Positions 1-64,000 of a DNA stretch of 64,000 nucleotides are shown here, in pieces; the stretch's first letter is position 1, and the number at the start of each line of letters is the position of its first letter. Origin of the DNA: Verrucomicrobiaceae bacterium. Lineage in GTDB: Bacteria; Verrucomicrobiota; Verrucomicrobiia; Verrucomicrobiales; Verrucomicrobiaceae. The notes under the pieces are model-generated. The model was not told where the DNA came from. It was given only the letters and a program-made list of their open reading frames with translations, and did no database searches. Where the stretch lies: NCBI GenBank assembly GCA_016795365.1, contig JAEUHN010000036.1, forward strand, positions 1 through 64,000, in the 5' to 3' direction. The position numbers were made by a program, and so were the translations under genes.

Positions 1-52
1 ATGCTCGCGGCAGTGATCATCTTCATCTTTGGCCCTGGGAGGTTCTCCGCCG

Positions 53-628
53 ATGCTCGCCTTCGCCTCACCCACGTTTCTTGATTTCGGCATTGACCGA
101 GATGCCCTGGCCCCGTCTCATGCTCGTCGCACCACGGTGACTCCCGACTTCTCACAACTCATCACTGACCACTACGCGGGCCTGTTTCGCTTCGCGCAGA
201 GCATGTGTCGTCGTCAGGGCATAGCGGAGGACTTGGTGCAGCAGACCTTTCTGCAATGGGCGCGCCAAGGCCACACGCTGCGCGATGTGTCGAAGGCGAA
301 GACGTGGCTCTACACGACGATTTATCGCGAGTGGCTGGCCATCGCGCGGAAGGAGCAGAAGCATCCTGTGGTCGAGTTCGAGCCCGAGATTCACGGTGGT
401 GTCGATGAGCCTCAGGACGAGCCACAAGTCGATTCGCAAACGCTGCAAGCAGCCCTCGATCAGCTCGACGAGAACTACCGTGCGCCGCCCGTGCTTTTCT
501 ATCTGCGCGAGCTGTCGTATAAAGACATTGCGGAGACGCTGGGCTTGCCCATCGGCACCGTGATGTCGCGCCTCTCACGCGCGAAGGACGCGCTGCGCAA
601 GCTGCTCATCCAGGCTCAAACCGCATGA
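53..628 (+). CDS. ECF-type RNA polymerase sigma factor
   Basis: Extracytoplasmic-function sigma factor of about 191 residues that would direct RNA polymerase to a small stress or envelope regulon. Region 2 starts near LITDHYAGLFRFAQS and continues through EDLVQQTFLQWAR. Region 4 is the C-terminal helix-turn-helix around LSYKDIAETLGLPIGTVMSR. The ATG at 53 was chosen because TGGGAGG at 36-42 is a good ribosome-binding site; a TTG at 29 would only add eight residues. The stop overlaps the start of the next gene by ATGA, the usual coupling between an ECF sigma factor and its membrane-bound partner. Family is clear; the signal is unknown. Confidence 0.9.
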   Translation: MLAFASPTFLDFGIDRDALAPSHARRTTVTPDFSQLITDHYAGLFRFAQSMCRRQGIAEDLVQQTFLQWARQGHTLRDVSKAKTWLYTTIYREWLAIARKEQKHPVVEFEPEIHGGVDEPQDEPQVDSQTLQAALDQLDENYRAPPVLFYLRELSYKDIAETLGLPIGTVMSRLSRAKDALRKLLIQAQTA

Positions 629-1359
629 CACCCGAAGAAGCCAGACTCGAACTCGATGCGACGACGCTGCGCCCGCAAGACGCCAGCGCCGAGGCCCGCG
701 ACATGGTTGCTGCCGATCCGGAACTCGGTGCATGGGTGGCGAAGCGGACCGAGTTCGACGAGCGTGTCGCCAACGCGATGGACGACCTCGTTCCCATCCC
801 TGGCGATCTGCACATGAAGCTCCTCGCGATGAGCGGGGCGCCTTTGCCTGTGAAAAACAAGGTGATGCCGCGCGCTGTGATTTGGTTCGCCGCCGCAGCT
901 GCCTTTCTGCTGATGTTCGGCGGCTGGTGGTGGAATAGTCACATGAATGGCGAGTGGCAAAGTGAAGCCCTCGCGCATGTGAAGCTGGTGCAGCATGGCT
1001 TGCTGCCGCTGCAACATCGCGCCAAGAAGCTCGATGATCTCATGAAGCTCGTCGCCAGCACGAACATGGCGATGCCGAAGGAGTTGCCGCAGAGCCTCAC
1101 CGCTTTGCGAACCTATGGCTGCCGCACGGTGCAAGTCGCAGGCAAGCCTGCGACTATCGTGTGCTTTGAACTCGCACCTGGCAAAGAAGCCCACCTCGTG
1201 GTGATGAACCACACCGACCTCGCCAGCGCGCCACCGATGAACAAGCCGGAGTTCAGCAGCAAAGGTGGCTGGACCATGGCGACGTGGAGCGCTGGCTCAC
1301 AGAGCTTCATGCTGGCCACGAGTGAAGATCCAGCGCTGCTGAAGAAGCTCTTCTCGTAG
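625..1359 (+). CDS. Membrane partner of the ECF sigma factor (putative anti-sigma factor)
   Basis: Predicted single-pass inner-membrane protein of 244 residues. A cytoplasmic N-terminal part of about 73 residues precedes one hydrophobic segment (AVIWFAAAAAFLLMFGGWW), followed by a periplasmic domain of about 145 residues. Position and ATGA overlap with the upstream sigma factor suggest an anti-sigma factor that sequesters it. The N-terminal part has no HxxxCxxC zinc motif, so it is not a classical ZAS-type anti-sigma factor. The periplasmic part contains two cysteines (YGCRTVQ and TIVCFEL) that could form a disulfide. The role is inferred from context, not from a recognised domain. Confidence 0.65.
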   Translation: MTPEEARLELDATTLRPQDASAEARDMVAADPELGAWVAKRTEFDERVANAMDDLVPIPGDLHMKLLAMSGAPLPVKNKVMPRAVIWFAAAAAFLLMFGGWWWNSHMNGEWQSEALAHVKLVQHGLLPLQHRAKKLDDLMKLVASTNMAMPKELPQSLTALRTYGCRTVQVAGKPATIVCFELAPGKEAHLVVMNHTDLASAPPMNKPEFSSKGGWTMATWSAGSQSFMLATSEDPALLKKLFS

Positions 1360-1361
1360 CG

Positions 1362-2138
1362 CTACTTCGCCGTGTAACCACCATCGACGGCGAGGTTCGC
1401 ACCCGTGATGTATTTCGAGGCATCGCTGAGCAGGAAGATAACGCTACCGCCAAGATCTTCGGGATCGGCCATGCGATTGAGCATCGTGTGCTCGTTGTAG
1501 CGTGTGAGGAAAGGCTCGGGCTGGTTGTTGAAGAAGCCACCGGGCGACAGGCAGTTCACGCGCACACCTTTCGGGCCGAAGAGCGCTGCGTAGTAGCGCG
1601 TGAAGTTGATCATGCCGCCCTTGTGGAAGAAGTAGTCCGGCGGTGGCACACCCATGTTCGTGCCAGCATACAGCTCGAAGCTCGGTCCAATCATGCCTTG
1701 CATGGAGCCGATGTTCACCACACTGCCCTTGCCTTGGTCGCAGATCACCTTGCCGATGTGATGCGTGACCAGATACAAGCCGGTCGCATTCACGCGCATC
1801 GACTCGATCCAGCCGTCCAGGCTGTCCGGCGACTTCATCGGACGTGCGACGGCGTTGTTCACCAGCCCGTCGATGCGCCCGAACTTTGCCAGCACCGCAT
1901 CGCGCAGCGCGAGGACGGAGGCTTCGTCGGCTTGATCAAGCTGCATCGCTGTCACGGTGTGGCCGTCGGCTCGCTCCTCGGCGGCCACCTTCTCCAGCGC
2001 TTCGATGTTACGTGAGGCAATGATGAGTTCGGCACCAGCCGAAGCAAGGTCACGCACCAAGCCGCGGCCATACAGGCCTGCGCCGCCAGTGAGAATGATG
2101 ACTTGGTTGCGAAGAGAAAAACGATCGAGTGCACTCAT
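1362..2138 (-). CDS. Short-chain dehydrogenase/reductase
   Basis: Classical NAD(P)-dependent SDR of 258 residues, the usual family length. The Rossmann glycine motif is TGGAGLYGRG near residue 17. The catalytic serine lies in VVNIGSMQG and the Tyr-x3-Lys pair is YFFHK. The C-terminus ends in the family pattern SKYITGANLAVDGGYTAK. The common NNAG motif reads NNAV here. An unusual stretch just before the catalytic tyrosine, containing GVPPPDYFF, lengthens that loop. It converges on the sigma/anti-sigma pair with only two bases between the stops. The substrate cannot be read from sequence; a sugar or polyol is plausible. Confidence 0.85.
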   Translation of the reverse strand: MSALDRFSLRNQVIILTGGAGLYGRGLVRDLASAGAELIIASRNIEALEKVAAEERADGHTVTAMQLDQADEASVLALRDAVLAKFGRIDGLVNNAVARPMKSPDSLDGWIESMRVNATGLYLVTHHIGKVICDQGKGSVVNIGSMQGMIGPSFELYAGTNMGVPPPDYFFHKGGMINFTRYYAALFGPKGVRVNCLSPGGFFNNQPEPFLTRYNEHTMLNRMADPEDLGGSVIFLLSDASKYITGANLAVDGGYTAK

Positions 2139-2275
2139 GAGATGGACACGATGAATGCCTGGCTGATCTTCCTTCGCAATGACAGGCTCGCATGGTTTGC
2201 TAGCGAAAGGCGCAGAGAGCGCCGCCCTTGGATGCGTAGATTATGTCCGGTCTCTCCACTCTATTGAACTCGATC

Positions 2276-2887
2276 ATGCGCCTCCTCACTTTTGTCAGCC
2301 TTCTACTCAGTCAGAGTTTCGTTTCCCTCGTCGCTGCCGAGAAAGAGAAGCCCACGACCTCGCCGACCACCCTCACCTTCTTCATCACAGGCATCGAGTG
2401 CGCCGCGTGTGTGGAGATGGTTCGTCAGTCGGTAAGCAATACACCCGGCGTGATGGATGTCTTCGTGGAGCAGCGCATCGACAGCTACGCCAGCGTGGCC
2501 TTTGATCCTCAACAAGTGTCCGCGCACCAGATTGCACAGGCGATCTTTGATTCGATGCCACTCCATGGACGCCCCTACGAACCAAGGCTGATGCTCACAA
2601 TTCCAGATTACGCGAAGTCCGAGATCGCTGCAAAAGTGGACGCTGTGATCGCTCAGCACGCGGCGTTCATCGAAGTGGAAACCATGGACAAAGCGAAGGG
2701 CGAGTTGCTGCTCTACTTCCTCCCGCTGAAGAGTGACCCCCACCACAAAAAGCCTCAGGGCTGGAACCACACGACGCTCCTGCACACTCTGCAAGATCCA
2801 GCTCCCAAGGGCCTTGGGCTCAAGGTCCAGGTCCTCAGCGAAGGTCTCGATATGCTGATTTTGCCGACCAAGACATCAGGCCGATAG
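2276..2887 (+). CDS. Exported heavy-metal-associated (HMA) domain protein
   Basis: Protein of about 203 residues with a hydrophobic leader (MRLLTFVSLLLSQSFVSLVA) and then an HMA ferredoxin-like fold carrying the metal motif GIECAACVEM (Cys42 and Cys45). A second, similar-sized module follows (PRLMLTIPDYAKSEI onward) but lacks the two cysteines. Known HMA domains bind Cu(I), Zn or Hg and hand them to transporters; an exported version suggests a periplasmic metal chaperone or sensor. ATG 2276 starts exactly at the leader; an in-frame start at 2243 would spoil it. The gene converges on metH with a 36-bp gap. Confidence 0.75.
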   Translation: MRLLTFVSLLLSQSFVSLVAAEKEKPTTSPTTLTFFITGIECAACVEMVRQSVSNTPGVMDVFVEQRIDSYASVAFDPQQVSAHQIAQAIFDSMPLHGRPYEPRLMLTIPDYAKSEIAAKVDAVIAQHAAFIEVETMDKAKGELLLYFLPLKSDPHHKKPQGWNHTTLLHTLQDPAPKGLGLKVQVLSEGLDMLILPTKTSGR

Positions 2888-2923
2888 ATTGAATCTCAAC
2901 GAATCTGCCCAGTATCCAGTGGA

Positions 2924-5900
2924 TCAGTAGCTCAGCCACGGATTCAGCCACTTCTCTGCCTCGGCCACGCTGATGCCTTTGCGCGCCGCGTAGTCTTCGA
3001 TCTGGTCTTTGCCAAGATCGGTGGAGATGCCGAAGTAGCGGGCTTGCGGATGATTGAAGTAGAGGCCGGAAACGCTCGCGCCAGGATGCATGGCGAAGCT
3101 CTCGGTCAGTTCGCAGCCGGTGTTCTCGGTGGCATTCAGCACGCTGAACAAAGTTGCCTTCTCGGTGTGATCGGGCTGCGCGGGATAACCGGGTGCCGGA
3201 CGGATGCCACGATACTTCTCGCGGATGAGGTCGTCGTTGGTGAGATCGCCGGGCTTCTCGATGCCGCACTGGAAGCGCGACTGCTGATGCAGCCACTCGG
3301 CGAAGGCTTCAGCGAAGCGGTCGGCCAGGGCTTTGACGATGATGCTGGAAAACGGATCCTGCTTGTCGTCGAAGGTCTTTGCGAACTCGTCGCCGCCATG
3401 GATCGTGACCGCAAAGCCGCCGAGGTAGTCGGTGCGACCGCTGTCCTTCGGCGCGATGAAGTCGGCAAGCGCGTAGTTCGGCGTGTCCTTCTTGATCTGT
3501 TGCTGGCGCAGGGTGTGGAAGGTGGGGCCGTTGGCGAGCGCGATGTCATCGCCCACGCTGTTGGCTTCGAAGAATCCGACGACACCCTTTGGCGTGAAGC
3601 GCTTCTCGGCGATGATCTGATCGAGCAGCTTGTTCGCATCGCGATACAGCTTCGCTGCCTCAGCTTCGGCACCGGCTTTCTTGTCGGCATCGTCCCACGC
3701 GCTGGAGAAGGTTTGTTCCTTCGAGTTCCAGCGACCGCGCAGTTCCCAAGTGTGGAAGAAGGGCGACCAGTCAATGAAGCGGCGCAACTCTTCGAGGCTG
3801 ATCTTGATGTCGCCAGTTTCGCTGACGGTTTTCACGCCGGTGAACGCAGGCTTGGCGATTTCCACGCTGCTCCAATCGCAGGTGAACTTGTTCGCGCGGG
3901 CGGCATCAATGCCGAGGATGTCGCGGGCCTTCTTCTGGCCATACTTCGCGCGCATCTCGTCATGACGCTTTTCGTTCTCCGCGACGAACGCGGCCTTGTT
4001 CTCCTCGCTGATGAGCGAGGTCGTCACAGGCACCGAGCGTGAGGCATCGAGCACATGCACGACCGGGCCGGAGTAGTTTGGCGCAATTTTGATCGCGGTA
4101 TGCGCGGCACTGGTGGTCGCACCGCCGATGAGCAGCGGCACTTTGAAACCCTGGCGCTCCATCTCGGATGCGACATGCATCATCTCATCCAGCGATGGCG
4201 TGATCAGGCCGGACAAGCCGATGACATCCGCACCAATCTCACGCGCCTTATCGAGAATCTTCTCGCACGGCACCATCACGCCCATGTCGGTGACTTCGAA
4301 GCCATTGCACGCGAGCACCACGCCCACGATGTTCTTGCCAATGTCATGCACGTCGCCTTTGACGGTGGCGATGAGGAACTTGCCCGCGCCTTTGCTGACG
4401 GGGTTCTTGGCCTTCTCGGCTTCCATCGCAGGCGTGAGAACCGCGACACTCTGCTTCATCACACGCGCGGACTTCACCACCTGCGGGAGGAACATTTTGC
4501 CTTCACCGAAGAGGTCACCCACGACCTTCATGCCGTCCATGAGTGGGCCTTCGATGACCTTCAGCGGCACACCATACTTGGCGAGTGCTTCTTCGGTGTC
4601 GGGGATGATGAAGTCGGTCAAACCCTTCAGCAGCGCGTGTTCGAGACGCTTCTCTACGGACGCATCGCGCCACGCGAGATCAACCTCTTGCTTCTTTGCA
4701 CCAGCGACGCCTTTGAACTGCTCGGCATACTCCACCAGCGCTTCAGTCGCGCCGGGGTTGCGGTTCAAGAGCACGTCCTCGACCTTGGTCAGCATCTCCT
4801 TCGGGATGTCTTCATAGACCTCGAGCATGCCGGCGTTCACGATGCCCATGTCCATGCCCGCTTTGATGGCATGGAAGAGGAAGGCACTGTGCATGGCCTC
4901 GCGCACCTTGTTGTTGCCGCGGAAGCTGAAGCTGATGTTGCTCACGCCGCCGCTGACCTTCGCACCGGGGAGGTTCTGTTTGATCCAGCGCGTCGCGTTG
5001 ATGAAGTCGAGCGCGTAGTTGTTATGCTCCTCCATGCCGGTCGCAACCGTGAGGATGTTCGGGTCAAAGATGATGTCTTCCGGCGGGAAGCCGACTTCAT
5101 CGACGAGGATGCGATACGCGCGTTCGCAGATGCGAATCTTGTCCTCGTAAGTCGCGGCCTGGCCTTGTTCGTCGAAGGCCATGACCACCGTCGCTGCGCC
5201 GTAGCGCTTAATCGTGCGAGCACGATCCTTGAACGCCTCCTCACCTTCCTTCAGCGAGATGGAGTTCACGATGCCCTTGCCTTGCAGCATCTTCAATCCG
5301 GCCTCAATGACCTCCCACTTCGAGGAGTCCACCATGATCGGCACGCGCGTGACTTCGGGCTCCGTTTGCAGCAGCGCGAGGAACTTGGTCATCATCTCGA
5401 CACCGTCGATCAGACCTTCGTCCATGCACACGTCGATGACGTTCGCGCCGTTCTCCACCTGCTGACGCGCGATGGTAACCGCTTCCTCCAGCTTGCCCTC
5501 TTTGATCAGCTTCGCGAACTTCGGCGAACCCGCCACGTTCGTGCGCTCGCCGATCATGAGGTAGTTGGCGTTGCTCGTCAGATTGAACGGCATGGAGCCG
5601 GACAAACGCATGATCTTCTCCGGCTGCGGCACATGGCGTGGCTCAATGCCTTCCACCGCTTTCGCGATGGCCGCGATGTGCGCTGGCGTGTTGCCGCAGC
5701 AGCCGCCCATGATGTTGACGAAACCGCTCTTCGCGAAGTCGATGGCGTAGTTCGCCATGTCGGGCGGCAGCAAGTCGAAGCCCGTTGGGGCCAATGGATT
5801 GGGCATCCCGGCATTCGGATACGCGGAGACAAAGCAGTCGGCCTTCGTCGCGAGTTCTTCCAGGAACGGCCGCATCTTGTCCGGTCCGAGCGAGCAGTTC

Positions 5901-6724
5901 AGCCCGATGGACAGCGGCTTCACATGACGCATGGCATTGAGATATGCCTCGGTCATCTGGCCCGAGATCATCGTCTCACCACCAGGCCCCACCGCTGCGC
6001 TGATCTGAATCGGCAGCTCCACGCCATCGGCATCGAACACCTCGCGAATCGCCACCAGCGCGGCCTTTGCATTCAGAGAATCGAAGATCGTCTCCACCAG
6101 CAAGGTGTCAACGCCACCCGCGATCAAGGCGCGAATCTGATGCGCATACGCCGCCTTCACTTGATCGAAAGTCACGTAGCGGAAGGCGAGGTCCTGCAAG
6201 TCCGGGAACTGCGACAGCGACACCGTCAACGGCCCCACCGCACCGGCGACGTAGCGCTTGCGACCCGTCTTCTCGCCCACGATGTCCGCCCACTTCCGGC
6301 ACTGCTTCGCGGACTCGAAATTGATCTCCCAAGCGAGGTCGTTGAGGAACTTGTTCTCGATGATCGTCTGGAAGAACGCCGGGTCCTTGCGCCCGCCTTT
6401 CTCGCGCGGGTCTTCCACGAAGAACTCGCTCTGCGCGATACTCGTGCCCGAGAAGGTATTCGTCTCAATGATGTCCGCACCGGCCTCGAGGAAGCGCTTG
6501 TGAATGTCCTCAATGATCTCCGGTTTCGTCACCGACAGGATGTCGCCGTTGTTGAGCAAGTCCTTGTCGTTGTCCTTGAACCGCGTGCCCCGAGCCTCCG
6601 CCTCATTGAGCAAGCCCTTCGCTTTGTATTCGCGGATCGTGGTGCCCATCGCGCCATCAATGACGACGATGCGCTGGCGCATGAGAGCTTCGAGTTCAGA
6701 CCGGATAGCAGAGCCTTTGGACAT
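2924..6724 (-). CDS. metH: Cobalamin-dependent methionine synthase
   Basis: Full-length MetH of 1266 residues, transferring a methyl group from 5-methyltetrahydrofolate through cobalamin to homocysteine in the cytoplasm. Modules in order: homocysteine-binding zinc domain (GLNCSLGPD and GGCCGN supply the zinc cysteines), pterin-binding domain (from about residue 370, with [11 protein letters not shown]), cap and B12 domains ([11 protein letters not shown] with the cobalt-ligand His793), and the C-terminal AdoMet reactivation domain ([15 protein letters not shown], where E. coli has a cysteine at the glutamine). The gene is monocistronic and divergent from a histidine kinase. An inverted repeat at 6768-6799 lies just upstream. 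No cobalamin or SAM riboswitch consensus was seen in the leader. Confidence 0.97.
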
Positions 6725-6767
6725 GCCTTTGACGCTACCGGGAGAATCCGACTTTTCAACTCTTCAT

Positions 6768-6799
6768 ATCAACGCATCATGATTTGAAGATGTGTTGAT
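6768..6799. promoter_or_regulatory. Inverted repeat upstream of metH (candidate operator)
   Basis: ATCAACGCATC at 6768-6778 and GATGTGTTGAT at 6789-6799 are complementary at 10 of 11 positions, separated by ten bases. The site is 44 bp from the metH start, within the 275-bp region divergent with the histidine kinase gene. No T-run follows on either strand, so a terminator is unlikely. An operator for a methionine-pathway regulator is plausible; the remainder of 6800-6999 shows nothing recognisable. Confidence 0.45.
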
Positions 6800-6999
6800 C
6801 TAAACTTCCCGCGACTCACCCGAATCGAGCGCGTGTGTGTTTAGGGGAACTCTGCCGAGCGCACTTCACAACGGTTGAGCACCTCATCCAAAAACGCTCG
6901 TCAACGAGATCTAACGACCAACCAAAGCGCGCTGGGCAATCACAGCAGCGCCCGGCTTGCTTTGATTGACGAGATGAAGCGTGCCGCTAAGCGTGGCGA

Positions 7000-8835
7000 A
7001 TGAACTGGGTAACTGTCTTATGGCCGATGATGATCTCGGCGTGTCTAACGCTGGCTTTGATCAATCTCCGCATCGCATTGGGAGAAGTGAAGCGGCTTCC
7101 CCATGTCTTTTTCTTTCTGAGCGCGATCTCCGTCGCCACCGTCTGCGCCCTGGAGTTGACCATCCTGCGTGCGGAAAGTGTGGACCAAGTCAATGAGTGC
7201 CTGCGCTGGTCGTCGATCCCACTGACGGTGATGGTGGCTTCGGTCACAGGTTTCATCTGGACTTTCTTTGGCACGGGCCGCCATTGGATGGCAGTGGCAG
7301 GCGTCGTCATTCTCGCTGGTTCGCAGGTGGCGAACTTGGTGAGTTCACACCCGGTGGTTCGAAGAGCGTCAGCGATCAGGAAAGTTGAGACGTTGGGAGG
7401 GGTCCGGTTCACCACACCAGTGGTGACAGAGACCGCATGGTCAGTGGTGGAAATGATCGGTGTGTTGTTTGTGATCGCGTTTGTGTTCGATGCGTCGATC
7501 GCACTCTGGAGAAGGGGTGAGAAACGAAGGGCTTTGATCGTCGGTGGCAGCATCATCTTCTTCTTTCTCGCGTCCCGCGGGCACGCAGCTCTGTTAGATA
7601 AGGGTCTTGTGCAGACTCCTTACTTGGTAGGACTGTCGTTCTTGGCGGTGTTGGTCGCCATGGGGCACGAGTTGAGCGACGAGGTCTTCCGCGCGGCCAA
7701 GCTCAGCCGCGATCTGCACGAGAGCGAGCGGCGTATGGATCTGGCGGCCCATGCGGCCAAGCTGGGCTTCTGGACATGGAATCTTGCCAAGGACGAGATC
7801 TGGGCAAACGCAACGGCGCGTAGATTATTCGAGGTGCCGATGGACGAGCACATAAACATGGCGCGGTTCGTGGTCTCCTTGCACCCTGACGATCGTGAAG
7901 GAGTAGAGAAGGCGATTCATGCGGCACTCCATGGCGGCATGGAATATGAAAAGGATTACCGTGCCGTGCTGGCCAGCGGCGGTGTGCGATGGATCTCGGC
8001 GCGTGGTCGTGTCGAGTTGGGAAACCATGGCAGGCCAGTGCTCATGCGCGGCGTGCTGCTGGACATCACCGCTCAGAAGACCGCAGACACCGAGTTGCAG
8101 CAGCTTCGCGGTCAGCTCGCTCATGCAGGCCGTGTTTCGATGATGGGGCAGCTCGCGTCAGCGCTGGCTCACGAATTGAATCAACCTCTGGGTGCAATCC
8201 TGCGAAATGCCGAGGCGGCTGAGCTTTTCATGCAGGATCCGGAGCCCAACCTGGAAGAGGTGCGGGCTATCATCGCCGATATTCGAAGGGACGACCAGCG
8301 GGCAGGCGAGGTGATCGACCGGTTGCGCGCGCTCCTGAAACGCCGCGACATTGAAACCCGTGCGCTTTCTGTTTCCGCCCTGCTGGAGGAAGTAAGAGCC
8401 CTAACCCGCGCAGATGCCGCCGCCCGTGGTGTGAAGCTGGAAATTCAGTGCGCCCCCGATCTGCCAGCAATTCGAGGTGACCGCGTGCATCTTCAGCAGG
8501 TGCTCATCAATCTCATCATCAATGGCATGGACGCACTCAGCGAGCCGCGTCGGGCTGATGCCTGCGTGATCGTCAGCGCTCGCCGTGCACGCCCAGGCTT
8601 TCTCGAAGTCGCCGTAATGGACAACGGTCATGGCATTCCACCGGACAGGCTCGAGAATGTGTTCGATCCCTTCTTCACCACCAAGCCTCACGGCATGGGC
8701 ATGGGGTTGCCGATCTCCCGCACCATCATTCAGACCCACGGCGGCCATATCGCCGCGGAGAACGTGGAGGGCGGCGGCGCTGCGTTCCGCTTCACCCTTC
8801 CAGAAGATGGTGACCACAACGCGCCTTCGATTTGA
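7000..8835 (+). CDS. 7-TM PAS sensor histidine kinase (FixL/TodS-like transmitter)
   Basis: Inner-membrane sensor kinase of 611 residues. About seven hydrophobic segments fill residues 1-230, a PAS domain follows (about 245-360, around AAHAAKLGFWTWNLAKDE), then HisKA with the phospho-accepting His391 in ALAHELNQPLGAILRNAEA, and HATPase_c with N, G1 (DNGHGIPPDRL) and G2 (GMGMGLPIS) boxes. The HELNQPL H-box is typical of kinases that pair with FixJ/NarL-type regulators. Such a regulator (8887) begins 51 bp downstream, so the two are very likely a cognate pair. The ligand sensed by the 7-TM part is unknown. Confidence 0.9.
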   Translation: MNWVTVLWPMMISACLTLALINLRIALGEVKRLPHVFFFLSAISVATVCALELTILRAESVDQVNECLRWSSIPLTVMVASVTGFIWTFFGTGRHWMAVAGVVILAGSQVANLVSSHPVVRRASAIRKVETLGGVRFTTPVVTETAWSVVEMIGVLFVIAFVFDASIALWRRGEKRRALIVGGSIIFFFLASRGHAALLDKGLVQTPYLVGLSFLAVLVAMGHELSDEVFRAAKLSRDLHESERRMDLAAHAAKLGFWTWNLAKDEIWANATARRLFEVPMDEHINMARFVVSLHPDDREGVEKAIHAALHGGMEYEKDYRAVLASGGVRWISARGRVELGNHGRPVLMRGVLLDITAQKTADTELQQLRGQLAHAGRVSMMGQLASALAHELNQPLGAILRNAEAAELFMQDPEPNLEEVRAIIADIRRDDQRAGEVIDRLRALLKRRDIETRALSVSALLEEVRALTRADAAARGVKLEIQCAPDLPAIRGDRVHLQQVLINLIINGMDALSEPRRADACVIVSARRARPGFLEVAVMDNGHGIPPDRLENVFDPFFTTKPHGMGMGLPISRTIIQTHGGHIAAENVEGGGAAFRFTLPEDGDHNAPSI

Positions 8836-8886
8836 CCTCAGAAGCCTTAAAAACACTGGCACGGAGGAGAGGAGTGTCTTGATTGG

Positions 8887-9528
8887 ATGCAGAGTTCGCC
8901 CGCAACCATGTCCTCTCCCACTGTCCACATCGTTGATGACGACGAGTCCTTCCTCCGCGCGGTCACCCGCCTGCTGCGTGCCAGTGGATTGGAGGTGAAG
9001 ACTTTCATGTCTGGGGCAGACTTCCTTTCCCAGCCGCTGCACACTGCACGTGGGTGTGTGATCTCGGATTTACAAATGCCCGGCATGAATGGGCTAGCGT
9101 TCCAGGAGGCCATGATCCAGGCCGGTCACTCGATGCCCGTCATTTTCCTCACGGGTAACGGCGACATCCCCAGCACGGTGAGCGCGATGAAACAAGGTGC
9201 CGTCGATTTCCTTGAGAAGCGCGCGCCCAAAGAGCAGCTTCTTGAAGCGGTGTCGCGCGCGTTTGCCAGAGATGAGGCGGAGCGCGTTCAGCGCACGCTG
9301 CAGCGCGAGGTGAAAAACCGCTTCGCCAGTCTGAGTGATCGCGAAAAGGAAGTCCTGGCCGAAGTCGTTCGAGGTAAGATGAACAAAGAGATCGCCTCTG
9401 ACCTTGGCATCCACGAGCGCACGGTGAAACTGCACCGCACCGCGATCACGACCAAGCTGCAAGTCCAATCCGTGGCGGAACTCACTCGCCTGTGGCTCAT
9501 CCTACAAGGCAAGTCCCAGGCCTCCTGA
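8887..9528 (+). CDS. FixJ/NarL-family response regulator (receiver plus LuxR-type HTH)
   Basis: Response regulator of up to 213 residues: receiver domain (acid pocket VDDDES, phospho-acceptor Asp61 in VISDLQMPG, switch region VIFLTGNGDIP) and a C-terminal GerE/LuxR helix-turn-helix (LSDREKEVLAEVVRG and MNKEIASDLGIHERTVKLHR). Around the conserved lysine the sequence is FLEKRA where FixJ-like proteins usually have FLTKP. Translation may start at 8887 or at ATG 8908. It follows its likely kinase and precedes an outer-membrane protein gene. One copy of the CTTCCCC-N2-GGGGCAG element lies 26 bp after its stop, making this protein one of two candidates for binding that element. Confidence 0.92.
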   Translation: MQSSPATMSSPTVHIVDDDESFLRAVTRLLRASGLEVKTFMSGADFLSQPLHTARGCVISDLQMPGMNGLAFQEAMIQAGHSMPVIFLTGNGDIPSTVSAMKQGAVDFLEKRAPKEQLLEAVSRAFARDEAERVQRTLQREVKNRFASLSDREKEVLAEVVRGKMNKEIASDLGIHERTVKLHRTAITTKLQVQSVAELTRLWLILQGKSQAS

Positions 9529-9553
9529 TCCTGACTCCGGCACAACGGTCAAC

Positions 9554-9569
9554 CTTCCCCTAAGGGCAA
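9554..9569 (+). promoter_or_regulatory. 7-2-7 inverted-repeat element, copy A
   Basis: CTTCCCC-TA-AGGGCAA, with half-sites CTTCCCC and (reverse complement) TTGCCCT. The similarity to the other copies extends on both sides: an A and C before, and ATGGCAGCGG after. It sits 90 bp before the start of the outer-membrane protein gene at 9660. Copies at 19857, 22525 and 31901 share the extended consensus. Confidence 0.6.
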
Positions 9570-9659
9570 TGGCAGCGGAGGGGGCGCGAAGGCAGATTGA
9601 GCGAGCATCTCTCACAGTGAGCGATGCTGATCACTCAACTCCCTCCAAACCCAACCACG

Positions 9660-10211
9660 ATGCTCATCCATAAACTCAACTCCCTCATCGGCGCCCTCGC
9701 CCTCACCACTGGCACTCTGCTGGCCGGCACACCTGCCGCCAAGCAAGTCGTCGCCCCTGCACCCGCGCCTGCACAGCCGCTCTTCGGCCCAGGGCTTCAC
9801 CTCGGTGCTCATGCCGTCTTCCTCACGCCCGACGCTGATCGCGCGGATGACACCTGGGGTGGTGGCGTGAACGTCGATTACTTCTTCAACGCCAATGTCG
9901 GCGTGCAAGTGTCCGCCTCCTGGGCTGATCCCGGCACCAGCGAAGTGTGGCACAACTACACGGCCGATCTCGTGCTCCGCGCTCCGATCGAGTCCTGGCA
10001 CATCGCCCCTTACATCTTCGCGGGTGGTGGAGCGATCGTCGAAGACAGCTCCGAGTTCCTGGGCCGCGCTGGTGCGGGTCTGGAAATCCGTCCAACTGCG
10101 AACTTCGGCATCTTCGCCGACTGGATCTACAACTTCCCTGGCGGCGGTGGCGGTGACGACGACGTCGAAGACTATCAGATGGTCCGCATGGGCGTGAAGA
10201 TCGGCTTCTAA
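9660..10211 (+). CDS. Small outer-membrane beta-barrel protein
   Basis: Exported protein of 183 residues with a leader (LNSLIGALALTTGTLLAGTPAA), an Ala/Pro-rich spacer and then alternating-hydrophobicity strands typical of an eight-stranded OmpA/OmpX-like barrel (GPGLHLGAHAVFL, GGGVNVDYFFNANVGVQVS, GRAGAGLEIRPTANFGIFAD). It ends in phenylalanine (VRMGVKIGF), the usual C-terminal signature of outer-membrane barrels. ATG 9660 was preferred over 9624 because it places the positive charge directly before the leader. Gene position just after a two-component pair and behind element A suggests it is a target of that system. Function is unknown. Confidence 0.75.
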   Translation: MLIHKLNSLIGALALTTGTLLAGTPAAKQVVAPAPAPAQPLFGPGLHLGAHAVFLTPDADRADDTWGGGVNVDYFFNANVGVQVSASWADPGTSEVWHNYTADLVLRAPIESWHIAPYIFAGGGAIVEDSSEFLGRAGAGLEIRPTANFGIFADWIYNFPGGGGGDDDVEDYQMVRMGVKIGF

Positions 10212-10305
10212 TTCGTCAGGTGGTTTTAAGTTGAGGAGCGCGGCGGGTGCCATTGAGTGCCTGTCGCGTTTTTTGTTTGAAGACGAAGTTCCTTTCTCCA
10301 CACCC

Positions 10306-11592
10306 ATGCAGACCACGGATATCGATCACCTCATCGAGACTCACATCGTGCGCAGCGAGCAGCTTCGATCTCGCGCGCTGCTGGTCACGTCGCTGCTGCT
10401 GGTGGTGGTGATCATGGTCGTAGGGGTCACTCCAGCGGCACGTCCGCAAGGTGCTGCCGCCGGGTGGAACTCGGCACTGGCCATGCTTGCCGGTCTGCTC
10501 ATCGCGCTCAGCAGCTATGAAGTCCTCGTGCTGCGGTTGTTGAAGCGTTGGCGCAGTCGCTCGTTGGGCGCGCCCGTCTTCTTCCGTTACGTGAATGCAG
10601 TCATCGAGGTCCTGGTGCCCACCCTCATGATCGCGGACTGGTCTCGCATCGCGGGTCCGGTGCAGACCCTGGGCGGCGTGCTGCCGTGGCTCTACTTCCT
10701 TTTCATCGCCGTTTCACCACTGCATCTGCACCCGCGCCTGTGCTGGCTCGTGGGCACAGCTTCGGCCGCCGGCTTTTACATCGTGGCTTCATCCATCGCG
10801 TCGAATCACGCCTCGTCGGATACCGCGCTCCTGGTCTCGCACACGTCCTTCACCTTGAAGAGCCTTATCATGATCGTCGGTGGAGCCGTGGCTGGCTTTG
10901 TTGCCAGCCAGCTGCGTTTGAACCTGGTTGATGCCATTCGTTCGGCTCGTGAGCGCGATCGTGCTGTGGGTATCTTTGGCCAGCATGTCTCACCCCAGGT
11001 GGCACAGCGGCTGATTGACCAGCCTTCCGAGTATCGCGCTGAGCAGCGTCACGTTTGCGTTCTGTTTCTCGATATTCGCGGCTTTAGCACGATCGCAGCT
11101 CAGCGCACACCTTCCGCTGTGATGGACTATTTGAATACCTTGTTCACGCCGATGATCACCATCGTGAACCAGCACGGCGGCATCGTGAACAAGTTCCTCG
11201 GCGATGGTTTCATGGCTATCTTCGGAGCGCCATTTGAGGATCCCGAGTTGCATCGCAACGCCGTCCACTGCTCTCTCAACTTGCTCCGCTGCGTGGAAGA
11301 ATTGAACACAACGGGAGCGATTCCTGCCACACGCATCGGCATCGGCATTCATGCTGGCGATGCCATGGCGGGCACCGTGGGCAGTGATGAACGTCGCGAA
11401 TACACCTTGCTGGGCGACACCGTCAACGCAGCCGCCCGCATCGAGCAGGAGACCAAGAAACTCGGTGCGCAGATCATCGCGTCCGATGCCGTGATGGAAG
11501 GACTGCAAGACGAAAGAGCGCGTGCTACCGAGTTGGGAGAAATCAGTCTGCGCGGCATCTCAGAACCATTGCGCCTCTACCGATTGGCGTGA
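10306..11592 (+). CDS. Membrane-bound class III adenylate/guanylate cyclase
   Basis: Protein of 428 residues: about six transmembrane segments (roughly residues 25-205) followed by a class III nucleotide cyclase domain. Metal-binding aspartates are Asp256 in LFLDIRGF and Asp300 in FLGDGFMAIFG. Lys296, the YTLLGD segment and the transition-state pair in TVNAAARIE are all present, so the domain should be active, with residues more like adenylate than guanylate cyclases. Start 10306 was chosen because upstream residues are unrelated to the family. No cAMP receptor gene is nearby. It stands between the two two-component modules and may add a second-messenger output. Confidence 0.88.
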   Translation: MQTTDIDHLIETHIVRSEQLRSRALLVTSLLLVVVIMVVGVTPAARPQGAAAGWNSALAMLAGLLIALSSYEVLVLRLLKRWRSRSLGAPVFFRYVNAVIEVLVPTLMIADWSRIAGPVQTLGGVLPWLYFLFIAVSPLHLHPRLCWLVGTASAAGFYIVASSIASNHASSDTALLVSHTSFTLKSLIMIVGGAVAGFVASQLRLNLVDAIRSARERDRAVGIFGQHVSPQVAQRLIDQPSEYRAEQRHVCVLFLDIRGFSTIAAQRTPSAVMDYLNTLFTPMITIVNQHGGIVNKFLGDGFMAIFGAPFEDPELHRNAVHCSLNLLRCVEELNTTGAIPATRIGIGIHAGDAMAGTVGSDERREYTLLGDTVNAAARIEQETKKLGAQIIASDAVMEGLQDERARATELGEISLRGISEPLRLYRLA

Positions 11593-11683
11593 TCCAAAGG
11601 ACAACCGTATTGCGGCGGTCAACGAGGCTGCTAGCCTTGGTCTTCTTCATGCCAAGCACCTGTCATTCAACGCTCTGCTGCTG

Positions 11684-14600
11684 ATGAACGCGGTCACCAT
11701 TATCAGGCTGGCGGCATGCCATCTTTTCTTCGGGCTTGTCATGGCTGGCGCCCAAGTGGTGGAAGAGCCGAAGTTCTTGGCCAAATCCTGGCAAACTATC
11801 GACGGCCTGCCGCAGAACTCCGTGATGGCGATAGCGCAGACGCCGGATGGCTACCTCTGGCTTGGCACGCGCGGTGGACTCGCTCGGTTCGACGGAGTGC
11901 GATTTGTCCATTACGGGCTCGCTGACGGCTTGAAAGGGCTGCACGTCAGCTCCCTGATTGATGATGGGCAAGGCGGGTTGTGGATCGCGACGCGGGGAGG
12001 TGGATTGAGCCGCTGGCGTAACGGCGTGATCTCGACGCTGACGGCGGCGGATGGGCTGGCACGCAACGATGTGCTGGCGATAGCTCCGGCTGAACCGGGC
12101 GCGCTGTGGATTGGCACGGGGAGCGGTCTCCAGCATTGGGGGCCGGATGGATTCCAGCAGGTCGGCGAAGCTGAAGGCGTGCGCGGCATAGTGAATGGAA
12201 TGGCGGTCAGCCCTACCGAAGGGCTGTGGTTCAGCGTGCACGGCGTTGAGAAGGTCGGCCTGTTTCGCTGTCAGGGCGGGCGCTGCGAGTTCGTCGAACC
12301 GGTGCCGAAGTCGCGCGCTCTTTTTCCATCGTCCCTTTTTGTGGATGCAGAGGGGGCGCTGTGGCTCGGCATGGGCAATGGCGTGGTGCTGCGTCGGCAG
12401 GCAGGTGTCTGGAAGGAATTCAATCAAACGGACGGCGTGCCGTTCAGCTACATTTACTGTTTCGCCCAGGGGCCTTCCGGGGAGATCTGGGCGGGCTCCT
12501 ACGCAGAGGGTCTCTTTGTGTTTCGCGGGGGACGCTTTCACGCCGTTCCCCAACTGCATGGGGCCATTCGCTCCGTTCGAGTGAGCCGGGATGGAGTTGC
12601 CTGGGCCGGCACCGAGACGGGCGGATTGACTCGGCTGACTCGCCCTCGGGTCACATCTTTTCCGCTGATCAGTGGCACTCAAAGCTGGAAGGCCACGGGT
12701 CTGGTGGAAGACCCGCCCGACCGCTTCTGGGTCACCGCTTATGGAGGCGGCTTGTTTCGAGGAACCCTGGACGCGTTGGAACCGGTGATGAGTATGAACG
12801 AGCCCGGGCCGATCGGTAACCCGTTCATAAATGCCTGCCTAAAAATGCGTGACGGCACCGTGTTCTTCGCGGCACCATCGCGACTGTGGCGCAAAGAAGT
12901 CGGCACGGAAAATTTGAGTTCCGTAGCCCTCACCATCAATCCGCGTGCGCTCTGCGAAGACGAGAGCGGCTCGCTCTGGCTGGGTGGCTATGCTGGTGAA
13001 CTGATGCGGCTGGTGGATGGTGCACCGCAAGCGGTCGAGAACGGAAAGTTCCCGGCACCAGTCACGGCGCTGGTGCCACAGAAGGGGCCCGTCCTGTGGG
13101 CATCCACTGAAGGTGGCGGGCTCTTTCGCTGGGAAGCGGGACAAGTGCGACGTTGGACAACGGCGGAGGGATTGCCCACCGACATCCTGTTTTCGCTCTA
13201 TCAGGACACGGACGGAACGCTGTGGATTGGCACGGCTGGTGGCGGGCTTGCCTGGTTGCAGGATGGCCGCATCCATTCGGTGAATACCCGGCAGGGCCTC
13301 GGCGATGACGTCATTTCTCAGATCCTCGAAGACGACCTGGGCAATCTCTGGCTGGGCTGCAACCGCGGAATCTTTCGCGTATCGAAAAGCGAGCTTCAAG
13401 ATGTGGCGGCGGGCCGGGCGGCCACGGTGCATTCACTGGCGCTCGATGAATCGGACGGTATGTCGGTGGCAGAATGCACGGGGGGCCGGTCGCCCGCCGG
13501 ACTGCGTGGCCGGTCGGGCACGCTTTATTTCTCCACGGTGCGTGGCGTCGTGGCGGTGGACCCTTCGCAGTTTGGTCCCGCGCCCAGCCCGCCCGCCGTC
13601 CTGCTCGAAGAGGTGAAACTCAACGGCAAGGCGATCCCTGTGCGCGGCGGGGCGTTAACGCTGCCACCGGGACCGCGTGATTTGGAGATCCACTACACGG
13701 CGTTCAACTACGCCAAGCCGGAGCAGATTCATTTTCGCCACCGGTTGACAGGCGGAGACGAGGAATGGGCCTATGTGGATGGGGCGCGTTCCGTTCGTTA
13801 CTTCCAACTCAAACCCGGTGACTACACGTTTCAAGTTAGCGCCGCCAACCCTGATCAGCACTGGAACGAGACGGGAGCCCGTCTCGCATTCACCGTGCTG
13901 CCGTTCTTCTGGCAGACGACATGGTTTCGCGTCGCAATCAGTATGCTGCTCATGCTGCTGGGCGGCGGGCTAGTGCGCTGGCGCCATCGCGAGAGACGGC
14001 GCAGGGAACTGGCGGAAATGGAGCATCTGCGCCGTGAGACGGCCGAGCGTCAGCGCGCTGATGAACGATTCAGGCTCGCGGTCGAGTCCTCCCTGAGCGG
14101 CATTGTGCTGGTGAACGATGAAGGACGCATCTTGCTGGTCAATGCGCGCACGGAGAAACTCTTTGGCTATCAACGAGAGGAACTGATCGGACAAACCGTG
14201 GAGATGCTCCTTCCACAGCGGCTTCGAGGCGGGCATCCGGATCATCGCGCTGGGTTCGCCGCCCATTCGCAGGCGGGCACGATGGGGGCCGGACGGGATT
14301 TGTTGGCGCAGCGGAAGGACGGCACCGAGTTCCCGGTGGAGATAAGCTTGAGTCCAATGAAGACCGAGGAAGGCGTGCTCGTCCTCGCCGCCATCGCTGA
14401 CATCACAGCACGCAGACAGTCCGAGCAGGAGCTTGCCTTGCAGCGCAACGAACTGGCGCATCTCTCCCGCGTGAGTTTGCTGGGCAAGCTGGCGGGCACC
14501 ATCGCGCACGAATTGAATCAGCCGCTCGCCGCCATGCTCAGCAATTCGCAGGTGGGTCGTCGCATGATTGACGACGGGCATCCTGACATGAAGGAGATGA

Positions 14601-15154
14601 CGGAGATTCTGGACGACATCACCGCCGACGCCAAGCGCGCTGGTGGCATCATCCACGGCATGAGGGCGATGTTCAAAAAGGAGACGCCGATGGATTCGCA
14701 GCCATTGAACCTCAATGCCAAAGTGAATCAGGTGCTCGGATTGCTTCACAGTGAGATCATCGAACGAAAAGCGAAGGTAGAACTGCACGCCGCAGAATCG
14801 CTGCCAAAGGTGATGGCTGGACGTGTCGAGATTCAGCAAGTGCTCATCAACCTGATCATGAACAGCCTGGATGCGACCAAGTCCAACGTGCCCGGCACGG
14901 CACGCATCGACATCACCACCGAGCATCGCGATGGTCGTGTCATCGTCAGCGTGCGTGACAATGGGCCGGGTATCGCCAAGGAGATGCAGGACAAATTGTT
15001 TGAAGCCTTTGCCACGTCAAAACCCAGCGGCTTGGGATTGGGTCTCTCCATCAGCGATGGCATCGTCAAACAGTTCGGCGGCTCTCTGCACGGAGAGAAT
15101 CATCCCGAGGGCGGCGCGGTGTTTCGCCTGGAGTTGCCGGTGATGATGTCGTGA
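11684..15154 (+). CDS. Two-component-propeller PAS sensor histidine kinase
   Basis: Sensor kinase of 1156 residues. A leader near residues 1-25 is followed by a periplasmic beta-propeller of repeated blades with the pattern LWIGT.GGGL..W (for example LWLGTRGGLARFDG and LWIATRGGGLSRW) to about residue 640. Then come a Y_Y_Y domain, one transmembrane segment (FRVAISMLLMLLGGGLV), PAS, HisKA with His942 in TIAHELNQPLAAMLSN, and HATPase_c (DNGPGIAKEMQ, GLGLGLSISDG). There is no receiver or DNA-binding domain, unlike Bacteroides hybrid systems. The H-box matches that of the kinase at 7000. The FixJ-type regulator at 15249 is the likely partner. Propeller sensors of this type often respond to carbohydrate fragments. 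Confidence 0.92.
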   Translation: MNAVTIIRLAACHLFFGLVMAGAQVVEEPKFLAKSWQTIDGLPQNSVMAIAQTPDGYLWLGTRGGLARFDGVRFVHYGLADGLKGLHVSSLIDDGQGGLWIATRGGGLSRWRNGVISTLTAADGLARNDVLAIAPAEPGALWIGTGSGLQHWGPDGFQQVGEAEGVRGIVNGMAVSPTEGLWFSVHGVEKVGLFRCQGGRCEFVEPVPKSRALFPSSLFVDAEGALWLGMGNGVVLRRQAGVWKEFNQTDGVPFSYIYCFAQGPSGEIWAGSYAEGLFVFRGGRFHAVPQLHGAIRSVRVSRDGVAWAGTETGGLTRLTRPRVTSFPLISGTQSWKATGLVEDPPDRFWVTAYGGGLFRGTLDALEPVMSMNEPGPIGNPFINACLKMRDGTVFFAAPSRLWRKEVGTENLSSVALTINPRALCEDESGSLWLGGYAGELMRLVDGAPQAVENGKFPAPVTALVPQKGPVLWASTEGGGLFRWEAGQVRRWTTAEGLPTDILFSLYQDTDGTLWIGTAGGGLAWLQDGRIHSVNTRQGLGDDVISQILEDDLGNLWLGCNRGIFRVSKSELQDVAAGRAATVHSLALDESDGMSVAECTGGRSPAGLRGRSGTLYFSTVRGVVAVDPSQFGPAPSPPAVLLEEVKLNGKAIPVRGGALTLPPGPRDLEIHYTAFNYAKPEQIHFRHRLTGGDEEWAYVDGARSVRYFQLKPGDYTFQVSAANPDQHWNETGARLAFTVLPFFWQTTWFRVAISMLLMLLGGGLVRWRHRERRRRELAEMEHLRRETAERQRADERFRLAVESSLSGIVLVNDEGRILLVNARTEKLFGYQREELIGQTVEMLLPQRLRGGHPDHRAGFAAHSQAGTMGAGRDLLAQRKDGTEFPVEISLSPMKTEEGVLVLAAIADITARRQSEQELALQRNELAHLSRVSLLGKLAGTIAHELNQPLAAMLSNSQVGRRMIDDGHPDMKEMTEILDDITADAKRAGGIIHGMRAMFKKETPMDSQPLNLNAKVNQVLGLLHSEIIERKAKVELHAAESLPKVMAGRVEIQQVLINLIMNSLDATKSNVPGTARIDITTEHRDGRVIVSVRDNGPGIAKEMQDKLFEAFATSKPSGLGLGLSISDGIVKQFGGSLHGENHPEGGAVFRLELPVMMS

Positions 15155-15248
15155 AGAGCGCCTCCTGCGCCACCATGCACACCTTGTCATTGGGCTTGTC
15201 AGTTGCGCGCTTGCAGAGTGATGTTGGATTGTCTCCTCTCACGAGATC

Positions 15249-15884
15249 ATGAGCCTCCTTCCTGCCACCGTCTTCATCGTCGATGACGATCCCTCCGTCT
15301 GCCGCAGCCTTTCGCGTCTAGTGAAGCAGGCAGGTCTGGTAGGAAAGGCCTTCACTTCGCCAGAGTCGTTTCTTCACGCGCTCACGGAGCCGCTCACACG
15401 CCCCACCTGCCTCGTTGTGGACTTGCAAATGCCCGGCCTCAACGGCCTCGAATTGCAACGGCGCTTATCCTCCAGTCCTGCCGCATGCCCGGTGATTTTC
15501 ATCAGCGGCAACGGCGACATTCCCTCCAGTGTGCAAGCGATGCGCCAGGGCGCGGTGACGTTTCTGACCAAGCCCTTCGACAACGACGATCTTCTCCGCG
15601 CCATCGCCGAGGCTTTGGAGAAGCACCGCATCGAACTTCATTCGGGAGCCGAGATTCGAGCCATTCAGGAGCGGGTAAATGCGCTGAGTGATCGCGAACG
15701 CGAAGTCATGGGGTGGCTCCTCACGGGCGCGCTGAACAAGCAGATCGGTGCAAAACTCGACATCGTGGAGAGAACCGTGAAGATCCATCGCGCTCGTGTG
15801 TTGCAGAAAATGCAGGCGGGCTCGGTCGCCGAGTTAGTGCGACTTTGCGGCGTGGTTGGATTCATCGCCGCACCCTCTGAGTGA
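15249..15884 (+). CDS. FixJ/NarL-family response regulator
   Basis: Response regulator of 211 residues with receiver (VDDDPSV, phospho-acceptor Asp58 in VVDLQMPG, FISGNGDIP, FLTKPF) and LuxR-type HTH (LSDREREVMGWLLTG, LNKQIGAKLDIVERTVKIHR). It is closely similar in layout to the regulator at 8887 and follows the propeller kinase by 94 bp, so the pair is probably cognate. Its DNA target could be the 7-2-7 element found in this region. A receiver-only protein follows at 15971. Confidence 0.93.
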   Translation: MSLLPATVFIVDDDPSVCRSLSRLVKQAGLVGKAFTSPESFLHALTEPLTRPTCLVVDLQMPGLNGLELQRRLSSSPAACPVIFISGNGDIPSSVQAMRQGAVTFLTKPFDNDDLLRAIAEALEKHRIELHSGAEIRAIQERVNALSDREREVMGWLLTGALNKQIGAKLDIVERTVKIHRARVLQKMQAGSVAELVRLCGVVGFIAAPSE

Positions 15885-15921
15885 TGCCGGACTCCGAACG
15901 TCGATCCGCTGGCTATTTCCC

Positions 15922-15944
15922 TTTGGTCCAATAGAGGGACCAAA
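15922..15944. promoter_or_regulatory. Perfect 8-bp inverted repeat between two response regulator genes
   Basis: TTTGGTCC at 15922-15929 and GGACCAAA at 15937-15944 are perfectly complementary, separated by seven bases. It lies 27 bp before the start of the receiver-only gene at 15971. No T-run follows, so an operator or RNA hairpin is more likely than a Rho-independent terminator. Confidence 0.45.
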
Positions 15945-15970
15945 TTCAGTGTGCCAGACTTGGGCCAGTC

Positions 15971-16363
15971 ATGTCCAAGGAACGGCCCATCATCTTCATC
16001 ATCGACGACGACACCAGTGTCCGCCGCGCGCTGGGTCGCGTGATGACTTCTGCCGGGCTGGAGTCACGGAGCTTCGATTCGGTTGAGGACTTCCTGGCGA
16101 AGTCGGACCTGCATAGCAAGGGCTGCATCGTGGCGGACATGACCATGATCGGCATGAGCGGTCTCGATCTCAAGCGACTGCTCAACACCGCGCACTCGAT
16201 GCTCCCTGTCATCCTCCTCACGGCGCATGAATCCGAAGAGATGCGCGCCGCTGCACACGAGGCTGGCGCGGCCAGTTTCTTCCGCAAGCCCGTCGATACC
16301 CAGGCCCTGCTCGATGCCGTGCAATGGGCGCTCAACGAGCGGCATCCCAAAGTATCCACCTGA
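15971..16363 (+). CDS. Receiver-only response regulator
   Basis: Single-domain CheY/FixJ-like receiver of 130 residues with no output domain. Acid pocket IDDDTSV, phospho-acceptor Asp56 in VADMTMIGMSG, switch threonine in VILLTAHES, and conserved lysine in SFFRKPVD are all present. It lies directly downstream of the FixJ-type regulator at 15249. Such proteins act as phosphate sinks or as protein-interaction switches; here it could tune phosphotransfer from the HELNQPL kinases. A second receiver-only gene is at 22585. Confidence 0.92.
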   Translation: MSKERPIIFIIDDDTSVRRALGRVMTSAGLESRSFDSVEDFLAKSDLHSKGCIVADMTMIGMSGLDLKRLLNTAHSMLPVILLTAHESEEMRAAAHEAGAASFFRKPVDTQALLDAVQWALNERHPKVST

Positions 16364-16398
16364 TTTTCTGTCAGTCCAAACCGCAATCCCGAACAAAC

Positions 16399-16503
16399 AT
16401 GAAAACAAAAACACTCAGCAACATCTTGGCTCTGCTGACCACGGGCGCAGCCCTTTTCAGCGCCATTACTCCCGCCTGGGCGTTTCACGGCGGCGGCCGT
16501 TGA
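16399..16503 (+). CDS. 34-residue open reading frame that is almost only a signal peptide
   Basis: Short frame opening with MKTKTLSN, a hydrophobic core LALLTTGAALFSAI and a likely signal-peptidase site TPAWA followed by FHGGGR and a stop. If processed it would release only a Phe-His-Gly-rich hexapeptide. Its start resembles those of exported His/Gly-rich proteins, so it may be the 5' stump of a decayed gene rather than a real peptide gene. It sits between the receiver-only regulator and the first DUF1254 gene. Existence of a product is uncertain. Confidence 0.4.
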   Translation: MKTKTLSNILALLTTGAALFSAITPAWAFHGGGR

Positions 16504-16572
16504 TTCGAGTCTTTAACCGTCGTTCCCAGCCCGCATTGCCTACCTTCAAACACCGACCAAACGCACTCCAAA

Positions 16573-18045
16573 ATGACATCCACCTACAAACAAGATTCTC
16601 TCGCTTGTGCGCTCGTCAGCGTGCTGGCTTTCACATCCATCGGAGTTAGTCCATCTGTCCATGCCGAATCAGTGAAGACTCGGGTGGGCAAAATCGACCT
16701 CGAACTGGGTGTCCCCACTGAACACAGCGCGCACGAGCTGTTCGACAGCATGGACTTCCAGCGGGCGTGCCAGGCTTATCTGTGGGCGCTGCCCGCTGTC
16801 GGATTTGAATATGTTCTCCGGGAGCAGCGAAACGAACTCGGCGCGAAGAACGGGGACGTGGTCATTTACAAGGGACACCGTGACGTGAGCCGGTTCCTCA
16901 CGCCGAACGTCACCACGCCCTACATCATCGGATTCATGGATCTGGCGGAAGCCGGCCCCATGGCGCTGCAAGTGCCCGCCGGCGCGATCGCCGGGTCGGC
17001 CATGGATTTCTGGCAGCGCCCGCTCACCGACTTCGGGATGACGGGACCAGATCAGGGCAAAGGTGGTCTGTATCTTCTGGTCGGTCCGGGGCAGGAGCCG
17101 CCGCCCGGGTTGCCCGCGGACGCAAAGATCGTTCGTTCGCCGACCTTCGGCATCGGTTTCTTTTACCGCGCGCTCGATGCCGATCCGGCAAAGGCCGAGG
17201 CGATGGAACAAGCCATCCGCACCTACCCTTGGTCACAACGCGACAATCCGCGCGCGACACAACATATCAAGCCGAGCGCGCCGCAGACGGCGACGTTGCC
17301 GCGCGGCATGGAGTATTGGGAACAATTGGCCGCAGTGATTAACCGCGAACCCGTGGATGACCGCGACCGTTTCTTTGTCGCGATGCTCCGGCCGTTGGGC
17401 ATCGAACGGGGAAAGGCATTCAAGCCCGATGAACGACAGCTCAAATTGCTGACCGAGGGCGCGCAGGTAGGCGAGTTGATGGCCAAGGCCAATTCTTTCG
17501 ACAAGCGTTTCCCCGGTTCGAAGTATCGATCGGATGCGCATTGGGATTACGTCATCATGGCCGATCCGGATCAAGACCTGGCCGACTACAGCCAGCTTGA
17601 TGAGCGCGGCGCCTACTTCTACGAAGCCGTTGCCTTGTCGAAGGGAATGGTCACCAAGACACCCGGCGTGGGTCAGGCTTATCTGGGCAGCTACCGCGAC
17701 AAGAACGGGCACGCGTTTGATGGCGGAAAATCATATCGACTCCATGTGCCGCCGAATCCGCCCGCTAAGCAGTTCTGGTCGGTGACCGTCTACGACACGG
17801 AGACGCGCGGCATCATTCAGAACACGCAGAAGATCGCCGACCGTTCCTCCCGGCAGGATCTGGTCGCGAATGCGGATGGATCCGTGGATGTTTACTTCGG
17901 GCCAAAGGCTCCTAAGGGCTTTGAGAAAAACTGGATTCCCACCGTGCCTGGTCGCTCGTGGTTCACCTACTTTCGGCTCTATGCCCCTTTGGAGCCCTAC
18001 TTCGAAAGAAGCTGGCCGCTGCCGGACATCGAACTCGTGAAATAA
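16573..18045 (+). CDS. Exported DUF1254/DUF1214 protein
   Basis: Protein of 490 residues with a Sec leader (VLAFTSIGVSPSVHAES) and the two domains of this family: DUF1254 in the N-terminal half (NVTTPYIIGFMDL, GPMALQVPAGAIAG) and DUF1214 in the C-terminal half (FWSVTVYDTETRGIIQN, DVYFGPKAPKGFEKNWIP). It is therefore probably periplasmic. The biochemical role of the family is not established. It is the first of three such proteins here and is followed after 24 bp by a second, divergent member, so the two are probably co-transcribed. The homologue at 30466 lies beside sulfatases. Confidence 0.88.
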   Translation: MTSTYKQDSLACALVSVLAFTSIGVSPSVHAESVKTRVGKIDLELGVPTEHSAHELFDSMDFQRACQAYLWALPAVGFEYVLREQRNELGAKNGDVVIYKGHRDVSRFLTPNVTTPYIIGFMDLAEAGPMALQVPAGAIAGSAMDFWQRPLTDFGMTGPDQGKGGLYLLVGPGQEPPPGLPADAKIVRSPTFGIGFFYRALDADPAKAEAMEQAIRTYPWSQRDNPRATQHIKPSAPQTATLPRGMEYWEQLAAVINREPVDDRDRFFVAMLRPLGIERGKAFKPDERQLKLLTEGAQVGELMAKANSFDKRFPGSKYRSDAHWDYVIMADPDQDLADYSQLDERGAYFYEAVALSKGMVTKTPGVGQAYLGSYRDKNGHAFDGGKSYRLHVPPNPPAKQFWSVTVYDTETRGIIQNTQKIADRSSRQDLVANADGSVDVYFGPKAPKGFEKNWIPTVPGRSWFTYFRLYAPLEPYFERSWPLPDIELVK

Positions 18046-18069
18046 CACCCGCATCATTTGCTTCGATCC

Positions 18070-19386
18070 ATGAAAACGATTGTCATCAAATCCATTGCCG
18101 CTCTCGCGCTCACACTGACGGCCATTCCTGCCGCCCAGGCGCAGCTTCCGGACAAGCAGACCGTGACCGACGCCTACGTCTATTTGCTGGGCCGCGCCAT
18201 CGCCATCCGGCAGGAGCACACGGACCTCAAGGAGCCGGGCATCGCCTACAACGTCATCAAATACAACCCAGCCGGGTCGGCGGACTTCGTGAACCCGAAC
18301 CTCGACGTCGCTTACCTCGAAGCATGGATCGCCGTAGATGACAAAACGCCAGTGCTGCTCGAAGTGCCGGAGGTGAAGGGACGCTATTACACCGCGCAGA
18401 TCCTTAACGAATGGGGCGAGGTGATCACCAACCTCAACCAGCGCAATTATCCCTCGCATCCGTATGGCAAGTTTGCCTTCGTCGCGCCCGGCTCCACGGC
18501 CGAAGTCCAGACGAACGCGGTTCGCATCGAGTTGCACTCGCACAAGGCGAAGTTGCTCGGACGCGTCGAGCTCAAGACGGATCCCGCAGGTGCGATGGCG
18601 CTGCAGAAGCAATTCAAACTCACTCCTCTTGGGAAACCAGTCATTCAGTCCGCCGCCCCGATGCCAAACTTCGGGAACAAGGAACTGATCGGCGTTGAGC
18701 TGTTCGACAACGTGGATGCGGTGCTTGCCAGCGCCCTGGATGTATCCTCGATCGCACCGCAAATGCAGGAGAAGGCCCGCGAGATCGGCCGGCAAGCCAA
18801 GAATCCCACGCAACGCGAGGCGCTCGACAAACTGATCAAAGAGGAAGTCGTCCCGCAGTTCCTCAAATACGCCGTCACGAAGTCCGGTGTCTTCCAGAAC
18901 AACTGGCTCGCAACGCTGGGCACCGGCAACTACGGTGCCGATTATTGGAAGCGCACCTCGGCAAACTTGGTGGGGCTCTGGGCCAATGCCAATGACGAGG
19001 TGATCTACTTCGTCGCCACGCGGGATGCAGACGGCCAGCCGCTCAACGGCTCGAACGACTATGTCCTCGAGTTTTCCGCAGCGAACCGGCCCGATGCCGT
19101 GGTGAACGCCTACTGGTCGGTGATTCTCGTGGATGTGCCCGATTACCGGGTCGTCAAAAACCCGCTGAATCGCTTCAACTTCAACAGCGACTCAGGCCTG
19201 AAGAGCGAAGCCGACGGGTCGCTGAAAATCCTCTTCGCCTCCAAGCCCAATGCGGCCGTGCCGGAGTCCAACTGGCTGCCGTCAGCGCCGGGCAAGGGGT
19301 TCTCGCTCACGCTGCGCACCTACGTCCCCAAAGACCTGGTCAAGCGTGGTGAGTGGTTTCCCCCTGCCATCAAGCGGTTGAAGTGA
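18070..19386 (+). CDS. Exported DUF1254/DUF1214 protein, second member
   Basis: Protein of 438 residues with leader MKTIVIKSIAALALTLTA followed by signal cleavage near AQAQ. DUF1254-type residues include NPNLDVAYLEAWI and the C-terminal DUF1214 part includes VNAYWSVILVDVPDYRV and NWLPSAPGKGFSLTLRTYVP. It is only distantly similar to the gene just upstream, so this is an old pair rather than a recent duplication. ATG 18070 precedes the leader exactly. The following 540 bp carry only a decayed porin gene. Confidence 0.87.
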   Translation: MKTIVIKSIAALALTLTAIPAAQAQLPDKQTVTDAYVYLLGRAIAIRQEHTDLKEPGIAYNVIKYNPAGSADFVNPNLDVAYLEAWIAVDDKTPVLLEVPEVKGRYYTAQILNEWGEVITNLNQRNYPSHPYGKFAFVAPGSTAEVQTNAVRIELHSHKAKLLGRVELKTDPAGAMALQKQFKLTPLGKPVIQSAAPMPNFGNKELIGVELFDNVDAVLASALDVSSIAPQMQEKAREIGRQAKNPTQREALDKLIKEEVVPQFLKYAVTKSGVFQNNWLATLGTGNYGADYWKRTSANLVGLWANANDEVIYFVATRDADGQPLNGSNDYVLEFSAANRPDAVVNAYWSVILVDVPDYRVVKNPLNRFNFNSDSGLKSEADGSLKILFASKPNAAVPESNWLPSAPGKGFSLTLRTYVPKDLVKRGEWFPPAIKRLK

Positions 19387-19405
19387 ATGGTTTGAACCTT
19401 CCGCC

Positions 19406-19810
19406 CTGAAACCAGCTCTCCTCAGCCTCGCCCTCGTCCTTGCCGTTGCGCCTCTCCTTCACGCTCAATCAACTGAGCCCGATGCGGCTCCCGAGCGCGG
19501 CAAGTGTGAAGCCGCAGCCTTGCCCCCGCCGGACAGGCCCTATGTGGTGCCTGACCTGTTGCCCCAGGCGTTTACGGACCTGACGACGATCATTCCGAAG
19601 CGCCGCCGGCGCGCGCACGAACTCATCGCGAGATTCGCCAGCGAAGACCTCACCAGACGCAGCAACCTCGACAAAAGTTATGTCGGCATCAATTGGTGGG
19701 CCACACGTCGTGCAAAGATCGGCTTCGGCTGGGGACGCACCTGGCTGGATCGTTTCGACAAGATCGGCGTGATGGACTGCTTTCAGACGTGCTCGCGGTG
19801 GATCTATGGA
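19406..19810 (+). pseudogene. Remnant of a porin gene (internal deletion and lost start codon)
   Basis: An open frame runs from 19388 to 19912. It begins with an export-leader-like stretch (LKPALLSLALVLAVAPLLHAQ) whose expected ATG is CTG at 19406. After about 25 polar residues it jumps directly to strands that look like the C-terminal end of an OprO/OprP-type porin (AHELIARFASEDL, YVGINWWATRRAKIGFGWG, TWLDRFDKIGV) and an aromatic end near Tyr at 19805. The central few hundred residues of a porin are absent. Beyond 19780 the neighbouring frame reads more like protein (DVLAVDLWIKQSAIRAEEK), suggesting a further frameshift. Family assignment is by pattern only. Confidence 0.5.
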
Positions 19811-19856
19811 TCAAGCAAAGCGCGATCCGGGCGGAGGAAAAATCATCGGTTTGTTC

Positions 19857-19872
19857 CTTCCCCAAAAGGCAG
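19857..19872 (+). promoter_or_regulatory. 7-2-7 inverted-repeat element, copy D
   Basis: CTTCCCC-AA-AAGGCAG, followed by TAGCGG as in the other copies, and then by AGCCG and GCTAAT, a possible -10 region. It is the least symmetrical of the four copies. It lies 64 bp before the serine protease start at 19937. Confidence 0.55.
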
Positions 19873-19936
19873 TAGCGGCATGGGGAAGCCGCAGGCTAAT
19901 GTGCTGGTCTGATGGCAGGTCTTTTGCCGAGGTGAT

Positions 19937-21052
19937 ATGAACCCTTCCTCCCGACTTCTCAAAACCGTGCAGCTGATGCTGAGCATCGGTGCGATCTTCG
20001 CGGCGGGTCTGTGGGTCGGGAGTTCGCGGAACAAGCCAGCGGTTAACACACCACCTGCACTATCAACGACGAGGGGTGTATCAACACAGGAGAAGGCAGC
20101 TGAGCAGCAAGCCTTGCAGACGAAGCGCCGGCTGAACACGGCAAGTATTGCCGCGCTCTTCCAGGTCGAGGAAGCAATCGCTGAGGAGTTGTTGAAGGAG
20201 TATGAGATGGTGCGGGAGCAACACCGCCAGCTCACGCGCGATGGCATGCCGGAGAATGATCCGCGGGACGTCACGACATTTTACATTCAAAGCCTGGGCA
20301 AGCGTGCGGAAGCCAACCCGATCTTGCAGCGCTGGCTCGCGGGCAGGCCGGGGTCCTTCATCGGCGAGAGCCTGTGGGGTGAGTCCGCGATCCGGCGTCG
20401 AGAGAAGGGCGCGCTGCCTGACTTTCTGCTGGCAGGCAAGTATGGCAGCTCGGGCACGGGCTTCTTTGTCTCTCCGGATGGCTGGCTAGTGACAAATGCG
20501 CACGTGGTCGGGCAGCGACAGCAAGTCGACATCCGCGGAGTGCATGGTCTGATCCAAACGGTGCGCGTGGTGAAGGCAGATGCAAAGGCCGACCTGGCGC
20601 TGCTGAAGTGTGACTCGCCGTCTCCAGGTTTTCTGGATGTTCGCGGTGAAGATCTGCCTTTGGGCACGCGCGTCTTCACCATTGGCTTTCCCAATATCGA
20701 CACGCAGGGCGTGCAGGCAAAGTTCACCGAGGGCAGCATCAGCAGCCTAGCCGGATGGCGCGATGATCCCAACGACTACCAGATTTCCGTGCCGCTTCAG
20801 CAGGGCAACTCCGGCGGTGCCCTGGTGGACACTAACACAGGGCTGCTGGCAGGCGTTGTGATCTCAAGTCTGGCCCCCAGCATGGCGGACAACGTTGGCT
20901 ATGCGATCAAAGCCAGCGTGCTGGCGAGGCTCATTCGTTCGACGCCAGAGTGCGCGGGCATCTCATTGCCTGCGTATCAGGCCTCAAGCCGGGATCGAGC
21001 GGAGAATATTGATCGCGCCAACAAGTCATCCGTCATGGTGTTGGTGAGGTAA
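19937..21052 (+). CDS. Membrane-anchored trypsin-like serine protease (HtrA-like, no PDZ)
   Basis: Protein of 371 residues with an N-terminal membrane anchor or leader (TVQLMLSIGAIFAAGLWVG), a helical segment of about 100 residues, and a trypsin-like domain. The catalytic triad is visible: His189 in VTNAHVVG, Asp219 in KADLALLKC and Ser292 in QQGNSGGALVD. No PDZ domain follows, unlike DegP/DegS. It would act in the periplasm on misfolded or signalling proteins. Element D lies upstream, placing it in the proposed regulon. The DUF502 gene follows after 21 bp, so the two are likely one operon. Confidence 0.88.
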   Translation: MNPSSRLLKTVQLMLSIGAIFAAGLWVGSSRNKPAVNTPPALSTTRGVSTQEKAAEQQALQTKRRLNTASIAALFQVEEAIAEELLKEYEMVREQHRQLTRDGMPENDPRDVTTFYIQSLGKRAEANPILQRWLAGRPGSFIGESLWGESAIRRREKGALPDFLLAGKYGSSGTGFFVSPDGWLVTNAHVVGQRQQVDIRGVHGLIQTVRVVKADAKADLALLKCDSPSPGFLDVRGEDLPLGTRVFTIGFPNIDTQGVQAKFTEGSISSLAGWRDDPNDYQISVPLQQGNSGGALVDTNTGLLAGVVISSLAPSMADNVGYAIKASVLARLIRSTPECAGISLPAYQASSRDRAENIDRANKSSVMVLVR

Positions 21053-21073
21053 TCGACACAACGAAACTCCACC

Positions 21074-21715
21074 ATGAAACGCATCGCTGCCTTCCTGAAA
21101 GCTACCACACTCGGTGGATTGTTTGTGCTCATGCCGGTCGCGGTGATTGTGGGTATCGCGGTGAAGACGGTTGTCGTCGCACGAGAGGCCGCACAATCCA
21201 TCATGGAGAGATTGACCGGGCAGGACTCCACCGTGGCGCAATTTCCGATGATCTTCGCCGTGCTGATCGTGGTGGCGATTTCCTTCATGATGGGTCTGAT
21301 GATGGTCTCCCAGTTCGGACGCACGTGCGGAACCTGGATCGAGCGAACGCTTCTGTTTCGAGTGCCTGGCTATGCGGCAGCCCGTGCTATCTCCAGAGGC
21401 TTTGCCAATGTGGAACACAAAGGCGCTGTGAAACCCGGTTTGCTGTCGCTTCAGGACGGTGGGGAATGCTTTGTCTTCATCACGGAGGAACTGCCAGGCG
21501 ATCGCCTCGTCGTTTTCATTCCCAGCTCACCGAGTGCTGCCAGCGGCAATGTGCAGATGGTGCCGGGCTCAGTGGTGCGACGACTCAACGTGCGAATCAC
21601 CGAGGTTGCCACCGTGCTTCAACAATGGGGCGTGGGCTCGGCAAAGCTGCTGACGAAGTCGGCGGCGTCTGTTGCGATGCCCGCAACGGATGGCAGGTCA
21701 GAACTTCTGTCTTAA
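21074..21715 (+). CDS. DUF502 family membrane protein
   Basis: Protein of 213 residues with two membrane segments (TTLGGLFVLMPVAVIVGIAV and FAVLIVVAISFMMGLMMVSQ) and a soluble C-terminal domain with the family-typical stretch GECFVFITEELPGDRLVVFIPSSPSAASGNVQMV. DUF502 proteins are widespread envelope proteins without an established activity. It is encoded immediately after the membrane serine protease, and a shared transcript is likely. Confidence 0.85.
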   Translation: MKRIAAFLKATTLGGLFVLMPVAVIVGIAVKTVVVAREAAQSIMERLTGQDSTVAQFPMIFAVLIVVAISFMMGLMMVSQFGRTCGTWIERTLLFRVPGYAAARAISRGFANVEHKGAVKPGLLSLQDGGECFVFITEELPGDRLVVFIPSSPSAASGNVQMVPGSVVRRLNVRITEVATVLQQWGVGSAKLLTKSAASVAMPATDGRSELLS

Positions 21716-21820
21716 AGACCCAACCACCTCATCACGATAACGCGCTAGCTCTTTCACATCGGGCTCCTCGCTCTCTCAATCGAACTGAGGCTGACAAGCT
21801 GTTCGTCCACGACAACGCTC

Positions 21821-22328
21821 ATGAACACTCCACCCACTGCCGTGAAGGTGGACCTGAAGCGCTACATTGGTCGCTGGCATGAAATCGCACGCCTGCCCAT
21901 GCCCTTCCAAAAGGCTGATGAAGCCGCGATCGCCGAGTATGGCAGCAATGCCGACGGCACCATCTCCGTGCACAACATCGCAGCTCGTCCTGATGGCACT
22001 CAGCGTGACATCCGCGGTTACGCGATGGTGCTGAACCCACCGGAGAACACCAAGCTCACTGTGCATTTCAGCACGTGGTTCAGCCCATTCATTCCCGTGT
22101 CGAAGGACGGCAACTAACGGGGTCCTGCATGTGGATGCAGCTAATCAGGAAGCCATCGTTGGCACGCCAGTTCGCAAGTATCTCTGGATGTTGTCCCGCA
22201 CAGCAACGATTCCCGAATCACGCTACGCAGCGCTGGTTACAAAAGCGATAAACCTTGGTCACGATGTCTCGCGTCTAGTCAAAGATGCTCAGCGATGCCT
22301 CCCATTTTGCGATTGCTTGCCTCGGTGA
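21821..22328 (+). pseudogene. Bacterial lipocalin (Blc-like) interrupted by a one-base frameshift
   Basis: The first frame (21821-22117) encodes the start of a Blc-type lipocalin, including YIGRWHEIARLPMPFQ and NIAARPDGTQRDIRGYA, and stops at TAA after VSKDGN. The +1 frame continues immediately as GVLHVDAANQEAIVGTPVRK and then YLWMLSRTATIPE, the conserved C-terminal half of the same family. Reading TAAC at 22115-22118 as TAC would restore GNYGVLHV, so one extra A explains the break. The normal C-terminal stop also seems lost. Because the leader peptide of Blc is absent, this would have been a cytoplasmic variant. A sequencing error cannot be excluded. Confidence 0.78.
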
Positions 22329-22459
22329 GCTGCCTGTTATCGATAGCGTTGCGTGCAGAAATCGTAGCGGTGGAGGAGACTGGTTCGGACGACGGCATTG
22401 CAGAGATCATTCCCACACGAGATTCGTTACTCCGATATCAATCACGGGAGTTCCCCTGA
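22295..22459 (+). CDS. Possible 54-residue exported peptide
   Basis: Short frame starting MPPILRLLASVSCLLSIALRAE, which has the form of a signal peptide, followed by about 33 residues rich in Glu, Asp and Ile and ending SREFP. It overlaps the end of the decayed lipocalin in another frame. No family is recognised and the ribosome-binding site is weak. It may be the stump of a longer lost gene. The rest of 22460-22524 shows nothing. Confidence 0.3.
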   Translation: MPPILRLLASVSCLLSIALRAEIVAVEETGSDDGIAEIIPTRDSLLRYQSREFP

Positions 22460-22524
22460 CCAATCGATGGTCAACCGCCTGGCGTTTATCGTCTCATTGA
22501 GGCGCTCAAAATTCCATCCCTGAC

Positions 22525-22540
22525 CTTCCCTTAGGGGCAG
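22525..22540 (+). promoter_or_regulatory. 7-2-7 inverted-repeat element, copy B
   Basis: CTTCCCT-TA-GGGGCAG preceded by GAC and followed by TAGCGGGACGG. A possible -10 sequence TAGCAT lies 22 bp further downstream. The element is 44 bp before the ATG of the receiver-only gene at 22585. Confidence 0.6.
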
Positions 22541-22584
22541 TAGCGGGACGGGATGGTCAGCCGCTAGCATCTGCGCATAAGTTG

Positions 22585-22977
22585 ATGAGCACGCCCGACT
22601 CACACATCGCCGTCGTCGATGACGACCAAAGCCTCTGCCGCTCCATGAGCAGGCTGCTGCGTGCGGCGAATTTTTGGCCTGTGGTGTATGCTTCGGCTGA
22701 AGAGTTTCTCGAAGATCAAGTCCATGCGCACTTTGATTGCATCGTGCTGGACATTCAGCTGGAAGGCATGTCGGGGCTGGAGTTGCACGAGAAGCTAGTG
22801 ACCTCACAGATCGACACGCCAGTGATCTTCATCACCGCGCACGATGCACCTGAAGTGCGCGCCCAGGCAGAAAGCGCAGGCTGCGCGGGCTACTTCCGCA
22901 AGACGGACTCGGGCAAAGCAGTGCTCGACGCCATTCGCGACGCCATCGCCGCACGCAAGCAACACTCCTCCCCCTGA
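22585..22977 (+). CDS. Receiver-only response regulator, second copy
   Basis: Single-domain receiver of 130 residues. The acid pocket is VVDDDQSL, the phospho-acceptor is Asp56 in IVLDIQLEGMSG, and VIFITAHDAPE and GYFRKTDSG supply the switch threonine and lysine. It resembles the receiver-only protein at 15971 in length and motifs. No kinase is adjacent. Element B directly upstream suggests that its expression is controlled by the same FixJ/NarL-type system it may modulate, which would make a feedback loop. ATG 22585 was chosen over the overlapping TTG at 22582. Confidence 0.9.
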   Translation: MSTPDSHIAVVDDDQSLCRSMSRLLRAANFWPVVYASAEEFLEDQVHAHFDCIVLDIQLEGMSGLELHEKLVTSQIDTPVIFITAHDAPEVRAQAESAGCAGYFRKTDSGKAVLDAIRDAIAARKQHSSP

Positions 22978-23000
22978 TCTCACAGCCACGCATTCACCCC

Positions 23001-23750
23001 ATGAAAACCAATAACCTCCTGTCGCTAATCATCGTCGCGGCTCTCTCCAGCTGCGCCTCATCATCCAAGTCGCACCTCTCCAAAGGTCTCAAAGCCCAGG
23101 CCGCACCGCTCTCAACCTTCCTCGATCATCCACAGCTCATGAAGCCTGATCGCGAGCGCGCTCCCTTCGCCCTGGTGTGGGTGAACCCCTCACTGCCAGC
23201 GAAGCGTGCAGGCTATGATTCCATCTACGTCGCGCCCGTGGATACAAGTCATCTGCGCAAGGCCCGGACCAACATCTCCAACACCGCCGGCCTTGAGAAG
23301 CATCGCCCAGTGGCTGAGATGGCAAACCTGCTGCGTGGATCCTTCATCGACGCCTTCCGTCAATCGCCCGCACCGCGCCTGAAGTATTCGCCCACGCTAT
23401 CGCCCAAGGGCGTGACCTTGCACCTGGCGCTGGTCGAACTGAATGCCACGGACACGGCCGGCAATGCAATCAAGACAGCCATCCCCTACGGCAGCGCCAT
23501 CAGCCCGCTGATGAACGGCAACATCGCCATCGAAGGCAAGGTGCGCGACAATGCCACGGGTGAGCTGCTCTTCGAATTCGCCGACAACGAGCGCGATCCG
23601 ATGACGCTGGTGAGCCTGCGCGACTTCAAGCCCTGGGACCACGCCAAGTCAGCGATCAAGGACTGGGCGAAGCAGTTCGAGGAACTCAGCCGCACGCCGC
23701 CGAACCACAAGGTGAAGGACTCCCTGTTCTTCACGCTCAAGCCGCTGTGA
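23001..23750 (+). CDS. DUF3313-like lipoprotein
   Basis: Lipoprotein of 249 residues with lipobox ALSSC (Cys at about residue 18). The body resembles DUF3313 proteins, with YDSIYVAPVDTSHLR, a segment EMANLLRGSFIDAFRQS and the C-terminal VSLRDFKPWDHAKSAIKDWAKQF. These proteins are found in envelopes of Gram-negative bacteria and have no established function. It is 24 bp after the receiver-only gene and 35 bp before a sulfatase gene, so 22585-26521 may be one transcription unit behind element B. Confidence 0.78.
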   Translation: MKTNNLLSLIIVAALSSCASSSKSHLSKGLKAQAAPLSTFLDHPQLMKPDRERAPFALVWVNPSLPAKRAGYDSIYVAPVDTSHLRKARTNISNTAGLEKHRPVAEMANLLRGSFIDAFRQSPAPRLKYSPTLSPKGVTLHLALVELNATDTAGNAIKTAIPYGSAISPLMNGNIAIEGKVRDNATGELLFEFADNERDPMTLVSLRDFKPWDHAKSAIKDWAKQFEELSRTPPNHKVKDSLFFTLKPL

Positions 23751-23784
23751 CCAGATTTTCAGACCAACAACAAGCAACAAGAAC

Positions 23785-25323
23785 ATGAACACCCCACTGC
23801 TCAAACACTGCCTCAGCCTGATGGCGCTGGCGATGATCCTGCCAGGCTTCACCCCGCAGGTGTCGGCCGCCGAAAAACCCAAGATCCTTGCCAAGCTACG
23901 CGCCGCGCTCACGCCTGACAAGAAGCCGAACATCGTTCACATCGTGGCCGATGACCTTGGCTGGAAAGACGTCGGCTTCAATGGTGCCACGGACATCAAG
24001 ACGCCTAACATTGACGCGCTAGCCAACAACGGCGCGAAGTTCAGCCAGTTCTACGTGCAGTCCATGTGCACGCCGACCCGCGCGGCACTCATGACAGGTC
24101 GCTATCCGTTTCGCTACGGTCTGCAGACCATCGTGATCCCTGGCCCTGCGGGCTACGGACTCGACACCAGCGAATACCTGCTGCCGCAGACCATGAAGGA
24201 TGCCGGCTACACCACAGCCATCATCGGCAAGTGGCACCTGGGTCACGGCGACATCAAGTATTGGCCGAAGCAGCGCGGCTTTGACTATCAATACGGCGCG
24301 ATGATCGGCGAACTGGACTACTACACGCACAGCGACGCCGGTGTGCTCGACTGGTTCCGCAACAACAAGCCCGTGAAGGAGAAGGGCTATACCACCCAGC
24401 TCCTCGGTGCTGATGCGGTGAAATATCTCAACGAACAGAGCGCGGACAAACCGTTCTATCTTTACCTCACCTTCAATGCTCCGCACACGCCGTATCAGGC
24501 ACCGCAGGATTACATCGACCGCTTCGAAGACATCAAAGAGCCCACCCGCCGCACGTATGCAGGCATGGTCTCATGCCTTGATGACGAGATCGGCAAAGTC
24601 GTCGCCACGCTCGACAAGAAAGGCCTGCGCGAGAACACACTGATCATCTTCCACAGCGACAACGGCGGCACCAAGAACGCGATGTTCGCCGGTCAGATGG
24701 CTGACTTGTCCAAGACAGTGCTCCCTTGCGACAACGGCCCGTATCGCGATGGCAAGGGCTCGCTCTTTGAAGGTGGCAGCCGCGTCGCCGCCTGCGCCAA
24801 CTGGCCAGGCCACATCGATGCTCAGACCGTGGACGGCATCATCCACGCCGTGGACATCTATCCCACGCTCGCTGCTTTGGCGGGTGCCTCCACCGCCAAG
24901 TGCAAGCCACTCGATGGCGTGAATGTCTGGGAGACGATCTCCAAAGGCAAACCCTCGCCGCGCACCGAAGTCGTTTACAATGTCGAGCCCTTCCGTGGTG
25001 CTGTCCGTCAGGGCGACTGGAAGTGCATCTGGCGCTCGCTAATTCCGACGAGCGTTGATCTATTCAACCTCGCTGAGGACCCCTATGAGAAGAACAACCT
25101 CGCTGCCAAGCATCCCGAGAAGGTGGCTGCATTCCAAGACCGCATGAATGCACTTGGCAAGGAAGCCGCCAAGCCTCTCGCGCTCATGTATGTCGCCAAG
25201 GTGGGCCTCGCGCACGGCAAACCAGCGATGGCGTCCGAAGACGGCAAAGGTGCCGTGACCGTGGAAGCCGATGGGCATTCCATCACGGATGAAGGCGTCG
25301 GCGATCAAGACATTGCTCACTGA
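23785..25323 (+). CDS. Secreted sulfatase (type I, formylglycine-dependent)
   Basis: Exported sulfatase of 512 residues with leader LSLMALAMILPGFTPQVSAA. Asp56 and Asp57 (VADDLGW) supply metal ligands, Cys95 in SMCTPTRAALMTGRY is the residue converted to formylglycine, GKWHLGHG carries catalytic Lys/His, and HSDNGG completes the calcium site. The family hydrolyses sulfate esters, usually on sugars, in the periplasm or outside. No formylglycine-generating enzyme is encoded in the window, so maturation must rely on a gene elsewhere. The neighbouring DUF3313 and DUF2092 genes lie within 40 bp on both sides. Confidence 0.93.
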   Translation: MNTPLLKHCLSLMALAMILPGFTPQVSAAEKPKILAKLRAALTPDKKPNIVHIVADDLGWKDVGFNGATDIKTPNIDALANNGAKFSQFYVQSMCTPTRAALMTGRYPFRYGLQTIVIPGPAGYGLDTSEYLLPQTMKDAGYTTAIIGKWHLGHGDIKYWPKQRGFDYQYGAMIGELDYYTHSDAGVLDWFRNNKPVKEKGYTTQLLGADAVKYLNEQSADKPFYLYLTFNAPHTPYQAPQDYIDRFEDIKEPTRRTYAGMVSCLDDEIGKVVATLDKKGLRENTLIIFHSDNGGTKNAMFAGQMADLSKTVLPCDNGPYRDGKGSLFEGGSRVAACANWPGHIDAQTVDGIIHAVDIYPTLAALAGASTAKCKPLDGVNVWETISKGKPSPRTEVVYNVEPFRGAVRQGDWKCIWRSLIPTSVDLFNLAEDPYEKNNLAAKHPEKVAAFQDRMNALGKEAAKPLALMYVAKVGLAHGKPAMASEDGKGAVTVEADGHSITDEGVGDQDIAH

Positions 25324-25361
25324 TAAACTGAAGTCATTGGAAAATCGCAATCTCATCCATC

Positions 25362-26102
25362 ATGAAGATCATTCCGTTCATTCAACGCAGCACTTCACTT
25401 GCTGCCGTTTTCATAACTGCTTTCGTGATCTCCGCGAAGGCAGACATCTCACCCGAAGCGATAGCGCTGGCAAAAACTGTGTCCGCCAAGCTCGCTCCGG
25501 CGAAGACCATTCAGCTCACGGCATCACACAAAGTTGATCCTGAACTAAGTGCCTCGGCCAAGCTTGGCAAAGGTGCGCTGAACATCACGGTCAAGCGCCC
25601 CAATCAATGCTACGTGTTGCAACCTGCTGGCGCTGAAACGCGCGAGCTTGCTTATGATGGCAAAACGCTCAGTCTCATCCAGCCCGAGTTGAAGCTGCAT
25701 TCGCTGGAGGCGCTGAAAGCGAATACCATCGAACAGTTCGCTGACGCAATGGACGAACGATTCGGCTTCCGGCCGCCGGTGGCTGAGCTGCTGTCATCGG
25801 ATCTTCCTGGACAGCTCTTTGTCAACGCAACCTCCGCAAGTGTGACGGGCAAGGAGTGGGTTGGCTGGACGCGCTGCGAACGTTTGCACATTGAGCAGGA
25901 CGGACTCAGCGGCGATCTCTGGGTCAGCGTCAAAGACAAGCTGCCACGCCGTCTTTTGCTGACCTTCACTGGCATCAAGAGCCAGCCGAAGTGGGACATC
26001 CGGTTCACGAACTGGAAGTTCGATTCAGCCATTGATGAATCGCTTTTCGGCAAACGAGCCGCCGCTGATTCCCAGCTCACCCCGATGCTCAAAAGCCGGT
26101 GA
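25362..26102 (+). CDS. DUF2092 periplasmic protein
   Basis: Exported protein of 246 residues with leader STSLAAVFITAFVISAKA. It matches the pattern of DUF2092 proteins: an early helix EAIALAKTVSAKLAPAKT, the strand pairs NITVKRPNQCYVL and RELAYDGKTLSLI, and a closing region DIRFTNWKFDSAIDESLF. The fold is thought to resemble the LolA/LolB lipoprotein carriers, which is family knowledge rather than something visible here. It is 38 bp after the sulfatase gene and 38 bp before the DPRG-repeat protein, so it is probably part of the same operon. Confidence 0.8.
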   Translation: MKIIPFIQRSTSLAAVFITAFVISAKADISPEAIALAKTVSAKLAPAKTIQLTASHKVDPELSASAKLGKGALNITVKRPNQCYVLQPAGAETRELAYDGKTLSLIQPELKLHSLEALKANTIEQFADAMDERFGFRPPVAELLSSDLPGQLFVNATSASVTGKEWVGWTRCERLHIEQDGLSGDLWVSVKDKLPRRLLLTFTGIKSQPKWDIRFTNWKFDSAIDESLFGKRAAADSQLTPMLKSR

Positions 26103-26140
26103 TAACGAGTGCTTCAATCCTTCCTTCATCTTCGCTTCTC

Positions 26141-26521
26141 ATGAAATCTTTGTGCTTCCGACTTTCCTGCCTGCCTGTCGTTGCCGGCATCCTTTTCGCA
26201 CTGGTCTCTGATGCCACGGCCCTGCCCAGGCATCACCCCGCCAACCCGCGTGGTGCACTCGACCCCCGCGGCCCATTGGACCCTCGTGGCCCACTCGACC
26301 CTCGTGGCGTCTTTGATCCTCGGGGACCTTTCGATCCACGCAACCCCGCTCCTTACATGTATGGGCTGCCCACGGGTTATGCCGTGCGTGTCTATTCCGG
26401 GGTCAACTATTACTACTGCAGCGGCACCTACTACTACATCTACATCATCAACGGACAGAACGTGTTTGTGCGATGCACCATCGTGAGAGGCGTGCCGGTG
26501 ATTCCGCCACGGCCCTTCTGA
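26141..26521 (+). CDS. Exported protein with DPRG(P/V)(L/F) tandem repeats
   Basis: Protein of 126 residues: leader LSCLPVVAGILFALVSDATA, then five near-identical six-residue units of the form DPRGPL or DPRGPF between residues of about 40 and 70. A tyrosine-rich module follows (GYAVRVYSGVNYYYCSGTYYY), resembling the DUF6515-type YYYCNGxYY pattern. The 18-bp DNA repeat at about 26260-26345 encodes the repeat block. The end RGVPVIPPRPF is proline-rich. It is likely a surface or periplasmic structural protein; function is not known. The 101 bp after it show nothing recognisable. Confidence 0.7.
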   Translation: MKSLCFRLSCLPVVAGILFALVSDATALPRHHPANPRGALDPRGPLDPRGPLDPRGVFDPRGPFDPRNPAPYMYGLPTGYAVRVYSGVNYYYCSGTYYYIYIINGQNVFVRCTIVRGVPVIPPRPF

Positions 26522-26622
26522 AGCTCGTGAACTTATTCGTCTGCGTGGCGGTTATGGCTCACGGCCAGCGGTCCATATCGCCTCCGGTCGTGCCCGTCAT
26601 CTTGTAGCTTTCCCGATGGGTT

Positions 26623-27732
26623 TTAAGGCACTTGTCGGGATCGCTTGCTCCTTGTTTGCGGGCGTGGTCCGAGTGATTGACCGAGTTCGAGTGTCGCAGG
26701 AATGCCGATGGCACTACGGTCGGGACGTCCCCGGGCTACAGCACTTGCCCAGCGCACGATGCGGCGGACGTGCAGCCGCCCATCCACAAGCAGATGCGCT
26801 ACGGGTGGATGGCAGAGACGCATTGAAACATCACGCCACGGGAAGAAGAGCGAGACATCGCGCGGCACAGCCAGCCCATGCCTGGCCAAGAAGACATAAA
26901 CAGCTGTAGCTTCTTCGGGATTCACCACGATTAACGCAGTTGGAGGCGTGACGCTGAAAAGCGACTCGAGAAGCGAGTTCAGCCCCAGGGCGGTGGGCTC
27001 GTAATCAGGCACATTGAATTCCGTCGCAGCGATTTCGTGTGCAGCCAGTTCCTCCAGGCAGGCCTTGAGTGTGACTCCTGGTGCCGGTTGGCGCCACGAG
27101 CGCGGGCACAGCAGCACGATACGGTGATGCCCGAATGCGAAGAGTTGACGCAGCACCTCACGATAAGCAGGTGCGGTGTCAGTGTAGACACTGGCAATGG
27201 TCACCTCCATGCAACGCCCACCGATGGTGATAACGGGCACGCTTTGAGCAGCGAAAAATTCGAGCGTCTCGCGCGGAGCCGGCCCTACGATCCAGGCATC
27301 GGCTGGGGTGCCTGCGACCAGCTTCGCAATGCGGCGAAGGTCGTGATGCAGTTCGCTCTGAGTCTTCGGGGTGAACTCGGCTGAGTGCCCGGCCGCCAGC
27401 AGTTCCCGTCTCACATCATGCAACAGATCGTGCATCTCCCGGCTCTCGATCATCAAGGGATCATGCGGAAAGATCGCCACGCGCAGGGGCCGATTCCCCG
27501 CCGCCACCCCCTTGCCTAGGACGATTCGGCGTGTGCCCGCGTGGCCGGCGCTGATCATTCCTTCGGCTTCGAGCATGCGCAGCGCGCCACGCATGGAGTC
27601 CTTCGAGACATCGCACAATTGGGCCAGCCTCAGCACACCTGGCAGCTCACCACGCCATCGTCCTGACCGGATGCCCTCGCGCACATGTGCGGCGGTCTGT
27701 TCGGTGATGGTGAGTTTGTGAATCCTTCGCAT
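26623..27732 (-). CDS. GntR-type HTH with LacI-like ligand-binding domain (transcription factor)
   Basis: Regulator of 369 residues. The N-terminal 70 residues form a GntR-type winged helix (VREGIRSGRWRGELPGVLRL and VSKDSMRGALRMLEAEGMIS). The remainder resembles a periplasmic-binding-protein fold of the LacI type (PLRVAIFPHDPLM, ADAWIVGPAPRETLEFFA, VPVITIGGRC, HHRIVLLCPRS, PTALIVVNPEEATAVYVFLA). Such fusions sense sugars and are common in Verrucomicrobia. It is convergent with the DUF2092/DPRG operon and divergent from the second sulfatase, a natural candidate target. ATG 27732 was preferred because the first 23 residues of the longer frame are unlike the family. Confidence 0.85.
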   Translation of the reverse strand: MRRIHKLTITEQTAAHVREGIRSGRWRGELPGVLRLAQLCDVSKDSMRGALRMLEAEGMISAGHAGTRRIVLGKGVAAGNRPLRVAIFPHDPLMIESREMHDLLHDVRRELLAAGHSAEFTPKTQSELHHDLRRIAKLVAGTPADAWIVGPAPRETLEFFAAQSVPVITIGGRCMEVTIASVYTDTAPAYREVLRQLFAFGHHRIVLLCPRSWRQPAPGVTLKACLEELAAHEIAATEFNVPDYEPTALGLNSLLESLFSVTPPTALIVVNPEEATAVYVFLARHGLAVPRDVSLFFPWRDVSMRLCHPPVAHLLVDGRLHVRRIVRWASAVARGRPDRSAIGIPATLELGQSLGPRPQTRSKRSRQVP

Positions 27733-28037
27733 TGGTCTAGATGGGCGATTTTTTCGCCTATTTGCTAAATCGCAAGTCCTTGGCGAAGATGGATGTCTCA
27801 CACATCACTTTTCAGCGTGAACTCACCTTTAAGATCATATGAAGATCACTGGTCCGCTCTGAGACCGCCAATGGTTTCTTCACTCCCTGACAATCCGCTG
27901 CAACCAAGGCTTCGCGGAACACAACAGACGCCGAGAATGCGGGAAGGGCTTCGCCGATGTCTTAAAACAGAGCAAGCCACAAGGCCTGCATGATGAGTCT
28001 CAGATCCAACCACCCTGCCACAAAGCCTCAATCCGAC
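27733..28037. other. Divergent promoter region between the regulator and the second sulfatase
   Basis: About 305 bp without a gene. No copy of the CTTCCCC-N2-GGGGCAG element was found here. A stretch near 27940-27970 (GGGAAGGGCTTCGCCGATG) is only weakly similar to the element's flank. The region should hold the promoters of both divergent genes and any site for the GntR/LacI-like regulator, but none could be assigned. Confidence 0.4.
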
Positions 28038-30413
28038 ATGAAGACGAAAGCTATCCTGACCACGCTCAGTCTCGCGCTGGGCACCGTTGTCTTGCCTGCC
28101 AGTGCACAGGACGTGTTGCCTTTTCCGCCTACACCGTCCGCCTCTACCGCCGGTTTGACGATGAAGGATTCGACTCACCAAAAGCGCGTTACGCCGTCGC
28201 GGCTACAGCCGGGGGCTCCGAACGTGCTCATCATCTTGATTGATGATGTCGGCCCTGGCGTGGCCTCGACCTATGGCGGCGAGATTCATACGCCAGCACT
28301 CGACCGTGTGGCCAAGGCGGGCATTTCCTACAATCGCTTTCATTCCACAGCCATGTGTTCGCCCACCCGTGCCTCCCTGCTGACGGGACGCAATCACACC
28401 CGCGTGGGCAACGGGCAGATCTGTGAACTAGCCAACGATTGGGACGGCTTCAGCGGCACGATTCCGAAGTCAGCGGCATGCGTCGCTGAAGTGCTGAAGG
28501 ACTATGGCTACAACACATCCGCCTTCGGGAAGTGGCACAACACGCCCGCCGAACAGACGACATCCAAAGGTCCCTTCGACTACTGGCCGGTAGGATATGG
28601 ATTCGAATACTTCTACGGCTTCCTCGCCGGTGAGGCATCCCAATATGAACCCCGCTTGGTGAAGAACACAACTGTGGTGGAGCACTCCCCCAAGACCTCT
28701 GGCGGACACAACTATTACCACCTGACTGAAGACCTCGCCGACAACGCCATTCACTGGCTGCGCGAGCAACAAGCTTTCTCACCAGACAAACCGTTCTTCA
28801 TGTATTGGGCCACTGGCGCAGCCCATGGCCCGCACCACATCATGAAGGAGTGGGCGGACAAGTATAAGGGCAAGTTCGACGATGGTTGGGACAAGTATCG
28901 CGAACGTGTGTTCGCCAATGCCAAGGCGAAGGGTTGGATTCCGCAGAGCGCGCAATTAACTCCACGGCCTGCCACCTTGCCTGCGTGGGATTCCATTCCG
29001 GAGGATCAAAAGCCGTTCCAACGCCGTCTGATGGAAGTGTGGGCAGGCTTCACCGAGCACGCTGACTACAACGCGGGACGCATCCTCGATGAGATCGAGC
29101 AGGAAGGGAAACTCGACAACACGCTGGTGTTCTACATCATGGGTGACAACGGCAACTCTGCGGAAGGTCAGAACGGCACCATCTCGGAACTGCTCGCCCA
29201 GAACGGCATCCCCACGACGATTGACCAGCACATCAAGGTGCTCAACGAACTGGGCGGACTCGACGTGCTCGGCACGGCAAAAACTGACAACCACTACAAC
29301 GCCGCGTGGGCGTGGGCAGGCAGCGCACCTTATAAATCCACGAAGCTGGTTGCCGCACACTTCGGAGGCATCCGTCAAAACATGGCCGTCTCCTGGCCTG
29401 CGAAGATCAAGCACGACGAGACACCACGCTCGCAATTCCACCATGTTACGGATATCGTCCCGACCATCTATGAAGCTGCCAAGATCACGCCGCCCCGTGT
29501 GGTGAATGCCGTCGAGCAGGATCCGATGGATGGCATCAGCATGGCCTACACCTTTGCCGATGCGAAGGCGAAGGGACGCAAGAAAACGCAGTTCTTCGAC
29601 ATCATGGGCAGCCGTGGCATCTACAATGACGGCTGGTTCGCGTGTGCATTCGGTCCACGCACTCCTTGGGTGACCGGACTTCCATCTGGCATCGGCTCAT
29701 GGAATCCCGAGAACGACGTGTGGGAACTCTACAACTTGGAAGACGACTGGACTCAAGCCAATGACCTTGCGTCGAAGATGCCGGAGAAGCTCGCCGAGAT
29801 GAAGAGCCTCTTCCTCGTGGAAGCCGCCAAGAACAAGGACCTTCCGATCGGAGGCGGCTTGTGGACGCCCATCTTCCATCCGGAAGATGCTCCTGCCACG
29901 CCTTACACCGAGTGGACTTTCAACGGAGCGATCACCGGGATGCCGGAGTTCACGGCACCGAAGCTTGGCAAGTTCGACAACACCGTGAGCATGGAGTTGG
30001 ACGTGCCCGCCAACGCCAATGGCGTGCTCTATGCTCTCGGCGGCTTCTCTGCTGGACTGACCTGCTACACCAAAGACGGTGCACTGAACTACGAATACAA
30101 TCTGTTCGAGATTCAGCGGACGAAGATCCAATCGAAGAGTTCGCTTCCCAAAGGAAAGGTGAAGCTCGAAGTCGTGTCGAAGCTGGTCGCACCCAAACCC
30201 GGCGCGCCGATGGATGTCACCCTCAAGATCAACGGGACTGTGGTCGGTGAGGGCCGCGTGCCCATCACCGCACCGCTCTCCTTCACGGCGCAAGACTGTC
30301 TTGATATCGGCAGCGATCTCGGCTCGCCCGTGGCGCTCGACTACTTCGATGCCGCGCCCTTCAAATTCAACGGCACCATCGGCACGACCAGGATTGTTTA
30401 TCCAAAGAAGTAA
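28038..30413 (+). CDS. Large secreted arylsulfatase
   Basis: Exported type I sulfatase of 791 residues with leader LTTLSLALGTVVLPASAQ. Metal ligands Asp69-Asp70 in ILIDDVGPG, Cys107 in AMCSPTRASLLTGRN (future formylglycine), GKWHNTP and MGDNGNS are visible. The first 500-550 residues are the catalytic domain; about 200 C-terminal residues (FNGAITGMPEFTAPKLGKF onward) form an added beta-rich domain seen in the long arylsulfatases of this group. It is divergent from the GntR/LacI-like regulator and followed 52 bp later by a DUF1254 gene. ATG 28038 fits the leader better than the upstream 27990. Confidence 0.93.
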   Translation: MKTKAILTTLSLALGTVVLPASAQDVLPFPPTPSASTAGLTMKDSTHQKRVTPSRLQPGAPNVLIILIDDVGPGVASTYGGEIHTPALDRVAKAGISYNRFHSTAMCSPTRASLLTGRNHTRVGNGQICELANDWDGFSGTIPKSAACVAEVLKDYGYNTSAFGKWHNTPAEQTTSKGPFDYWPVGYGFEYFYGFLAGEASQYEPRLVKNTTVVEHSPKTSGGHNYYHLTEDLADNAIHWLREQQAFSPDKPFFMYWATGAAHGPHHIMKEWADKYKGKFDDGWDKYRERVFANAKAKGWIPQSAQLTPRPATLPAWDSIPEDQKPFQRRLMEVWAGFTEHADYNAGRILDEIEQEGKLDNTLVFYIMGDNGNSAEGQNGTISELLAQNGIPTTIDQHIKVLNELGGLDVLGTAKTDNHYNAAWAWAGSAPYKSTKLVAAHFGGIRQNMAVSWPAKIKHDETPRSQFHHVTDIVPTIYEAAKITPPRVVNAVEQDPMDGISMAYTFADAKAKGRKKTQFFDIMGSRGIYNDGWFACAFGPRTPWVTGLPSGIGSWNPENDVWELYNLEDDWTQANDLASKMPEKLAEMKSLFLVEAAKNKDLPIGGGLWTPIFHPEDAPATPYTEWTFNGAITGMPEFTAPKLGKFDNTVSMELDVPANANGVLYALGGFSAGLTCYTKDGALNYEYNLFEIQRTKIQSKSSLPKGKVKLEVVSKLVAPKPGAPMDVTLKINGTVVGEGRVPITAPLSFTAQDCLDIGSDLGSPVALDYFDAAPFKFNGTIGTTRIVYPKK

Positions 30414-30465
30414 CCGCGCGGCTCCATCCCGTCACTCATCAATCCTTCATCACGACACGACAGCC

Positions 30466-31881
30466 ATGAACCGATCACGCACGCTACCCCTTCTTGTCAC
30501 AGCACTCGTCTGCGCTGTGACCACATCCCCTGTTCCAAGCCGCGCGGCGGACATCACGCCCGCCGAAGCTCGTGCCATCGCCAAGGATGCCTACATTTAC
30601 GGCTTCCCGATGGTGGATGGCTACCGCATCCAATACGCCTACTACGTGGACCGCGAGAATCCAGAGTTCAAAGCGCCATGGAACGAGATCCGCAACATGC
30701 CACGTGTCTTCACCTCCGAAGACAAGGCGGTGCAAACGCCGAACTCTGACACACCCTATTCAATGGCCGGTCTCGACCTGCGCGCCGAACCGATCGTGCT
30801 GACGGTGCCGCCCATTGAGAAGAGCCGGTATTTCTCTGTGCAGTTGATCGATGCCTACACGCACAACTTTGCCTACCTCGGCAGTCGAGCCACGGGCAAC
30901 GACGGTGGCAGTTTCCTCATCGCTGGTCCGACATGGAAGGGCGCGAAGCCCAAGGGGGTGAGACACGTGATTCACGTCGAGACAGAACTCGCACTGGCGG
31001 TGTATCGCACTCAACTTTTCAATCCTGGTGACCTTGAGAACGTGAAGAAGGTGCAGGCTGGTTATCAGGTGCAGTCTTTGTCCAAGTTCCTTGGCAAGCC
31101 AGCGCCCGCAGCCGCGCCGAAGATCGAGTTCATGAAGCCGCTCACACCGGAGCAGCAAAAGACTTCGCTCGAGTTTTTTAACGTGCTGAATTTCATCCTT
31201 CAGTTCTGTCCCACGCATCCCTCGGAAAAGGCATTGATGGAGCGTTTCGCGGCAATCGGCATTGGTGCCGGACAAACTTTTGATGCGGACAAGTTATCGA
31301 CTGACATGCGCAAAGCCGTGGCGGAAGGCATGGCGGATGCGTGGCAGACGCTGAGTGAGTTGCAGAGAACGAAGCTGGACACCGGCGAAGTCACCAGCGG
31401 CGACATGTTCGGCACGCGCGAGTATTTGAAGAACAACTACCTCTACCGCATGGCTGCTGCTGTTCTCGGCATCTACGGCAATTCGAAGGCGGAAGCGATG
31501 TATCCGGTTTACACTCTGGATGCGGATGGAGCAAAGCTGGATGCATCGAAGAACCGCTACGAGCTGCGGTTTGCTACAGACCAGTTGCCGCCTGCCAATG
31601 CCTTCTGGTCGCTAACGATGTATGAACTGCCGTCCAGCCTGTTGGTGGCCAACCCACTCAACCGCTATCTGCTCAACTCACCGATGCTGCCCGATCTGAA
31701 GCGTGACCCTGACGGCGGGCTGACGCTCTACGTCCAGCGCGAATCGCCAGGCAAGGACAGGGAGTCGAACTGGCTGCCCGCGCCAAGCGGACCCTTCATG
31801 GCCGTGTTGCGCATCTACTGGCCGAAGGAGGAGGCGATCAAAGGCAAGTGGAAGCAACCGCCACTCACACGCGCGGAGTGA
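30466..31881 (+). CDS. Exported DUF1254/DUF1214 protein, third member
   Basis: Protein of 471 residues with leader LPLLVTALVCAVTTSPVPSRAA. The N-terminal DUF1254 part shows AKDAYIYGFPMVDGYRIQYA and VQTPNSDTPYSMAGLDL. The C-terminal DUF1214 part shows NAFWSLTMYELPSSLLVANP, DGGLTLYVQRESPGKD and NWLPAPSGPFMAVLRIYWPK. This is the member closest to the common bacterial form of the family. The start at 30466 was chosen because the open frame upstream overlaps the sulfatase gene and lacks any leader. A link between DUF1254 proteins and sulfatases is suggested by this order but is not established. Confidence 0.9.
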   Translation: MNRSRTLPLLVTALVCAVTTSPVPSRAADITPAEARAIAKDAYIYGFPMVDGYRIQYAYYVDRENPEFKAPWNEIRNMPRVFTSEDKAVQTPNSDTPYSMAGLDLRAEPIVLTVPPIEKSRYFSVQLIDAYTHNFAYLGSRATGNDGGSFLIAGPTWKGAKPKGVRHVIHVETELALAVYRTQLFNPGDLENVKKVQAGYQVQSLSKFLGKPAPAAAPKIEFMKPLTPEQQKTSLEFFNVLNFILQFCPTHPSEKALMERFAAIGIGAGQTFDADKLSTDMRKAVAEGMADAWQTLSELQRTKLDTGEVTSGDMFGTREYLKNNYLYRMAAAVLGIYGNSKAEAMYPVYTLDADGAKLDASKNRYELRFATDQLPPANAFWSLTMYELPSSLLVANPLNRYLLNSPMLPDLKRDPDGGLTLYVQRESPGKDRESNWLPAPSGPFMAVLRIYWPKEEAIKGKWKQPPLTRAE

Positions 31882-31900
31882 TCCAGCCAGGGCTAACAAC

Positions 31901-31916
31901 CTTCCCCAAGGGGCAG
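31901..31916 (+). promoter_or_regulatory. 7-2-7 inverted-repeat element, copy C
   Basis: CTTCCCC-AA-GGGGCAG, the most symmetrical copy, preceded by AAC and followed by TGGCGG. A possible -10 sequence TAGCTT lies about 20 bp downstream. It is 74 bp before the outer-membrane protein gene at 31991 that opens a five-gene operon. Confidence 0.62.
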
Positions 31917-31990
31917 TGGCGGGTGCTGAAGCCGATAGCTTATGATGTCAGTGCCATTACCTCCCAGCGCTGCGCACAACGCATCCTTTT

Positions 31991-32761
31991 ATGAAACCAT
32001 TTATTCCCCTCCTCGGACGCAATATACGGACCGCCTTGCTGTTCCTCACCTTGGCGTTCCTGGCACCGTCAAAACCGGCCCGCGCAGGCGATATCGACAA
32101 CGAATACCGCCTCACCATGCTGCCCTACTACCCGTTCAGCAAGGAGGTCGTTGGCTTCGGTTACCTCGGCTTCGTGCCCAGCTGGGACAAGGATTACACG
32201 AACTACTACGCGGGCGCAGGCTTCACGTATGACGTGAACGACTGGTTCCAGACATGGACCGGCTTGATCGGCTCTTACACCGACGGTTGGGACAGCGAGG
32301 ACAAGCTGGAGTTTCGTCCCTTCATTGGTGCAAAGTTCTTCCTGCCGAACGACCTCGGCTGGAACATCTATGCCTTCCCTCGCTACGAATACCGCATGGT
32401 GCAGGGCCAGGATTCGCACGACTGGAATTATGTCAATCGCCTGCGCCTACGACTCGGCGCGGAGATTCCGTTCACCAGCCGTGAAAACGCCTTCAAGCCG
32501 AACACCTGGTATGGCATAGCCGACGTGGAGCCTTTCTACCGTTGCGACACGGACAAACTCGATCCCTTCCGCGTGCGTGCCGGTCTCGGCTACGTGATGG
32601 GCGGCGGCAAGCGCATCGAGTTCATCTACCACGCGCAGTGGACCCGGCCTAACAACGGAGGGCTGGATTACACGGACAACATCTTCCGCATCAACTTCAA
32701 GTTCCCTCTGGGCAAAGGCCCCATCGCGCAGGCGATCCGCAGCCTGGACATCGACGACTGA
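31991..32761 (+). CDS. Outer-membrane beta-barrel protein (DUF2490-like)
   Basis: Exported protein of 256 residues with leader ALLFLTLAFLAPSKPARAG. The body consists of amphipathic strands alternating with short turns (FGYLGFVPSWDKDYTN, YAGAGFTYDVNDWFQTWTGL, LEFRPFIGAKFFLP, YVNRLRLRLGAEIPF), as in DUF2490-type barrels. It does not end in an aromatic residue. It is the first gene behind element C and is followed at short spacing by another barrel, a lipoprotein, a lipase-like lipoprotein and a DUF4105 protein. Function is unknown. Confidence 0.7.
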   Translation: MKPFIPLLGRNIRTALLFLTLAFLAPSKPARAGDIDNEYRLTMLPYYPFSKEVVGFGYLGFVPSWDKDYTNYYAGAGFTYDVNDWFQTWTGLIGSYTDGWDSEDKLEFRPFIGAKFFLPNDLGWNIYAFPRYEYRMVQGQDSHDWNYVNRLRLRLGAEIPFTSRENAFKPNTWYGIADVEPFYRCDTDKLDPFRVRAGLGYVMGGGKRIEFIYHAQWTRPNNGGLDYTDNIFRINFKFPLGKGPIAQAIRSLDIDD

Positions 32762-32800
32762 TCTTCATCTCACCTCACACATTCCATCCCGCTACCCATC

Positions 32801-33967
32801 ATGAAACCACGCAACCTCTCTCTCTACGCGATTGCCCTGATCGCCTCGGGTGCCACAGCATTCGCCGGCACGCCTGCACCTTCAGCAAAGACACCAGTGT
32901 CGCCTGTCGCCACCACTCCGCCTGCCGATGAATGGAAAGTCACCTCGTGGGCCTATGGCTGGCTCGCTGGTGTCGAAGGCACCACGGGTGTCAAAGGCTT
33001 CACCTCCGAGATCGACATTCCCTTCAGCGGCGTGCTCGATCACCTGGACATGACGGCCTCGCTCAATCTGGAAGCCCAGAAGGGCCGCTGGGGTGGATGG
33101 GTCGATGCCATGTATCTGAAGGTCTCCGCCGGCGGCAGCACGCCGGACCCCTTGTTCGATGTCATCAACATCACTCAGACGCAAGTGGCTGCGGAGGCAG
33201 CGATCTTCTACCGCGTGTGGGAAGGCCAGCGCGGTGCGCTCGATCTGTATGCCGGCGCGCGTTACATGTCGATCAAAGGCGAACTGGAACTCACCCTCAG
33301 CGACTCGGGTGTGGAGCAAGTTTCCAGCGCCCTGAGTTCCAAGGTGATTGATGAAATCGTCAGTGGGGTGAAGTCGAAGGCAGCTCAGGAACTCGCTGCA
33401 AAGAGACCGCAGCTCACGAGCCAGATCGCAGCCAAAGCCAGTGATGTGCTCAGCGACTTGAAGGCCATTGGCCAAGCCCATCCGGGCCTGGGCAATGCGA
33501 TCAAGAACAGCGAGCGCCTCCAGCAGGCGATTCGCAACGCAGCCGCCGCGCGTGTCCAGGAACAACTCGCCATCGTGCAGGGTCAGGTGGCCGCAGCAAA
33601 GGCCGCCGCCCGCAGAGCTGTTAACAAGGCGGAGAAAGCTTTGGCCAATGAGATCGAGCGCGCTCTGCGCAACTCCATTCCCTCCGAGCTTTCGGGCACC
33701 AAGGACTGGGTCGATCCGTTCATCGGCGTGCGTGGTTACTACAACTTCACCAACGACTTCTATGCCGTGACCAAGGCGGACATCGGCGGCTTTGGCATTA
33801 GCTCCGATCTCACCTGGCAGGTGTATGCCGCGCTCGGCTATCACCTCAGCAAATCGACCACCCTCGAAGTCGGCTACAAATACATGGCCGTCGATTACAC
33901 GAGCGGTGGCTTCACCAACGATGTGCGCACCTCCGGCGTCTTCCTGAACCTGGGCCTGAAGCTCTGA
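32801..33967 (+). CDS. Outer-membrane barrel protein with a long helical insertion
   Basis: Exported protein of 388 residues with leader LSLYAIALIASGATAFAG. Strand-rich barrel segments occur at about 45-165 (WAYGWLAGVEGTTGVKGF, LNLEAQKGRWGGWVDAMYLK, LDLYAGARYMSIKGELEL) and 300-388 (VDPFIGVRGYYNFTND, YAALGYHLSKSTTLEVGYKY, SGVFLNLGLKL). Between them lie about 125 residues rich in Ala, Lys, Gln and Ser that read as long helices (VKSKAAQELAAKRPQLTSQ, QGQVAAAKAAARRAVNKAEK). In related barrels this position holds a short surface loop. The inserted helices probably project from the membrane. It is second in the operon behind element C. Confidence 0.7.
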   Translation: MKPRNLSLYAIALIASGATAFAGTPAPSAKTPVSPVATTPPADEWKVTSWAYGWLAGVEGTTGVKGFTSEIDIPFSGVLDHLDMTASLNLEAQKGRWGGWVDAMYLKVSAGGSTPDPLFDVINITQTQVAAEAAIFYRVWEGQRGALDLYAGARYMSIKGELELTLSDSGVEQVSSALSSKVIDEIVSGVKSKAAQELAAKRPQLTSQIAAKASDVLSDLKAIGQAHPGLGNAIKNSERLQQAIRNAAAARVQEQLAIVQGQVAAAKAAARRAVNKAEKALANEIERALRNSIPSELSGTKDWVDPFIGVRGYYNFTNDFYAVTKADIGGFGISSDLTWQVYAALGYHLSKSTTLEVGYKYMAVDYTSGGFTNDVRTSGVFLNLGLKL

Positions 33968-34003
33968 TTTTACCCCCAAAACTAAACAGCAACATCAACT
34001 CCT

Positions 34004-34216
34004 ATGAAACCACATCACCTCTTCCTAATTTGCACGCTTCCAGTTCTGCTCGGCTCTTGCGCCGCCGGTCGCGTTGACCGCACCGAAGATCGCTTTGATC
34101 GTCGTGAGGATCGTTACGATCGGCGGGTTTACACGGGTCCCGGCGACCGTGCCGAGGACTACTGGGACAAGCGTGAGAACGTAAACGACAAGCTTCGTGG
34201 ACGTCGCGGTCTTTAA
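34004..34216 (+). CDS. Small charged lipoprotein
   Basis: Lipoprotein of 70 residues with lipobox LLGSC. After the lipidated cysteine the chain is dominated by Asp, Arg and Glu in a loose repeat (DRTEDRFDRREDRYDRR) and ends DKLRGRRGL. No family is recognised beyond similar short lipoproteins. It starts 36 bp after the preceding barrel gene and ends 12 bp before the next lipoprotein gene, so it belongs to the same operon. Confidence 0.7.
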   Translation: MKPHHLFLICTLPVLLGSCAAGRVDRTEDRFDRREDRYDRRVYTGPGDRAEDYWDKRENVNDKLRGRRGL

Positions 34217-34228
34217 CCAGCTTCACTT

Positions 34229-35845
34229 ATGAATCTTCGCCTGCGATGGATCTCTTGCTCGTTGGCAGCGCTCGTGATGAGTGCCTGCTCGACTCATCAA
34301 CGCCCTGAATTCATCGCAGAGCGAAGTCTGCGTAGCCTGAACGCGAGCGCCCGTCAAACCGCGCTCGCCAAGGCTCTAGTCGAGGCTGAGCAAGCCTCGC
34401 ACTCTGGACTCGACACCACGGAGTCGCGGCAGCGCTACAATGCCGCCGTCAGCTCCGCTGTGAAGCTGTGGATTGCCTTGTCCAACGATGAGCGAAGCAA
34501 GCCGCTCGTCTGCACGCAAGGCGACAAGTCGTTCACGCTTCAGGCTTCGTGGCCGAAGCAGATCGTGTTCGATACGCTGATCGACGCACATGACATCGAG
34601 TCGCGTGAAATGAAGCGCCGTATCACTCGCGAAGGCGTGGGCGAACCCTTCGTGGCTTGGTGCAAGTTCACCGACGAGCGTGCGGCCAAGGACCCCTTCA
34701 TGGCCGCGGCCGGTTACCTTTCGCCAGTCACGGCCACGATTGCTTTCAGCAAGGGAAGCAACGGCAGGCAAATCGCATCGCTGGTGCTGCATGATCCGCG
34801 CGTGGTGGAGGAGGTCCGCTTGGCGGGAGCGTCCCGACCACTCGCGGAAGACATCTCGGCGGTCGGTGAATTCCTGCTCTCGCGCAGCGAGGTGCGCATG
34901 TCGGGCCTGGGCGCTCTGCTGCGCAGTGGCAAGAACCTCGACAAGCTCGGACTCATCGCCCTGGAGCGACCTGATCCTGAACGTGTGCCTGTAATCCTTG
35001 TTCACGGACTGATGTCGCGACCTGCCACCTGGCAGAACGTGGTCAATGAACTGTGGAGTGATCCGAAGCTGCAGCGCACCGCTCAGTTCTACTTCTTCCG
35101 TTATCCGACCGGTGTGCCAGTGATCTACAGCGCTGCAAAGCTGCGCGAAAAGCTCGGTTTGCTGCATCGCGAACTCAATGCCCGTGGAGTCAGCCCTGGC
35201 TCGCGCGAAATGGTGCTGATCGGTCACAGCATGGGCGGCTTGGTAAGCAAGGCGCAGGTGCAGAAAAGCGGTGATAAGCTGTGGGTGAATGTCTTCGGCT
35301 CGACGCCCGACCGGCTCAACCTCTCGCAGAAGGAGATCAATGCGCTGCGAGCCTACCTTGAATACGAACCCAATCCGTATGTCAGCCGTGTGATCTTCGT
35401 GGCCACACCGCATCGCGGCAGTTCGCTGGCCGCAGGCACTCTCGGAGCCATCGGGCGCAGTCTGGTGAACTTGCCCAACCACATCATGTCGGACGCGGTA
35501 TCCATAATGCAAGGCCAAGCCCCCGAACATGGTCCGCTGGCCGACATGCTCCGTCGTGGTGTGCCCACCAGCATCGACAACCTCTCGCCGAAGTCGAAGT
35601 TCGTGCAGACCTCCATCAGCCTGCCGCTGCGCCCAGGGCTGCATGTTCACTCCATCATCGGCAATAAGAAGCAGAAGCCGCTGAACGATCCGTCGTGCTC
35701 CGATGGCTTCGTTCCTTACACCAGCGCGCATTTGGACGGCGTAGAGTCAGAGTTGATCGTGCCCTACGGCCACAGTGCTCACGAGCATCCGATGGCTGTC
35801 GAGGAGATCCTCCGCATTCTGCATGAGCACGTCCGTGGAAGATAG
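34229..35845 (+). CDS. Alpha/beta-hydrolase lipoprotein (lipase/esterase-like)
   Basis: Lipoprotein of 538 residues with lipobox LVMSAC. The C-terminal half is an alpha/beta hydrolase: VPVILVHGLMSRPATWQNVV forms the oxyanion strand, GHSMGGLVS carries the nucleophile serine, SDGFVPYTSAHLDG the likely acid and HSAHEHPMAVEEI the likely histidine. The N-terminal 240 residues form an extra domain not assigned to a family. A role as an envelope lipase or esterase is inferred. Its end overlaps the start of the DUF4105 gene by 23 bases, indicating translational coupling. Confidence 0.85.
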   Translation: MNLRLRWISCSLAALVMSACSTHQRPEFIAERSLRSLNASARQTALAKALVEAEQASHSGLDTTESRQRYNAAVSSAVKLWIALSNDERSKPLVCTQGDKSFTLQASWPKQIVFDTLIDAHDIESREMKRRITREGVGEPFVAWCKFTDERAAKDPFMAAAGYLSPVTATIAFSKGSNGRQIASLVLHDPRVVEEVRLAGASRPLAEDISAVGEFLLSRSEVRMSGLGALLRSGKNLDKLGLIALERPDPERVPVILVHGLMSRPATWQNVVNELWSDPKLQRTAQFYFFRYPTGVPVIYSAAKLREKLGLLHRELNARGVSPGSREMVLIGHSMGGLVSKAQVQKSGDKLWVNVFGSTPDRLNLSQKEINALRAYLEYEPNPYVSRVIFVATPHRGSSLAAGTLGAIGRSLVNLPNHIMSDAVSIMQGQAPEHGPLADMLRRGVPTSIDNLSPKSKFVQTSISLPLRPGLHVHSIIGNKKQKPLNDPSCSDGFVPYTSAHLDGVESELIVPYGHSAHEHPMAVEEILRILHEHVRGR

Positions 35846-36863
35846 TCCCAAACGACCATCACCGCGAAGGTCCTGGTGGCTGCGCATCATTCGCGCGCTT
35901 GTCTGGTCAATGCTGGGTCTGGTCCTCCTGCTCACAGCGGCCTGGGAAATCGGTGCCATCTGTTTCGATGCGCCCCTGGGAGCTGCGAACACAGTGGCTG
36001 CGATCATGTTCGGAATCATGCTGATCGTCGTGCTCGCAGCCGCGCGACCGGTGAAAATGATGCTCGCGGTGTGGGCAGGCATCTTCGGCATCGTGGTGCT
36101 GACATGGCTCAGCCAGAACCCGCGTGAAGACCGTCGCTGGCAGCCTGATGTCGCGCAGACCGCCTGGGCAGACATTCAGGGCGACACCGTGACCCTGCAC
36201 AACGTCCGCAACTGTGACTACCGAACGGAGGGCGACTACACACCTCGCTGGGAGGCGCGGACCGTGCAGCTATCCAAGCTCACCGGCTTCGACCTTGCCA
36301 TCTGCTACTGGGGCTCGCCGTGGCTGGCGCATCCGATTCTCAGCTTCCAGTTCGAGGGAGCAGCTCCGGTCTGCTTTTCCATCGAGACACGGAAGGAAGT
36401 CGGCGAGAGCTACTCTGCGCTGGGCGGGTTGTATCGACAGTTCGAGCTTGTCTATGTGGTAGCCGACGAACGCGATGTGCTTCGGTTGCGGACCAACATC
36501 CGCACAGGTGAAGACGTTTATCTCTATCGCACCACAGCCAACGCCGACGAAGCACGCGAGCGCTTCCTGGAATACGTGAACGCCCTCAACACTCTGAAGC
36601 ATCAGCCTCGCTGGTATAACGCCATCTCCACGAACTGCACCACGACCATCCGTGCGCAGCGCTCCCAGGCCAAACGTCTGGCATGGGACTGGCGCTTCCT
36701 GCTCAATGGCAAGGCCGATGAAATGCTCTTTGAACAAGGTGTGCTCGTGACGCATGGAATGTCCTTCACCGACCTCAAACGCCACGCACTGATCAATCTC
36801 AAAGCGAAGAGGACGCAGAAGTCGGAAGACTACTCACGAGTCATTCGAGCCACTGATCCTTGA
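35823..36863 (+). CDS. DUF4105 membrane protein
   Basis: Protein of 346 residues with three N-terminal hydrophobic segments (about residues 20-100, including ALVWSMLGLVLLLTAAWEIG and MMLAVWAGIFGIVVLTWL) and a large C-terminal DUF4105 domain. The conserved signature is YNAISTNCTTTIRAQRSQA. The family's activity is not settled; the invariant Asn-Cys-Thr motif and nearby His residues suggest a thiol hydrolase. It is the last gene of the operon that starts at 31991 and overlaps the lipase-like gene, so both may act on the same envelope lipid or peptide. Confidence 0.8.
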   Translation: MSTSVEDSPKRPSPRRSWWLRIIRALVWSMLGLVLLLTAAWEIGAICFDAPLGAANTVAAIMFGIMLIVVLAAARPVKMMLAVWAGIFGIVVLTWLSQNPREDRRWQPDVAQTAWADIQGDTVTLHNVRNCDYRTEGDYTPRWEARTVQLSKLTGFDLAICYWGSPWLAHPILSFQFEGAAPVCFSIETRKEVGESYSALGGLYRQFELVYVVADERDVLRLRTNIRTGEDVYLYRTTANADEARERFLEYVNALNTLKHQPRWYNAISTNCTTTIRAQRSQAKRLAWDWRFLLNGKADEMLFEQGVLVTHGMSFTDLKRHALINLKAKRTQKSEDYSRVIRATDP

Positions 36864-36906
36864 AGTCAGCAAGGGTAGAACTCACAGGTGTTGCGTTGCA
36901 TCGCAG

Positions 36907-39642
36907 ATGCTGGCACCAGCGTTTCAACCAAACGCCATGCCACCTCTCATCACCGTCGCTTATCGCCAGGGCATTTACCTGCCTGAGGCGGATCTATGGC
37001 TGGACCCGCACTTCGGGGTGAAGCGGGCCTTCATCTCTCACGCGCATAGCGATCATGTGGCGCGGCACAGCTTGACGTTTTGCTCGGAACTCACTCAGCA
37101 TCTGATGCGTGAGCGCTACTCGGTGAAGGAGAGTGCGACGTTTCAGGCGCTGCCGATGCGAGAAGTCTTCGAGTGGGAAGGCTATGAAATGCGACTGTTA
37201 CCGGCGGGGCACATCGTGGGGTCGGCGATGCTGCATCTGACGCGGAAGAGCGACGGCGCGACGCTGCTTTACACGGGCGACTACAAGCTGCGCCAGGGCT
37301 TGAGTTCGGAGCGTTGCGAGCTGCTGCAAGCGGACTCGCTGATCATGGAGACCACGTTTGGCCTGCCTTCGTTCGTGTTTCCGCTGCTGAGTGAAACGGT
37401 GGCCAGTGTCTTGAAGTTCGTGCAGGAGACGATCGAGGATGGCGGCATTCCGGTGCTGCTCGGTTACTCGCTGGGCAAAGCGCAGGAGATCATCTGCGCG
37501 CTCGCGGATGCGGGTTTCCCCGTGATGCTGCATTCGTCGGTGTGGGACATGACTGAAGCGGTCGCGCCTTTGCTGGGACGACTGCCGGCCTACAAGCGCT
37601 TCCACGCGAGCGAAGCGAAGGGGCATGTGCTGATCTTTCCACCGAGCAATGGCCGCTCGCTGGCGATCAAGAAACTTAAAGGCAGTCGCACGGCGATGCT
37701 CACGGGCTGGGCCTTGCAGCCGGGAGCGAAGTTCCGGTATCAAGTCGATGAAATCTTCCCGCTCAGCGACCATGCGGACTATCCGGAGTTGATCGAGACC
37801 GTGGAAACGGTGAAGCCGCGTCGCGTGCATCTCGTTCATGGTTACACGCAGGAGTTTGCCGCTGATCTGAGAGCGCGTGGTTACGATGCATGGTCGTTGG
37901 AGAAGGCGGATCAAATGGAGCTGTTTCGTGCTTCGCTGGAGACGCCTCGTGCGACGACTCAGACCTCGGATTCCCAGGACGAGGAAGCCTTTGCTCCGAA
38001 CAGTTTCAGCCGTTGGTCGCAGGTGTGTGCGGCGACCGCGTTGGAGTCGTCGCGGTTGAAAAAGATCGCCTTGCTCGCGGAGTATCTACGAGTGCTGGAC
38101 GAGGCTGATCTCGCCCTCGCGGCCCGCTATTGCGCAGGCTTGGTTGGCGACTCCACGGATGCGCCGCTGAACGTCGGCTGGTCATTGCTGCGCCGCACGA
38201 TGCAAACCCTGAGCGGCATCAACGATGCGGAGTATCGCGCCATCTCCCGCTCGCAAGCCGACGCGGGGCGCACGGCTTTCCTCGTGCTGCAACGCGCCGC
38301 CTTGGAACCTGCGCCGTGTTCGCTGGCGGACATCGCGACGTTGTTCGAGACGCTGCGTGATGCGTCCGGTCAGATGCCGCGTGTGACGATGCTGCGGGAG
38401 CGTCTGCGTCAGCTTCGGGCGAGCGATGGCTCATGGCTGGTGCGTCTGATGACGAGCGACCTCCGCATGGGATCCAAGGAAGGCCTCATTGAGGAAGCGA
38501 TTGCCGAGGCCTTCCAACAGAGCGCGGAAGCCGTGCGCGAGGCCGCGATGCTTTGTGGTGACATCGGCCGCGCGGCAGTGCTCGCGAAGCAAGCGCTGCT
38601 GCACGAAGCAATGCCGCGAGCCTTCGTGCCGATCAAAGTGATGCTGGCCTCGCCAGAGGAAACGGCGGCGGACATTTGGGAACGCATGGTGAATGCCGAA
38701 AGCTCGGTCGTCTGGCTGGAAGACAAGTTCGATGGCATTCGCGCGCAGATGCATCGCACAGCGGATCGTGTGGAGATTTTCACCCGTGATTTGAAGCCCA
38801 TCGGTGTGCAGTTCCCGGAGGTGCTGAAGGCAGCGACATCGCTGGCGGACGAGGTGATTCTCGATGGCGAGATCATCGCGTATGCGGAGAACAAGAAGCT
38901 CTCGTTCTTCGATCTTCAGAAGCGGCTGGGTCGTCGTGATCAAGCCGATCTCTTCCTGCCCAGCGATGTGAGTGTGCGTTACGTCGTGTTCGATCTGCTG
39001 TGGCGAAATGGCGAGTCGCTGCTCGACCAACCCTTGCACCAGCGCCGCGAGCAATTGGAGCAGATCGTCATGCCTTCAGGACTGAGTTTGATCGAGGTGC
39101 ATCGCGTTTCGTCGGTTGATGAAATCGAAGCGTCTTTCATGGCCGCGCGTCGTCGGTGCAATGAAGGACTCATCGCCAAAGACGCGACCAGCAACTACTC
39201 GCCGGGTCGTCGAGGCAAGTCGTGGCTGAAGCTGAAGAAGGCTTTCGCGACGCTCGATGTCGTGGTGGTGAAAGCCGAGCAAGGCCATGGCAAACGCAGC
39301 CACGTGCTCAGCGACTACACCTTTGCTGTCCGCGATGAATCGGGCGAGCTGCGAGTGATTGGCAAAGCCTACAGCGGGCTCACGGATGCGGAGATCGAAG
39401 AACTCACCGAGCACTTCACGCGCAACACGATCAGCGAGAAAGGTCGCGTGCGCACAGTGGTGCCGGACACGGTGCTGGAGATCGCGTTTGATTCCATCCA
39501 GGCCAGCAACCGTCACGACAGCGGACTTGCGATGCGATTCCCGCGAATCAAGGCCATGCGCCGCGACAAGACGCCCGAGGAGATCGACACGCTGGCCTAT
39601 GCGCGAAAGCTCGCGGGGCTGGGTGAGGCGGTCGAGAAGTAG
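36907..39642 (+). CDS. Fused metallo-beta-lactamase exonuclease and ATP-dependent DNA ligase
   Basis: Bifunctional protein of 911 residues. Residues 12-340 are a metallo-beta-lactamase/beta-CASP-like nuclease (metal motif FISHAHSDH at 43-50, GHIVGSAML, YTGDYK, LSDHADY), as in ligase-associated DNA exonucleases. Residues from about 370 are an ATP-dependent ligase: N-terminal DNA-binding domain, adenylation domain with nucleophile Lys607 in EDKFDGIRA, EVILDGEIIAY, EGLIAKD and SWLKLKK, then the OB-fold. In many bacteria these are two adjacent genes, normally with a helicase and a phosphoesterase; here they are one chain and neither partner is adjacent. A role in DNA-end processing and sealing is inferred. 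ATG 36937 is an equally possible start. Confidence 0.92.
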   Translation: MLAPAFQPNAMPPLITVAYRQGIYLPEADLWLDPHFGVKRAFISHAHSDHVARHSLTFCSELTQHLMRERYSVKESATFQALPMREVFEWEGYEMRLLPAGHIVGSAMLHLTRKSDGATLLYTGDYKLRQGLSSERCELLQADSLIMETTFGLPSFVFPLLSETVASVLKFVQETIEDGGIPVLLGYSLGKAQEIICALADAGFPVMLHSSVWDMTEAVAPLLGRLPAYKRFHASEAKGHVLIFPPSNGRSLAIKKLKGSRTAMLTGWALQPGAKFRYQVDEIFPLSDHADYPELIETVETVKPRRVHLVHGYTQEFAADLRARGYDAWSLEKADQMELFRASLETPRATTQTSDSQDEEAFAPNSFSRWSQVCAATALESSRLKKIALLAEYLRVLDEADLALAARYCAGLVGDSTDAPLNVGWSLLRRTMQTLSGINDAEYRAISRSQADAGRTAFLVLQRAALEPAPCSLADIATLFETLRDASGQMPRVTMLRERLRQLRASDGSWLVRLMTSDLRMGSKEGLIEEAIAEAFQQSAEAVREAAMLCGDIGRAAVLAKQALLHEAMPRAFVPIKVMLASPEETAADIWERMVNAESSVVWLEDKFDGIRAQMHRTADRVEIFTRDLKPIGVQFPEVLKAATSLADEVILDGEIIAYAENKKLSFFDLQKRLGRRDQADLFLPSDVSVRYVVFDLLWRNGESLLDQPLHQRREQLEQIVMPSGLSLIEVHRVSSVDEIEASFMAARRRCNEGLIAKDATSNYSPGRRGKSWLKLKKAFATLDVVVVKAEQGHGKRSHVLSDYTFAVRDESGELRVIGKAYSGLTDAEIEELTEHFTRNTISEKGRVRTVVPDTVLEIAFDSIQASNRHDSGLAMRFPRIKAMRRDKTPEEIDTLAYARKLAGLGEAVEK

Positions 39643-39732
39643 AGATGTGAAGAGGTCGAGAAGATGCCAAGCTTCTCACCTCTACACCTCTCTACTTTTC
39701 CACCTCTCTACTTTTCCACCTCTCTACTTCCC
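39639..39732. repeat. Purine-rich hairpin plus three 16-bp tandem repeats between convergent genes
   Basis: An imperfect inverted repeat (39639-39663 with 39672-39695; two mismatches and one bulge) surrounds an eight-base loop. It runs into three copies of CACCTCTCTACTTTTC at 39685-39732, the last copy degenerate and overlapping the photolyase stop codon. The hairpin begins inside the ligase stop codon. Position between convergent genes suggests a bidirectional terminator; the tandem copies are unexplained. Confidence 0.65.
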
Positions 39733-41169
39733 GCTCGTCCCCTGCCGCTTCTCCCACTGCTTCACCATCATGCTCATGCGTGGGTTGCGGGCGAAGAAGT
39801 CGCGGTGATCGCCGATGAAGCGCCAGAAGAGTTCGTCCCACTGCTGGCACCACAGGCCCTTCGGATAGTCGGACATCTTGAGCAGGTAGTTGGACCCGCT
39901 GATGTAGGGCTTGGTGGTGAAGGTGCCGCCGTCGGCGTGGAGGCTCATGCCATAAACGTTCGGCACCATCACCCAGTCATAGGCGTCGATGAACCATTCC
40001 ATGAACCAGCGATAGGCCGCATGCGGGTCGGTGCGCATCAGCGCCATCGCGTTGCCCAGCACCATGAGGCGTTCGATGTGATGACACCACGCATACTTGT
40101 GCAGGCGACGAATCACAGCGTCGATGGGCGGCAGGCCCGTGGTGCCATCATCGAAGCCCTTCGGCAGTGGCTCATCGTGCTTGAAAAAGTTGCCGTTGCG
40201 CACACGCGGGCCGTGCAGGTGATAGATGCCGCGCATGAACTCGCGCCAGCCAATGATCTGGCGGATGAAGCCTTCGAGCGAGTTCATCGGCACGTCGTGA
40301 GTGCGCGCATAGTCGAGCGCGCGATCAACGACTTCCTGGGGTGTGATCAGGCCGATGTTCAGCGGTGCGGTGAGCATGCTGTGGTAAAGCCAGGGCTGGC
40401 CGTGGCTGATCGCGTCCTCGTAGTGACCGAACAACGCGAAGCGCTCGGTGAGGAAAGCGTCGAGTTCACGCAGCGCTTGATCGCGCGTGACTGGCCAACG
40501 GAAGGCATCGACGCTGCCGCGAGCGTTGGGGAACTTCGCAGCGACGTAGCGCTTCGCTTCGTCGAGCGCGGCGGTGTTTTCAAAGACGGGCAGCTCAGGC
40601 GCGCGATGGCCTTTGGGTAATCGCTGACGGTTCTCGGTGTCGAAGCTCCACTTGCCGCCGACAGGGTCGCCGTTTGCTTCGACGAGGATGCCGAGACGCT
40701 TGCGTTGAGCTTGGTAGAAGGCGGCCATGAAGGGCTTCTTTTTGCTGCCGAGTTGCTGCTGGATGAAGCTGAGCGGCGTGAGGAACATCGGTGTGTCGTG
40801 CACAACGAGCTTGAGTCCACGCCGCGCGGCGAAGCGTCGCAACCTGCGCGAGAGCACGTCATCAACGGGATCGCACACATGCATCGTGGTGATGCTCTCG
40901 GGCACCAGCGCATCGAGCATCGTGAGCGTAGTCGTCGGCTCGCCGGAGGTCTCGCCGCAAATGATCTCGAAGCCTTCCGCGCGTCGCTCGTGCATCCAGT
41001 GCGTCATACTCGCGCGATGCAGCACGAGCTTCTGCGCATGGAACCGCAGCGGCCAGTGCTGGTCATTGCCAAAGAACAGCGAGTCCTCCAATAGCAGAAC
41101 CTTGCGGCCGCGTTGCAGCGCGGGATGCGGAGCGAAGAGCTGATGCGGGAAGACGAGGCTGAGTTCCAT
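39724..41169 (-). CDS. Cryptochrome/photolyase-family protein (DPRP-type)
   Basis: Flavoprotein of 481 residues resembling deoxyribodipyrimidine photolyase-related proteins (the bacterial FeS-photolyase clade). The N-terminal antenna-type alpha/beta domain begins LSLVFPHQLFAPHPALQRG. The helical FAD domain carries ACHH-like AWCHHIERLMVLGNAMAL, AYDWVMVPNVYGMSLHADGG and TTKPYISGSNYLLKMSDYPK. The FeS-type enzymes have DTCxxC-like cysteines after MSDY; here the segment is YPKGLWCQQWDELFWRF, so a 4Fe-4S cluster seems impossible. It is last in an operon with DUF2256, DUF3253 and an SDR. It probably repairs UV photoproducts or senses light. Confidence 0.88.
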   Translation of the reverse strand: MELSLVFPHQLFAPHPALQRGRKVLLLEDSLFFGNDQHWPLRFHAQKLVLHRASMTHWMHERRAEGFEIICGETSGEPTTTLTMLDALVPESITTMHVCDPVDDVLSRRLRRFAARRGLKLVVHDTPMFLTPLSFIQQQLGSKKKPFMAAFYQAQRKRLGILVEANGDPVGGKWSFDTENRQRLPKGHRAPELPVFENTAALDEAKRYVAAKFPNARGSVDAFRWPVTRDQALRELDAFLTERFALFGHYEDAISHGQPWLYHSMLTAPLNIGLITPQEVVDRALDYARTHDVPMNSLEGFIRQIIGWREFMRGIYHLHGPRVRNGNFFKHDEPLPKGFDDGTTGLPPIDAVIRRLHKYAWCHHIERLMVLGNAMALMRTDPHAAYRWFMEWFIDAYDWVMVPNVYGMSLHADGGTFTTKPYISGSNYLLKMSDYPKGLWCQQWDELFWRFIGDHRDFFARNPRMSMMVKQWEKRQGTSGK

Positions 41170-41177
41170 GAGTCGTA

Positions 41178-42005
41178 TCAGGCAGGGAAGTCGGCTGACT
41201 TGGCGGCCTCAGCAAATGCATCGGCCTCGCGCTGGAACTGCGCACCACGATCGCGCAGCTTCTTCACGGCATAAGCACCGAGAGGGAATCGAAAGGGTAG
41301 CGTGCCGCTGTGCACCTGATCGACGATGAGCGTGCCGAGTCGCGCGGGATCGCCCGGCTGGCGGCCATTCATGCGCTCAAGCACCGTGCCGAAGCGTCCG
41401 ACGGATGCGGCATACGCGTCGGTCTTCGACGACTCGGCCTTGCTGATGAAGTCCGTGCGAAACGGACCAGGAATCGCGACCGACACACGAATGCCAAACG
41501 GCTTCACCTCAGCCTGCAATGCCTCGCACGCGCACTCCATCGCTGCCTTCGCCGCGCCGTAGCTGGAGAAGCCCGCGTAGTTCCCATGCGTGGCTGCTGC
41601 GCCAATGGCGACGATGTGTCCCTGACCGCGAGCGCGCATGTGTGGCAATACGGCGCGGATCATCGAGACGGGGCCGTGGTAGAGCAGGTCGAAGAGCGCA
41701 CGCTCGCGCGCTTCGTCGGTGTCTTCGAGCGCTGCGAGCATCCCCTGTCCCGCGTTGAGCACAAGCACATCGACTTCGTTAAACACATCGCGCGCCCGCT
41801 GGATGATCGAGGTCGATTCACTCGTCTGTGAAGCATCATGCGCGAGAGCCAGGCATTGATCCCCATGAGCAGCGAAGGCGTCACGCAAGGTCTCGCCGTT
41901 GCGAGCGGTGACGACGACGTTCGAGCCCGCGTCGAGCGCAGCCTTTGCGATGTGAAAGCCGATGCCGCGCGAGGCACCGGTGATGAGCCAGGTGGGTGGG
42001 ATCAT
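41178..42005 (-). CDS. Short-chain dehydrogenase linked to the photolyase operon
   Basis: SDR of 275 residues with nucleotide motif TWLITGASRGIG, structural VLVLNAGQG and Tyr-x3-Lys in SSYGAAKAAME. The residue about 13 before the tyrosine, normally the catalytic serine, appears to be alanine in IGAAATHGN, so activity may be altered. ATG 42005 overlaps the DUF3253 stop (ATGA), indicating coupling; the photolyase gene starts 8 bp after its stop. SDRs are frequent neighbours of this type of photolyase, but the substrate is unknown. Confidence 0.85.
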   Translation of the reverse strand: MIPPTWLITGASRGIGFHIAKAALDAGSNVVVTARNGETLRDAFAAHGDQCLALAHDASQTSESTSIIQRARDVFNEVDVLVLNAGQGMLAALEDTDEARERALFDLLYHGPVSMIRAVLPHMRARGQGHIVAIGAAATHGNYAGFSSYGAAKAAMECACEALQAEVKPFGIRVSVAIPGPFRTDFISKAESSKTDAYAASVGRFGTVLERMNGRQPGDPARLGTLIVDQVHSGTLPFRFPLGAYAVKKLRDRGAQFQREADAFAEAAKSADFPA

Positions 42006-42237
42006 GAGGATGAGAGTCGAATGGGACCGCGAGCGGTGAGGAGATACGCGGGCTGGCCGCGCTGGGTGCATCTCAATTCGCCCGCATCGCACAAAGCCGC
42101 TGCGACGCGCCGAACCTCAGGCATCAGGGGTCGCCAATCTTCCGCCAGCGCGCGTGCGGTTTCGCTGGGGCAAAAGGTGCTCGTGCCGCGTTCGCTGGCC
42201 ATGCAGCGCAGCGCTTCGGCGATGGTGTCGTCGCTGA

Positions 42238-42241
<4 letters not shown>
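42002..42241 (-). CDS. DUF3253 protein
   Basis: Small protein of 79 residues with a winged-helix-like pattern: [55 protein letters not shown] and the terminal strand [12 protein letters not shown]. This matches DUF3253, often found next to or fused with DUF2256 near photolyase genes. It overlaps both neighbours by ATGA. A DNA- or RNA-binding role is suggested only by the helix-turn-helix-like layout. Confidence 0.85.
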
Positions 42242-42432
<191 letters not shown>

Positions 42433-42473
42433 GAACTTGCGCCGTTGGCACTTGTCGCGACAATGCGCGCCCC

Positions 42474-43229
42474 ATGCCTGCCCCTGACAACGAGATCGTC
42501 CTGGAAGCCCGAGACCTCACGCGCGAGTTCGACGGCGTGACCGTGCTGGACAAGTTCAGCTTCCAGCTTCGCAAGGGCGAAGTGCTCGGCCTGCTCGGTG
42601 CCAATGGCGCGGGCAAGACGACCGCGATGAACATGCTGCTGGGTCTCACGCTGCCGACCTCGGGCCGCATTGAAGTCTTTGGCAAAGAGCTGCACGCGAA
42701 TCGCATCGAGATCCTCAAGCGCACCAACTTCTCCAGCGCCTACACCGCGCTGCCAGGCAACCTTTACGTCTGGCAGAACCTCGCCGTCTTCGCCCGCATC
42801 TACGGCGTGCCGAACGCGAAGCAGAAGATCGCAGAGCTGCTGGAGTTGCTGGAGATTTCTGACCTGCGCACGCGAGTGACCGGCCAGCTTTCCGCTGGTG
42901 AATCCACCCGCGTGAACCTGTGCAAGGCGATGCTCAACGACCCCGACTTGCTCCTGCTGGACGAGCCAACCGCGAGCCTGGACCCCGACATCGCGGACAA
43001 GGTGCGCAAGTTCGTTCAGCGCATCCAGAAGGAGCGCAACATCGCGATCCTCTACACCTCGCACAACATGAAGGACATCGAGGAGGTGTGCGATCGCGTG
43101 ATCTTCCTGCACAAAGGCAAGGTCGTCGCCCAAGGCACCCCCGCCGAGATCGTCGAGCGCTCGCAGCAGAGTTCGCTCGAAGACGTGTTCATCAAAATTG
43201 CCCGCAGTGGTGATGTCGAAGACGGCTGA
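42474..43229 (+). CDS. ABC-2 type transporter ATP-binding protein
   Basis: ATPase of 251 residues with Walker [10 protein letters not shown], signature LSAGESTRV, Walker [13 protein letters not shown] and switch histidine in [11 protein letters not shown]. The order and the second gene (43377) define a two-gene ABC-2 exporter. Similar pairs move drugs, polysaccharides or lipids; the substrate is not evident. It is divergent from the DUF2256-photolyase operon with only 41 bp between starts. Confidence 0.93.
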
Positions 43230-43230
43230 C

Positions 43231-43366
43231 GAGCGAAGGGCTAAGAGCATAGAGCGAAGAACACTTCTCCTGCGATTGCCTCAAGCCCAAACGCTAGCCG
43301 TCCTCTGCAACTCCACTGTCTCCCGAATATCTCGCAGCTACACTCTTTGCTCTTCGCCCTTCGCTC
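43231..43366. repeat. Long purine-rich inverted repeat between the two ABC genes
   Basis: GAGCGAAGGGCTAAGAGCAT (start of the 26-bp arm 43231-43256) is complementary at 23 of 26 positions to 43341-43366, with 84 bp between the arms. It starts two bases after the ATPase stop and ends ten bases before the permease start. It interrupts a pair of genes normally packed tightly, so it may shape expression of the permease or be a small inserted repeat. Confidence 0.6.
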
Positions 43367-43376
43367 TTAGCTTCTC

Positions 43377-44180
43377 ATGAACTTCCGTATCATCAGCGCA
43401 CTCGTGTTGCGCTATCTGTTTCTTTACACCCGATCGCCGATGCGCCTCGTGGAGCTTGTCTTCTGGCCTGTGGTCGATCTCATGGTCTGGGGCAATCTCA
43501 CGCTGTTCCTGCAGGAGAACACGAACCCGCAGTTCGCCCAGTTCCTCACCTTCCTCATCGGCGGCATGATCTTGTGGGACGTGCTGTTCCGTGCGCAGCA
43601 GGGCGTGGCGATCTCGTTCCTGGAGGATGTGTGGACGCGCAATCTGCTGAACGTCTTCGTCGCTCCGGTGCGCACAGTTGAGTATGTCGCGGCCACGTTC
43701 GCGGTCGGCTTCCTACGGATATGCGTGACGGTGCTGGTGCTGTGCGTGCTGGCGGCGGTGAGCTACAGCTTCAACATCTTCCGCCTCGAATGGAGTCTCA
43801 TTCCGTTCTTTGTGAACCTGCTCGTCTTCGGCTGGTCGCTGGGCATGATTTCCACCGCGCTGATCCTGCGCTGGGGACAGGCCGTGGAGTCGCTGGCGTG
43901 GGCCGTGCCGTTCTTCATCCAGCCGCTCGTGTGCGTCTTTTACCCCGTCACCAAGCTCCCTGCGTGGATGCAACCGATCGCACAAGCACTACCGGCGACG
44001 CATGTATTTGAAGGCATGAGAGACGTGCTCAACCCCGCCGTGCATCACCTCAGCATGACCTCGATGCTATATGCCATCGGCTTAAACGTCGTCTTCATGG
44101 CCATCGCCGGATGGATCTTCGGCACGATGCTGAACACGACGAAGAAGCGCGGTCTGCTGACCAAGTTCGCGACGCAGTAG
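43377..44180 (+). CDS. ABC-2 type transporter permease
   Basis: Integral membrane protein of 267 residues with about six transmembrane segments (for example FLTFLIGGMILWDVLF, ICVTVLVLCVLAAVSYSF, FVNLLVFGWSLGMISTALIL and MLYAIGLNVVFMAIAGWIF). Between the fourth and fifth lies the ABC-2 motif region VSFxxPVTKLPAWMQPIAQALPATHVFEGMR-like (seen here as FYPVTKLPAWMQPIAQALPA). It partners the ATPase at 42474. Downstream come Pho-like boxes that belong to the next gene. Confidence 0.9.
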   Translation: MNFRIISALVLRYLFLYTRSPMRLVELVFWPVVDLMVWGNLTLFLQENTNPQFAQFLTFLIGGMILWDVLFRAQQGVAISFLEDVWTRNLLNVFVAPVRTVEYVAATFAVGFLRICVTVLVLCVLAAVSYSFNIFRLEWSLIPFFVNLLVFGWSLGMISTALILRWGQAVESLAWAVPFFIQPLVCVFYPVTKLPAWMQPIAQALPATHVFEGMRDVLNPAVHHLSMTSMLYAIGLNVVFMAIAGWIFGTMLNTTKKRGLLTKFATQ

Positions 44181-44184
44181 GGCG

Positions 44185-44213
44185 TGTGACAGTGGTGTGA
44201 CAAAAGCGTCACA
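44185..44213. promoter_or_regulatory. Pho-box-like site upstream of the porin gene
   Basis: TGTGAC at 44185-44190 is repeated at 44196-44201, exactly 11 bp apart, the periodicity of PhoB boxes. The second copy forms TGTGAC-AAAAGC-GTCACA (44196-44213), the inverted repeat shared with 46004-46021 and 51596-51612. The next gene is a phosphate-porin homologue. Confidence 0.65.
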
Positions 44214-44255
44214 GCGGGTCCTTCGACACTTCAGTGACGAACCTGTAGCAATGTG

Positions 44256-44286
44256 GCGTGCCAGTTCTGTGACAGAGCTGGCACGC
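44256..44286. promoter_or_regulatory. 31-bp near-perfect palindrome before the porin gene
   Basis: GCGTGCCAG (44256-44264) and CTGGCACGC (44278-44286) flank a nested TCTGT-G-ACAGA core (44266-44276). All but one base pair match across the axis at 44271. It ends 23 bp before the ATG at 44310, so it could be an operator overlapping the promoter or a leader hairpin near the ribosome-binding region. It is not followed by a T-run. Confidence 0.6.
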
Positions 44287-44309
44287 ACTGAACTACACTC
44301 CTCCACTGC

Positions 44310-45470
44310 ATGATCACTCTCCGCTCTGCCTTCACTGCTGCCGCTCTCGCTACCAGCTCGATGGTTATCGCTGGCACTGACGCCGCCGACTCCGGCAAGA
44401 ACAAGCTCGAAGCCGCTGTCGCTCCCGCTAACGAGAAGTCCATCTATGACCAAATCTGGGGCCTGTCGAAGCTCTACCACAACAAGGACACGCTCATCCA
44501 AGACATCGATTTCACCGGTCGTGCGCAGTTCGACTGGGCTCACATTGATTCCGACGCCGGGGATCTTGATACATGGCAGGCTCGCCGTCTGCGGGCTGGG
44601 CTCAAGGTGAAGTTTGCCGACAAGTTCCTCCTGCACGGCGAAGTGGACTTCGCGCAGCAGAAGTTCGAGGACACCTCCTATCGCCGCATGACGGACATCT
44701 ACCTGTCCTACACCGCCAGTGACGCCTTCGTCTTCACAGTGGGCAAGCATTCGGTGAAATTCACGCTCGATGGCGGCACGTCCTCCAAGGAACTGATCAC
44801 CATCGATCGCAGCAATCTCGCGAACAATCTCTGGTTCACCGAAGAATATGCACCGGGCGTCAGCGTCGGCGGCAAGGTGAAGAACTGGCAGTATTTCCTG
44901 GGCTGGTTCACCAGCGACGGCAATCCCGAGTTCGGCAATTTCGACGCCGGCACCTTTATGCTCGCCAGCGTGGGCTATGATTTTGCTGAGTCACTGGGCT
45001 GCGACCGCGCACTTCTTCGCCTCGATTACGTCCATCAGCAGGAAGACGCGGGCAACGCAGCTACTCGTCCTTTTGGCAACATCGCCTCGCTCAACTTCAA
45101 CCTTCAAAAGGGCAAGTTTGGCCTCGGCACGGATGTATCCGCAGGCGAAGGCTACGGCTCGCAGGGCGATGTATTTGGTGTCCAGATCATGCCGACCTAC
45201 AATATCACGAAGAAGTGGCAGGCGGTGCTGCGCTACACGCACATGAACGGCGACGACAACTCGATTCGCTTCGCGCGCTACGAGTCCCATGTGCTCTCCG
45301 GCAAGGGCGACCAGTATGATGAGTTCTACGCTGGGGTGAACTACTACCTCTACGGCCACAAGCTGAAGTGGCAGACCGGCGTGCAATACGCCACGATGCA
45401 GGACAAGAAGAACGACGGCGGCGAATACGACGGCTGGAGCGTCGTGAGCGGCATCCGCATCAGCTGGTAA
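44310..45470 (+). CDS. Phosphate-selective-type porin (OprO/OprP family)
   Basis: Outer-membrane porin of 386 residues with a leader (AFTAAALATSSMVIAGTDA) and a beta-barrel of the OprP class. Typical segments are GRAQFDWAHIDSDAGDLDTW, QARRLRAGLKVKFADKFLLH, DIYLSYTASDAFVFTVGKHS and a C-terminal strand ending in tryptophan (VVSGIRISW). Family members form trimeric anion channels for phosphate or pyrophosphate. Two regulatory motifs lie upstream (44185-44213 and 44256-44286), one shared with pstS, supporting induction under phosphate limitation. A terminator follows at 45497. Confidence 0.88.
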   Translation: MITLRSAFTAAALATSSMVIAGTDAADSGKNKLEAAVAPANEKSIYDQIWGLSKLYHNKDTLIQDIDFTGRAQFDWAHIDSDAGDLDTWQARRLRAGLKVKFADKFLLHGEVDFAQQKFEDTSYRRMTDIYLSYTASDAFVFTVGKHSVKFTLDGGTSSKELITIDRSNLANNLWFTEEYAPGVSVGGKVKNWQYFLGWFTSDGNPEFGNFDAGTFMLASVGYDFAESLGCDRALLRLDYVHQQEDAGNAATRPFGNIASLNFNLQKGKFGLGTDVSAGEGYGSQGDVFGVQIMPTYNITKKWQAVLRYTHMNGDDNSIRFARYESHVLSGKGDQYDEFYAGVNYYLYGHKLKWQTGVQYATMQDKKNDGGEYDGWSVVSGIRISW

Positions 45471-45496
45471 GCGAACAAGTGTTTGGTGTGTTGAGC

Positions 45497-45527
45497 AAAG
45501 GCGCGGTGGGCAACCTCCGCGCCTTTT
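45497..45527. terminator. Bidirectional Rho-independent terminator
   Basis: AAAGGCGCGG (45497-45506) pairs perfectly with CCGCGCCTTT (45517-45526), loop of ten bases, with T-tracts for both directions. It separates the convergent porin gene and the small lipoprotein gene at 45539-45928. Confidence 0.9.
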
Positions 45528-45538
45528 CGCGTCCACCT

Positions 45539-45928
45539 TCAATCGTCCGTCACATCGATCTCCTCGTAGTGAAACGGCTTCCCGCCCGTGATGCTGGAGT
45601 CGATGTTGATCTCGACTCCTTCGCGATGATTGAATCCTGACGATGCCTTGACCAGGGTGATCTGATAGCCATCGCCGCTGAACCGCCGCGACTGTGAATG
45701 CGGCACACGACCCGCGTCGCTTGCGTGGCACGGCTTGCCGCAGGCACGGATACATGTGAAGTCGCGTTTCGCCTTGGCCAGCTTGGTCGCGGCGGCAGGT
45801 GTCAGATGCGTTTCATCAAGCCCCGCAAACAAAGCCTTCGTGCGCGGCAGCACGGAGTGTGAGGCGCAACTGGAGAGTGCCAGCGCGAGCAGTGCGGCCA
45901 GAGGCAGGGCGAGTCGGGCGTGAAACAT
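45539..45928 (-). CDS. Small hypothetical lipoprotein
   Basis: Lipoprotein of 129 residues with leader LALPLAALLALALSSC and lipobox LSSC. The mature part has two cysteines (FTCIRACGKPCH) that may form a disulfide or bind metal, and a C-terminal strand pattern (GYQITLVKASSGFNHREG). No family is recognised. It converges on the porin gene through the terminator at 45497-45527 and is divergent from the RND adaptor gene. ATG 45928 precedes the leader; a longer frame to 45994 lacks one. Confidence 0.6.
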   Translation of the reverse strand: MFHARLALPLAALLALALSSCASHSVLPRTKALFAGLDETHLTPAAATKLAKAKRDFTCIRACGKPCHASDAGRVPHSQSRRFSGDGYQITLVKASSGFNHREGVEINIDSSITGGKPFHYEEIDVTDD

Positions 45929-45987
45929 GGGACGACATGAACGCACACCCGAAAGCCATATTACTTGGCGGAGAAAGAATTGGAATT

Positions 45988-46030
45988 CTGTCAATCACTG
46001 CAATGTGACATTTTTGTCACACGTTGACAG
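45988..46030. promoter_or_regulatory. Nested inverted repeats, Pho-like site upstream of the RND operon
   Basis: TGTGAC-ATTTTT-GTCACA at 46004-46021 matches the porin and pstS sites. It lies inside a second inverted repeat, CTGTCAA (45988-45994) with TTGACAG (46024-46030). The nested structure ends 9 bp before the adaptor start at 46039, so a bound factor could also cover the start region. Confidence 0.65.
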
Positions 46031-46038
46031 CCCGCCTC

Positions 46039-47169
46039 ATGAATCTCTTCTCTCGCGCCCTGGGCGTCCTTTTTCTCACCTCGCTCAGCGCTCTCTCGGC
46101 GGATGCACCGACTCCCGTCGCAGCGATACCCATCGTGAAGGGCGAAGTCTTCCAAGAAGTCACCTTCGGCGCGGAGCTGCGTCCGTGGCAGGAGACAGAC
46201 CTGCACGCGAAGGTCACGGGGTTCGTTGAATCCATCAGCGTCGATGCGGGCGATGTGGTGAAGGATAATCAGGTGCTCGCGGTGCTGGAGGTGCCGGAAC
46301 TGAAGCTGGAGATGGAACACGCTGCCGCCTCGGAACGCCGCGCGCAGGCTGAAGTGGAGCACGCGCAGGCGGCGTTCGATGAAGCACATCAGGCCTATTC
46401 GCGACTCGCCGCCACAAACAAAGCACAGCCGAAGCTCATCGCTGCGCAGGACATGGATGCGGCGCGTGCGAAGGATCGTGCGGCGGAGGCGGCGCTGCTT
46501 TCAGCCAAGGAAGCGGTGAAGGTGGCTGCGACCGAGGTGAAGAAGAACCAGACGATGCTCGACTACGCGAAGATCACCGCGCCCTTCGCAGGTGTGATCA
46601 CGAAGCGCTATGCGAGCACGGGCGCACTGATCCAGGCAGGCACGAGTTCCGGCGCGCTGCCGCTCGTGCGTCTCTCGCAGAACGACAAGCTGCGCGCGGT
46701 ATTCCCCATCTCGTCATCGTTTGTTGCTCGTGTGAAAGTCGGCGATCCGGTGGACCTCCGCATTGCAGGCGTGAGCAAGCCGATCAGCGGCAGGGTCGCG
46801 CGCTTCTCCCGCAAAGTGGAAACCGACACGCGCACCATGGAAGCCGAGGTCGATGTCCCGAACGCGGACCTCGCCTTGATCCCCGGCATGTATGCCTCAG
46901 CGGTGTTGAAGCTGGATCGCAAGGAACAAGCCCTCGTCGCTCCTGTGGAAGCCGTGCTGCGTGAGAAAACCGGCTCAACCGCATGGGTTGTGACCAAGGA
47001 CAACCGCATCGAAGAACGCGTCGTCACGGTGGGACTCGAAACACCTTCGAAGCTCGAAATCCTCAGCGGCTTGGCCGAGAACGATCTCGTGATGATCGGC
47101 AGCCGCGCACAGATCACGCTGGGACAAACGGTTCAGCCGAAGCTCCTCGAAACCACGAAGGCCAACTAA
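46039..47169 (+). CDS. RND efflux periplasmic adaptor subunit (membrane fusion protein)
   Basis: Adaptor protein of 376 residues with leader LFLTSLSALSADA. Domains: barrel-sandwich hybrid (LHAKVTGFVESISVDAGDVV), long alpha-hairpin (AASERRAQAEVEHAQAAFDE to AAEAALLSAKEAVKVAATEV), lipoyl half-motif ITAPFAGVITKRYASTGALI, and the beta-barrel and membrane-proximal domains to the C-terminus. No lipobox is present. It would join the RND pump (47186) to the TolC-like channel (50313). The start at ATG 46039 was preferred to an upstream TTG. The Pho-like site lies immediately upstream. Confidence 0.93.
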   Translation: MNLFSRALGVLFLTSLSALSADAPTPVAAIPIVKGEVFQEVTFGAELRPWQETDLHAKVTGFVESISVDAGDVVKDNQVLAVLEVPELKLEMEHAAASERRAQAEVEHAQAAFDEAHQAYSRLAATNKAQPKLIAAQDMDAARAKDRAAEAALLSAKEAVKVAATEVKKNQTMLDYAKITAPFAGVITKRYASTGALIQAGTSSGALPLVRLSQNDKLRAVFPISSSFVARVKVGDPVDLRIAGVSKPISGRVARFSRKVETDTRTMEAEVDVPNADLALIPGMYASAVLKLDRKEQALVAPVEAVLREKTGSTAWVVTKDNRIEERVVTVGLETPSKLEILSGLAENDLVMIGSRAQITLGQTVQPKLLETTKAN

Positions 47170-47185
47170 TTGACCTCCGCGCCAC

Positions 47186-50100
47186 ATGTCCCGCTTCGCC
47201 CTTCGTTACCCATATTTCATCATCGTCTCGTGCCTGATGACCGTGGTCATCGGCATCACCAGCATCTTCCGAATGCCGGTGGACTTGTTTCCTGAGATCA
47301 AAATCCCGGTCGTCGTCGTCGCCACGTTTTATCCGGGGATGCCGCCCGAGCAGATCGAGCAGGATCTCACCGCGCGTCTGGAGCGCTTCTTCACGCTCGC
47401 CAGCGGTATCGAACATATCGAGTCGCGTTCGCTGCCGGGCACGAGTCTCATTAAGATCTACTTCCAGCCCGGTGTCAGCGCGGACTCAGCGGTGAGTTCC
47501 GTGGGCAATCTCGCGCTCGCGGAGTTGCGACGATTGCCACCCGGCACACTGCCGCCGGTGGTGCTGAAGTTTGATGCATCGAGCCAGCCTGTGTGCCTGA
47601 TCTCGCTCAAAGGCGAAGGCATGAACGAGGCGCAGTTGCGCGACGTGGGGCACTACAAGGTGCGCACGCAGGTCGCCTCGGTGCCCGGTGCCTCGCTGCC
47701 TCAGCCGATGGGCGGACGCTATCGGCAGATCATGATTTATGTCGATCCCATGAAGCTGGAAGCTCACCAGCTCAGCGCGATGGACGTGGTGCGCACGGTC
47801 AACGATGCCAATCTCATCCTGCCCGCCGGCGATGTGCGCATCGGGCCGCTGAACTACAACATCTACGCGAACAGCCAGCTCGAATCGCTCGATGAAGTCG
47901 CGCGCATTCCGTTGAAGACCATCGGGCAAAGCTCCGTGCTCGTGGGCGACGTGGCCGAAGTGAAGGACTACGCGAGCCTGCAATACAGCACCGTGCGCGT
48001 GGACGGCCAGCGCTCCGCCTATCAGCCTGTGTTGCGACAGGGCGGCGACTCCAACACCATCGCCGTCGTCGAAGGCGTGAAGGAGGCGCTGCATCACCTC
48101 GTGGACATTCCGAAGCAGCTCGAAACGAAGGTCGTCTTCGATCAGTCCATCTTCGTGAAGAACGCCATTGAGAACCTCATTCACGAAGGCGGTCTCGGCT
48201 TGCTGCTCACCGGTTTGATGATCCTGCTCTTCCTCGGGTCGCTGCGCGCGACGGTCGCCGTGTTCCTGAGCATTCCTTTGTCCGCGCTCGCCATGTTCAT
48301 CGCGCTCGCACTCGGAGGCGGCACCATCAATACGATGATCCTCGGCGGACTCGCGCTCGCCTTCTCGCGCTTGATCGATGACTCCGTCGTCGTGCTGGAA
48401 AACATCTTCCGCCATCTCGAAATGGGCGAACCACCGCGCGAGGCCGCGATCAAAGGCGGACGCGAAGTCGCGATGCCCGTGCTCGCCGCCACGCTCACCA
48501 CAGCGGTCGTGTTCCTGCCCGTCGTCTTCTTGTATGGCCCGAGCCGCTATCTCTTCACCGCACTCGCACTCGCGGTGGTGATCTCCTTGCTCGCGTCCTA
48601 CTTCATCGCGATGACCGTGGTGCCGCTGTTCTGCGCGACGTTGCTCAAAGCGAAACACAGCCACACCGAAGTGGGCGGCAAAGGCATCCACGGCTTGTTC
48701 AATCGTGTGTTCGACACCGGCGCAAAGGCCTACTCGCACACGCTGCGTGTCGCCTTGAAAGCACCGAGCCTCGTCGTGCTGCTCATCGCCGGACTGTTCT
48801 CCGCCAGCGCTCTGCTGTATCCGCTCATCGGCATGACTTACTTCCCGCGCACTGACCCCGCGCAGTTCATGATCAATCTCAAAGCGCCCTCCGGCACGCG
48901 ACTCGAAGAGACGGAGAAGAGCGTGATCAAAGTGGAGCAAATCTGCCGCGAAGTCGTGTCGAAGGAAGACATCGATCTCGTCGTGTCGAACATCGGCATT
49001 ACGCCTGACTTCTCCGCGATCTACAATCCGAACACCGCGCAGCACAGCGCCGTAGTGCAGGTAAGTTTGAAGGAGAAACACAAGCTCGGCAGCTACGATT
49101 ACATGGCCAAGGTGCGCGAACGGATCCGCACCGAACTGCCGCAACTCAGCGCGTATTTCCAAAGCGGCGGCCTCGTCGATGCCGTGCTCAATCTCGGCCA
49201 GCCAGCGCCGATCGACGTGCAGGTCAGCGGCTCGAAACTCGATGTCATCTACAAGACCGCGACCGGCATCGCACGACAGGTCAAGGGCTTGCCTGGCGTG
49301 GCCGATGTGCTCATTCCCATCGACCTCGACTATCCCGCGCTGCGACTCGAATTGGATCGCCAGCGCATCGCCGAACTCGGCCTCAATGCGAAGGAAGTGG
49401 TGCAAAACATCATCACCGCGCTGATGAGCAACGGCCTCATCGCGCCCACCTTCTACGCCGATCCCGCGAGCCTGAACGACTACTACCTCGTCGTGCAGTA
49501 TCCCGAAAACTACGTGCAGGATTTCAACATGCTGAAGGCGATTCCCATCCGCGCACCCGGCATGAAAGAAGCTACGCGACTCGACGCCGTCGCTTCGATT
49601 CGTCGCATCACAGGCCCGACAGAGGTGGATCATCATCAGCTTCGCAAAGTGGTGCACCTCTTCGTCTCACCGAGCGGCGAAGACCTCGCGAGCGTGCAGA
49701 AGGGCATCGACAAAATCCTCGCCGACAACAAACCACCCGAAGGCGTGCGCGTGGATTTCCGCGGTAGCATCGAGAACATGAACGCGTCATTCAAGACCTT
49801 CGGCCTCGGCCTCGTGCTCGCCATTGCGCTCGTGTATCTGATTCTGGTCTCGCAGTTCCAGAGCTTCCTTGATCCCTTCCTCATCCTGCTCGCGGTGCCG
49901 ACCGGACTCGCGGGAGTGCTGCTCATGCTCTGGCTCACCGGCACCACGCTGAACGTCATGTCGCTCATGGGCGTCGTGATGATGGTCGGCATCGTGGTGA
50001 GCAATTCCATCCTCGTTGTCGAATTCGCCCGTCGTCTGCACGACGAAGGCCGCGAGCTGCTCGACGCCATCATCGAAGCCTGCCGCGTGCGCTTGCGCCC

Positions 50101-50320
50101 CATCCTCATGACCTCGCTCGCCACCTTGATCGGCATGCTGCCCATGGCGATGAAACTCGGCACCGGCAGCGAAGCCTATGCGCCGCTAGCGAGAGCCATC
50201 ATCGGCGGCCTCGGTGTTAGCGTCGTGCTCACACTCTTCATCGTGCCTGCGGCTTATCTCATCGCGCATCGCAATCGCAAGCCACGCGACCCGCACCATC
50301 ATACTCCTGCTCATGACTGA
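47186..50320 (+). CDS. RND efflux pump inner-membrane transporter
   Basis: Twelve-transmembrane RND transporter of 1044 residues, the normal length for the HAE-1/AcrB class, starting SRFALRYPYFIIVSCLMTVV. The TM4 proton-relay aspartates are present in FSRLIDDSVVVLENIFRHLE. The TM10 segment reads MMVGIVVSNSILVVEFARRL, so the lysine of AcrB (in AKNAIL) is a serine here, as in some other RND branches. Drug, metal or lipid substrates are possible; clear heavy-metal-type (CzcA) signatures were not seen. Adaptor gene 16 bp upstream, TolC gene overlapping by eight bases downstream. Confidence 0.95.
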   Translation: MSRFALRYPYFIIVSCLMTVVIGITSIFRMPVDLFPEIKIPVVVVATFYPGMPPEQIEQDLTARLERFFTLASGIEHIESRSLPGTSLIKIYFQPGVSADSAVSSVGNLALAELRRLPPGTLPPVVLKFDASSQPVCLISLKGEGMNEAQLRDVGHYKVRTQVASVPGASLPQPMGGRYRQIMIYVDPMKLEAHQLSAMDVVRTVNDANLILPAGDVRIGPLNYNIYANSQLESLDEVARIPLKTIGQSSVLVGDVAEVKDYASLQYSTVRVDGQRSAYQPVLRQGGDSNTIAVVEGVKEALHHLVDIPKQLETKVVFDQSIFVKNAIENLIHEGGLGLLLTGLMILLFLGSLRATVAVFLSIPLSALAMFIALALGGGTINTMILGGLALAFSRLIDDSVVVLENIFRHLEMGEPPREAAIKGGREVAMPVLAATLTTAVVFLPVVFLYGPSRYLFTALALAVVISLLASYFIAMTVVPLFCATLLKAKHSHTEVGGKGIHGLFNRVFDTGAKAYSHTLRVALKAPSLVVLLIAGLFSASALLYPLIGMTYFPRTDPAQFMINLKAPSGTRLEETEKSVIKVEQICREVVSKEDIDLVVSNIGITPDFSAIYNPNTAQHSAVVQVSLKEKHKLGSYDYMAKVRERIRTELPQLSAYFQSGGLVDAVLNLGQPAPIDVQVSGSKLDVIYKTATGIARQVKGLPGVADVLIPIDLDYPALRLELDRQRIAELGLNAKEVVQNIITALMSNGLIAPTFYADPASLNDYYLVVQYPENYVQDFNMLKAIPIRAPGMKEATRLDAVASIRRITGPTEVDHHQLRKVVHLFVSPSGEDLASVQKGIDKILADNKPPEGVRVDFRGSIENMNASFKTFGLGLVLAIALVYLILVSQFQSFLDPFLILLAVPTGLAGVLLMLWLTGTTLNVMSLMGVVMMVGIVVSNSILVVEFARRLHDEGRELLDAIIEACRVRLRPILMTSLATLIGMLPMAMKLGTGSEAYAPLARAIIGGLGVSVVLTLFIVPAAYLIAHRNRKPRDPHHHTPAHD

Positions 50321-51599
50321 CGCCTTGCGCCTGCTCCTCGTTCTTCCCTTTGTCGCCGCCGCCGTCGTTCATGCGGAGGGCAGAGTGCTCACGCTCGCCG
50401 ATGCACAGCGCATCGCCCTAGAGAAGCATCCGAAGATCAGCGTTGCGCAACTCAAGGCGCTCGCTTCGAAGGAAGCCGTGAAGCAAGCGCACTCTGCCTT
50501 CCTGCCGCAGGTGTCCACGAATGTTGGAGCCGTGGTTGGTGCGCGCGATGACACGCGGCTTGTCTCGAACTCACTCCAGGTTTCCTCTGTCTTTGATCGC
50601 GCGTCCGCATCGCTGAACGTGAGCCAGCTCATTACAGACTTCGGACGCAGCGCGAGTCTGCAACAGAGCGCGCAGCTCAAGGCTGGAGCCGACGAGCAAA
50701 ACATCGCCGCAACGCGCGCCCAAGTTTGGCTGCAAGTGGATGCCGCTTACGTTGCTGCGCTGCAAGCCCAGTCACTGCTGCACGTCGCTGAAGAAACGGT
50801 CAAAACGCGCAAGCTGCTCAGTGATCAGATCGCCACACTCGCGAAGAACCAGCTCAAGTCTGAACTCGATGCGAGCTTTGCCGAGGTGAACCTGCAAGAC
50901 GCGCAGCTCCTGCTCTCGAAGTCGCAAAGCGATCTCCAGTCCGCCTACGCCACGCTCGCTGCGTTGCTTGATGAGCCGAACACCAGGACTTATCAGCTCT
51001 CGGAGTCCAACTCACCCAACACACTGCCCGCTGATGCCAGCCTGCTCATCGCCTCCGCTTTGAAGGACAAGCCCGAACTCGCCCGGCTGCGCCTTGAGCA
51101 GCAAGCCGCGCAAGCTTTTGCCAAGGCTGAGAAGGGCCTGAGCAAACCCACGCTCAGTGTGCAAGGCGCGACTGGCGTTCTGCCGTGGCATGACAAGAAC
51201 CTCAACGAAAACTACGCCGCCGCCGGTCTCGTGCTCAGCTGGCCGCTCAGCACTGGCGGCCTCAACAAAGCGCGCCAGCAGGAAGCCGATCTCAAGGAGA
51301 AATCAGCAGCAGCAGCCCTGCGCGATGAAGAAAACAACACCACGCGCGATGTCCGCCTCGCATGGCTGGCCGCGAAGAACGCCCAGGAGCGCGTGACCAT
51401 CACCGCGCAGCTGCTTGAGCAAGCCAGGAGAACGCTCTCTCTCGCCCAAGCCCGCTACGACGCCGGCAGCAGCAGCATTGTGGAACTCAGCCAAAGCCAG
51501 CTCAACGTCACCACCGCCGAGATCACCCACACCAGCGCCCGCTACGACTCCCTGCTGCGCCGCTCCGTGCTGGATTATACGACGGGGAGGATGAGGTGA
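50313..51599 (+). CDS. TolC-family outer-membrane efflux channel
   Basis: Outer-membrane factor of 428 residues with leader LLLVLPFVAAAVVHAE. Two TolC repeats of long helices are visible (RVLTLADAQRIALEKHPKIS for the first and LLIASALKDKPELARLRLEQ for the second), with QARYDAGSSSIVELSQSQLN near the end. It starts inside the pump gene (overlap of eight bases), so adaptor, pump and channel form one operon. Its stop codon lies inside the Pho-like site that belongs to pstS. The open frame upstream of 50313 overlaps the pump and carries no leader. Confidence 0.93.
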   Translation: MTDALRLLLVLPFVAAAVVHAEGRVLTLADAQRIALEKHPKISVAQLKALASKEAVKQAHSAFLPQVSTNVGAVVGARDDTRLVSNSLQVSSVFDRASASLNVSQLITDFGRSASLQQSAQLKAGADEQNIAATRAQVWLQVDAAYVAALQAQSLLHVAEETVKTRKLLSDQIATLAKNQLKSELDASFAEVNLQDAQLLLSKSQSDLQSAYATLAALLDEPNTRTYQLSESNSPNTLPADASLLIASALKDKPELARLRLEQQAAQAFAKAEKGLSKPTLSVQGATGVLPWHDKNLNENYAAAGLVLSWPLSTGGLNKARQQEADLKEKSAAAALRDEENNTTRDVRLAWLAAKNAQERVTITAQLLEQARRTLSLAQARYDAGSSSIVELSQSQLNVTTAEITHTSARYDSLLRRSVLDYTTGRMR

Positions 51600-51612
51600 C
51601 GAAACCGTCACA
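51596..51612. promoter_or_regulatory. Pho-like site upstream of pstS
   Basis: GTGAC-GAAACC-GTCACA, the third copy of the GTGAC-N6-GTCAC element, overlaps the end of the TolC gene. Two further imperfect half-sites (TTGTGA and TGTGAC near 51622-51633) follow. It lies 70 bp before the pstS start at 51683. Confidence 0.65.
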
Positions 51613-51682
51613 GCCACCGCATTGTGAATGTGACGGCGCAGGATCATCGGTGAGGCGTCATCAGACACGACAGAACAAACGC

Positions 51683-52510
51683 ATGAAAACCGCACTCACA
51701 CTCCTCGCACTCACCCTCGTCAGCGGCTTTGCATCCGCTCAGACCAAGATCACCGTCAAGGGCTCTGACACGATGGTGATTCTCGCTCAGAAATGGGCCG
51801 AGACCTACATGGGCTCGCACAAAGATGTCTCGATCCAAGTCACCGGCGGCGGCACTGGCACCGGCGTGGCGGCCTTGCAAAATAAGACCACCGATCTTTG
51901 CAACGCCTCCCGCCCACTGAAGTCCGCCGAGGTGCTGGAGTGTGTGAAGGCCTTCAAGGCGAAACCGAACGAGCACAAGGTGGCCCTTGATGGCATTTCC
52001 GTGTATGTGAGCGCCAGCAATACCGTGAAGGAACTCACGACGGCACAGGTGGGCGAGATCTTCACGGGCAAGATCAAGAACTGGAAGGACGTGGGCGGCG
52101 CTGATGCTCCGATCACACTTTACAGCCGCGAGAACAGCAGCGGCACCTATGAGTTCTTCAAGGAGCACGTGCTCGCGAAGCAGGACTTCGCCGCCAGCGC
52201 GCAGACCATGCCTGGCACGGCGGCAGTGCTGCAAGCCGTGGCCAAGGACGCCAACGGCATCGGCTACGGTGGCGCGGCCTATGGCGCGGGAGCGAAGCAC
52301 CTGCTCATCAAGAAGGACGCCGCCTCCCCTGGCGTGGAGCCCACCGAAGCGACTGTGCAGAGCGGCGAATACCCCATTTCGCGCGCCTTGTTCATCTACG
52401 TAAATCCAAAGATCGAGACCGCTGCCATCGCCGACTACCTGAAGTGGATCGCCAGCGATGAAGGCCAAAAGGTGGTCAAGGACGTGGGCTACTTCCCGCT
52501 TCCGAAGTAA
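51683..52510 (+). CDS. pstS: Phosphate ABC transporter substrate-binding protein
   Basis: Periplasmic phosphate-binding protein of 275 residues, leader LTLLALTLVSGFASA. Phosphate-binding loops are visible: VKGSDTMVILAQ, GGGTGTGVAALQN and SRENSSGTYEFFKEHV, with LPGTAAVLQAVAKDANGIGYG-like core (here MPGTAAVLQAVAKDANGIGY). The rest of the pst operon (pstC, pstA, pstB) is not in the window, so this is a stand-alone binding protein. A terminator at 52538 closes the unit. It may also sense phosphate rather than only feed a transporter. Confidence 0.93.
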   Translation: MKTALTLLALTLVSGFASAQTKITVKGSDTMVILAQKWAETYMGSHKDVSIQVTGGGTGTGVAALQNKTTDLCNASRPLKSAEVLECVKAFKAKPNEHKVALDGISVYVSASNTVKELTTAQVGEIFTGKIKNWKDVGGADAPITLYSRENSSGTYEFFKEHVLAKQDFAASAQTMPGTAAVLQAVAKDANGIGYGGAAYGAGAKHLLIKKDAASPGVEPTEATVQSGEYPISRALFIYVNPKIETAAIADYLKWIASDEGQKVVKDVGYFPLPK

Positions 52511-52537
52511 GAGGATCAATCGAGTTTCCAACCCCTC

Positions 52538-52571
52538 AGCCAGCAGGTGCCTCGGTGCCTGCTGGCTTTTT
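52538..52571 (+). terminator. Rho-independent terminator after pstS
   Basis: Perfect 10-bp stem AGCCAGCAGG / CCTGCTGGCT (52538-52547 and 52558-52567) with a ten-base loop, followed by TTTT. It ends the pstS transcript 28 bp after its stop. Confidence 0.9.
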
Positions 52572-52677
52572 GTTGGATGTCTTGTGGTGAGTTGCGAGCG
52601 ACCCCTTCGGCATCGAAGTCATCGGATCGCGTGTTTGTTGGTTTGAAATGGTCCTGGCCACACGTTTACTCGGGCTC

Positions 52678-53898
52678 ATGAATCCCCTCTCTTCATCTCA
52701 GACACGCCGTGACTGGCTGCGCTCGCAGGCCTTGCTCGCGGCGGGTGCAGTCGCTTCGAAGACCCTCGGCGAGGATATGGTGAAGCTGCCGTTCGAGAAT
52801 GGTGATCGCCCGTTGCGCAAGTATCCAGGCAAGCGTCCGCTGATGGTGCTGACGTCGCGTCCGCCGCAGCTCGAGACGCCGTTCGCGGTCTTCAAGGAGG
52901 GCGTGATGACACCGAACGATGCGTTCTTCGTGCGCTACCATCTCGCCGCGCTGCCAGCGGAGATCGATCCGGACACCCACACACTAAGCATCGGCGGGCA
53001 TGTGGACAAGGCGGTGACCTTCACGCTCGCGGAACTGAAGAAGGACTTCGAGCAAGTCGAGGTGAACGCGGTGCTGCAATGCTCGGGCAATGGTCGCGGC
53101 TTCCAGGTGCCGCGCGTGCCTGGTGGCCAATCAGGCAATGGTGCGATGGGCAATGCGAAGTGGAAGGGCGTGCGCCTCAAAGACCTGCTCGCGAAGGCAG
53201 GCGTAAAGGCCGGAGCGCTGCAGGTGAGCTTCGATGGGCTGGACAAGCCGGTCATTGAGAAGACGCCGGATTTTGTGAAGGCAATCCCGCTGGACCACGC
53301 GATGGATGGCGAGGTGCTCGTGGCCTACGAGATGAATGGCGAGCCGCTGCCGTATCTGAATGGCTTCCCGCTGCGCCTCGTGGTGCCGGGCTACTACGGC
53401 ACCTACTGGATCAAGCACTTGAGCAAGATCGAAGTGTTGAAGGAGCCGTTCACCGGCTTCTGGAACGCCACGGCGTATCGCATCCCCGACAACGACTGCG
53501 GGTTCATCGAGCCCGGCACGACGGCGGTGAAGACGACCGAGATCAAGCGCATGAAGGTGCGCAGCTTCATCACCAGCGTGCTGGACGGCGAGCAAGTGAA
53601 AGCTGGCAGCGCAATCACGCTCAAGGGCTTCGCGTTCGACGGCGGCACGGGCATCAAGCAGGTGCAGGTCTCCACGGACGGCGGCAAGAATTGGGCCAAT
53701 GCGACGCTCGGCCAGGATCTGGGCAAGTATTCCTTCCGCGAATGGGAACTCAGCGGCGTCACGCTGGCCGCTGGTCAGCATGAATTGAAAGTGCGCGCGA
53801 CAACCAACGGCGGCGAGGTGCAGCCGCTCGAAGCGCAATGGAACCCGAACGGCTACCTCCGCACCGTGGTCGAAACCATTCGTGTCACTGCTGCCTGA
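52678..53898 (+). CDS. Molybdopterin sulfite dehydrogenase catalytic subunit (SorA-like)
   Basis: Oxidoreductase of 406 residues of the sulfite oxidase family, carried by the Tat pathway (signal SQTRRDWLRSQALLAAGAVA). The molybdenum ligand is Cys135 in AVLQCSGNGRGFQVP. The substrate-site and cofactor-binding segments include GAMGNAKWKGVRLKDLL and LRLVVPGYYGTYWIKHLSKI. The C-terminal dimer domain (VRSFITSVLDGEQVKAG onward) matches bacterial SorA. It would oxidise periplasmic sulfite to sulfate and pass electrons to the cytochrome encoded 3 bp downstream. ATG 52678 was chosen because it starts the Tat signal. Confidence 0.88.
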   Translation: MNPLSSSQTRRDWLRSQALLAAGAVASKTLGEDMVKLPFENGDRPLRKYPGKRPLMVLTSRPPQLETPFAVFKEGVMTPNDAFFVRYHLAALPAEIDPDTHTLSIGGHVDKAVTFTLAELKKDFEQVEVNAVLQCSGNGRGFQVPRVPGGQSGNGAMGNAKWKGVRLKDLLAKAGVKAGALQVSFDGLDKPVIEKTPDFVKAIPLDHAMDGEVLVAYEMNGEPLPYLNGFPLRLVVPGYYGTYWIKHLSKIEVLKEPFTGFWNATAYRIPDNDCGFIEPGTTAVKTTEIKRMKVRSFITSVLDGEQVKAGSAITLKGFAFDGGTGIKQVQVSTDGGKNWANATLGQDLGKYSFREWELSGVTLAAGQHELKVRATTNGGEVQPLEAQWNPNGYLRTVVETIRVTAA

Positions 53899-53901
53899 TT
53901 T

Positions 53902-54219
53902 ATGAAGACTCTCGCTCTCATCCTCACTGCCTCACTCACGCTCGGCTGGCTGGCGCAATCAGCGCCGGTGAAGCTCGCGCTGCCTGCGGAAACCGCGACG
54001 CTGAAGGCGGGTCCTGGCGTAGAACTCGCCACCGCGAACTGCCTCACGTGTCACTCAGTCGAATACATCAGCACGCAGCCCAAGCTCACGCGCACCGCGT
54101 GGAAGGCCAGCGTGGACAAGATGAAGGGCAAGTTTGGCGCGCCGATTCCTGACGATCAGGTGGAGAAGCTCGCCGACTATCTCGCGGCGACTTACGGCAA
54201 GCCTGATCCAGCGAAGTGA
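53902..54219 (+). CDS. Small c-type cytochrome (SorB-like)
   Basis: Periplasmic monoheme cytochrome of 105 residues with leader LALILTASLTLGWLAQSA. The heme site is Cys47-Cys50-His51 in TANCLTCHSVE and a likely axial methionine is in VDKMKGKFG. It is the electron acceptor of SorA in characterised sulfite dehydrogenases. Its start is 3 bp after the sorA-like stop, so the two are co-translated. Confidence 0.88.
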   Translation: MKTLALILTASLTLGWLAQSAPVKLALPAETATLKAGPGVELATANCLTCHSVEYISTQPKLTRTAWKASVDKMKGKFGAPIPDDQVEKLADYLAATYGKPDPAK

Positions 54220-54222
54220 TGC

Positions 54223-54675
54223 TCACTCGCGTGCCCGCGAGTCCATCGAGATGGTGACCGGGCCGTCATTTATCAGCGCGACCTTCATGTCGGCGGCGAA
54301 GACACCGCGACGCACCGGCTTGCCGAGTTCGGTCTCCAGCGCGGCGAGGAACTGCTCGTAGAGCGGGATCGCGATCTCGGGTCGTGCGGCGCGCAGGAAA
54401 CTCGGGCGGTTGCCTTTCTTCGTCGAGGCATGGAGGGTGAACTGGCTGACGACGAGGATGTCGCCGCCGATGTCTTTCACGCTGAGGTTCATCTTACCAT
54501 CGGCGTCGGAGAAGATGCGCATCTGCACGATCTTGCCTGCGAGCCACTGCGCGTCATCGACGATGTCGTCGCCCTCAATGCCCACGAGCACGAGCAGACC
54601 TTGGCCGATGGCGGAAACGACGGTGCCGTCAATAGTGACGCTGGCTTGTGAGGTTCGCTGAATGATGACGCGCAT
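54223..54675 (-). CDS. dtd: D-aminoacyl-tRNA deacylase
   Basis: Cytoplasmic tRNA proofreading enzyme of 150 residues that removes D-amino acids (and glycine from tRNA-Ala) from charged tRNA. Signatures are [19 protein letters not shown] and the Gly-cisPro motif [12 protein letters not shown]. Length and start ([17 protein letters not shown]) match the family. It is convergent with the cytochrome gene and transcribed in the same direction as trxA, but a terminator at 54709 lies between them. Confidence 0.95.
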
Positions 54676-54708
54676 TTGCCACCCAGTAGAGCGCGGCGAT
54701 GCACAGTC

Positions 54709-54742
54709 AAAAAAAGAGAGGTCCCCTTGGCGAGGACCTCTC
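54709..54742 (-). terminator. Rho-independent terminator of trxA
   Basis: GAGAGGTCC (54716-54724) and GGACCTCTC (54734-54742) form a perfect 9-bp stem. On the minus strand it is followed by seven T residues (54709-54715). It ends the trxA transcript before the dtd gene. Confidence 0.9.
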
Positions 54743-54772
54743 CGAGATTCGAATGCCTAGCGAATACTGCTC

Positions 54773-55102
54773 TTACAGTGCGAGCGAGTCGAGCTTGGCG
54801 GCGAGAGCACCCTTCGACTGCACACCCACGATGGTTTCCACGGGCTTGCCACCCTTGAAGAACACCAGCATCGGGATGCTGCGAACGCTGAACTGAGCCG
54901 CGAGATTCTGACACTCATCGACATTGACCTTGCCGATCTTCACCTGGCCGGCGCGGTCGGTGGCGAGTTCTTCGAGGATGGGAGTCAGCATGCGGCAAGG
55001 ACCGCACCACTCAGCCCAGAAGTCCACGATGACGGGCACCGTGGAGGATTCGATCTCGGACTGGAAGTTGGCTTCGGTGAGGGTGACAAGGTTATCGGAC
55101 AT
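54773..55102 (-). CDS. trxA: Thioredoxin
   Basis: Thioredoxin of 109 residues, the usual length. The redox motif is Cys33-Cys36 in FWAEWCGPCRMLTP, the cis-proline segment is RSIPMLVFFKGGKP and the C-terminal helix is KGALAAKLDSLAL. It keeps protein disulfides reduced in the cytoplasm. It ends at the terminator 54709-54742 and follows the cupredoxin gene by 49 bp. Confidence 0.97.
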   Translation of the reverse strand: MSDNLVTLTEANFQSEIESSTVPVIVDFWAEWCGPCRMLTPILEELATDRAGQVKIGKVNVDECQNLAAQFSVRSIPMLVFFKGGKPVETIVGVQSKGALAAKLDSLAL

Positions 55103-55151
55103 GGGATGGAATGCTTTGGGTTAAGGGGTTACGCCGCTCTTGGCGAAAAGG

Positions 55152-55790
55152 CTACTCGGCCTTGATGACGCCGTTCATCATGATGGAGTGACCAGGGAAG
55201 GCGCAGATGAAAGGATAGTCGCCTGGCGAAGGAAGCGAGAACTCGATGGTCTCCTTCTGGCCTGGTTGCACCAGCTTCGTGTGAGCGAGCACGGAAGGAT
55301 CTTCTGGAACGTAGCCCTTGGCCATGCCCTGAGGGTCGGTGGCGATCTTCATTGCGGCAGCCATGAGCGCGTCCTTGGCACCGGCCTTGCCAATGATCAC
55401 ATTGTGCGGCAGGGGCACAGCAGCAGCGTTGTCAAAGGTGAGCTTGATCGCCTTGCCAGCTTTCACTTTGAATTCCTTCGTGTTGAAGGCCATCGGGTTC
55501 ACCGCGTCAGGCTTGAGCGTGAGTTCTTCCGCAGGGCCGGAGGCGGCGGGAGCGGCAGCAGGAGCAGCTGCGGTGGCGGCAGGAGCCGGGGCCGCTGATG
55601 GTGCAGCGGCGGGAGCGGCAGCCGCTGGAGGAGCAGGATTGCGAATCTTTGAGGCGGCGCGAATCCCTCCGATGACAAAGGCTCCACCCCAGAACAGGGC
55701 GAATCCGCCGATGGCGATGGCGAGGATGACATTCAGGAGTGACCAGACGGACGAACCGCCCTGGGTATCGGAGTGAGTTGCGTTGGACAT
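55152..55790 (-). CDS. Membrane-anchored cupredoxin (azurin/plastocyanin-like)
   Basis: Blue-copper protein of 212 residues. One N-terminal transmembrane helix (LLNVILAIAIGGFALFWGGA) is followed by an Ala/Pro-rich linker of about 45 residues (NPAPPAAAAPAAAPSAAPA). The C-terminal 120 residues are an azurin-like domain whose copper ligands are the histidine in VPLPHNVIIG and the Cys, His and Met in YPFICAFPGHSIMMNG. It probably shuttles electrons at the outer face of the inner membrane. ATG 55790 was chosen since the preceding residues contain no feature of the family. It may serve the oxidase or denitrification chain; no partner is nearby. Confidence 0.88.
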   Translation of the reverse strand: MSNATHSDTQGGSSVWSLLNVILAIAIGGFALFWGGAFVIGGIRAASKIRNPAPPAAAAPAAAPSAAPAPAATAAAPAAAPAASGPAEELTLKPDAVNPMAFNTKEFKVKAGKAIKLTFDNAAAVPLPHNVIIGKAGAKDALMAAAMKIATDPQGMAKGYVPEDPSVLAHTKLVQPGQKETIEFSLPSPGDYPFICAFPGHSIMMNGVIKAE

Positions 55791-55985
55791 GGCAGTTTTG
55801 GGAGCGCGAACCAAGCACAGGAGTCCCGCGGTGCAAGGGGCGGAGTGTCTCCTCGGCTGCTGGAGGGGATGCAACGGTTCGATGCGTTGGTGACATCTCC
55901 TTGCTAGGTGTTAATGTTTGGATGGCAAAATGATCTTCCTTCTTAGACGGAAAGGTGAGATTCTGGTCGACTACTTCCCGTCGAT

Positions 55986-58900
55986 ATGAAAATGAACCTC
56001 CCCCTGCGTTCTCGGCGGCTGAGCACACTGGCGTCGCTTGGCTGCGCCATTCTCGTATCGGCAGCTTTCTGCAAGGCAGTGGACTTCGAAGTGCATACGG
56101 CGTTCGGACAGGTCCTGCAAAGCTCGCCGACCAGCAGCGGGTCGCTCACGCTCAAGTGCGCGCCGGGCCTTGTGCGCACGACGAAGCTGAATGTCATCAA
56201 TTTGTCGGGCACAAACCTCACGGGTGTATCAGCCAGCTTCCGCGGACCGGCTGCGAATCAGTTCGTGGTTGCTCATCCACTGCCGACCGAGGTTCCGATC
56301 AGCCATGAATTCCCCCTGGTCGTCGGCTTTGCTCCTCAGACCGTGATGGTAGATGCCAGCTGTGAGCTGATCATCTCCGCCAATGAACTGCCCGACGGTG
56401 GCTTTCGCATGACCTTGGTGGGCAACTCGAATGTGCAAGGTGCGCTCTTTGGAGTCAAAGAGGTGAGCGTGGGCGAGAAACTGCCGCTACCCAACGCGGA
56501 AGTGCAACTTAATGCCTCCACACCTGTGCATCATCGGGTGACCACCGGCAGACTGGTGGTGACGAACTATGGCAAGGCGGATGCCGTGAATGTGCAGCTC
56601 CACGCGCCGAACCAAGTGGGCGAGGCAGCCATCATTTCGCCACGTCTGGTCCCCGGGCAGAGCATTGAGGTGGAAGTGCCTCCGCTCGTTGATTATCCAG
56701 CGACCACAGGCGTTTACACCTTCACCACAAAGGACGGGACGACCAGTTACATGCTGGGCGTGGTCTTGCCCACGGTGGTGTTCAACCCAGGCACAATAAC
56801 CACGGGGACAACCATCGGTCCTGGCAGTCTGACCGTCTCCAGCAACGTCATCATTGGCGGCTCTTTGGTGTTGAATCAGCCGGTGCAGCAACCGGTCAGC
56901 CTGGCGGTTCAGTGGCCTCTCGGGGACATCGACTCGGGAGCCGTGGATGGGGCGGCCATCACAGGCAGTTCGCTTTCCGGCTTTACTGGCTCTGGGCCGT
57001 TGTTGATCACTTTGAAGGCACTACCGACAGGTGCGCCCACGTATGTCTCCGTGGCGGGAAGCGATCCTGCTACCAAGGTGGGCAGCACCCTCGGTGCCCA
57101 CTTTGACGGAGCCAGCAAGCTGTCCACCAACTTGGTCCTCAATGCCGTGGACAACTTCGCTCTCGAGTGCTGGGCGCGCCCCACGAGCAGCACCGGCACG
57201 CGGTGCATTGCCCACATCGGTAACCCTTTGCTCAATGGTTTCGGCTTTTATCAAGTCGGCAGCACGCTCAGAGCTCGGTTTGGCATCAATAGTGACATCG
57301 GACAGACCTCGTTCACCGAGGGAGCGTGGGTGCATCTGGCACTCGTGAGGAAGGGCGGCAGCTCCCAGTTCTACGTCAATGGCGTCGCCACTGGAGTTCC
57401 CAGCACACTGCCGCCGCCGACACCAAGCGGCGTTTCCCTCGTGGGCGGCAGCCCTGTGAGCACCGAGTTTTTCATCGGCGATGTGGATGAGGTCCGGCTC
57501 TCGATGATCTCCTCGTCATTCAATCCCTCCAGGCATTTGCTTTACACCTCGGCCACCGCCCGTCTCCTGGTGCAGGCTACGATCAATGGACAGACCGTGA
57601 GCCCCACCGATGGCACGCTCAATCTCGGCGAATCCCAGCTCAATGCTCAGACCTCGACCTCGATGTGGGTGGTGAATGACAACACGATTGCGACAAGCGT
57701 GACAGCAGCGGTGATCGACGGCGCCAATGCGGAGGATTTCAGCCTTGTGCCGTCGCCCGAAGGAGCCTTGCAACCCTTCCGGCAGAAAGGCTTCCAGATT
57801 GCATTCAAAGCATCCGCCCTCGGCCCTCGCACAGCCACGCTGCGCATCACTTGCGCGGACCCGCTGAAGAGCCCGGAGCCGGTCACTTTGACGGCGACCG
57901 GCACCCCCTCTCCAGACATCTCGGTGGAGACCAGCGATGGCGTGTTCAACAACACGCCCAGCACCGCGCTGCGCTTTCATCCCGGCCAGCGCGATCAAAC
58001 CCTGACCATTCGCAACACGGGTGCTGGCACCCTCACGGGGCTTTCGTTCAGCTCCATATCTGATGGGTTCACGGCTGATCCGGCCTTGCCGCCTACGCTT
58101 GCTGCCGGTGCTAGCTTCACGACCACGCTCAGCTGCTGGCTTGAAAGCTACGCGCCTTCCGCCTCGGAGATCAGGATCGGGAGCAATGACCTGGACGAAA
58201 ACCCGTTCGTTGTTCCGGTTGAGTATCAGGGTGCAGCACATCTGGAAGCTTCCAGCTCTGCGGTAGCAGTGCTCGAGGACCGCACGGATGCGATTGGGTT
58301 CAACCGTGCCGCCCAGCAGGTCATCACCCTTCGGAACTCCGGTGCCATGCCCATGATCGGCACCGTTGCTCTGGAAGGCGCTCATGCGGCGGATTTCAGC
58401 CCGGCCACCAACTCCTTCAATGTGGCACCGAACACGACCAGGACGATCACCTTGAACTACGTCGGCACCACGCCAGGTCCGCGTTCAGCCCGCGCACGAA
58501 TCACGAGCAATGATCCTCAGAACCCCACTCTCGCCATCGCTCTCGTAACCAATGCCGGCTCTCCGGTGCTCGAGGTGCGACGACAGGGCGCGACGCCCGT
58601 CACTTTCCTGAATCTCATCAGCGAATACGGAATCGTCGAAGTGGGCCAACAAGTGACGCAAACCTTCGAAGTGGCGAATCGCTCGTCCATCACACAGAAC
58701 AACCTCAGCTTCGTCAAAGAAGGTCCGCATCCAGATGACTTTGTCGTGAGCGCGCTGAGCCGCACGTCGCTCGCAGCGGGTGCGAAGGCCACGTTTGTGA
58801 TCAACTTCAAACCCACAGCTCCAGGTGATCGCCGCGCAGTGATCCGACTGAAGCGGGGAACACTGGACGACACGGCGTTTCAGGTGCTCGGCATCGGCAT

Positions 58901-60773
58901 GGCAAAACCTGCGCTGGAGGTGGAGCCAGTCGGATCCATCATCCTCAAGATTGGTGAAATCTTGAGTCTCGATCCCCTCTCGGTCGTGGGCGTGACGCTC
59001 GACAGCAATGTGAGCTTCCGCTGGCTGAAGAATGGCAAGCTGATCGAGGGCTCTTCGCCGGCCCTCGAACTCACGACAACAAGCCTCGCCGATGCAGGCA
59101 CCTACAGCCTCAAGATGACGAATGCGGTAGGCTCCACGATTCTTAACTACGCCGTGGTCAAGATGCTCAACCCCGTGATCACCGGTCCGGCCCAAGCCGC
59201 TGTGGGCAAGCCTTTGACCCTCAAGGTTCAGACTGCAGGCCCAGGCCTCAGCTACCAGTGGTTTGACGATGGCACCGTCCTGGAAGGCAAGACGACCCCG
59301 ACGATCACCATCGTGCCCACCGAAGGCACCCATCAATACTACTGTGTCGTGAGTGGCGGAGGCGAGCAAACCACGGAAATCCTCACCGTGGCGGCCATTT
59401 CTCAGAAGCCCGTGCTCGCTGATCCAGGTCCGCAGGAGATGGCGGCCAACGGATTGCTGGTGCTGCAACTGCAACAGACCAGCCCCGACATTGCCCCGCT
59501 GTCCTTCGGCATGAGCGGAGTCCCAGGCTTGCGCATCAGCCCCACAGGCGAAGTGCTGGGCACCGTGAGCAAGCCGGGCAACTACGTCATGAAGTTCTGG
59601 GGGACTAACGTGGCAGGCACCGGCCCCGTGATCTCCGTGCCGCTCGTGGTGAAGCCCCTTCCATCCGTCTTGCTGGGCACCTTCGCCGGGACGTTCACGA
59701 GACATGCAGTGCTCAATGACAACCTCGGGGGCCGGTTTGAAATCACCTCCACGAGCGCAGCTACTTATTCGGGGCTCGTGCAGCTCGGCAAGCGCAGCTG
59801 GCGCATCAGCGGTAAGTTTGAACTCGCCGACCTCACTCAACTCACCACGCTCGACAAGGTGCTCAGCAGTGGGCCAGACTTCAGCGTTCAGATGGAGCTG
59901 TCCATCACCAACTACGAAGACTCGCCCGCAATCGCGATGCGTCTCACCAGCCAGCAAAATGGCAGTTCCTCCGTGAGCGACGGCATGAGTAAGGTGCGAC
60001 CCAGTGCGGAACTCGTGGGCCGATACACCACCACCGTGGGGTTCATTCCCTCCCAGATCACGGATGCCACGCCCGATGGCATGGGGTTCGCCACGATCGT
60101 GGTGGATGCGGCTGGCAATGTCACCAGTTCGGGACGCCTGAGTGATGGCACGCCCTTCACCAATGCCACCATCGTATCGACGAGCGACTCGCCCATGTTC
60201 CAGCTCCTCTATGGTGGACGCGGGTCGCTGCTTGGGTTCGTTGGATGCAGCAGGGGCGACGCTCCCCAGGCCGAATGCGGTGGACTCTTTAGCTGGCTGC
60301 GCGAGCCCAACGCCCAGGATCAAGCTTACCCGGAGGGTTGGTCGGCGAACGACGTCATTCTCGCAGGTGCCAAGTATGTAGCCCCTGCTGCCGGACATCG
60401 CATCCTTGAACTCCCGGCTATCTCGCCGAATGCCCAGTTGGTATTCAGCGATGGCGACCTGGGTGCCACTCCGTTGACTCAGCCTGTGAGCTTCGGCGTT
60501 GGCAATTACCGCCTGCCGTCCGTGTCGAATGCGTTGGCAGGCTTCTGGGTGTCGGTGAACGCCAGCACGGGTCAGATCACCGGCGGCTTCGATGATCGTC
60601 GTCCGGTCACTATCGCCGTCTTCCCTGCACCTCCGGCACCGCGCTATGCCTTCTACGGCTTGCTCGTGCCAACGTTCGAACAAGGGGCGGGCGTCCTGGT
60701 GCGGACCTCGCCATCGCCGGGGGCCTCACGCGCAGCAAAGATGCTGCTAGAGCCTCTCTCCGCAGCGCCTTGA
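55986..60773 (+). CDS. Giant exported protein with choice-of-anchor-D, LamG and Ig-like modules
   Basis: Exported protein of 1595 residues with leader LASLGCAILVSAAFCKAV. Early and central parts contain several choice-of-anchor-D/ASH-type modules (for example NPFVVPVEYQG near residue 740 and MTNAVGST near 1050). A LamG-like fold lies at about 350-510 (LECWARPTSS, FYVNGVATGV). Ig-like segments follow (SFRWLKNGKLIEGSSP, YQWFDDGTVLEGK). The last 350 residues form a domain typical of long Verrucomicrobia surface proteins (LLGTFAGTFTRHAVLND, FYGLLVPTFEQGAGVLV). No catalytic motif is evident. No C-terminal sorting motif (PEP-CTERM, T9SS) was seen. It probably works in surface attachment or binding of polysaccharide. 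Confidence 0.82.
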   Translation: MKMNLPLRSRRLSTLASLGCAILVSAAFCKAVDFEVHTAFGQVLQSSPTSSGSLTLKCAPGLVRTTKLNVINLSGTNLTGVSASFRGPAANQFVVAHPLPTEVPISHEFPLVVGFAPQTVMVDASCELIISANELPDGGFRMTLVGNSNVQGALFGVKEVSVGEKLPLPNAEVQLNASTPVHHRVTTGRLVVTNYGKADAVNVQLHAPNQVGEAAIISPRLVPGQSIEVEVPPLVDYPATTGVYTFTTKDGTTSYMLGVVLPTVVFNPGTITTGTTIGPGSLTVSSNVIIGGSLVLNQPVQQPVSLAVQWPLGDIDSGAVDGAAITGSSLSGFTGSGPLLITLKALPTGAPTYVSVAGSDPATKVGSTLGAHFDGASKLSTNLVLNAVDNFALECWARPTSSTGTRCIAHIGNPLLNGFGFYQVGSTLRARFGINSDIGQTSFTEGAWVHLALVRKGGSSQFYVNGVATGVPSTLPPPTPSGVSLVGGSPVSTEFFIGDVDEVRLSMISSSFNPSRHLLYTSATARLLVQATINGQTVSPTDGTLNLGESQLNAQTSTSMWVVNDNTIATSVTAAVIDGANAEDFSLVPSPEGALQPFRQKGFQIAFKASALGPRTATLRITCADPLKSPEPVTLTATGTPSPDISVETSDGVFNNTPSTALRFHPGQRDQTLTIRNTGAGTLTGLSFSSISDGFTADPALPPTLAAGASFTTTLSCWLESYAPSASEIRIGSNDLDENPFVVPVEYQGAAHLEASSSAVAVLEDRTDAIGFNRAAQQVITLRNSGAMPMIGTVALEGAHAADFSPATNSFNVAPNTTRTITLNYVGTTPGPRSARARITSNDPQNPTLAIALVTNAGSPVLEVRRQGATPVTFLNLISEYGIVEVGQQVTQTFEVANRSSITQNNLSFVKEGPHPDDFVVSALSRTSLAAGAKATFVINFKPTAPGDRRAVIRLKRGTLDDTAFQVLGIGMAKPALEVEPVGSIILKIGEILSLDPLSVVGVTLDSNVSFRWLKNGKLIEGSSPALELTTTSLADAGTYSLKMTNAVGSTILNYAVVKMLNPVITGPAQAAVGKPLTLKVQTAGPGLSYQWFDDGTVLEGKTTPTITIVPTEGTHQYYCVVSGGGEQTTEILTVAAISQKPVLADPGPQEMAANGLLVLQLQQTSPDIAPLSFGMSGVPGLRISPTGEVLGTVSKPGNYVMKFWGTNVAGTGPVISVPLVVKPLPSVLLGTFAGTFTRHAVLNDNLGGRFEITSTSAATYSGLVQLGKRSWRISGKFELADLTQLTTLDKVLSSGPDFSVQMELSITNYEDSPAIAMRLTSQQNGSSSVSDGMSKVRPSAELVGRYTTTVGFIPSQITDATPDGMGFATIVVDAAGNVTSSGRLSDGTPFTNATIVSTSDSPMFQLLYGGRGSLLGFVGCSRGDAPQAECGGLFSWLREPNAQDQAYPEGWSANDVILAGAKYVAPAAGHRILELPAISPNAQLVFSDGDLGATPLTQPVSFGVGNYRLPSVSNALAGFWVSVNASTGQITGGFDDRRPVTIAVFPAPPAPRYAFYGLLVPTFEQGAGVLVRTSPSPGASRAAKMLLEPLSAAP

Positions 60774-60777
60774 TCCT

Positions 60778-61485
60778 TCAGGACTCGACCGGGGCCTGCA
60801 CTTTCACAAAGCGGAACCGAGTATCGAACTGGCCGCGTGAATGACGTCGGCAGCATTGCAGGCAGGCGGACGGGCGCTTGAAGGGGCGCACGCGCCGCAC
60901 CACGACGAGGCAGGAGGGGCACTGGTAAGCATGAGGCCGCTGGCGCTGCGAACGAGGCAGGGGCAGGCGATGCTGCGCGGGCTCGCCAGGAATACCGAGA
61001 TCCGCGCAGGCCTGACGCCATTCATTGCCATGGGGCTCAATCCGTCGCCGACCCGCGCGATGGTAGGCCACGAGGTGCGCGAGTTCATGCTTGAGCGTGC
61101 GATCCACCTGCCCCTCGAACGCCCGGAGCCGTGGATTGAGTTCGATGCGCCAGCTGGGATAACGCGCGTAGCCAGCGGTGCTGCGCAGGCGGGGATTCCA
61201 GTGCACTTGCACGAGGTCGGTCGCGCTCGCCATGCCGAGGTTGAGCAGCATCTGACGGCACTGCCCTAGCAGTTCCTCATCAGGGCCGCAGGGATAGGCT
61301 TGTCCCTCTTCATCAAAGTCATCGTCCCCTACCGCCTCGGCGGTCGTCGGCGGCGGCTCGCTCTCTGCTTCCTCATGCGCCATCGCCTCCTCGACCGGCG
61401 GCAAGGGCAGCGGCTTCTGAGGCCCCGCTCCAACGAAGTCGAAGCAAAGCTGGGCAAACTCGCTGGCTATCGTGGCAAGTCGCAT
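60778..61485 (-). CDS. SprT-like zinc metalloprotein
   Basis: Protein of 235 residues. The metal site is LKHELAHLVAYH with a downstream PHGNEW histidine, as in SprT/Spartan-type metallopeptidases. A C-terminal zinc ribbon (QCPSCLVVV and ACLQCCRRH) follows. The first 70 residues are acidic and low in complexity. Family members include DNA-protein crosslink proteases, but bacterial SprT-like proteins are largely uncharacterised. It is 4 bp downstream of the serine acetyltransferase stop. ATG 61485 was preferred over 61563, which would lie inside that gene. Confidence 0.82.
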   Translation of the reverse strand: MRLATIASEFAQLCFDFVGAGPQKPLPLPPVEEAMAHEEAESEPPPTTAEAVGDDDFDEEGQAYPCGPDEELLGQCRQMLLNLGMASATDLVQVHWNPRLRSTAGYARYPSWRIELNPRLRAFEGQVDRTLKHELAHLVAYHRAGRRRIEPHGNEWRQACADLGIPGEPAQHRLPLPRSQRQRPHAYQCPSCLVVVRRVRPFKRPSACLQCCRRHSRGQFDTRFRFVKVQAPVES

Positions 61486-61489
61486 GGCT

Positions 61490-62380
61490 CTAGTGAGAAC
61501 GACGCTTGGTGCTGATGCGATGCTCCTGATCGCCGAGCGCATACACCATGTCAGGCGCGACACTTTCCATCAGGAACACATTCGCGCCGATGGTGCTGCG
61601 GGAGCCGATAACGGTATCGCCACCCACGATGGTGGCGCCTGCGTAAATGGTGACGTGGTCTTCGATCGTGGGATGACGCTTCTTGCCCTTGAGCGCCTGG
61701 CCTGCGGCCAGCGAGCGCGCCACGAGGCCGACGCCTTGGTAGAGCTTCACATGCTGGCCGATCTCACAAGTCTCGCCAATGACCACGCCAGTGCCATGAT
61801 CGATGAAGAAGTGCGTGCCGATCTTTGCCCCCGGATGGATGTCGATGCCCGTGCGGCCATGCGCCCACTCCGTCATCATGCGCGGCAGCAGTGGCACCTC
61901 TGCCTGATAAAGCCGGTGTGCAATGCGCTGCACGGCAATGGCTTCCAGACCTGGGTAAGCCAGGATAATTTCCTCGAAACTCTGGGCCGCTGGATCGCCA
62001 TCGAACGCGGCTTGCACATCGGTCTTGAGCAAGGTGCGCACCTCAGGCAGCTGGCGCAGGAAGTGACACACGAGTTCGTTGGCCTCCGCTGCGTTGTCGT
62101 GCGCGCCATTGCCAGTCCTAAGGCGCAGGCTGCGCCGAACCTCCACGCACAGGCGCTGGCGGACGCTGGCGACGATCTCGTTCGTCATCATCTGCAGCTC
62201 GTCAAAGGTCAGCGCCTCGTCGGAGAAGAAGCCGGGGAAGATGATGTGCAGCAGGTCCTCACAGAGCGAAGCGACGGCTTTCTTGGAGGGCAGGTTGCCT
62301 GCATCGACATGGTTGATGCCGCCGATCTCGCGATACGACGAGATGAGGGCGCGAACGATGTCTTCCTGATGGCAATCCAT
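61490..62380 (-). CDS. cysE: Serine O-acetyltransferase
   Basis: Enzyme of 296 residues that makes O-acetylserine for cysteine synthesis. The C-terminal left-handed beta-helix shows hexapeptide repeats (GIDIHPGAKIGTHFFIDHGT, GVVIGETCEIGQHVKLYQGV) with the catalytic histidine in DHGTGV. The N-terminal helical domain spans about 170 residues. It is followed by the SprT-like gene and preceded by the acidic-tail gene at 70 bp. No cysteine synthase is in the window. Confidence 0.9.
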   Translation of the reverse strand: MDCHQEDIVRALISSYREIGGINHVDAGNLPSKKAVASLCEDLLHIIFPGFFSDEALTFDELQMMTNEIVASVRQRLCVEVRRSLRLRTGNGAHDNAAEANELVCHFLRQLPEVRTLLKTDVQAAFDGDPAAQSFEEIILAYPGLEAIAVQRIAHRLYQAEVPLLPRMMTEWAHGRTGIDIHPGAKIGTHFFIDHGTGVVIGETCEIGQHVKLYQGVGLVARSLAAGQALKGKKRHPTIEDHVTIYAGATIVGGDTVIGSRSTIGANVFLMESVAPDMVYALGDQEHRISTKRRSH

Positions 62381-62450
62381 GGGCGGGATGATGCCGGGAA
62401 TGGAGACGGGTGCAAACGATGCGTTCGCCGTGTGAACAAGTCGTGGCCGA

Positions 62451-63611
62451 CTACTTCGAATCGTCGTCGTCCTCTTCCTCTTCGATCATGACGGACTCGC
62501 CTTCGTCTTCCTCGACTTCTTCATCGTCATCGGAGTCGTCATCCAGACCTTCGTCCTCTTCGTCTTCGGAGTCGTCGTCTTCATCTTCCTCCGAGGAGTC
62601 GGCGGCTTCGTCGAGATCGGTTTCGTCAGACTCGTCTTCGTCATCAAAGTCGTCATCATCCTCTTCGTCGAGGTCTTCGTCTTCCTCGTCAGTGTCTTCG
62701 GCGGCATCTTCGTCAACGTCGTCGGACTCTTCGGAGTCCTCCTCGTCTTCTAGCTCCTCGTCTGCGGCTTCCTCTTCGAACTCATCTTCGTCGTCGAAGT
62801 CTTCATCTTCATCCTCTTCGATGACTTCTTCGGACTCGGGCGTTTCATGGGACTGATGAGACGAATGGGACTCATGGGCCTCATCTGTCTCATTGGCCAC
62901 TGGGGAAGAAGCATCCGCGTCGGGAGTGGGTGCTTCGGGGGCGGGGGACTCGCTGGTGGTCGTCTCCTGAGTCGTGGTGGCCGCAGTGGTCGCGGCGGCT
63001 TCGGCGGTCGCGGGCTCGTCCTTCTTCTTGGCGTCACCTTTGCGCCGGATGACCTTGCCATCGGGTCCGATCTCCACCTTGGCCACCTTGGCGGCTTCAG
63101 CAGCAGGCCCGCCGAAGCCGAGCAGCATGGCCACTTCCTCCTGCACACCTGCGACTTCATCGAGCCGCAGCTCGGGATCGCGCACGATGTAAATCTCGCC
63201 GGTCTTCTTGTTCTCGTAGATCAGCATGATGCCTTCCTCGGTCTCCTTGCGATCCTTGGGGGCGAGCACGCGTTTGCGCTCGAGCATCGCGGCGAGGATG
63301 TAGCGGGCGTTCTCGGTGTAGGGATTGCCTTCCTCGATCAGGCGCTGGAGCATGGAGAGGGCGTCTTCACGCGGGGCGATCTCAGGCTTGCCGTCGGGCG
63401 TGGACTTCTCATAGACGGACTTCCAGAAGGAGAAGGGCTTGCGGTCGGCGATCTCCTGCTCCCAGGCGTCCAGGCTGACGTCGCGCCGGGTATATTCGCC
63501 GGCTTTGGGGTCAAAATAGATGGCGGTATAGTGCTTCTCGCCGTCCACAAACGGGCGTTCAGTCACGGCACAATGATGGGAGCGGGAGCGGATGTTCCAC
63601 TGCTGTAGCAT
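62451..63611 (-). CDS. Protein with a long Asp/Glu-rich C-terminal tail
   Basis: Protein of 386 residues. Residues 1-200 form a structured domain beginning WNIRSRSHHCAVTERPFVDG and containing KKTGEIYIVRDPELRLDEV, similar to conserved hypothetical proteins of Verrucomicrobia and Planctomycetes. An Ala/Thr-rich spacer (about 205-240) leads to a tail of roughly 130 residues that is almost only Asp and Glu with some Ser. The DNA of this tail is a low-complexity TCGTCTTC-type stretch on the plus strand. The tail could bind divalent ions, basic proteins or RNA polymerase. Function unknown. Confidence 0.75.
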   Translation of the reverse strand: MLQQWNIRSRSHHCAVTERPFVDGEKHYTAIYFDPKAGEYTRRDVSLDAWEQEIADRKPFSFWKSVYEKSTPDGKPEIAPREDALSMLQRLIEEGNPYTENARYILAAMLERKRVLAPKDRKETEEGIMLIYENKKTGEIYIVRDPELRLDEVAGVQEEVAMLLGFGGPAAEAAKVAKVEIGPDGKVIRRKGDAKKKDEPATAEAAATTAATTTQETTTSESPAPEAPTPDADASSPVANETDEAHESHSSHQSHETPESEEVIEEDEDEDFDDEDEFEEEAADEELEDEEDSEESDDVDEDAAEDTDEEDEDLDEEDDDDFDDEDESDETDLDEAADSSEEDEDDDSEDEEDEGLDDDSDDDEEVEEDEGESVMIEEEEDDDDSK

Positions 63612-63642
63612 GGGGTCACAGAAGAGCCTCCGTGCCGGGCCT

Positions 63643-64000
63643 TCAACCCCGAATGCGCGATGAGGACGCCTCTTCGGGATTCCTCTCGAAGAACTCGCCT
63701 GGGTGCTCCGACTTCCAGGTGCGCCGCCCGCGCAGCAGCCGCCACATCGAACGCCAACGGAACCGCGGCAAGCTGGGGATCGATGCCCAGGACAGAGCCT
63801 TCGCCTCAGATCGCCGACGAAGAATGACGAGGCCCGCAGTGACCAGGATCAGATGCGGCACGATGAGGGCCACCGGCGCTGGCACTCGTCCTGAGCGTGC
63901 CACATTGACCACCGTGCTGTTGAGGAACATCAGGCCCAGGTAGAGGGCGATGCCAATCCCCACACAACGCAGCAGACCCTGCCGCGAGTGCAGCGGCGGC
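63643..64000 (-). CDS. C-terminal part of an LptF/LptG-type permease (cut by window edge)
   Basis: The reading frame is open through 64000 and its beginning lies outside the window. The visible 118 residues show two transmembrane helices (GIGIALYLGLMFLNSTVVNV and VALIVPHLILVTAGLVILRR) separated by ARSGRVPAP, which fits the C-terminal membrane segments of LptF/LptG (YjgP/YjgQ), the permease subunits of lipopolysaccharide export. About 55 basic and polar residues follow the last helix, longer than usual. GTG at 63963 could be read as a start but lies inside the first helix. Assignment is from the segment pattern only. Confidence 0.6.
   Translation of the reverse strand, partial: PPLHSRQGLLRCVGIGIALYLGLMFLNSTVVNVARSGRVPAPVALIVPHLILVTAGLVILRRRSEAKALSWASIPSLPRFRWRSMWRLLRGRRTWKSEHPGEFFERNPEEASSSRIRG

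Follow-up and report, generated by a model that had tools for sequence, protein, structure and literature searches.

A nuclease-ligase fusion protein with conserved active-site motifs and its candidate partners in a proposed dispersed Lhr/LigB-type repair set

The fusion gene and its predicted protein

The window, i.e., the whole 64,000-nt stretch of DNA analysed here, carries on its forward strand a gene of 911 codons plus stop (36907..39642) that joins an MBL/beta-CASP nuclease to an ATP-dependent DNA ligase. A first-pass annotation had read this gene as a single-chain fusion, and we agree with this assignment, given that one frame without any internal stop over 911 codons matches both sets of domains. 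Translation may in fact begin at Met11 (36937), which would shorten the protein to 901 aa, because the alignments of most homologues begin only at about residue 10 and a methionine stands in the Met11 column in 18 of 63 fused rows. At the other end of the gene, a long and very stable hairpin spanning its stop codon (39625..39708, + strand; -47.6 kcal/mol, z -5.8) is a probable terminator. A 16-bp repeat in 2.8 copies lies within 39625-39729, between the fusion gene and a convergent photolyase-related gene (PF04244; 39727-41169, - strand), homologues of which are also encoded near the nuclease or fusion gene at loci L111, L116, and L136.

The nuclease half (residues 20-333; 36964..37905; like all following features on the + strand) is supported by its match to TIGR04122, the fold model, and Foldseek. 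It contains a HAHSDH metal-binding motif (residues 45-50; 37039..37056), apparent from motif reading and alignments, and an RMMBL domain (residues 277-327; 37735..37887; PF07521). A linker of 24 residues with pLDDT < 50 that is predicted to be disordered (residues 336-359; 37912..37983) leads over to the ligase half. This half is composed of a DNA-binding domain (DNA_ligase_A_N, residues 366-533; 38002..38505; PF04675), a nucleotidyltransferase domain (DNA_ligase_A_M, residues 579-777; 38641..39237; PF01068) with the codon of the motif I lysine, Lys607, at 38725..38727 (again from motif reading and alignments), and an OB domain (DNA_ligase_A_C, residues 798-888; 39298..39570; PF04679). An MBL/RMMBL nuclease placed N-terminal to DNA_ligase_A_N-A_M-A_C in one chain is, by these Pfam matches, the arrangement that characterises the published family of such fusions.

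Judged by profile scores, both halves are homologous to the TIGR04122 and TIGR04120 families yet divergent from them. With the ligase-associated exonuclease model TIGR04122, residues 20-333 score 221 bits, below its curated cut-off of 325; with the models of bacterial ATP-dependent ligases, residues 370-902 score 328 bits (PRK09247) and 304 bits (TIGR04120, below its curated cut-off of 400). Both sets of catalytic residues are intact, as had been proposed from the window alone: the HAHSDH motif and Lys607 are part of a set of residues that is invariant in a 24-row alignment (D33, H45, H47, D49, H50, H102, D125, E148, H209, H289, H311, and K607). In a broader comparison, none of the 63 fused rows with a complete N-terminus has lost any of the 11 putative nuclease active-site residues, and position 607 is a lysine in 62 of 65 fused rows and R, L, or a gap in the remaining three. 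The HxHxDH motif and the further metal-binding His and Asp residues, present in 63/63 fused rows, assign the first half to the MBL/beta-CASP nucleases, and the motif I lysine together with the three ligase domains assigns the second to the ATP-dependent DNA ligases.

By sequence, the ligase half is nearest to solved structures of archaeal ATP-dependent ligases, and the nuclease half to those of SNM1A (DNA cross-link repair 1A) and CPSF-type nucleases. Modelled alone, the nuclease half reaches pLDDT 94.3 and pTM 0.91, and Foldseek places this model in the CPSF73/SNM1A class (TM by query ~0.65-0.75). In the full-length model, the halves are predicted with confidence (mean pLDDT 86.0), but the overall pTM is 0.56 and the linker is disordered, so that the model does not fix how the halves are placed relative to each other. 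Structure prediction, suggested earlier as a way to find an interdomain contact, thus yielded no fixed contact.

Spread and history of the fusion

The fusion is common in this bacterial group and the gene in the window is well conserved. Among 57 genomes of relatives (including the source genome itself), 30 encode the fusion, and the remaining 27 comprise one in which it is split over two contig ends (G019), 11 with a lone nuclease, one with two overlapping genes (G050), and 14 with neither of these and distant MBL matches at most. A search of 387 genomes of the phylum, seven of which are shared with the first set, gave matches at E <= 1e-20 in 85 genomes. These comprise 32 intact fusions (counting G134, which is interrupted by contig ends), three fusions whose ligase half is damaged (G333, G268, and G261), and 33 lone nucleases; the other 17 genomes gave divergent matches of the two-gene, ligase or nuclease-only kind. 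Both tallies are our own reading of the match tables, supplemented by the retrieved loci. Full-length fusions are found in independent assemblies, in some of them on a single contig (e.g., G012, G295, G298, G363, and G140) and also in the named isolate Brevifollis gellanilyticus (L043). The search in other genomes that the first-pass annotation had recommended therefore speaks for a genuine fusion, and an assembly error or frameshift merging two genes, against which it had cautioned, has a negligible probability when dozens of independent genomes carry the same fusion, some of them within one contig.

In another phylum, a candidate fusion with 29% identity over residues 13-907 (G652, L157) was rejected as such, since its nuclease and ligase genes merely abut, sharing one frame but separated by stops; this arrangement is plausibly a step towards fusion. 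No fusion was found at E <= 1e-40 among 297 genomes of G431's phylum (taken as Acidobacteriota), where no row besides G652 covers both halves. Overlapping nuclease and ligase gene pairs are seen at L129, L131, and L132. Two genomes, G771 and G821, encode a fusion plus a second, lone nuclease, and in G771 a stretch of ~7 kb (C35:65590-72753) holds both of these genes together with an Lhr helicase.

A nuclease tree of 107 rows, built by a quick method and containing only eight two-gene rows, separates fusions and lone nucleases from these eight two-gene nucleases with support 100. Lone nucleases are repeatedly nested among the fusions: the fused label changes 17 times, and starred branches of this quick tree force at least 11 of these changes. 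In a ligase tree with only 11 separate ligases, a branch with support 85 (not starred) has all 52 fused ligase halves on the same side, and nuclease and ligase distances across the 52 fused rows are correlated with a Mantel r of 0.87 that was reached by none of 2000 permutations. The simplest reading of these trees would be a single fusion event early in the history of this class, after which the ligase half was lost again and again, usually together with the helicase and phosphoesterase discussed below; since change counts alone do not separate gain from loss, repeated fusion is a possible alternative history. No ligase relics were detected beside lone nucleases at any of 44 lone-nuclease loci. 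The only match among the 45 loci searched was L094 (nuclease plus ligase DNA-binding domain) in G261; this fusion goes no further than the DNA-binding domain and has no catalytic ligase domain, and its genome retains both helicase and phosphoesterase.

Some fusions have kept part of the ligase half in what looks like an inactive form. A survey of 150 genomes of G333's family, in which motifs were read at 23 of 30 returned loci, yielded two sets of such pseudo-ligases from two genera of this one related family. The adenylation lysine is replaced by R, L, L, and L in the first set (L159-L162 in G333, G268, G799, and G815) and by E in all four members of the second (L168-L171 in G791, G740, G808, and G822). 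All eight proteins lack the whole OB domain and have a complete nuclease site, with the nucleotidyltransferase domain still in frame. A single clade for all eight was rejected (AU p 0.003), and the g227 set is nested with the intact relatives G772 and G838. The identity ratio of dead nucleotidyltransferase to nuclease is 0.92 and 0.88 in the two sets vs 1.05 in intact proteins, which indicates that the dead domain evolves somewhat faster but is clearly retained; as dS is saturated or undefined for the dead ligases, the case for selection rests on these ratios.

Being nearly as conserved as the nuclease, the dead domain has probably been kept as a platform that binds DNA or a partner. More generally, we rate it just short of an even call that the ligase half of this fusion family is able to become a non-catalytic domain serving the nuclease. 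If so, the gene in the window would represent the active starting state of a series leading to the pseudo-ligases, and the latter, should they be confirmed, would exemplify how a DNA ligase fold is put to a new, non-catalytic use. A narrow literature search for inactive ligases returned nothing for three of its four terms. In a pseudo-ligase genus, the fused gene of G831 (L163) is broken by several stops and its motifs are unreadable. A long Lhr of ~1450 aa is found instead of the short form in 10 of 13 genomes of g63, g73, and g227 (with the two-gene genome G354 excluded).

Partner genes and proposed function

Neither a helicase nor a phosphoesterase is encoded in the 64,000-nt window, and in this respect the first-pass annotation was right to state that these partners are not nearby. 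Divergent homologues of both do exist elsewhere in the genome, however, and in some relatives they lie close to the fusion. The helicase is an 842-aa Lhr-type protein (contig C25:14047-16515) with DEAD, Helicase_C, WH_Lhr, and DEAD_assoc domains that scores higher with PRK13767 (762 bits) than with TIGR04121 (~665 bits, missing the curated cut-off of 850). The phosphoesterase is a 233-aa calcineurin-like protein (C10:272280-272924) with PdeM as best NCBIfam match (105 bits, below the curated cut-off of 150). Fusion, helicase, and phosphoesterase are thus found on three different contigs of the source genome (G000) and not as adjacent genes, and the fusion is the sole ATP-dependent ligase matched there by the query at E <= 1e-3. 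The idea of a stand-alone fused machine working without helicase and phosphoesterase was rejected for this genome because both are encoded on other contigs. In other genomes (G073, G137, G148, G192, G321, G736, G771, and G834), no more than 1 kb separates the fusion from a helicase match, and in several relatives the phosphoesterase is found at a distance of ~3 kb.

The presence of these partners follows that of the ligase half. After fourteen genomes had been left out, the helicase was present in 35 of the 43 tree genomes that carry an intact fusion vs 2 of 43 with a lone nuclease, and the phosphoesterase in 36/43 vs 3/43 (Fisher p ~1e-13, a value that ignores kinship). A kinship-aware test for the helicase is borderline: its 10 independent pairs split on average into 4.8 for the association, 0 against, and 5.2 without difference (median p 0.0625). 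An intact fusion with neither partner at the thresholds used is seen in seven genomes (G025, G068, G095, G140, G174, G301, and G304); in addition, of the two partners G065 encodes just the phosphoesterase, and in G383 a long Lhr is all that is present.

Partners encoded elsewhere in the genome that accompany an intact ligase half point to a dispersed Lhr/LigB-type repair set. As our main reading, to which we give a probability of roughly 70%, we propose that the protein is the fused exonuclease-ligase of such a bacterial set and acts with a distant helicase and phosphoesterase. The MBL/beta-CASP nuclease half would probably trim damaged or flapped DNA ends and the LigB-like ligase half would then probably seal the resulting nick, with one flexible tether joining the two and with the Lhr-type helicase and PdeM-like phosphoesterase joining in from distant genome sites. 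What we observe in support is a single frame, intact motifs, the predicted fold, wide conservation, co-inheritance of the halves, and co-occurrence of the partners. The protein in the window is probably active as a nuclease-ligase, and trimming and sealing in one pass is plausible; the catalytic activities, the nuclease polarity, the substrate, the hand-over from half to half, and the joint action with the partners are what we infer from these observations. It counts against the repair-set reading that neither half nor the helicase or phosphoesterase reaches the curated NCBIfam cut-offs, and so do the borderline kinship-aware test, the intact fusions that occur with one partner or neither, and the low pTM of the full-length model.

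A tenable though tentative alternative is that the nuclease has the core function with a separate job, while the ligase is an accessory that is kept mainly where helicase and phosphoesterase work. The many lone nucleases nested among fusions, the near absence of the helicase from their genomes, and the complete nuclease sites of all eight pseudo-ligase proteins would fit such a division. The retention of Lys607 in nearly all fused rows, however, indicates that the ligase is under selection where present, and an accessory ligase of this kind is compatible with parts of the repair-set explanation.

It seems slightly more doubtful that the fusion merely equalises the expression of two independent halves without any hand-over of DNA. 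A tether of 24 disordered residues in a model with low pTM would fit independent halves, and related systems do work unfused, e.g., as the overlapping gene pairs mentioned above, but across the whole class the halves are still joined. Double-strand-break end joining outside the Lhr set, as by plant DNA ligase 6 or the Artemis-Lig4 pair, is unlikely: the part of PMC3198793 used here describes both domain types in plant LIG6, yet the fusion co-occurs with helicase and phosphoesterase.

On the preferred reading of a dispersed repair set, the fusion physically links two members of a four-protein repair set that is widespread in bacteria. The recurrent joint loss of ligase, helicase, and phosphoesterase with the nuclease kept amounts to a natural experiment on their mutual dependence.

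Comparison with known nuclease-ligase proteins

The fusion architecture as such was already known, as indicated by those parts of two publications that we draw on, i.e., bacterial fusions in PMC10140301 and plant ligase 6 in PMC3198793. The former reports 13 nuclease-LigB fusions in Antarctic (Dry Valley) metagenomes and credits a fusion of Opitutus terrae (OTER_RS15935) to Ejaz and Shuman 2018. In the sections of this report considered here, one separated ligase module of a fusion seals nicks with ATP, a full-length fusion protein and a soluble nuclease could not be produced, activity of the nuclease half is shown for no fusion, and the damage substrate of the widespread four-protein repair set is described as not known. 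By published description, the O. terrae and Dry Valley fusions have the same domain order as the protein in the window; the one published fusion for which these sections state a length has 959 aa. The O. terrae fusion is reported within the configuration of helicase and phosphodiesterase genes and the Dry Valley fusions outside of it; in the source genome the partners are unlinked, as for the Dry Valley genes.

Compared to the four-gene cluster of LigB, MBL exonuclease, Lhr-Core, and PdeM (MPE), the source genome encodes homologues of all four, though with two genes fused and the other two on other contigs and with scores below the cut-offs. SNM1A/Artemis and CPSF73 share the MBL/beta-CASP fold of the nuclease half at 13-21% identity among the matches listed and have no ligase. 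Plant DNA ligase 6 (AtLIG6), as described in the consulted part of PMC3198793, combines an ATP-dependent ligase with a beta-lactamase/beta-CASP domain in one chain and thus has the same two domain types, but it is eukaryotic. To what these publications describe, the present analysis adds how widely the fusion is spread, that it is linked with dispersed partners, that parts of the set were lost repeatedly, and that pseudo-ligases occur.
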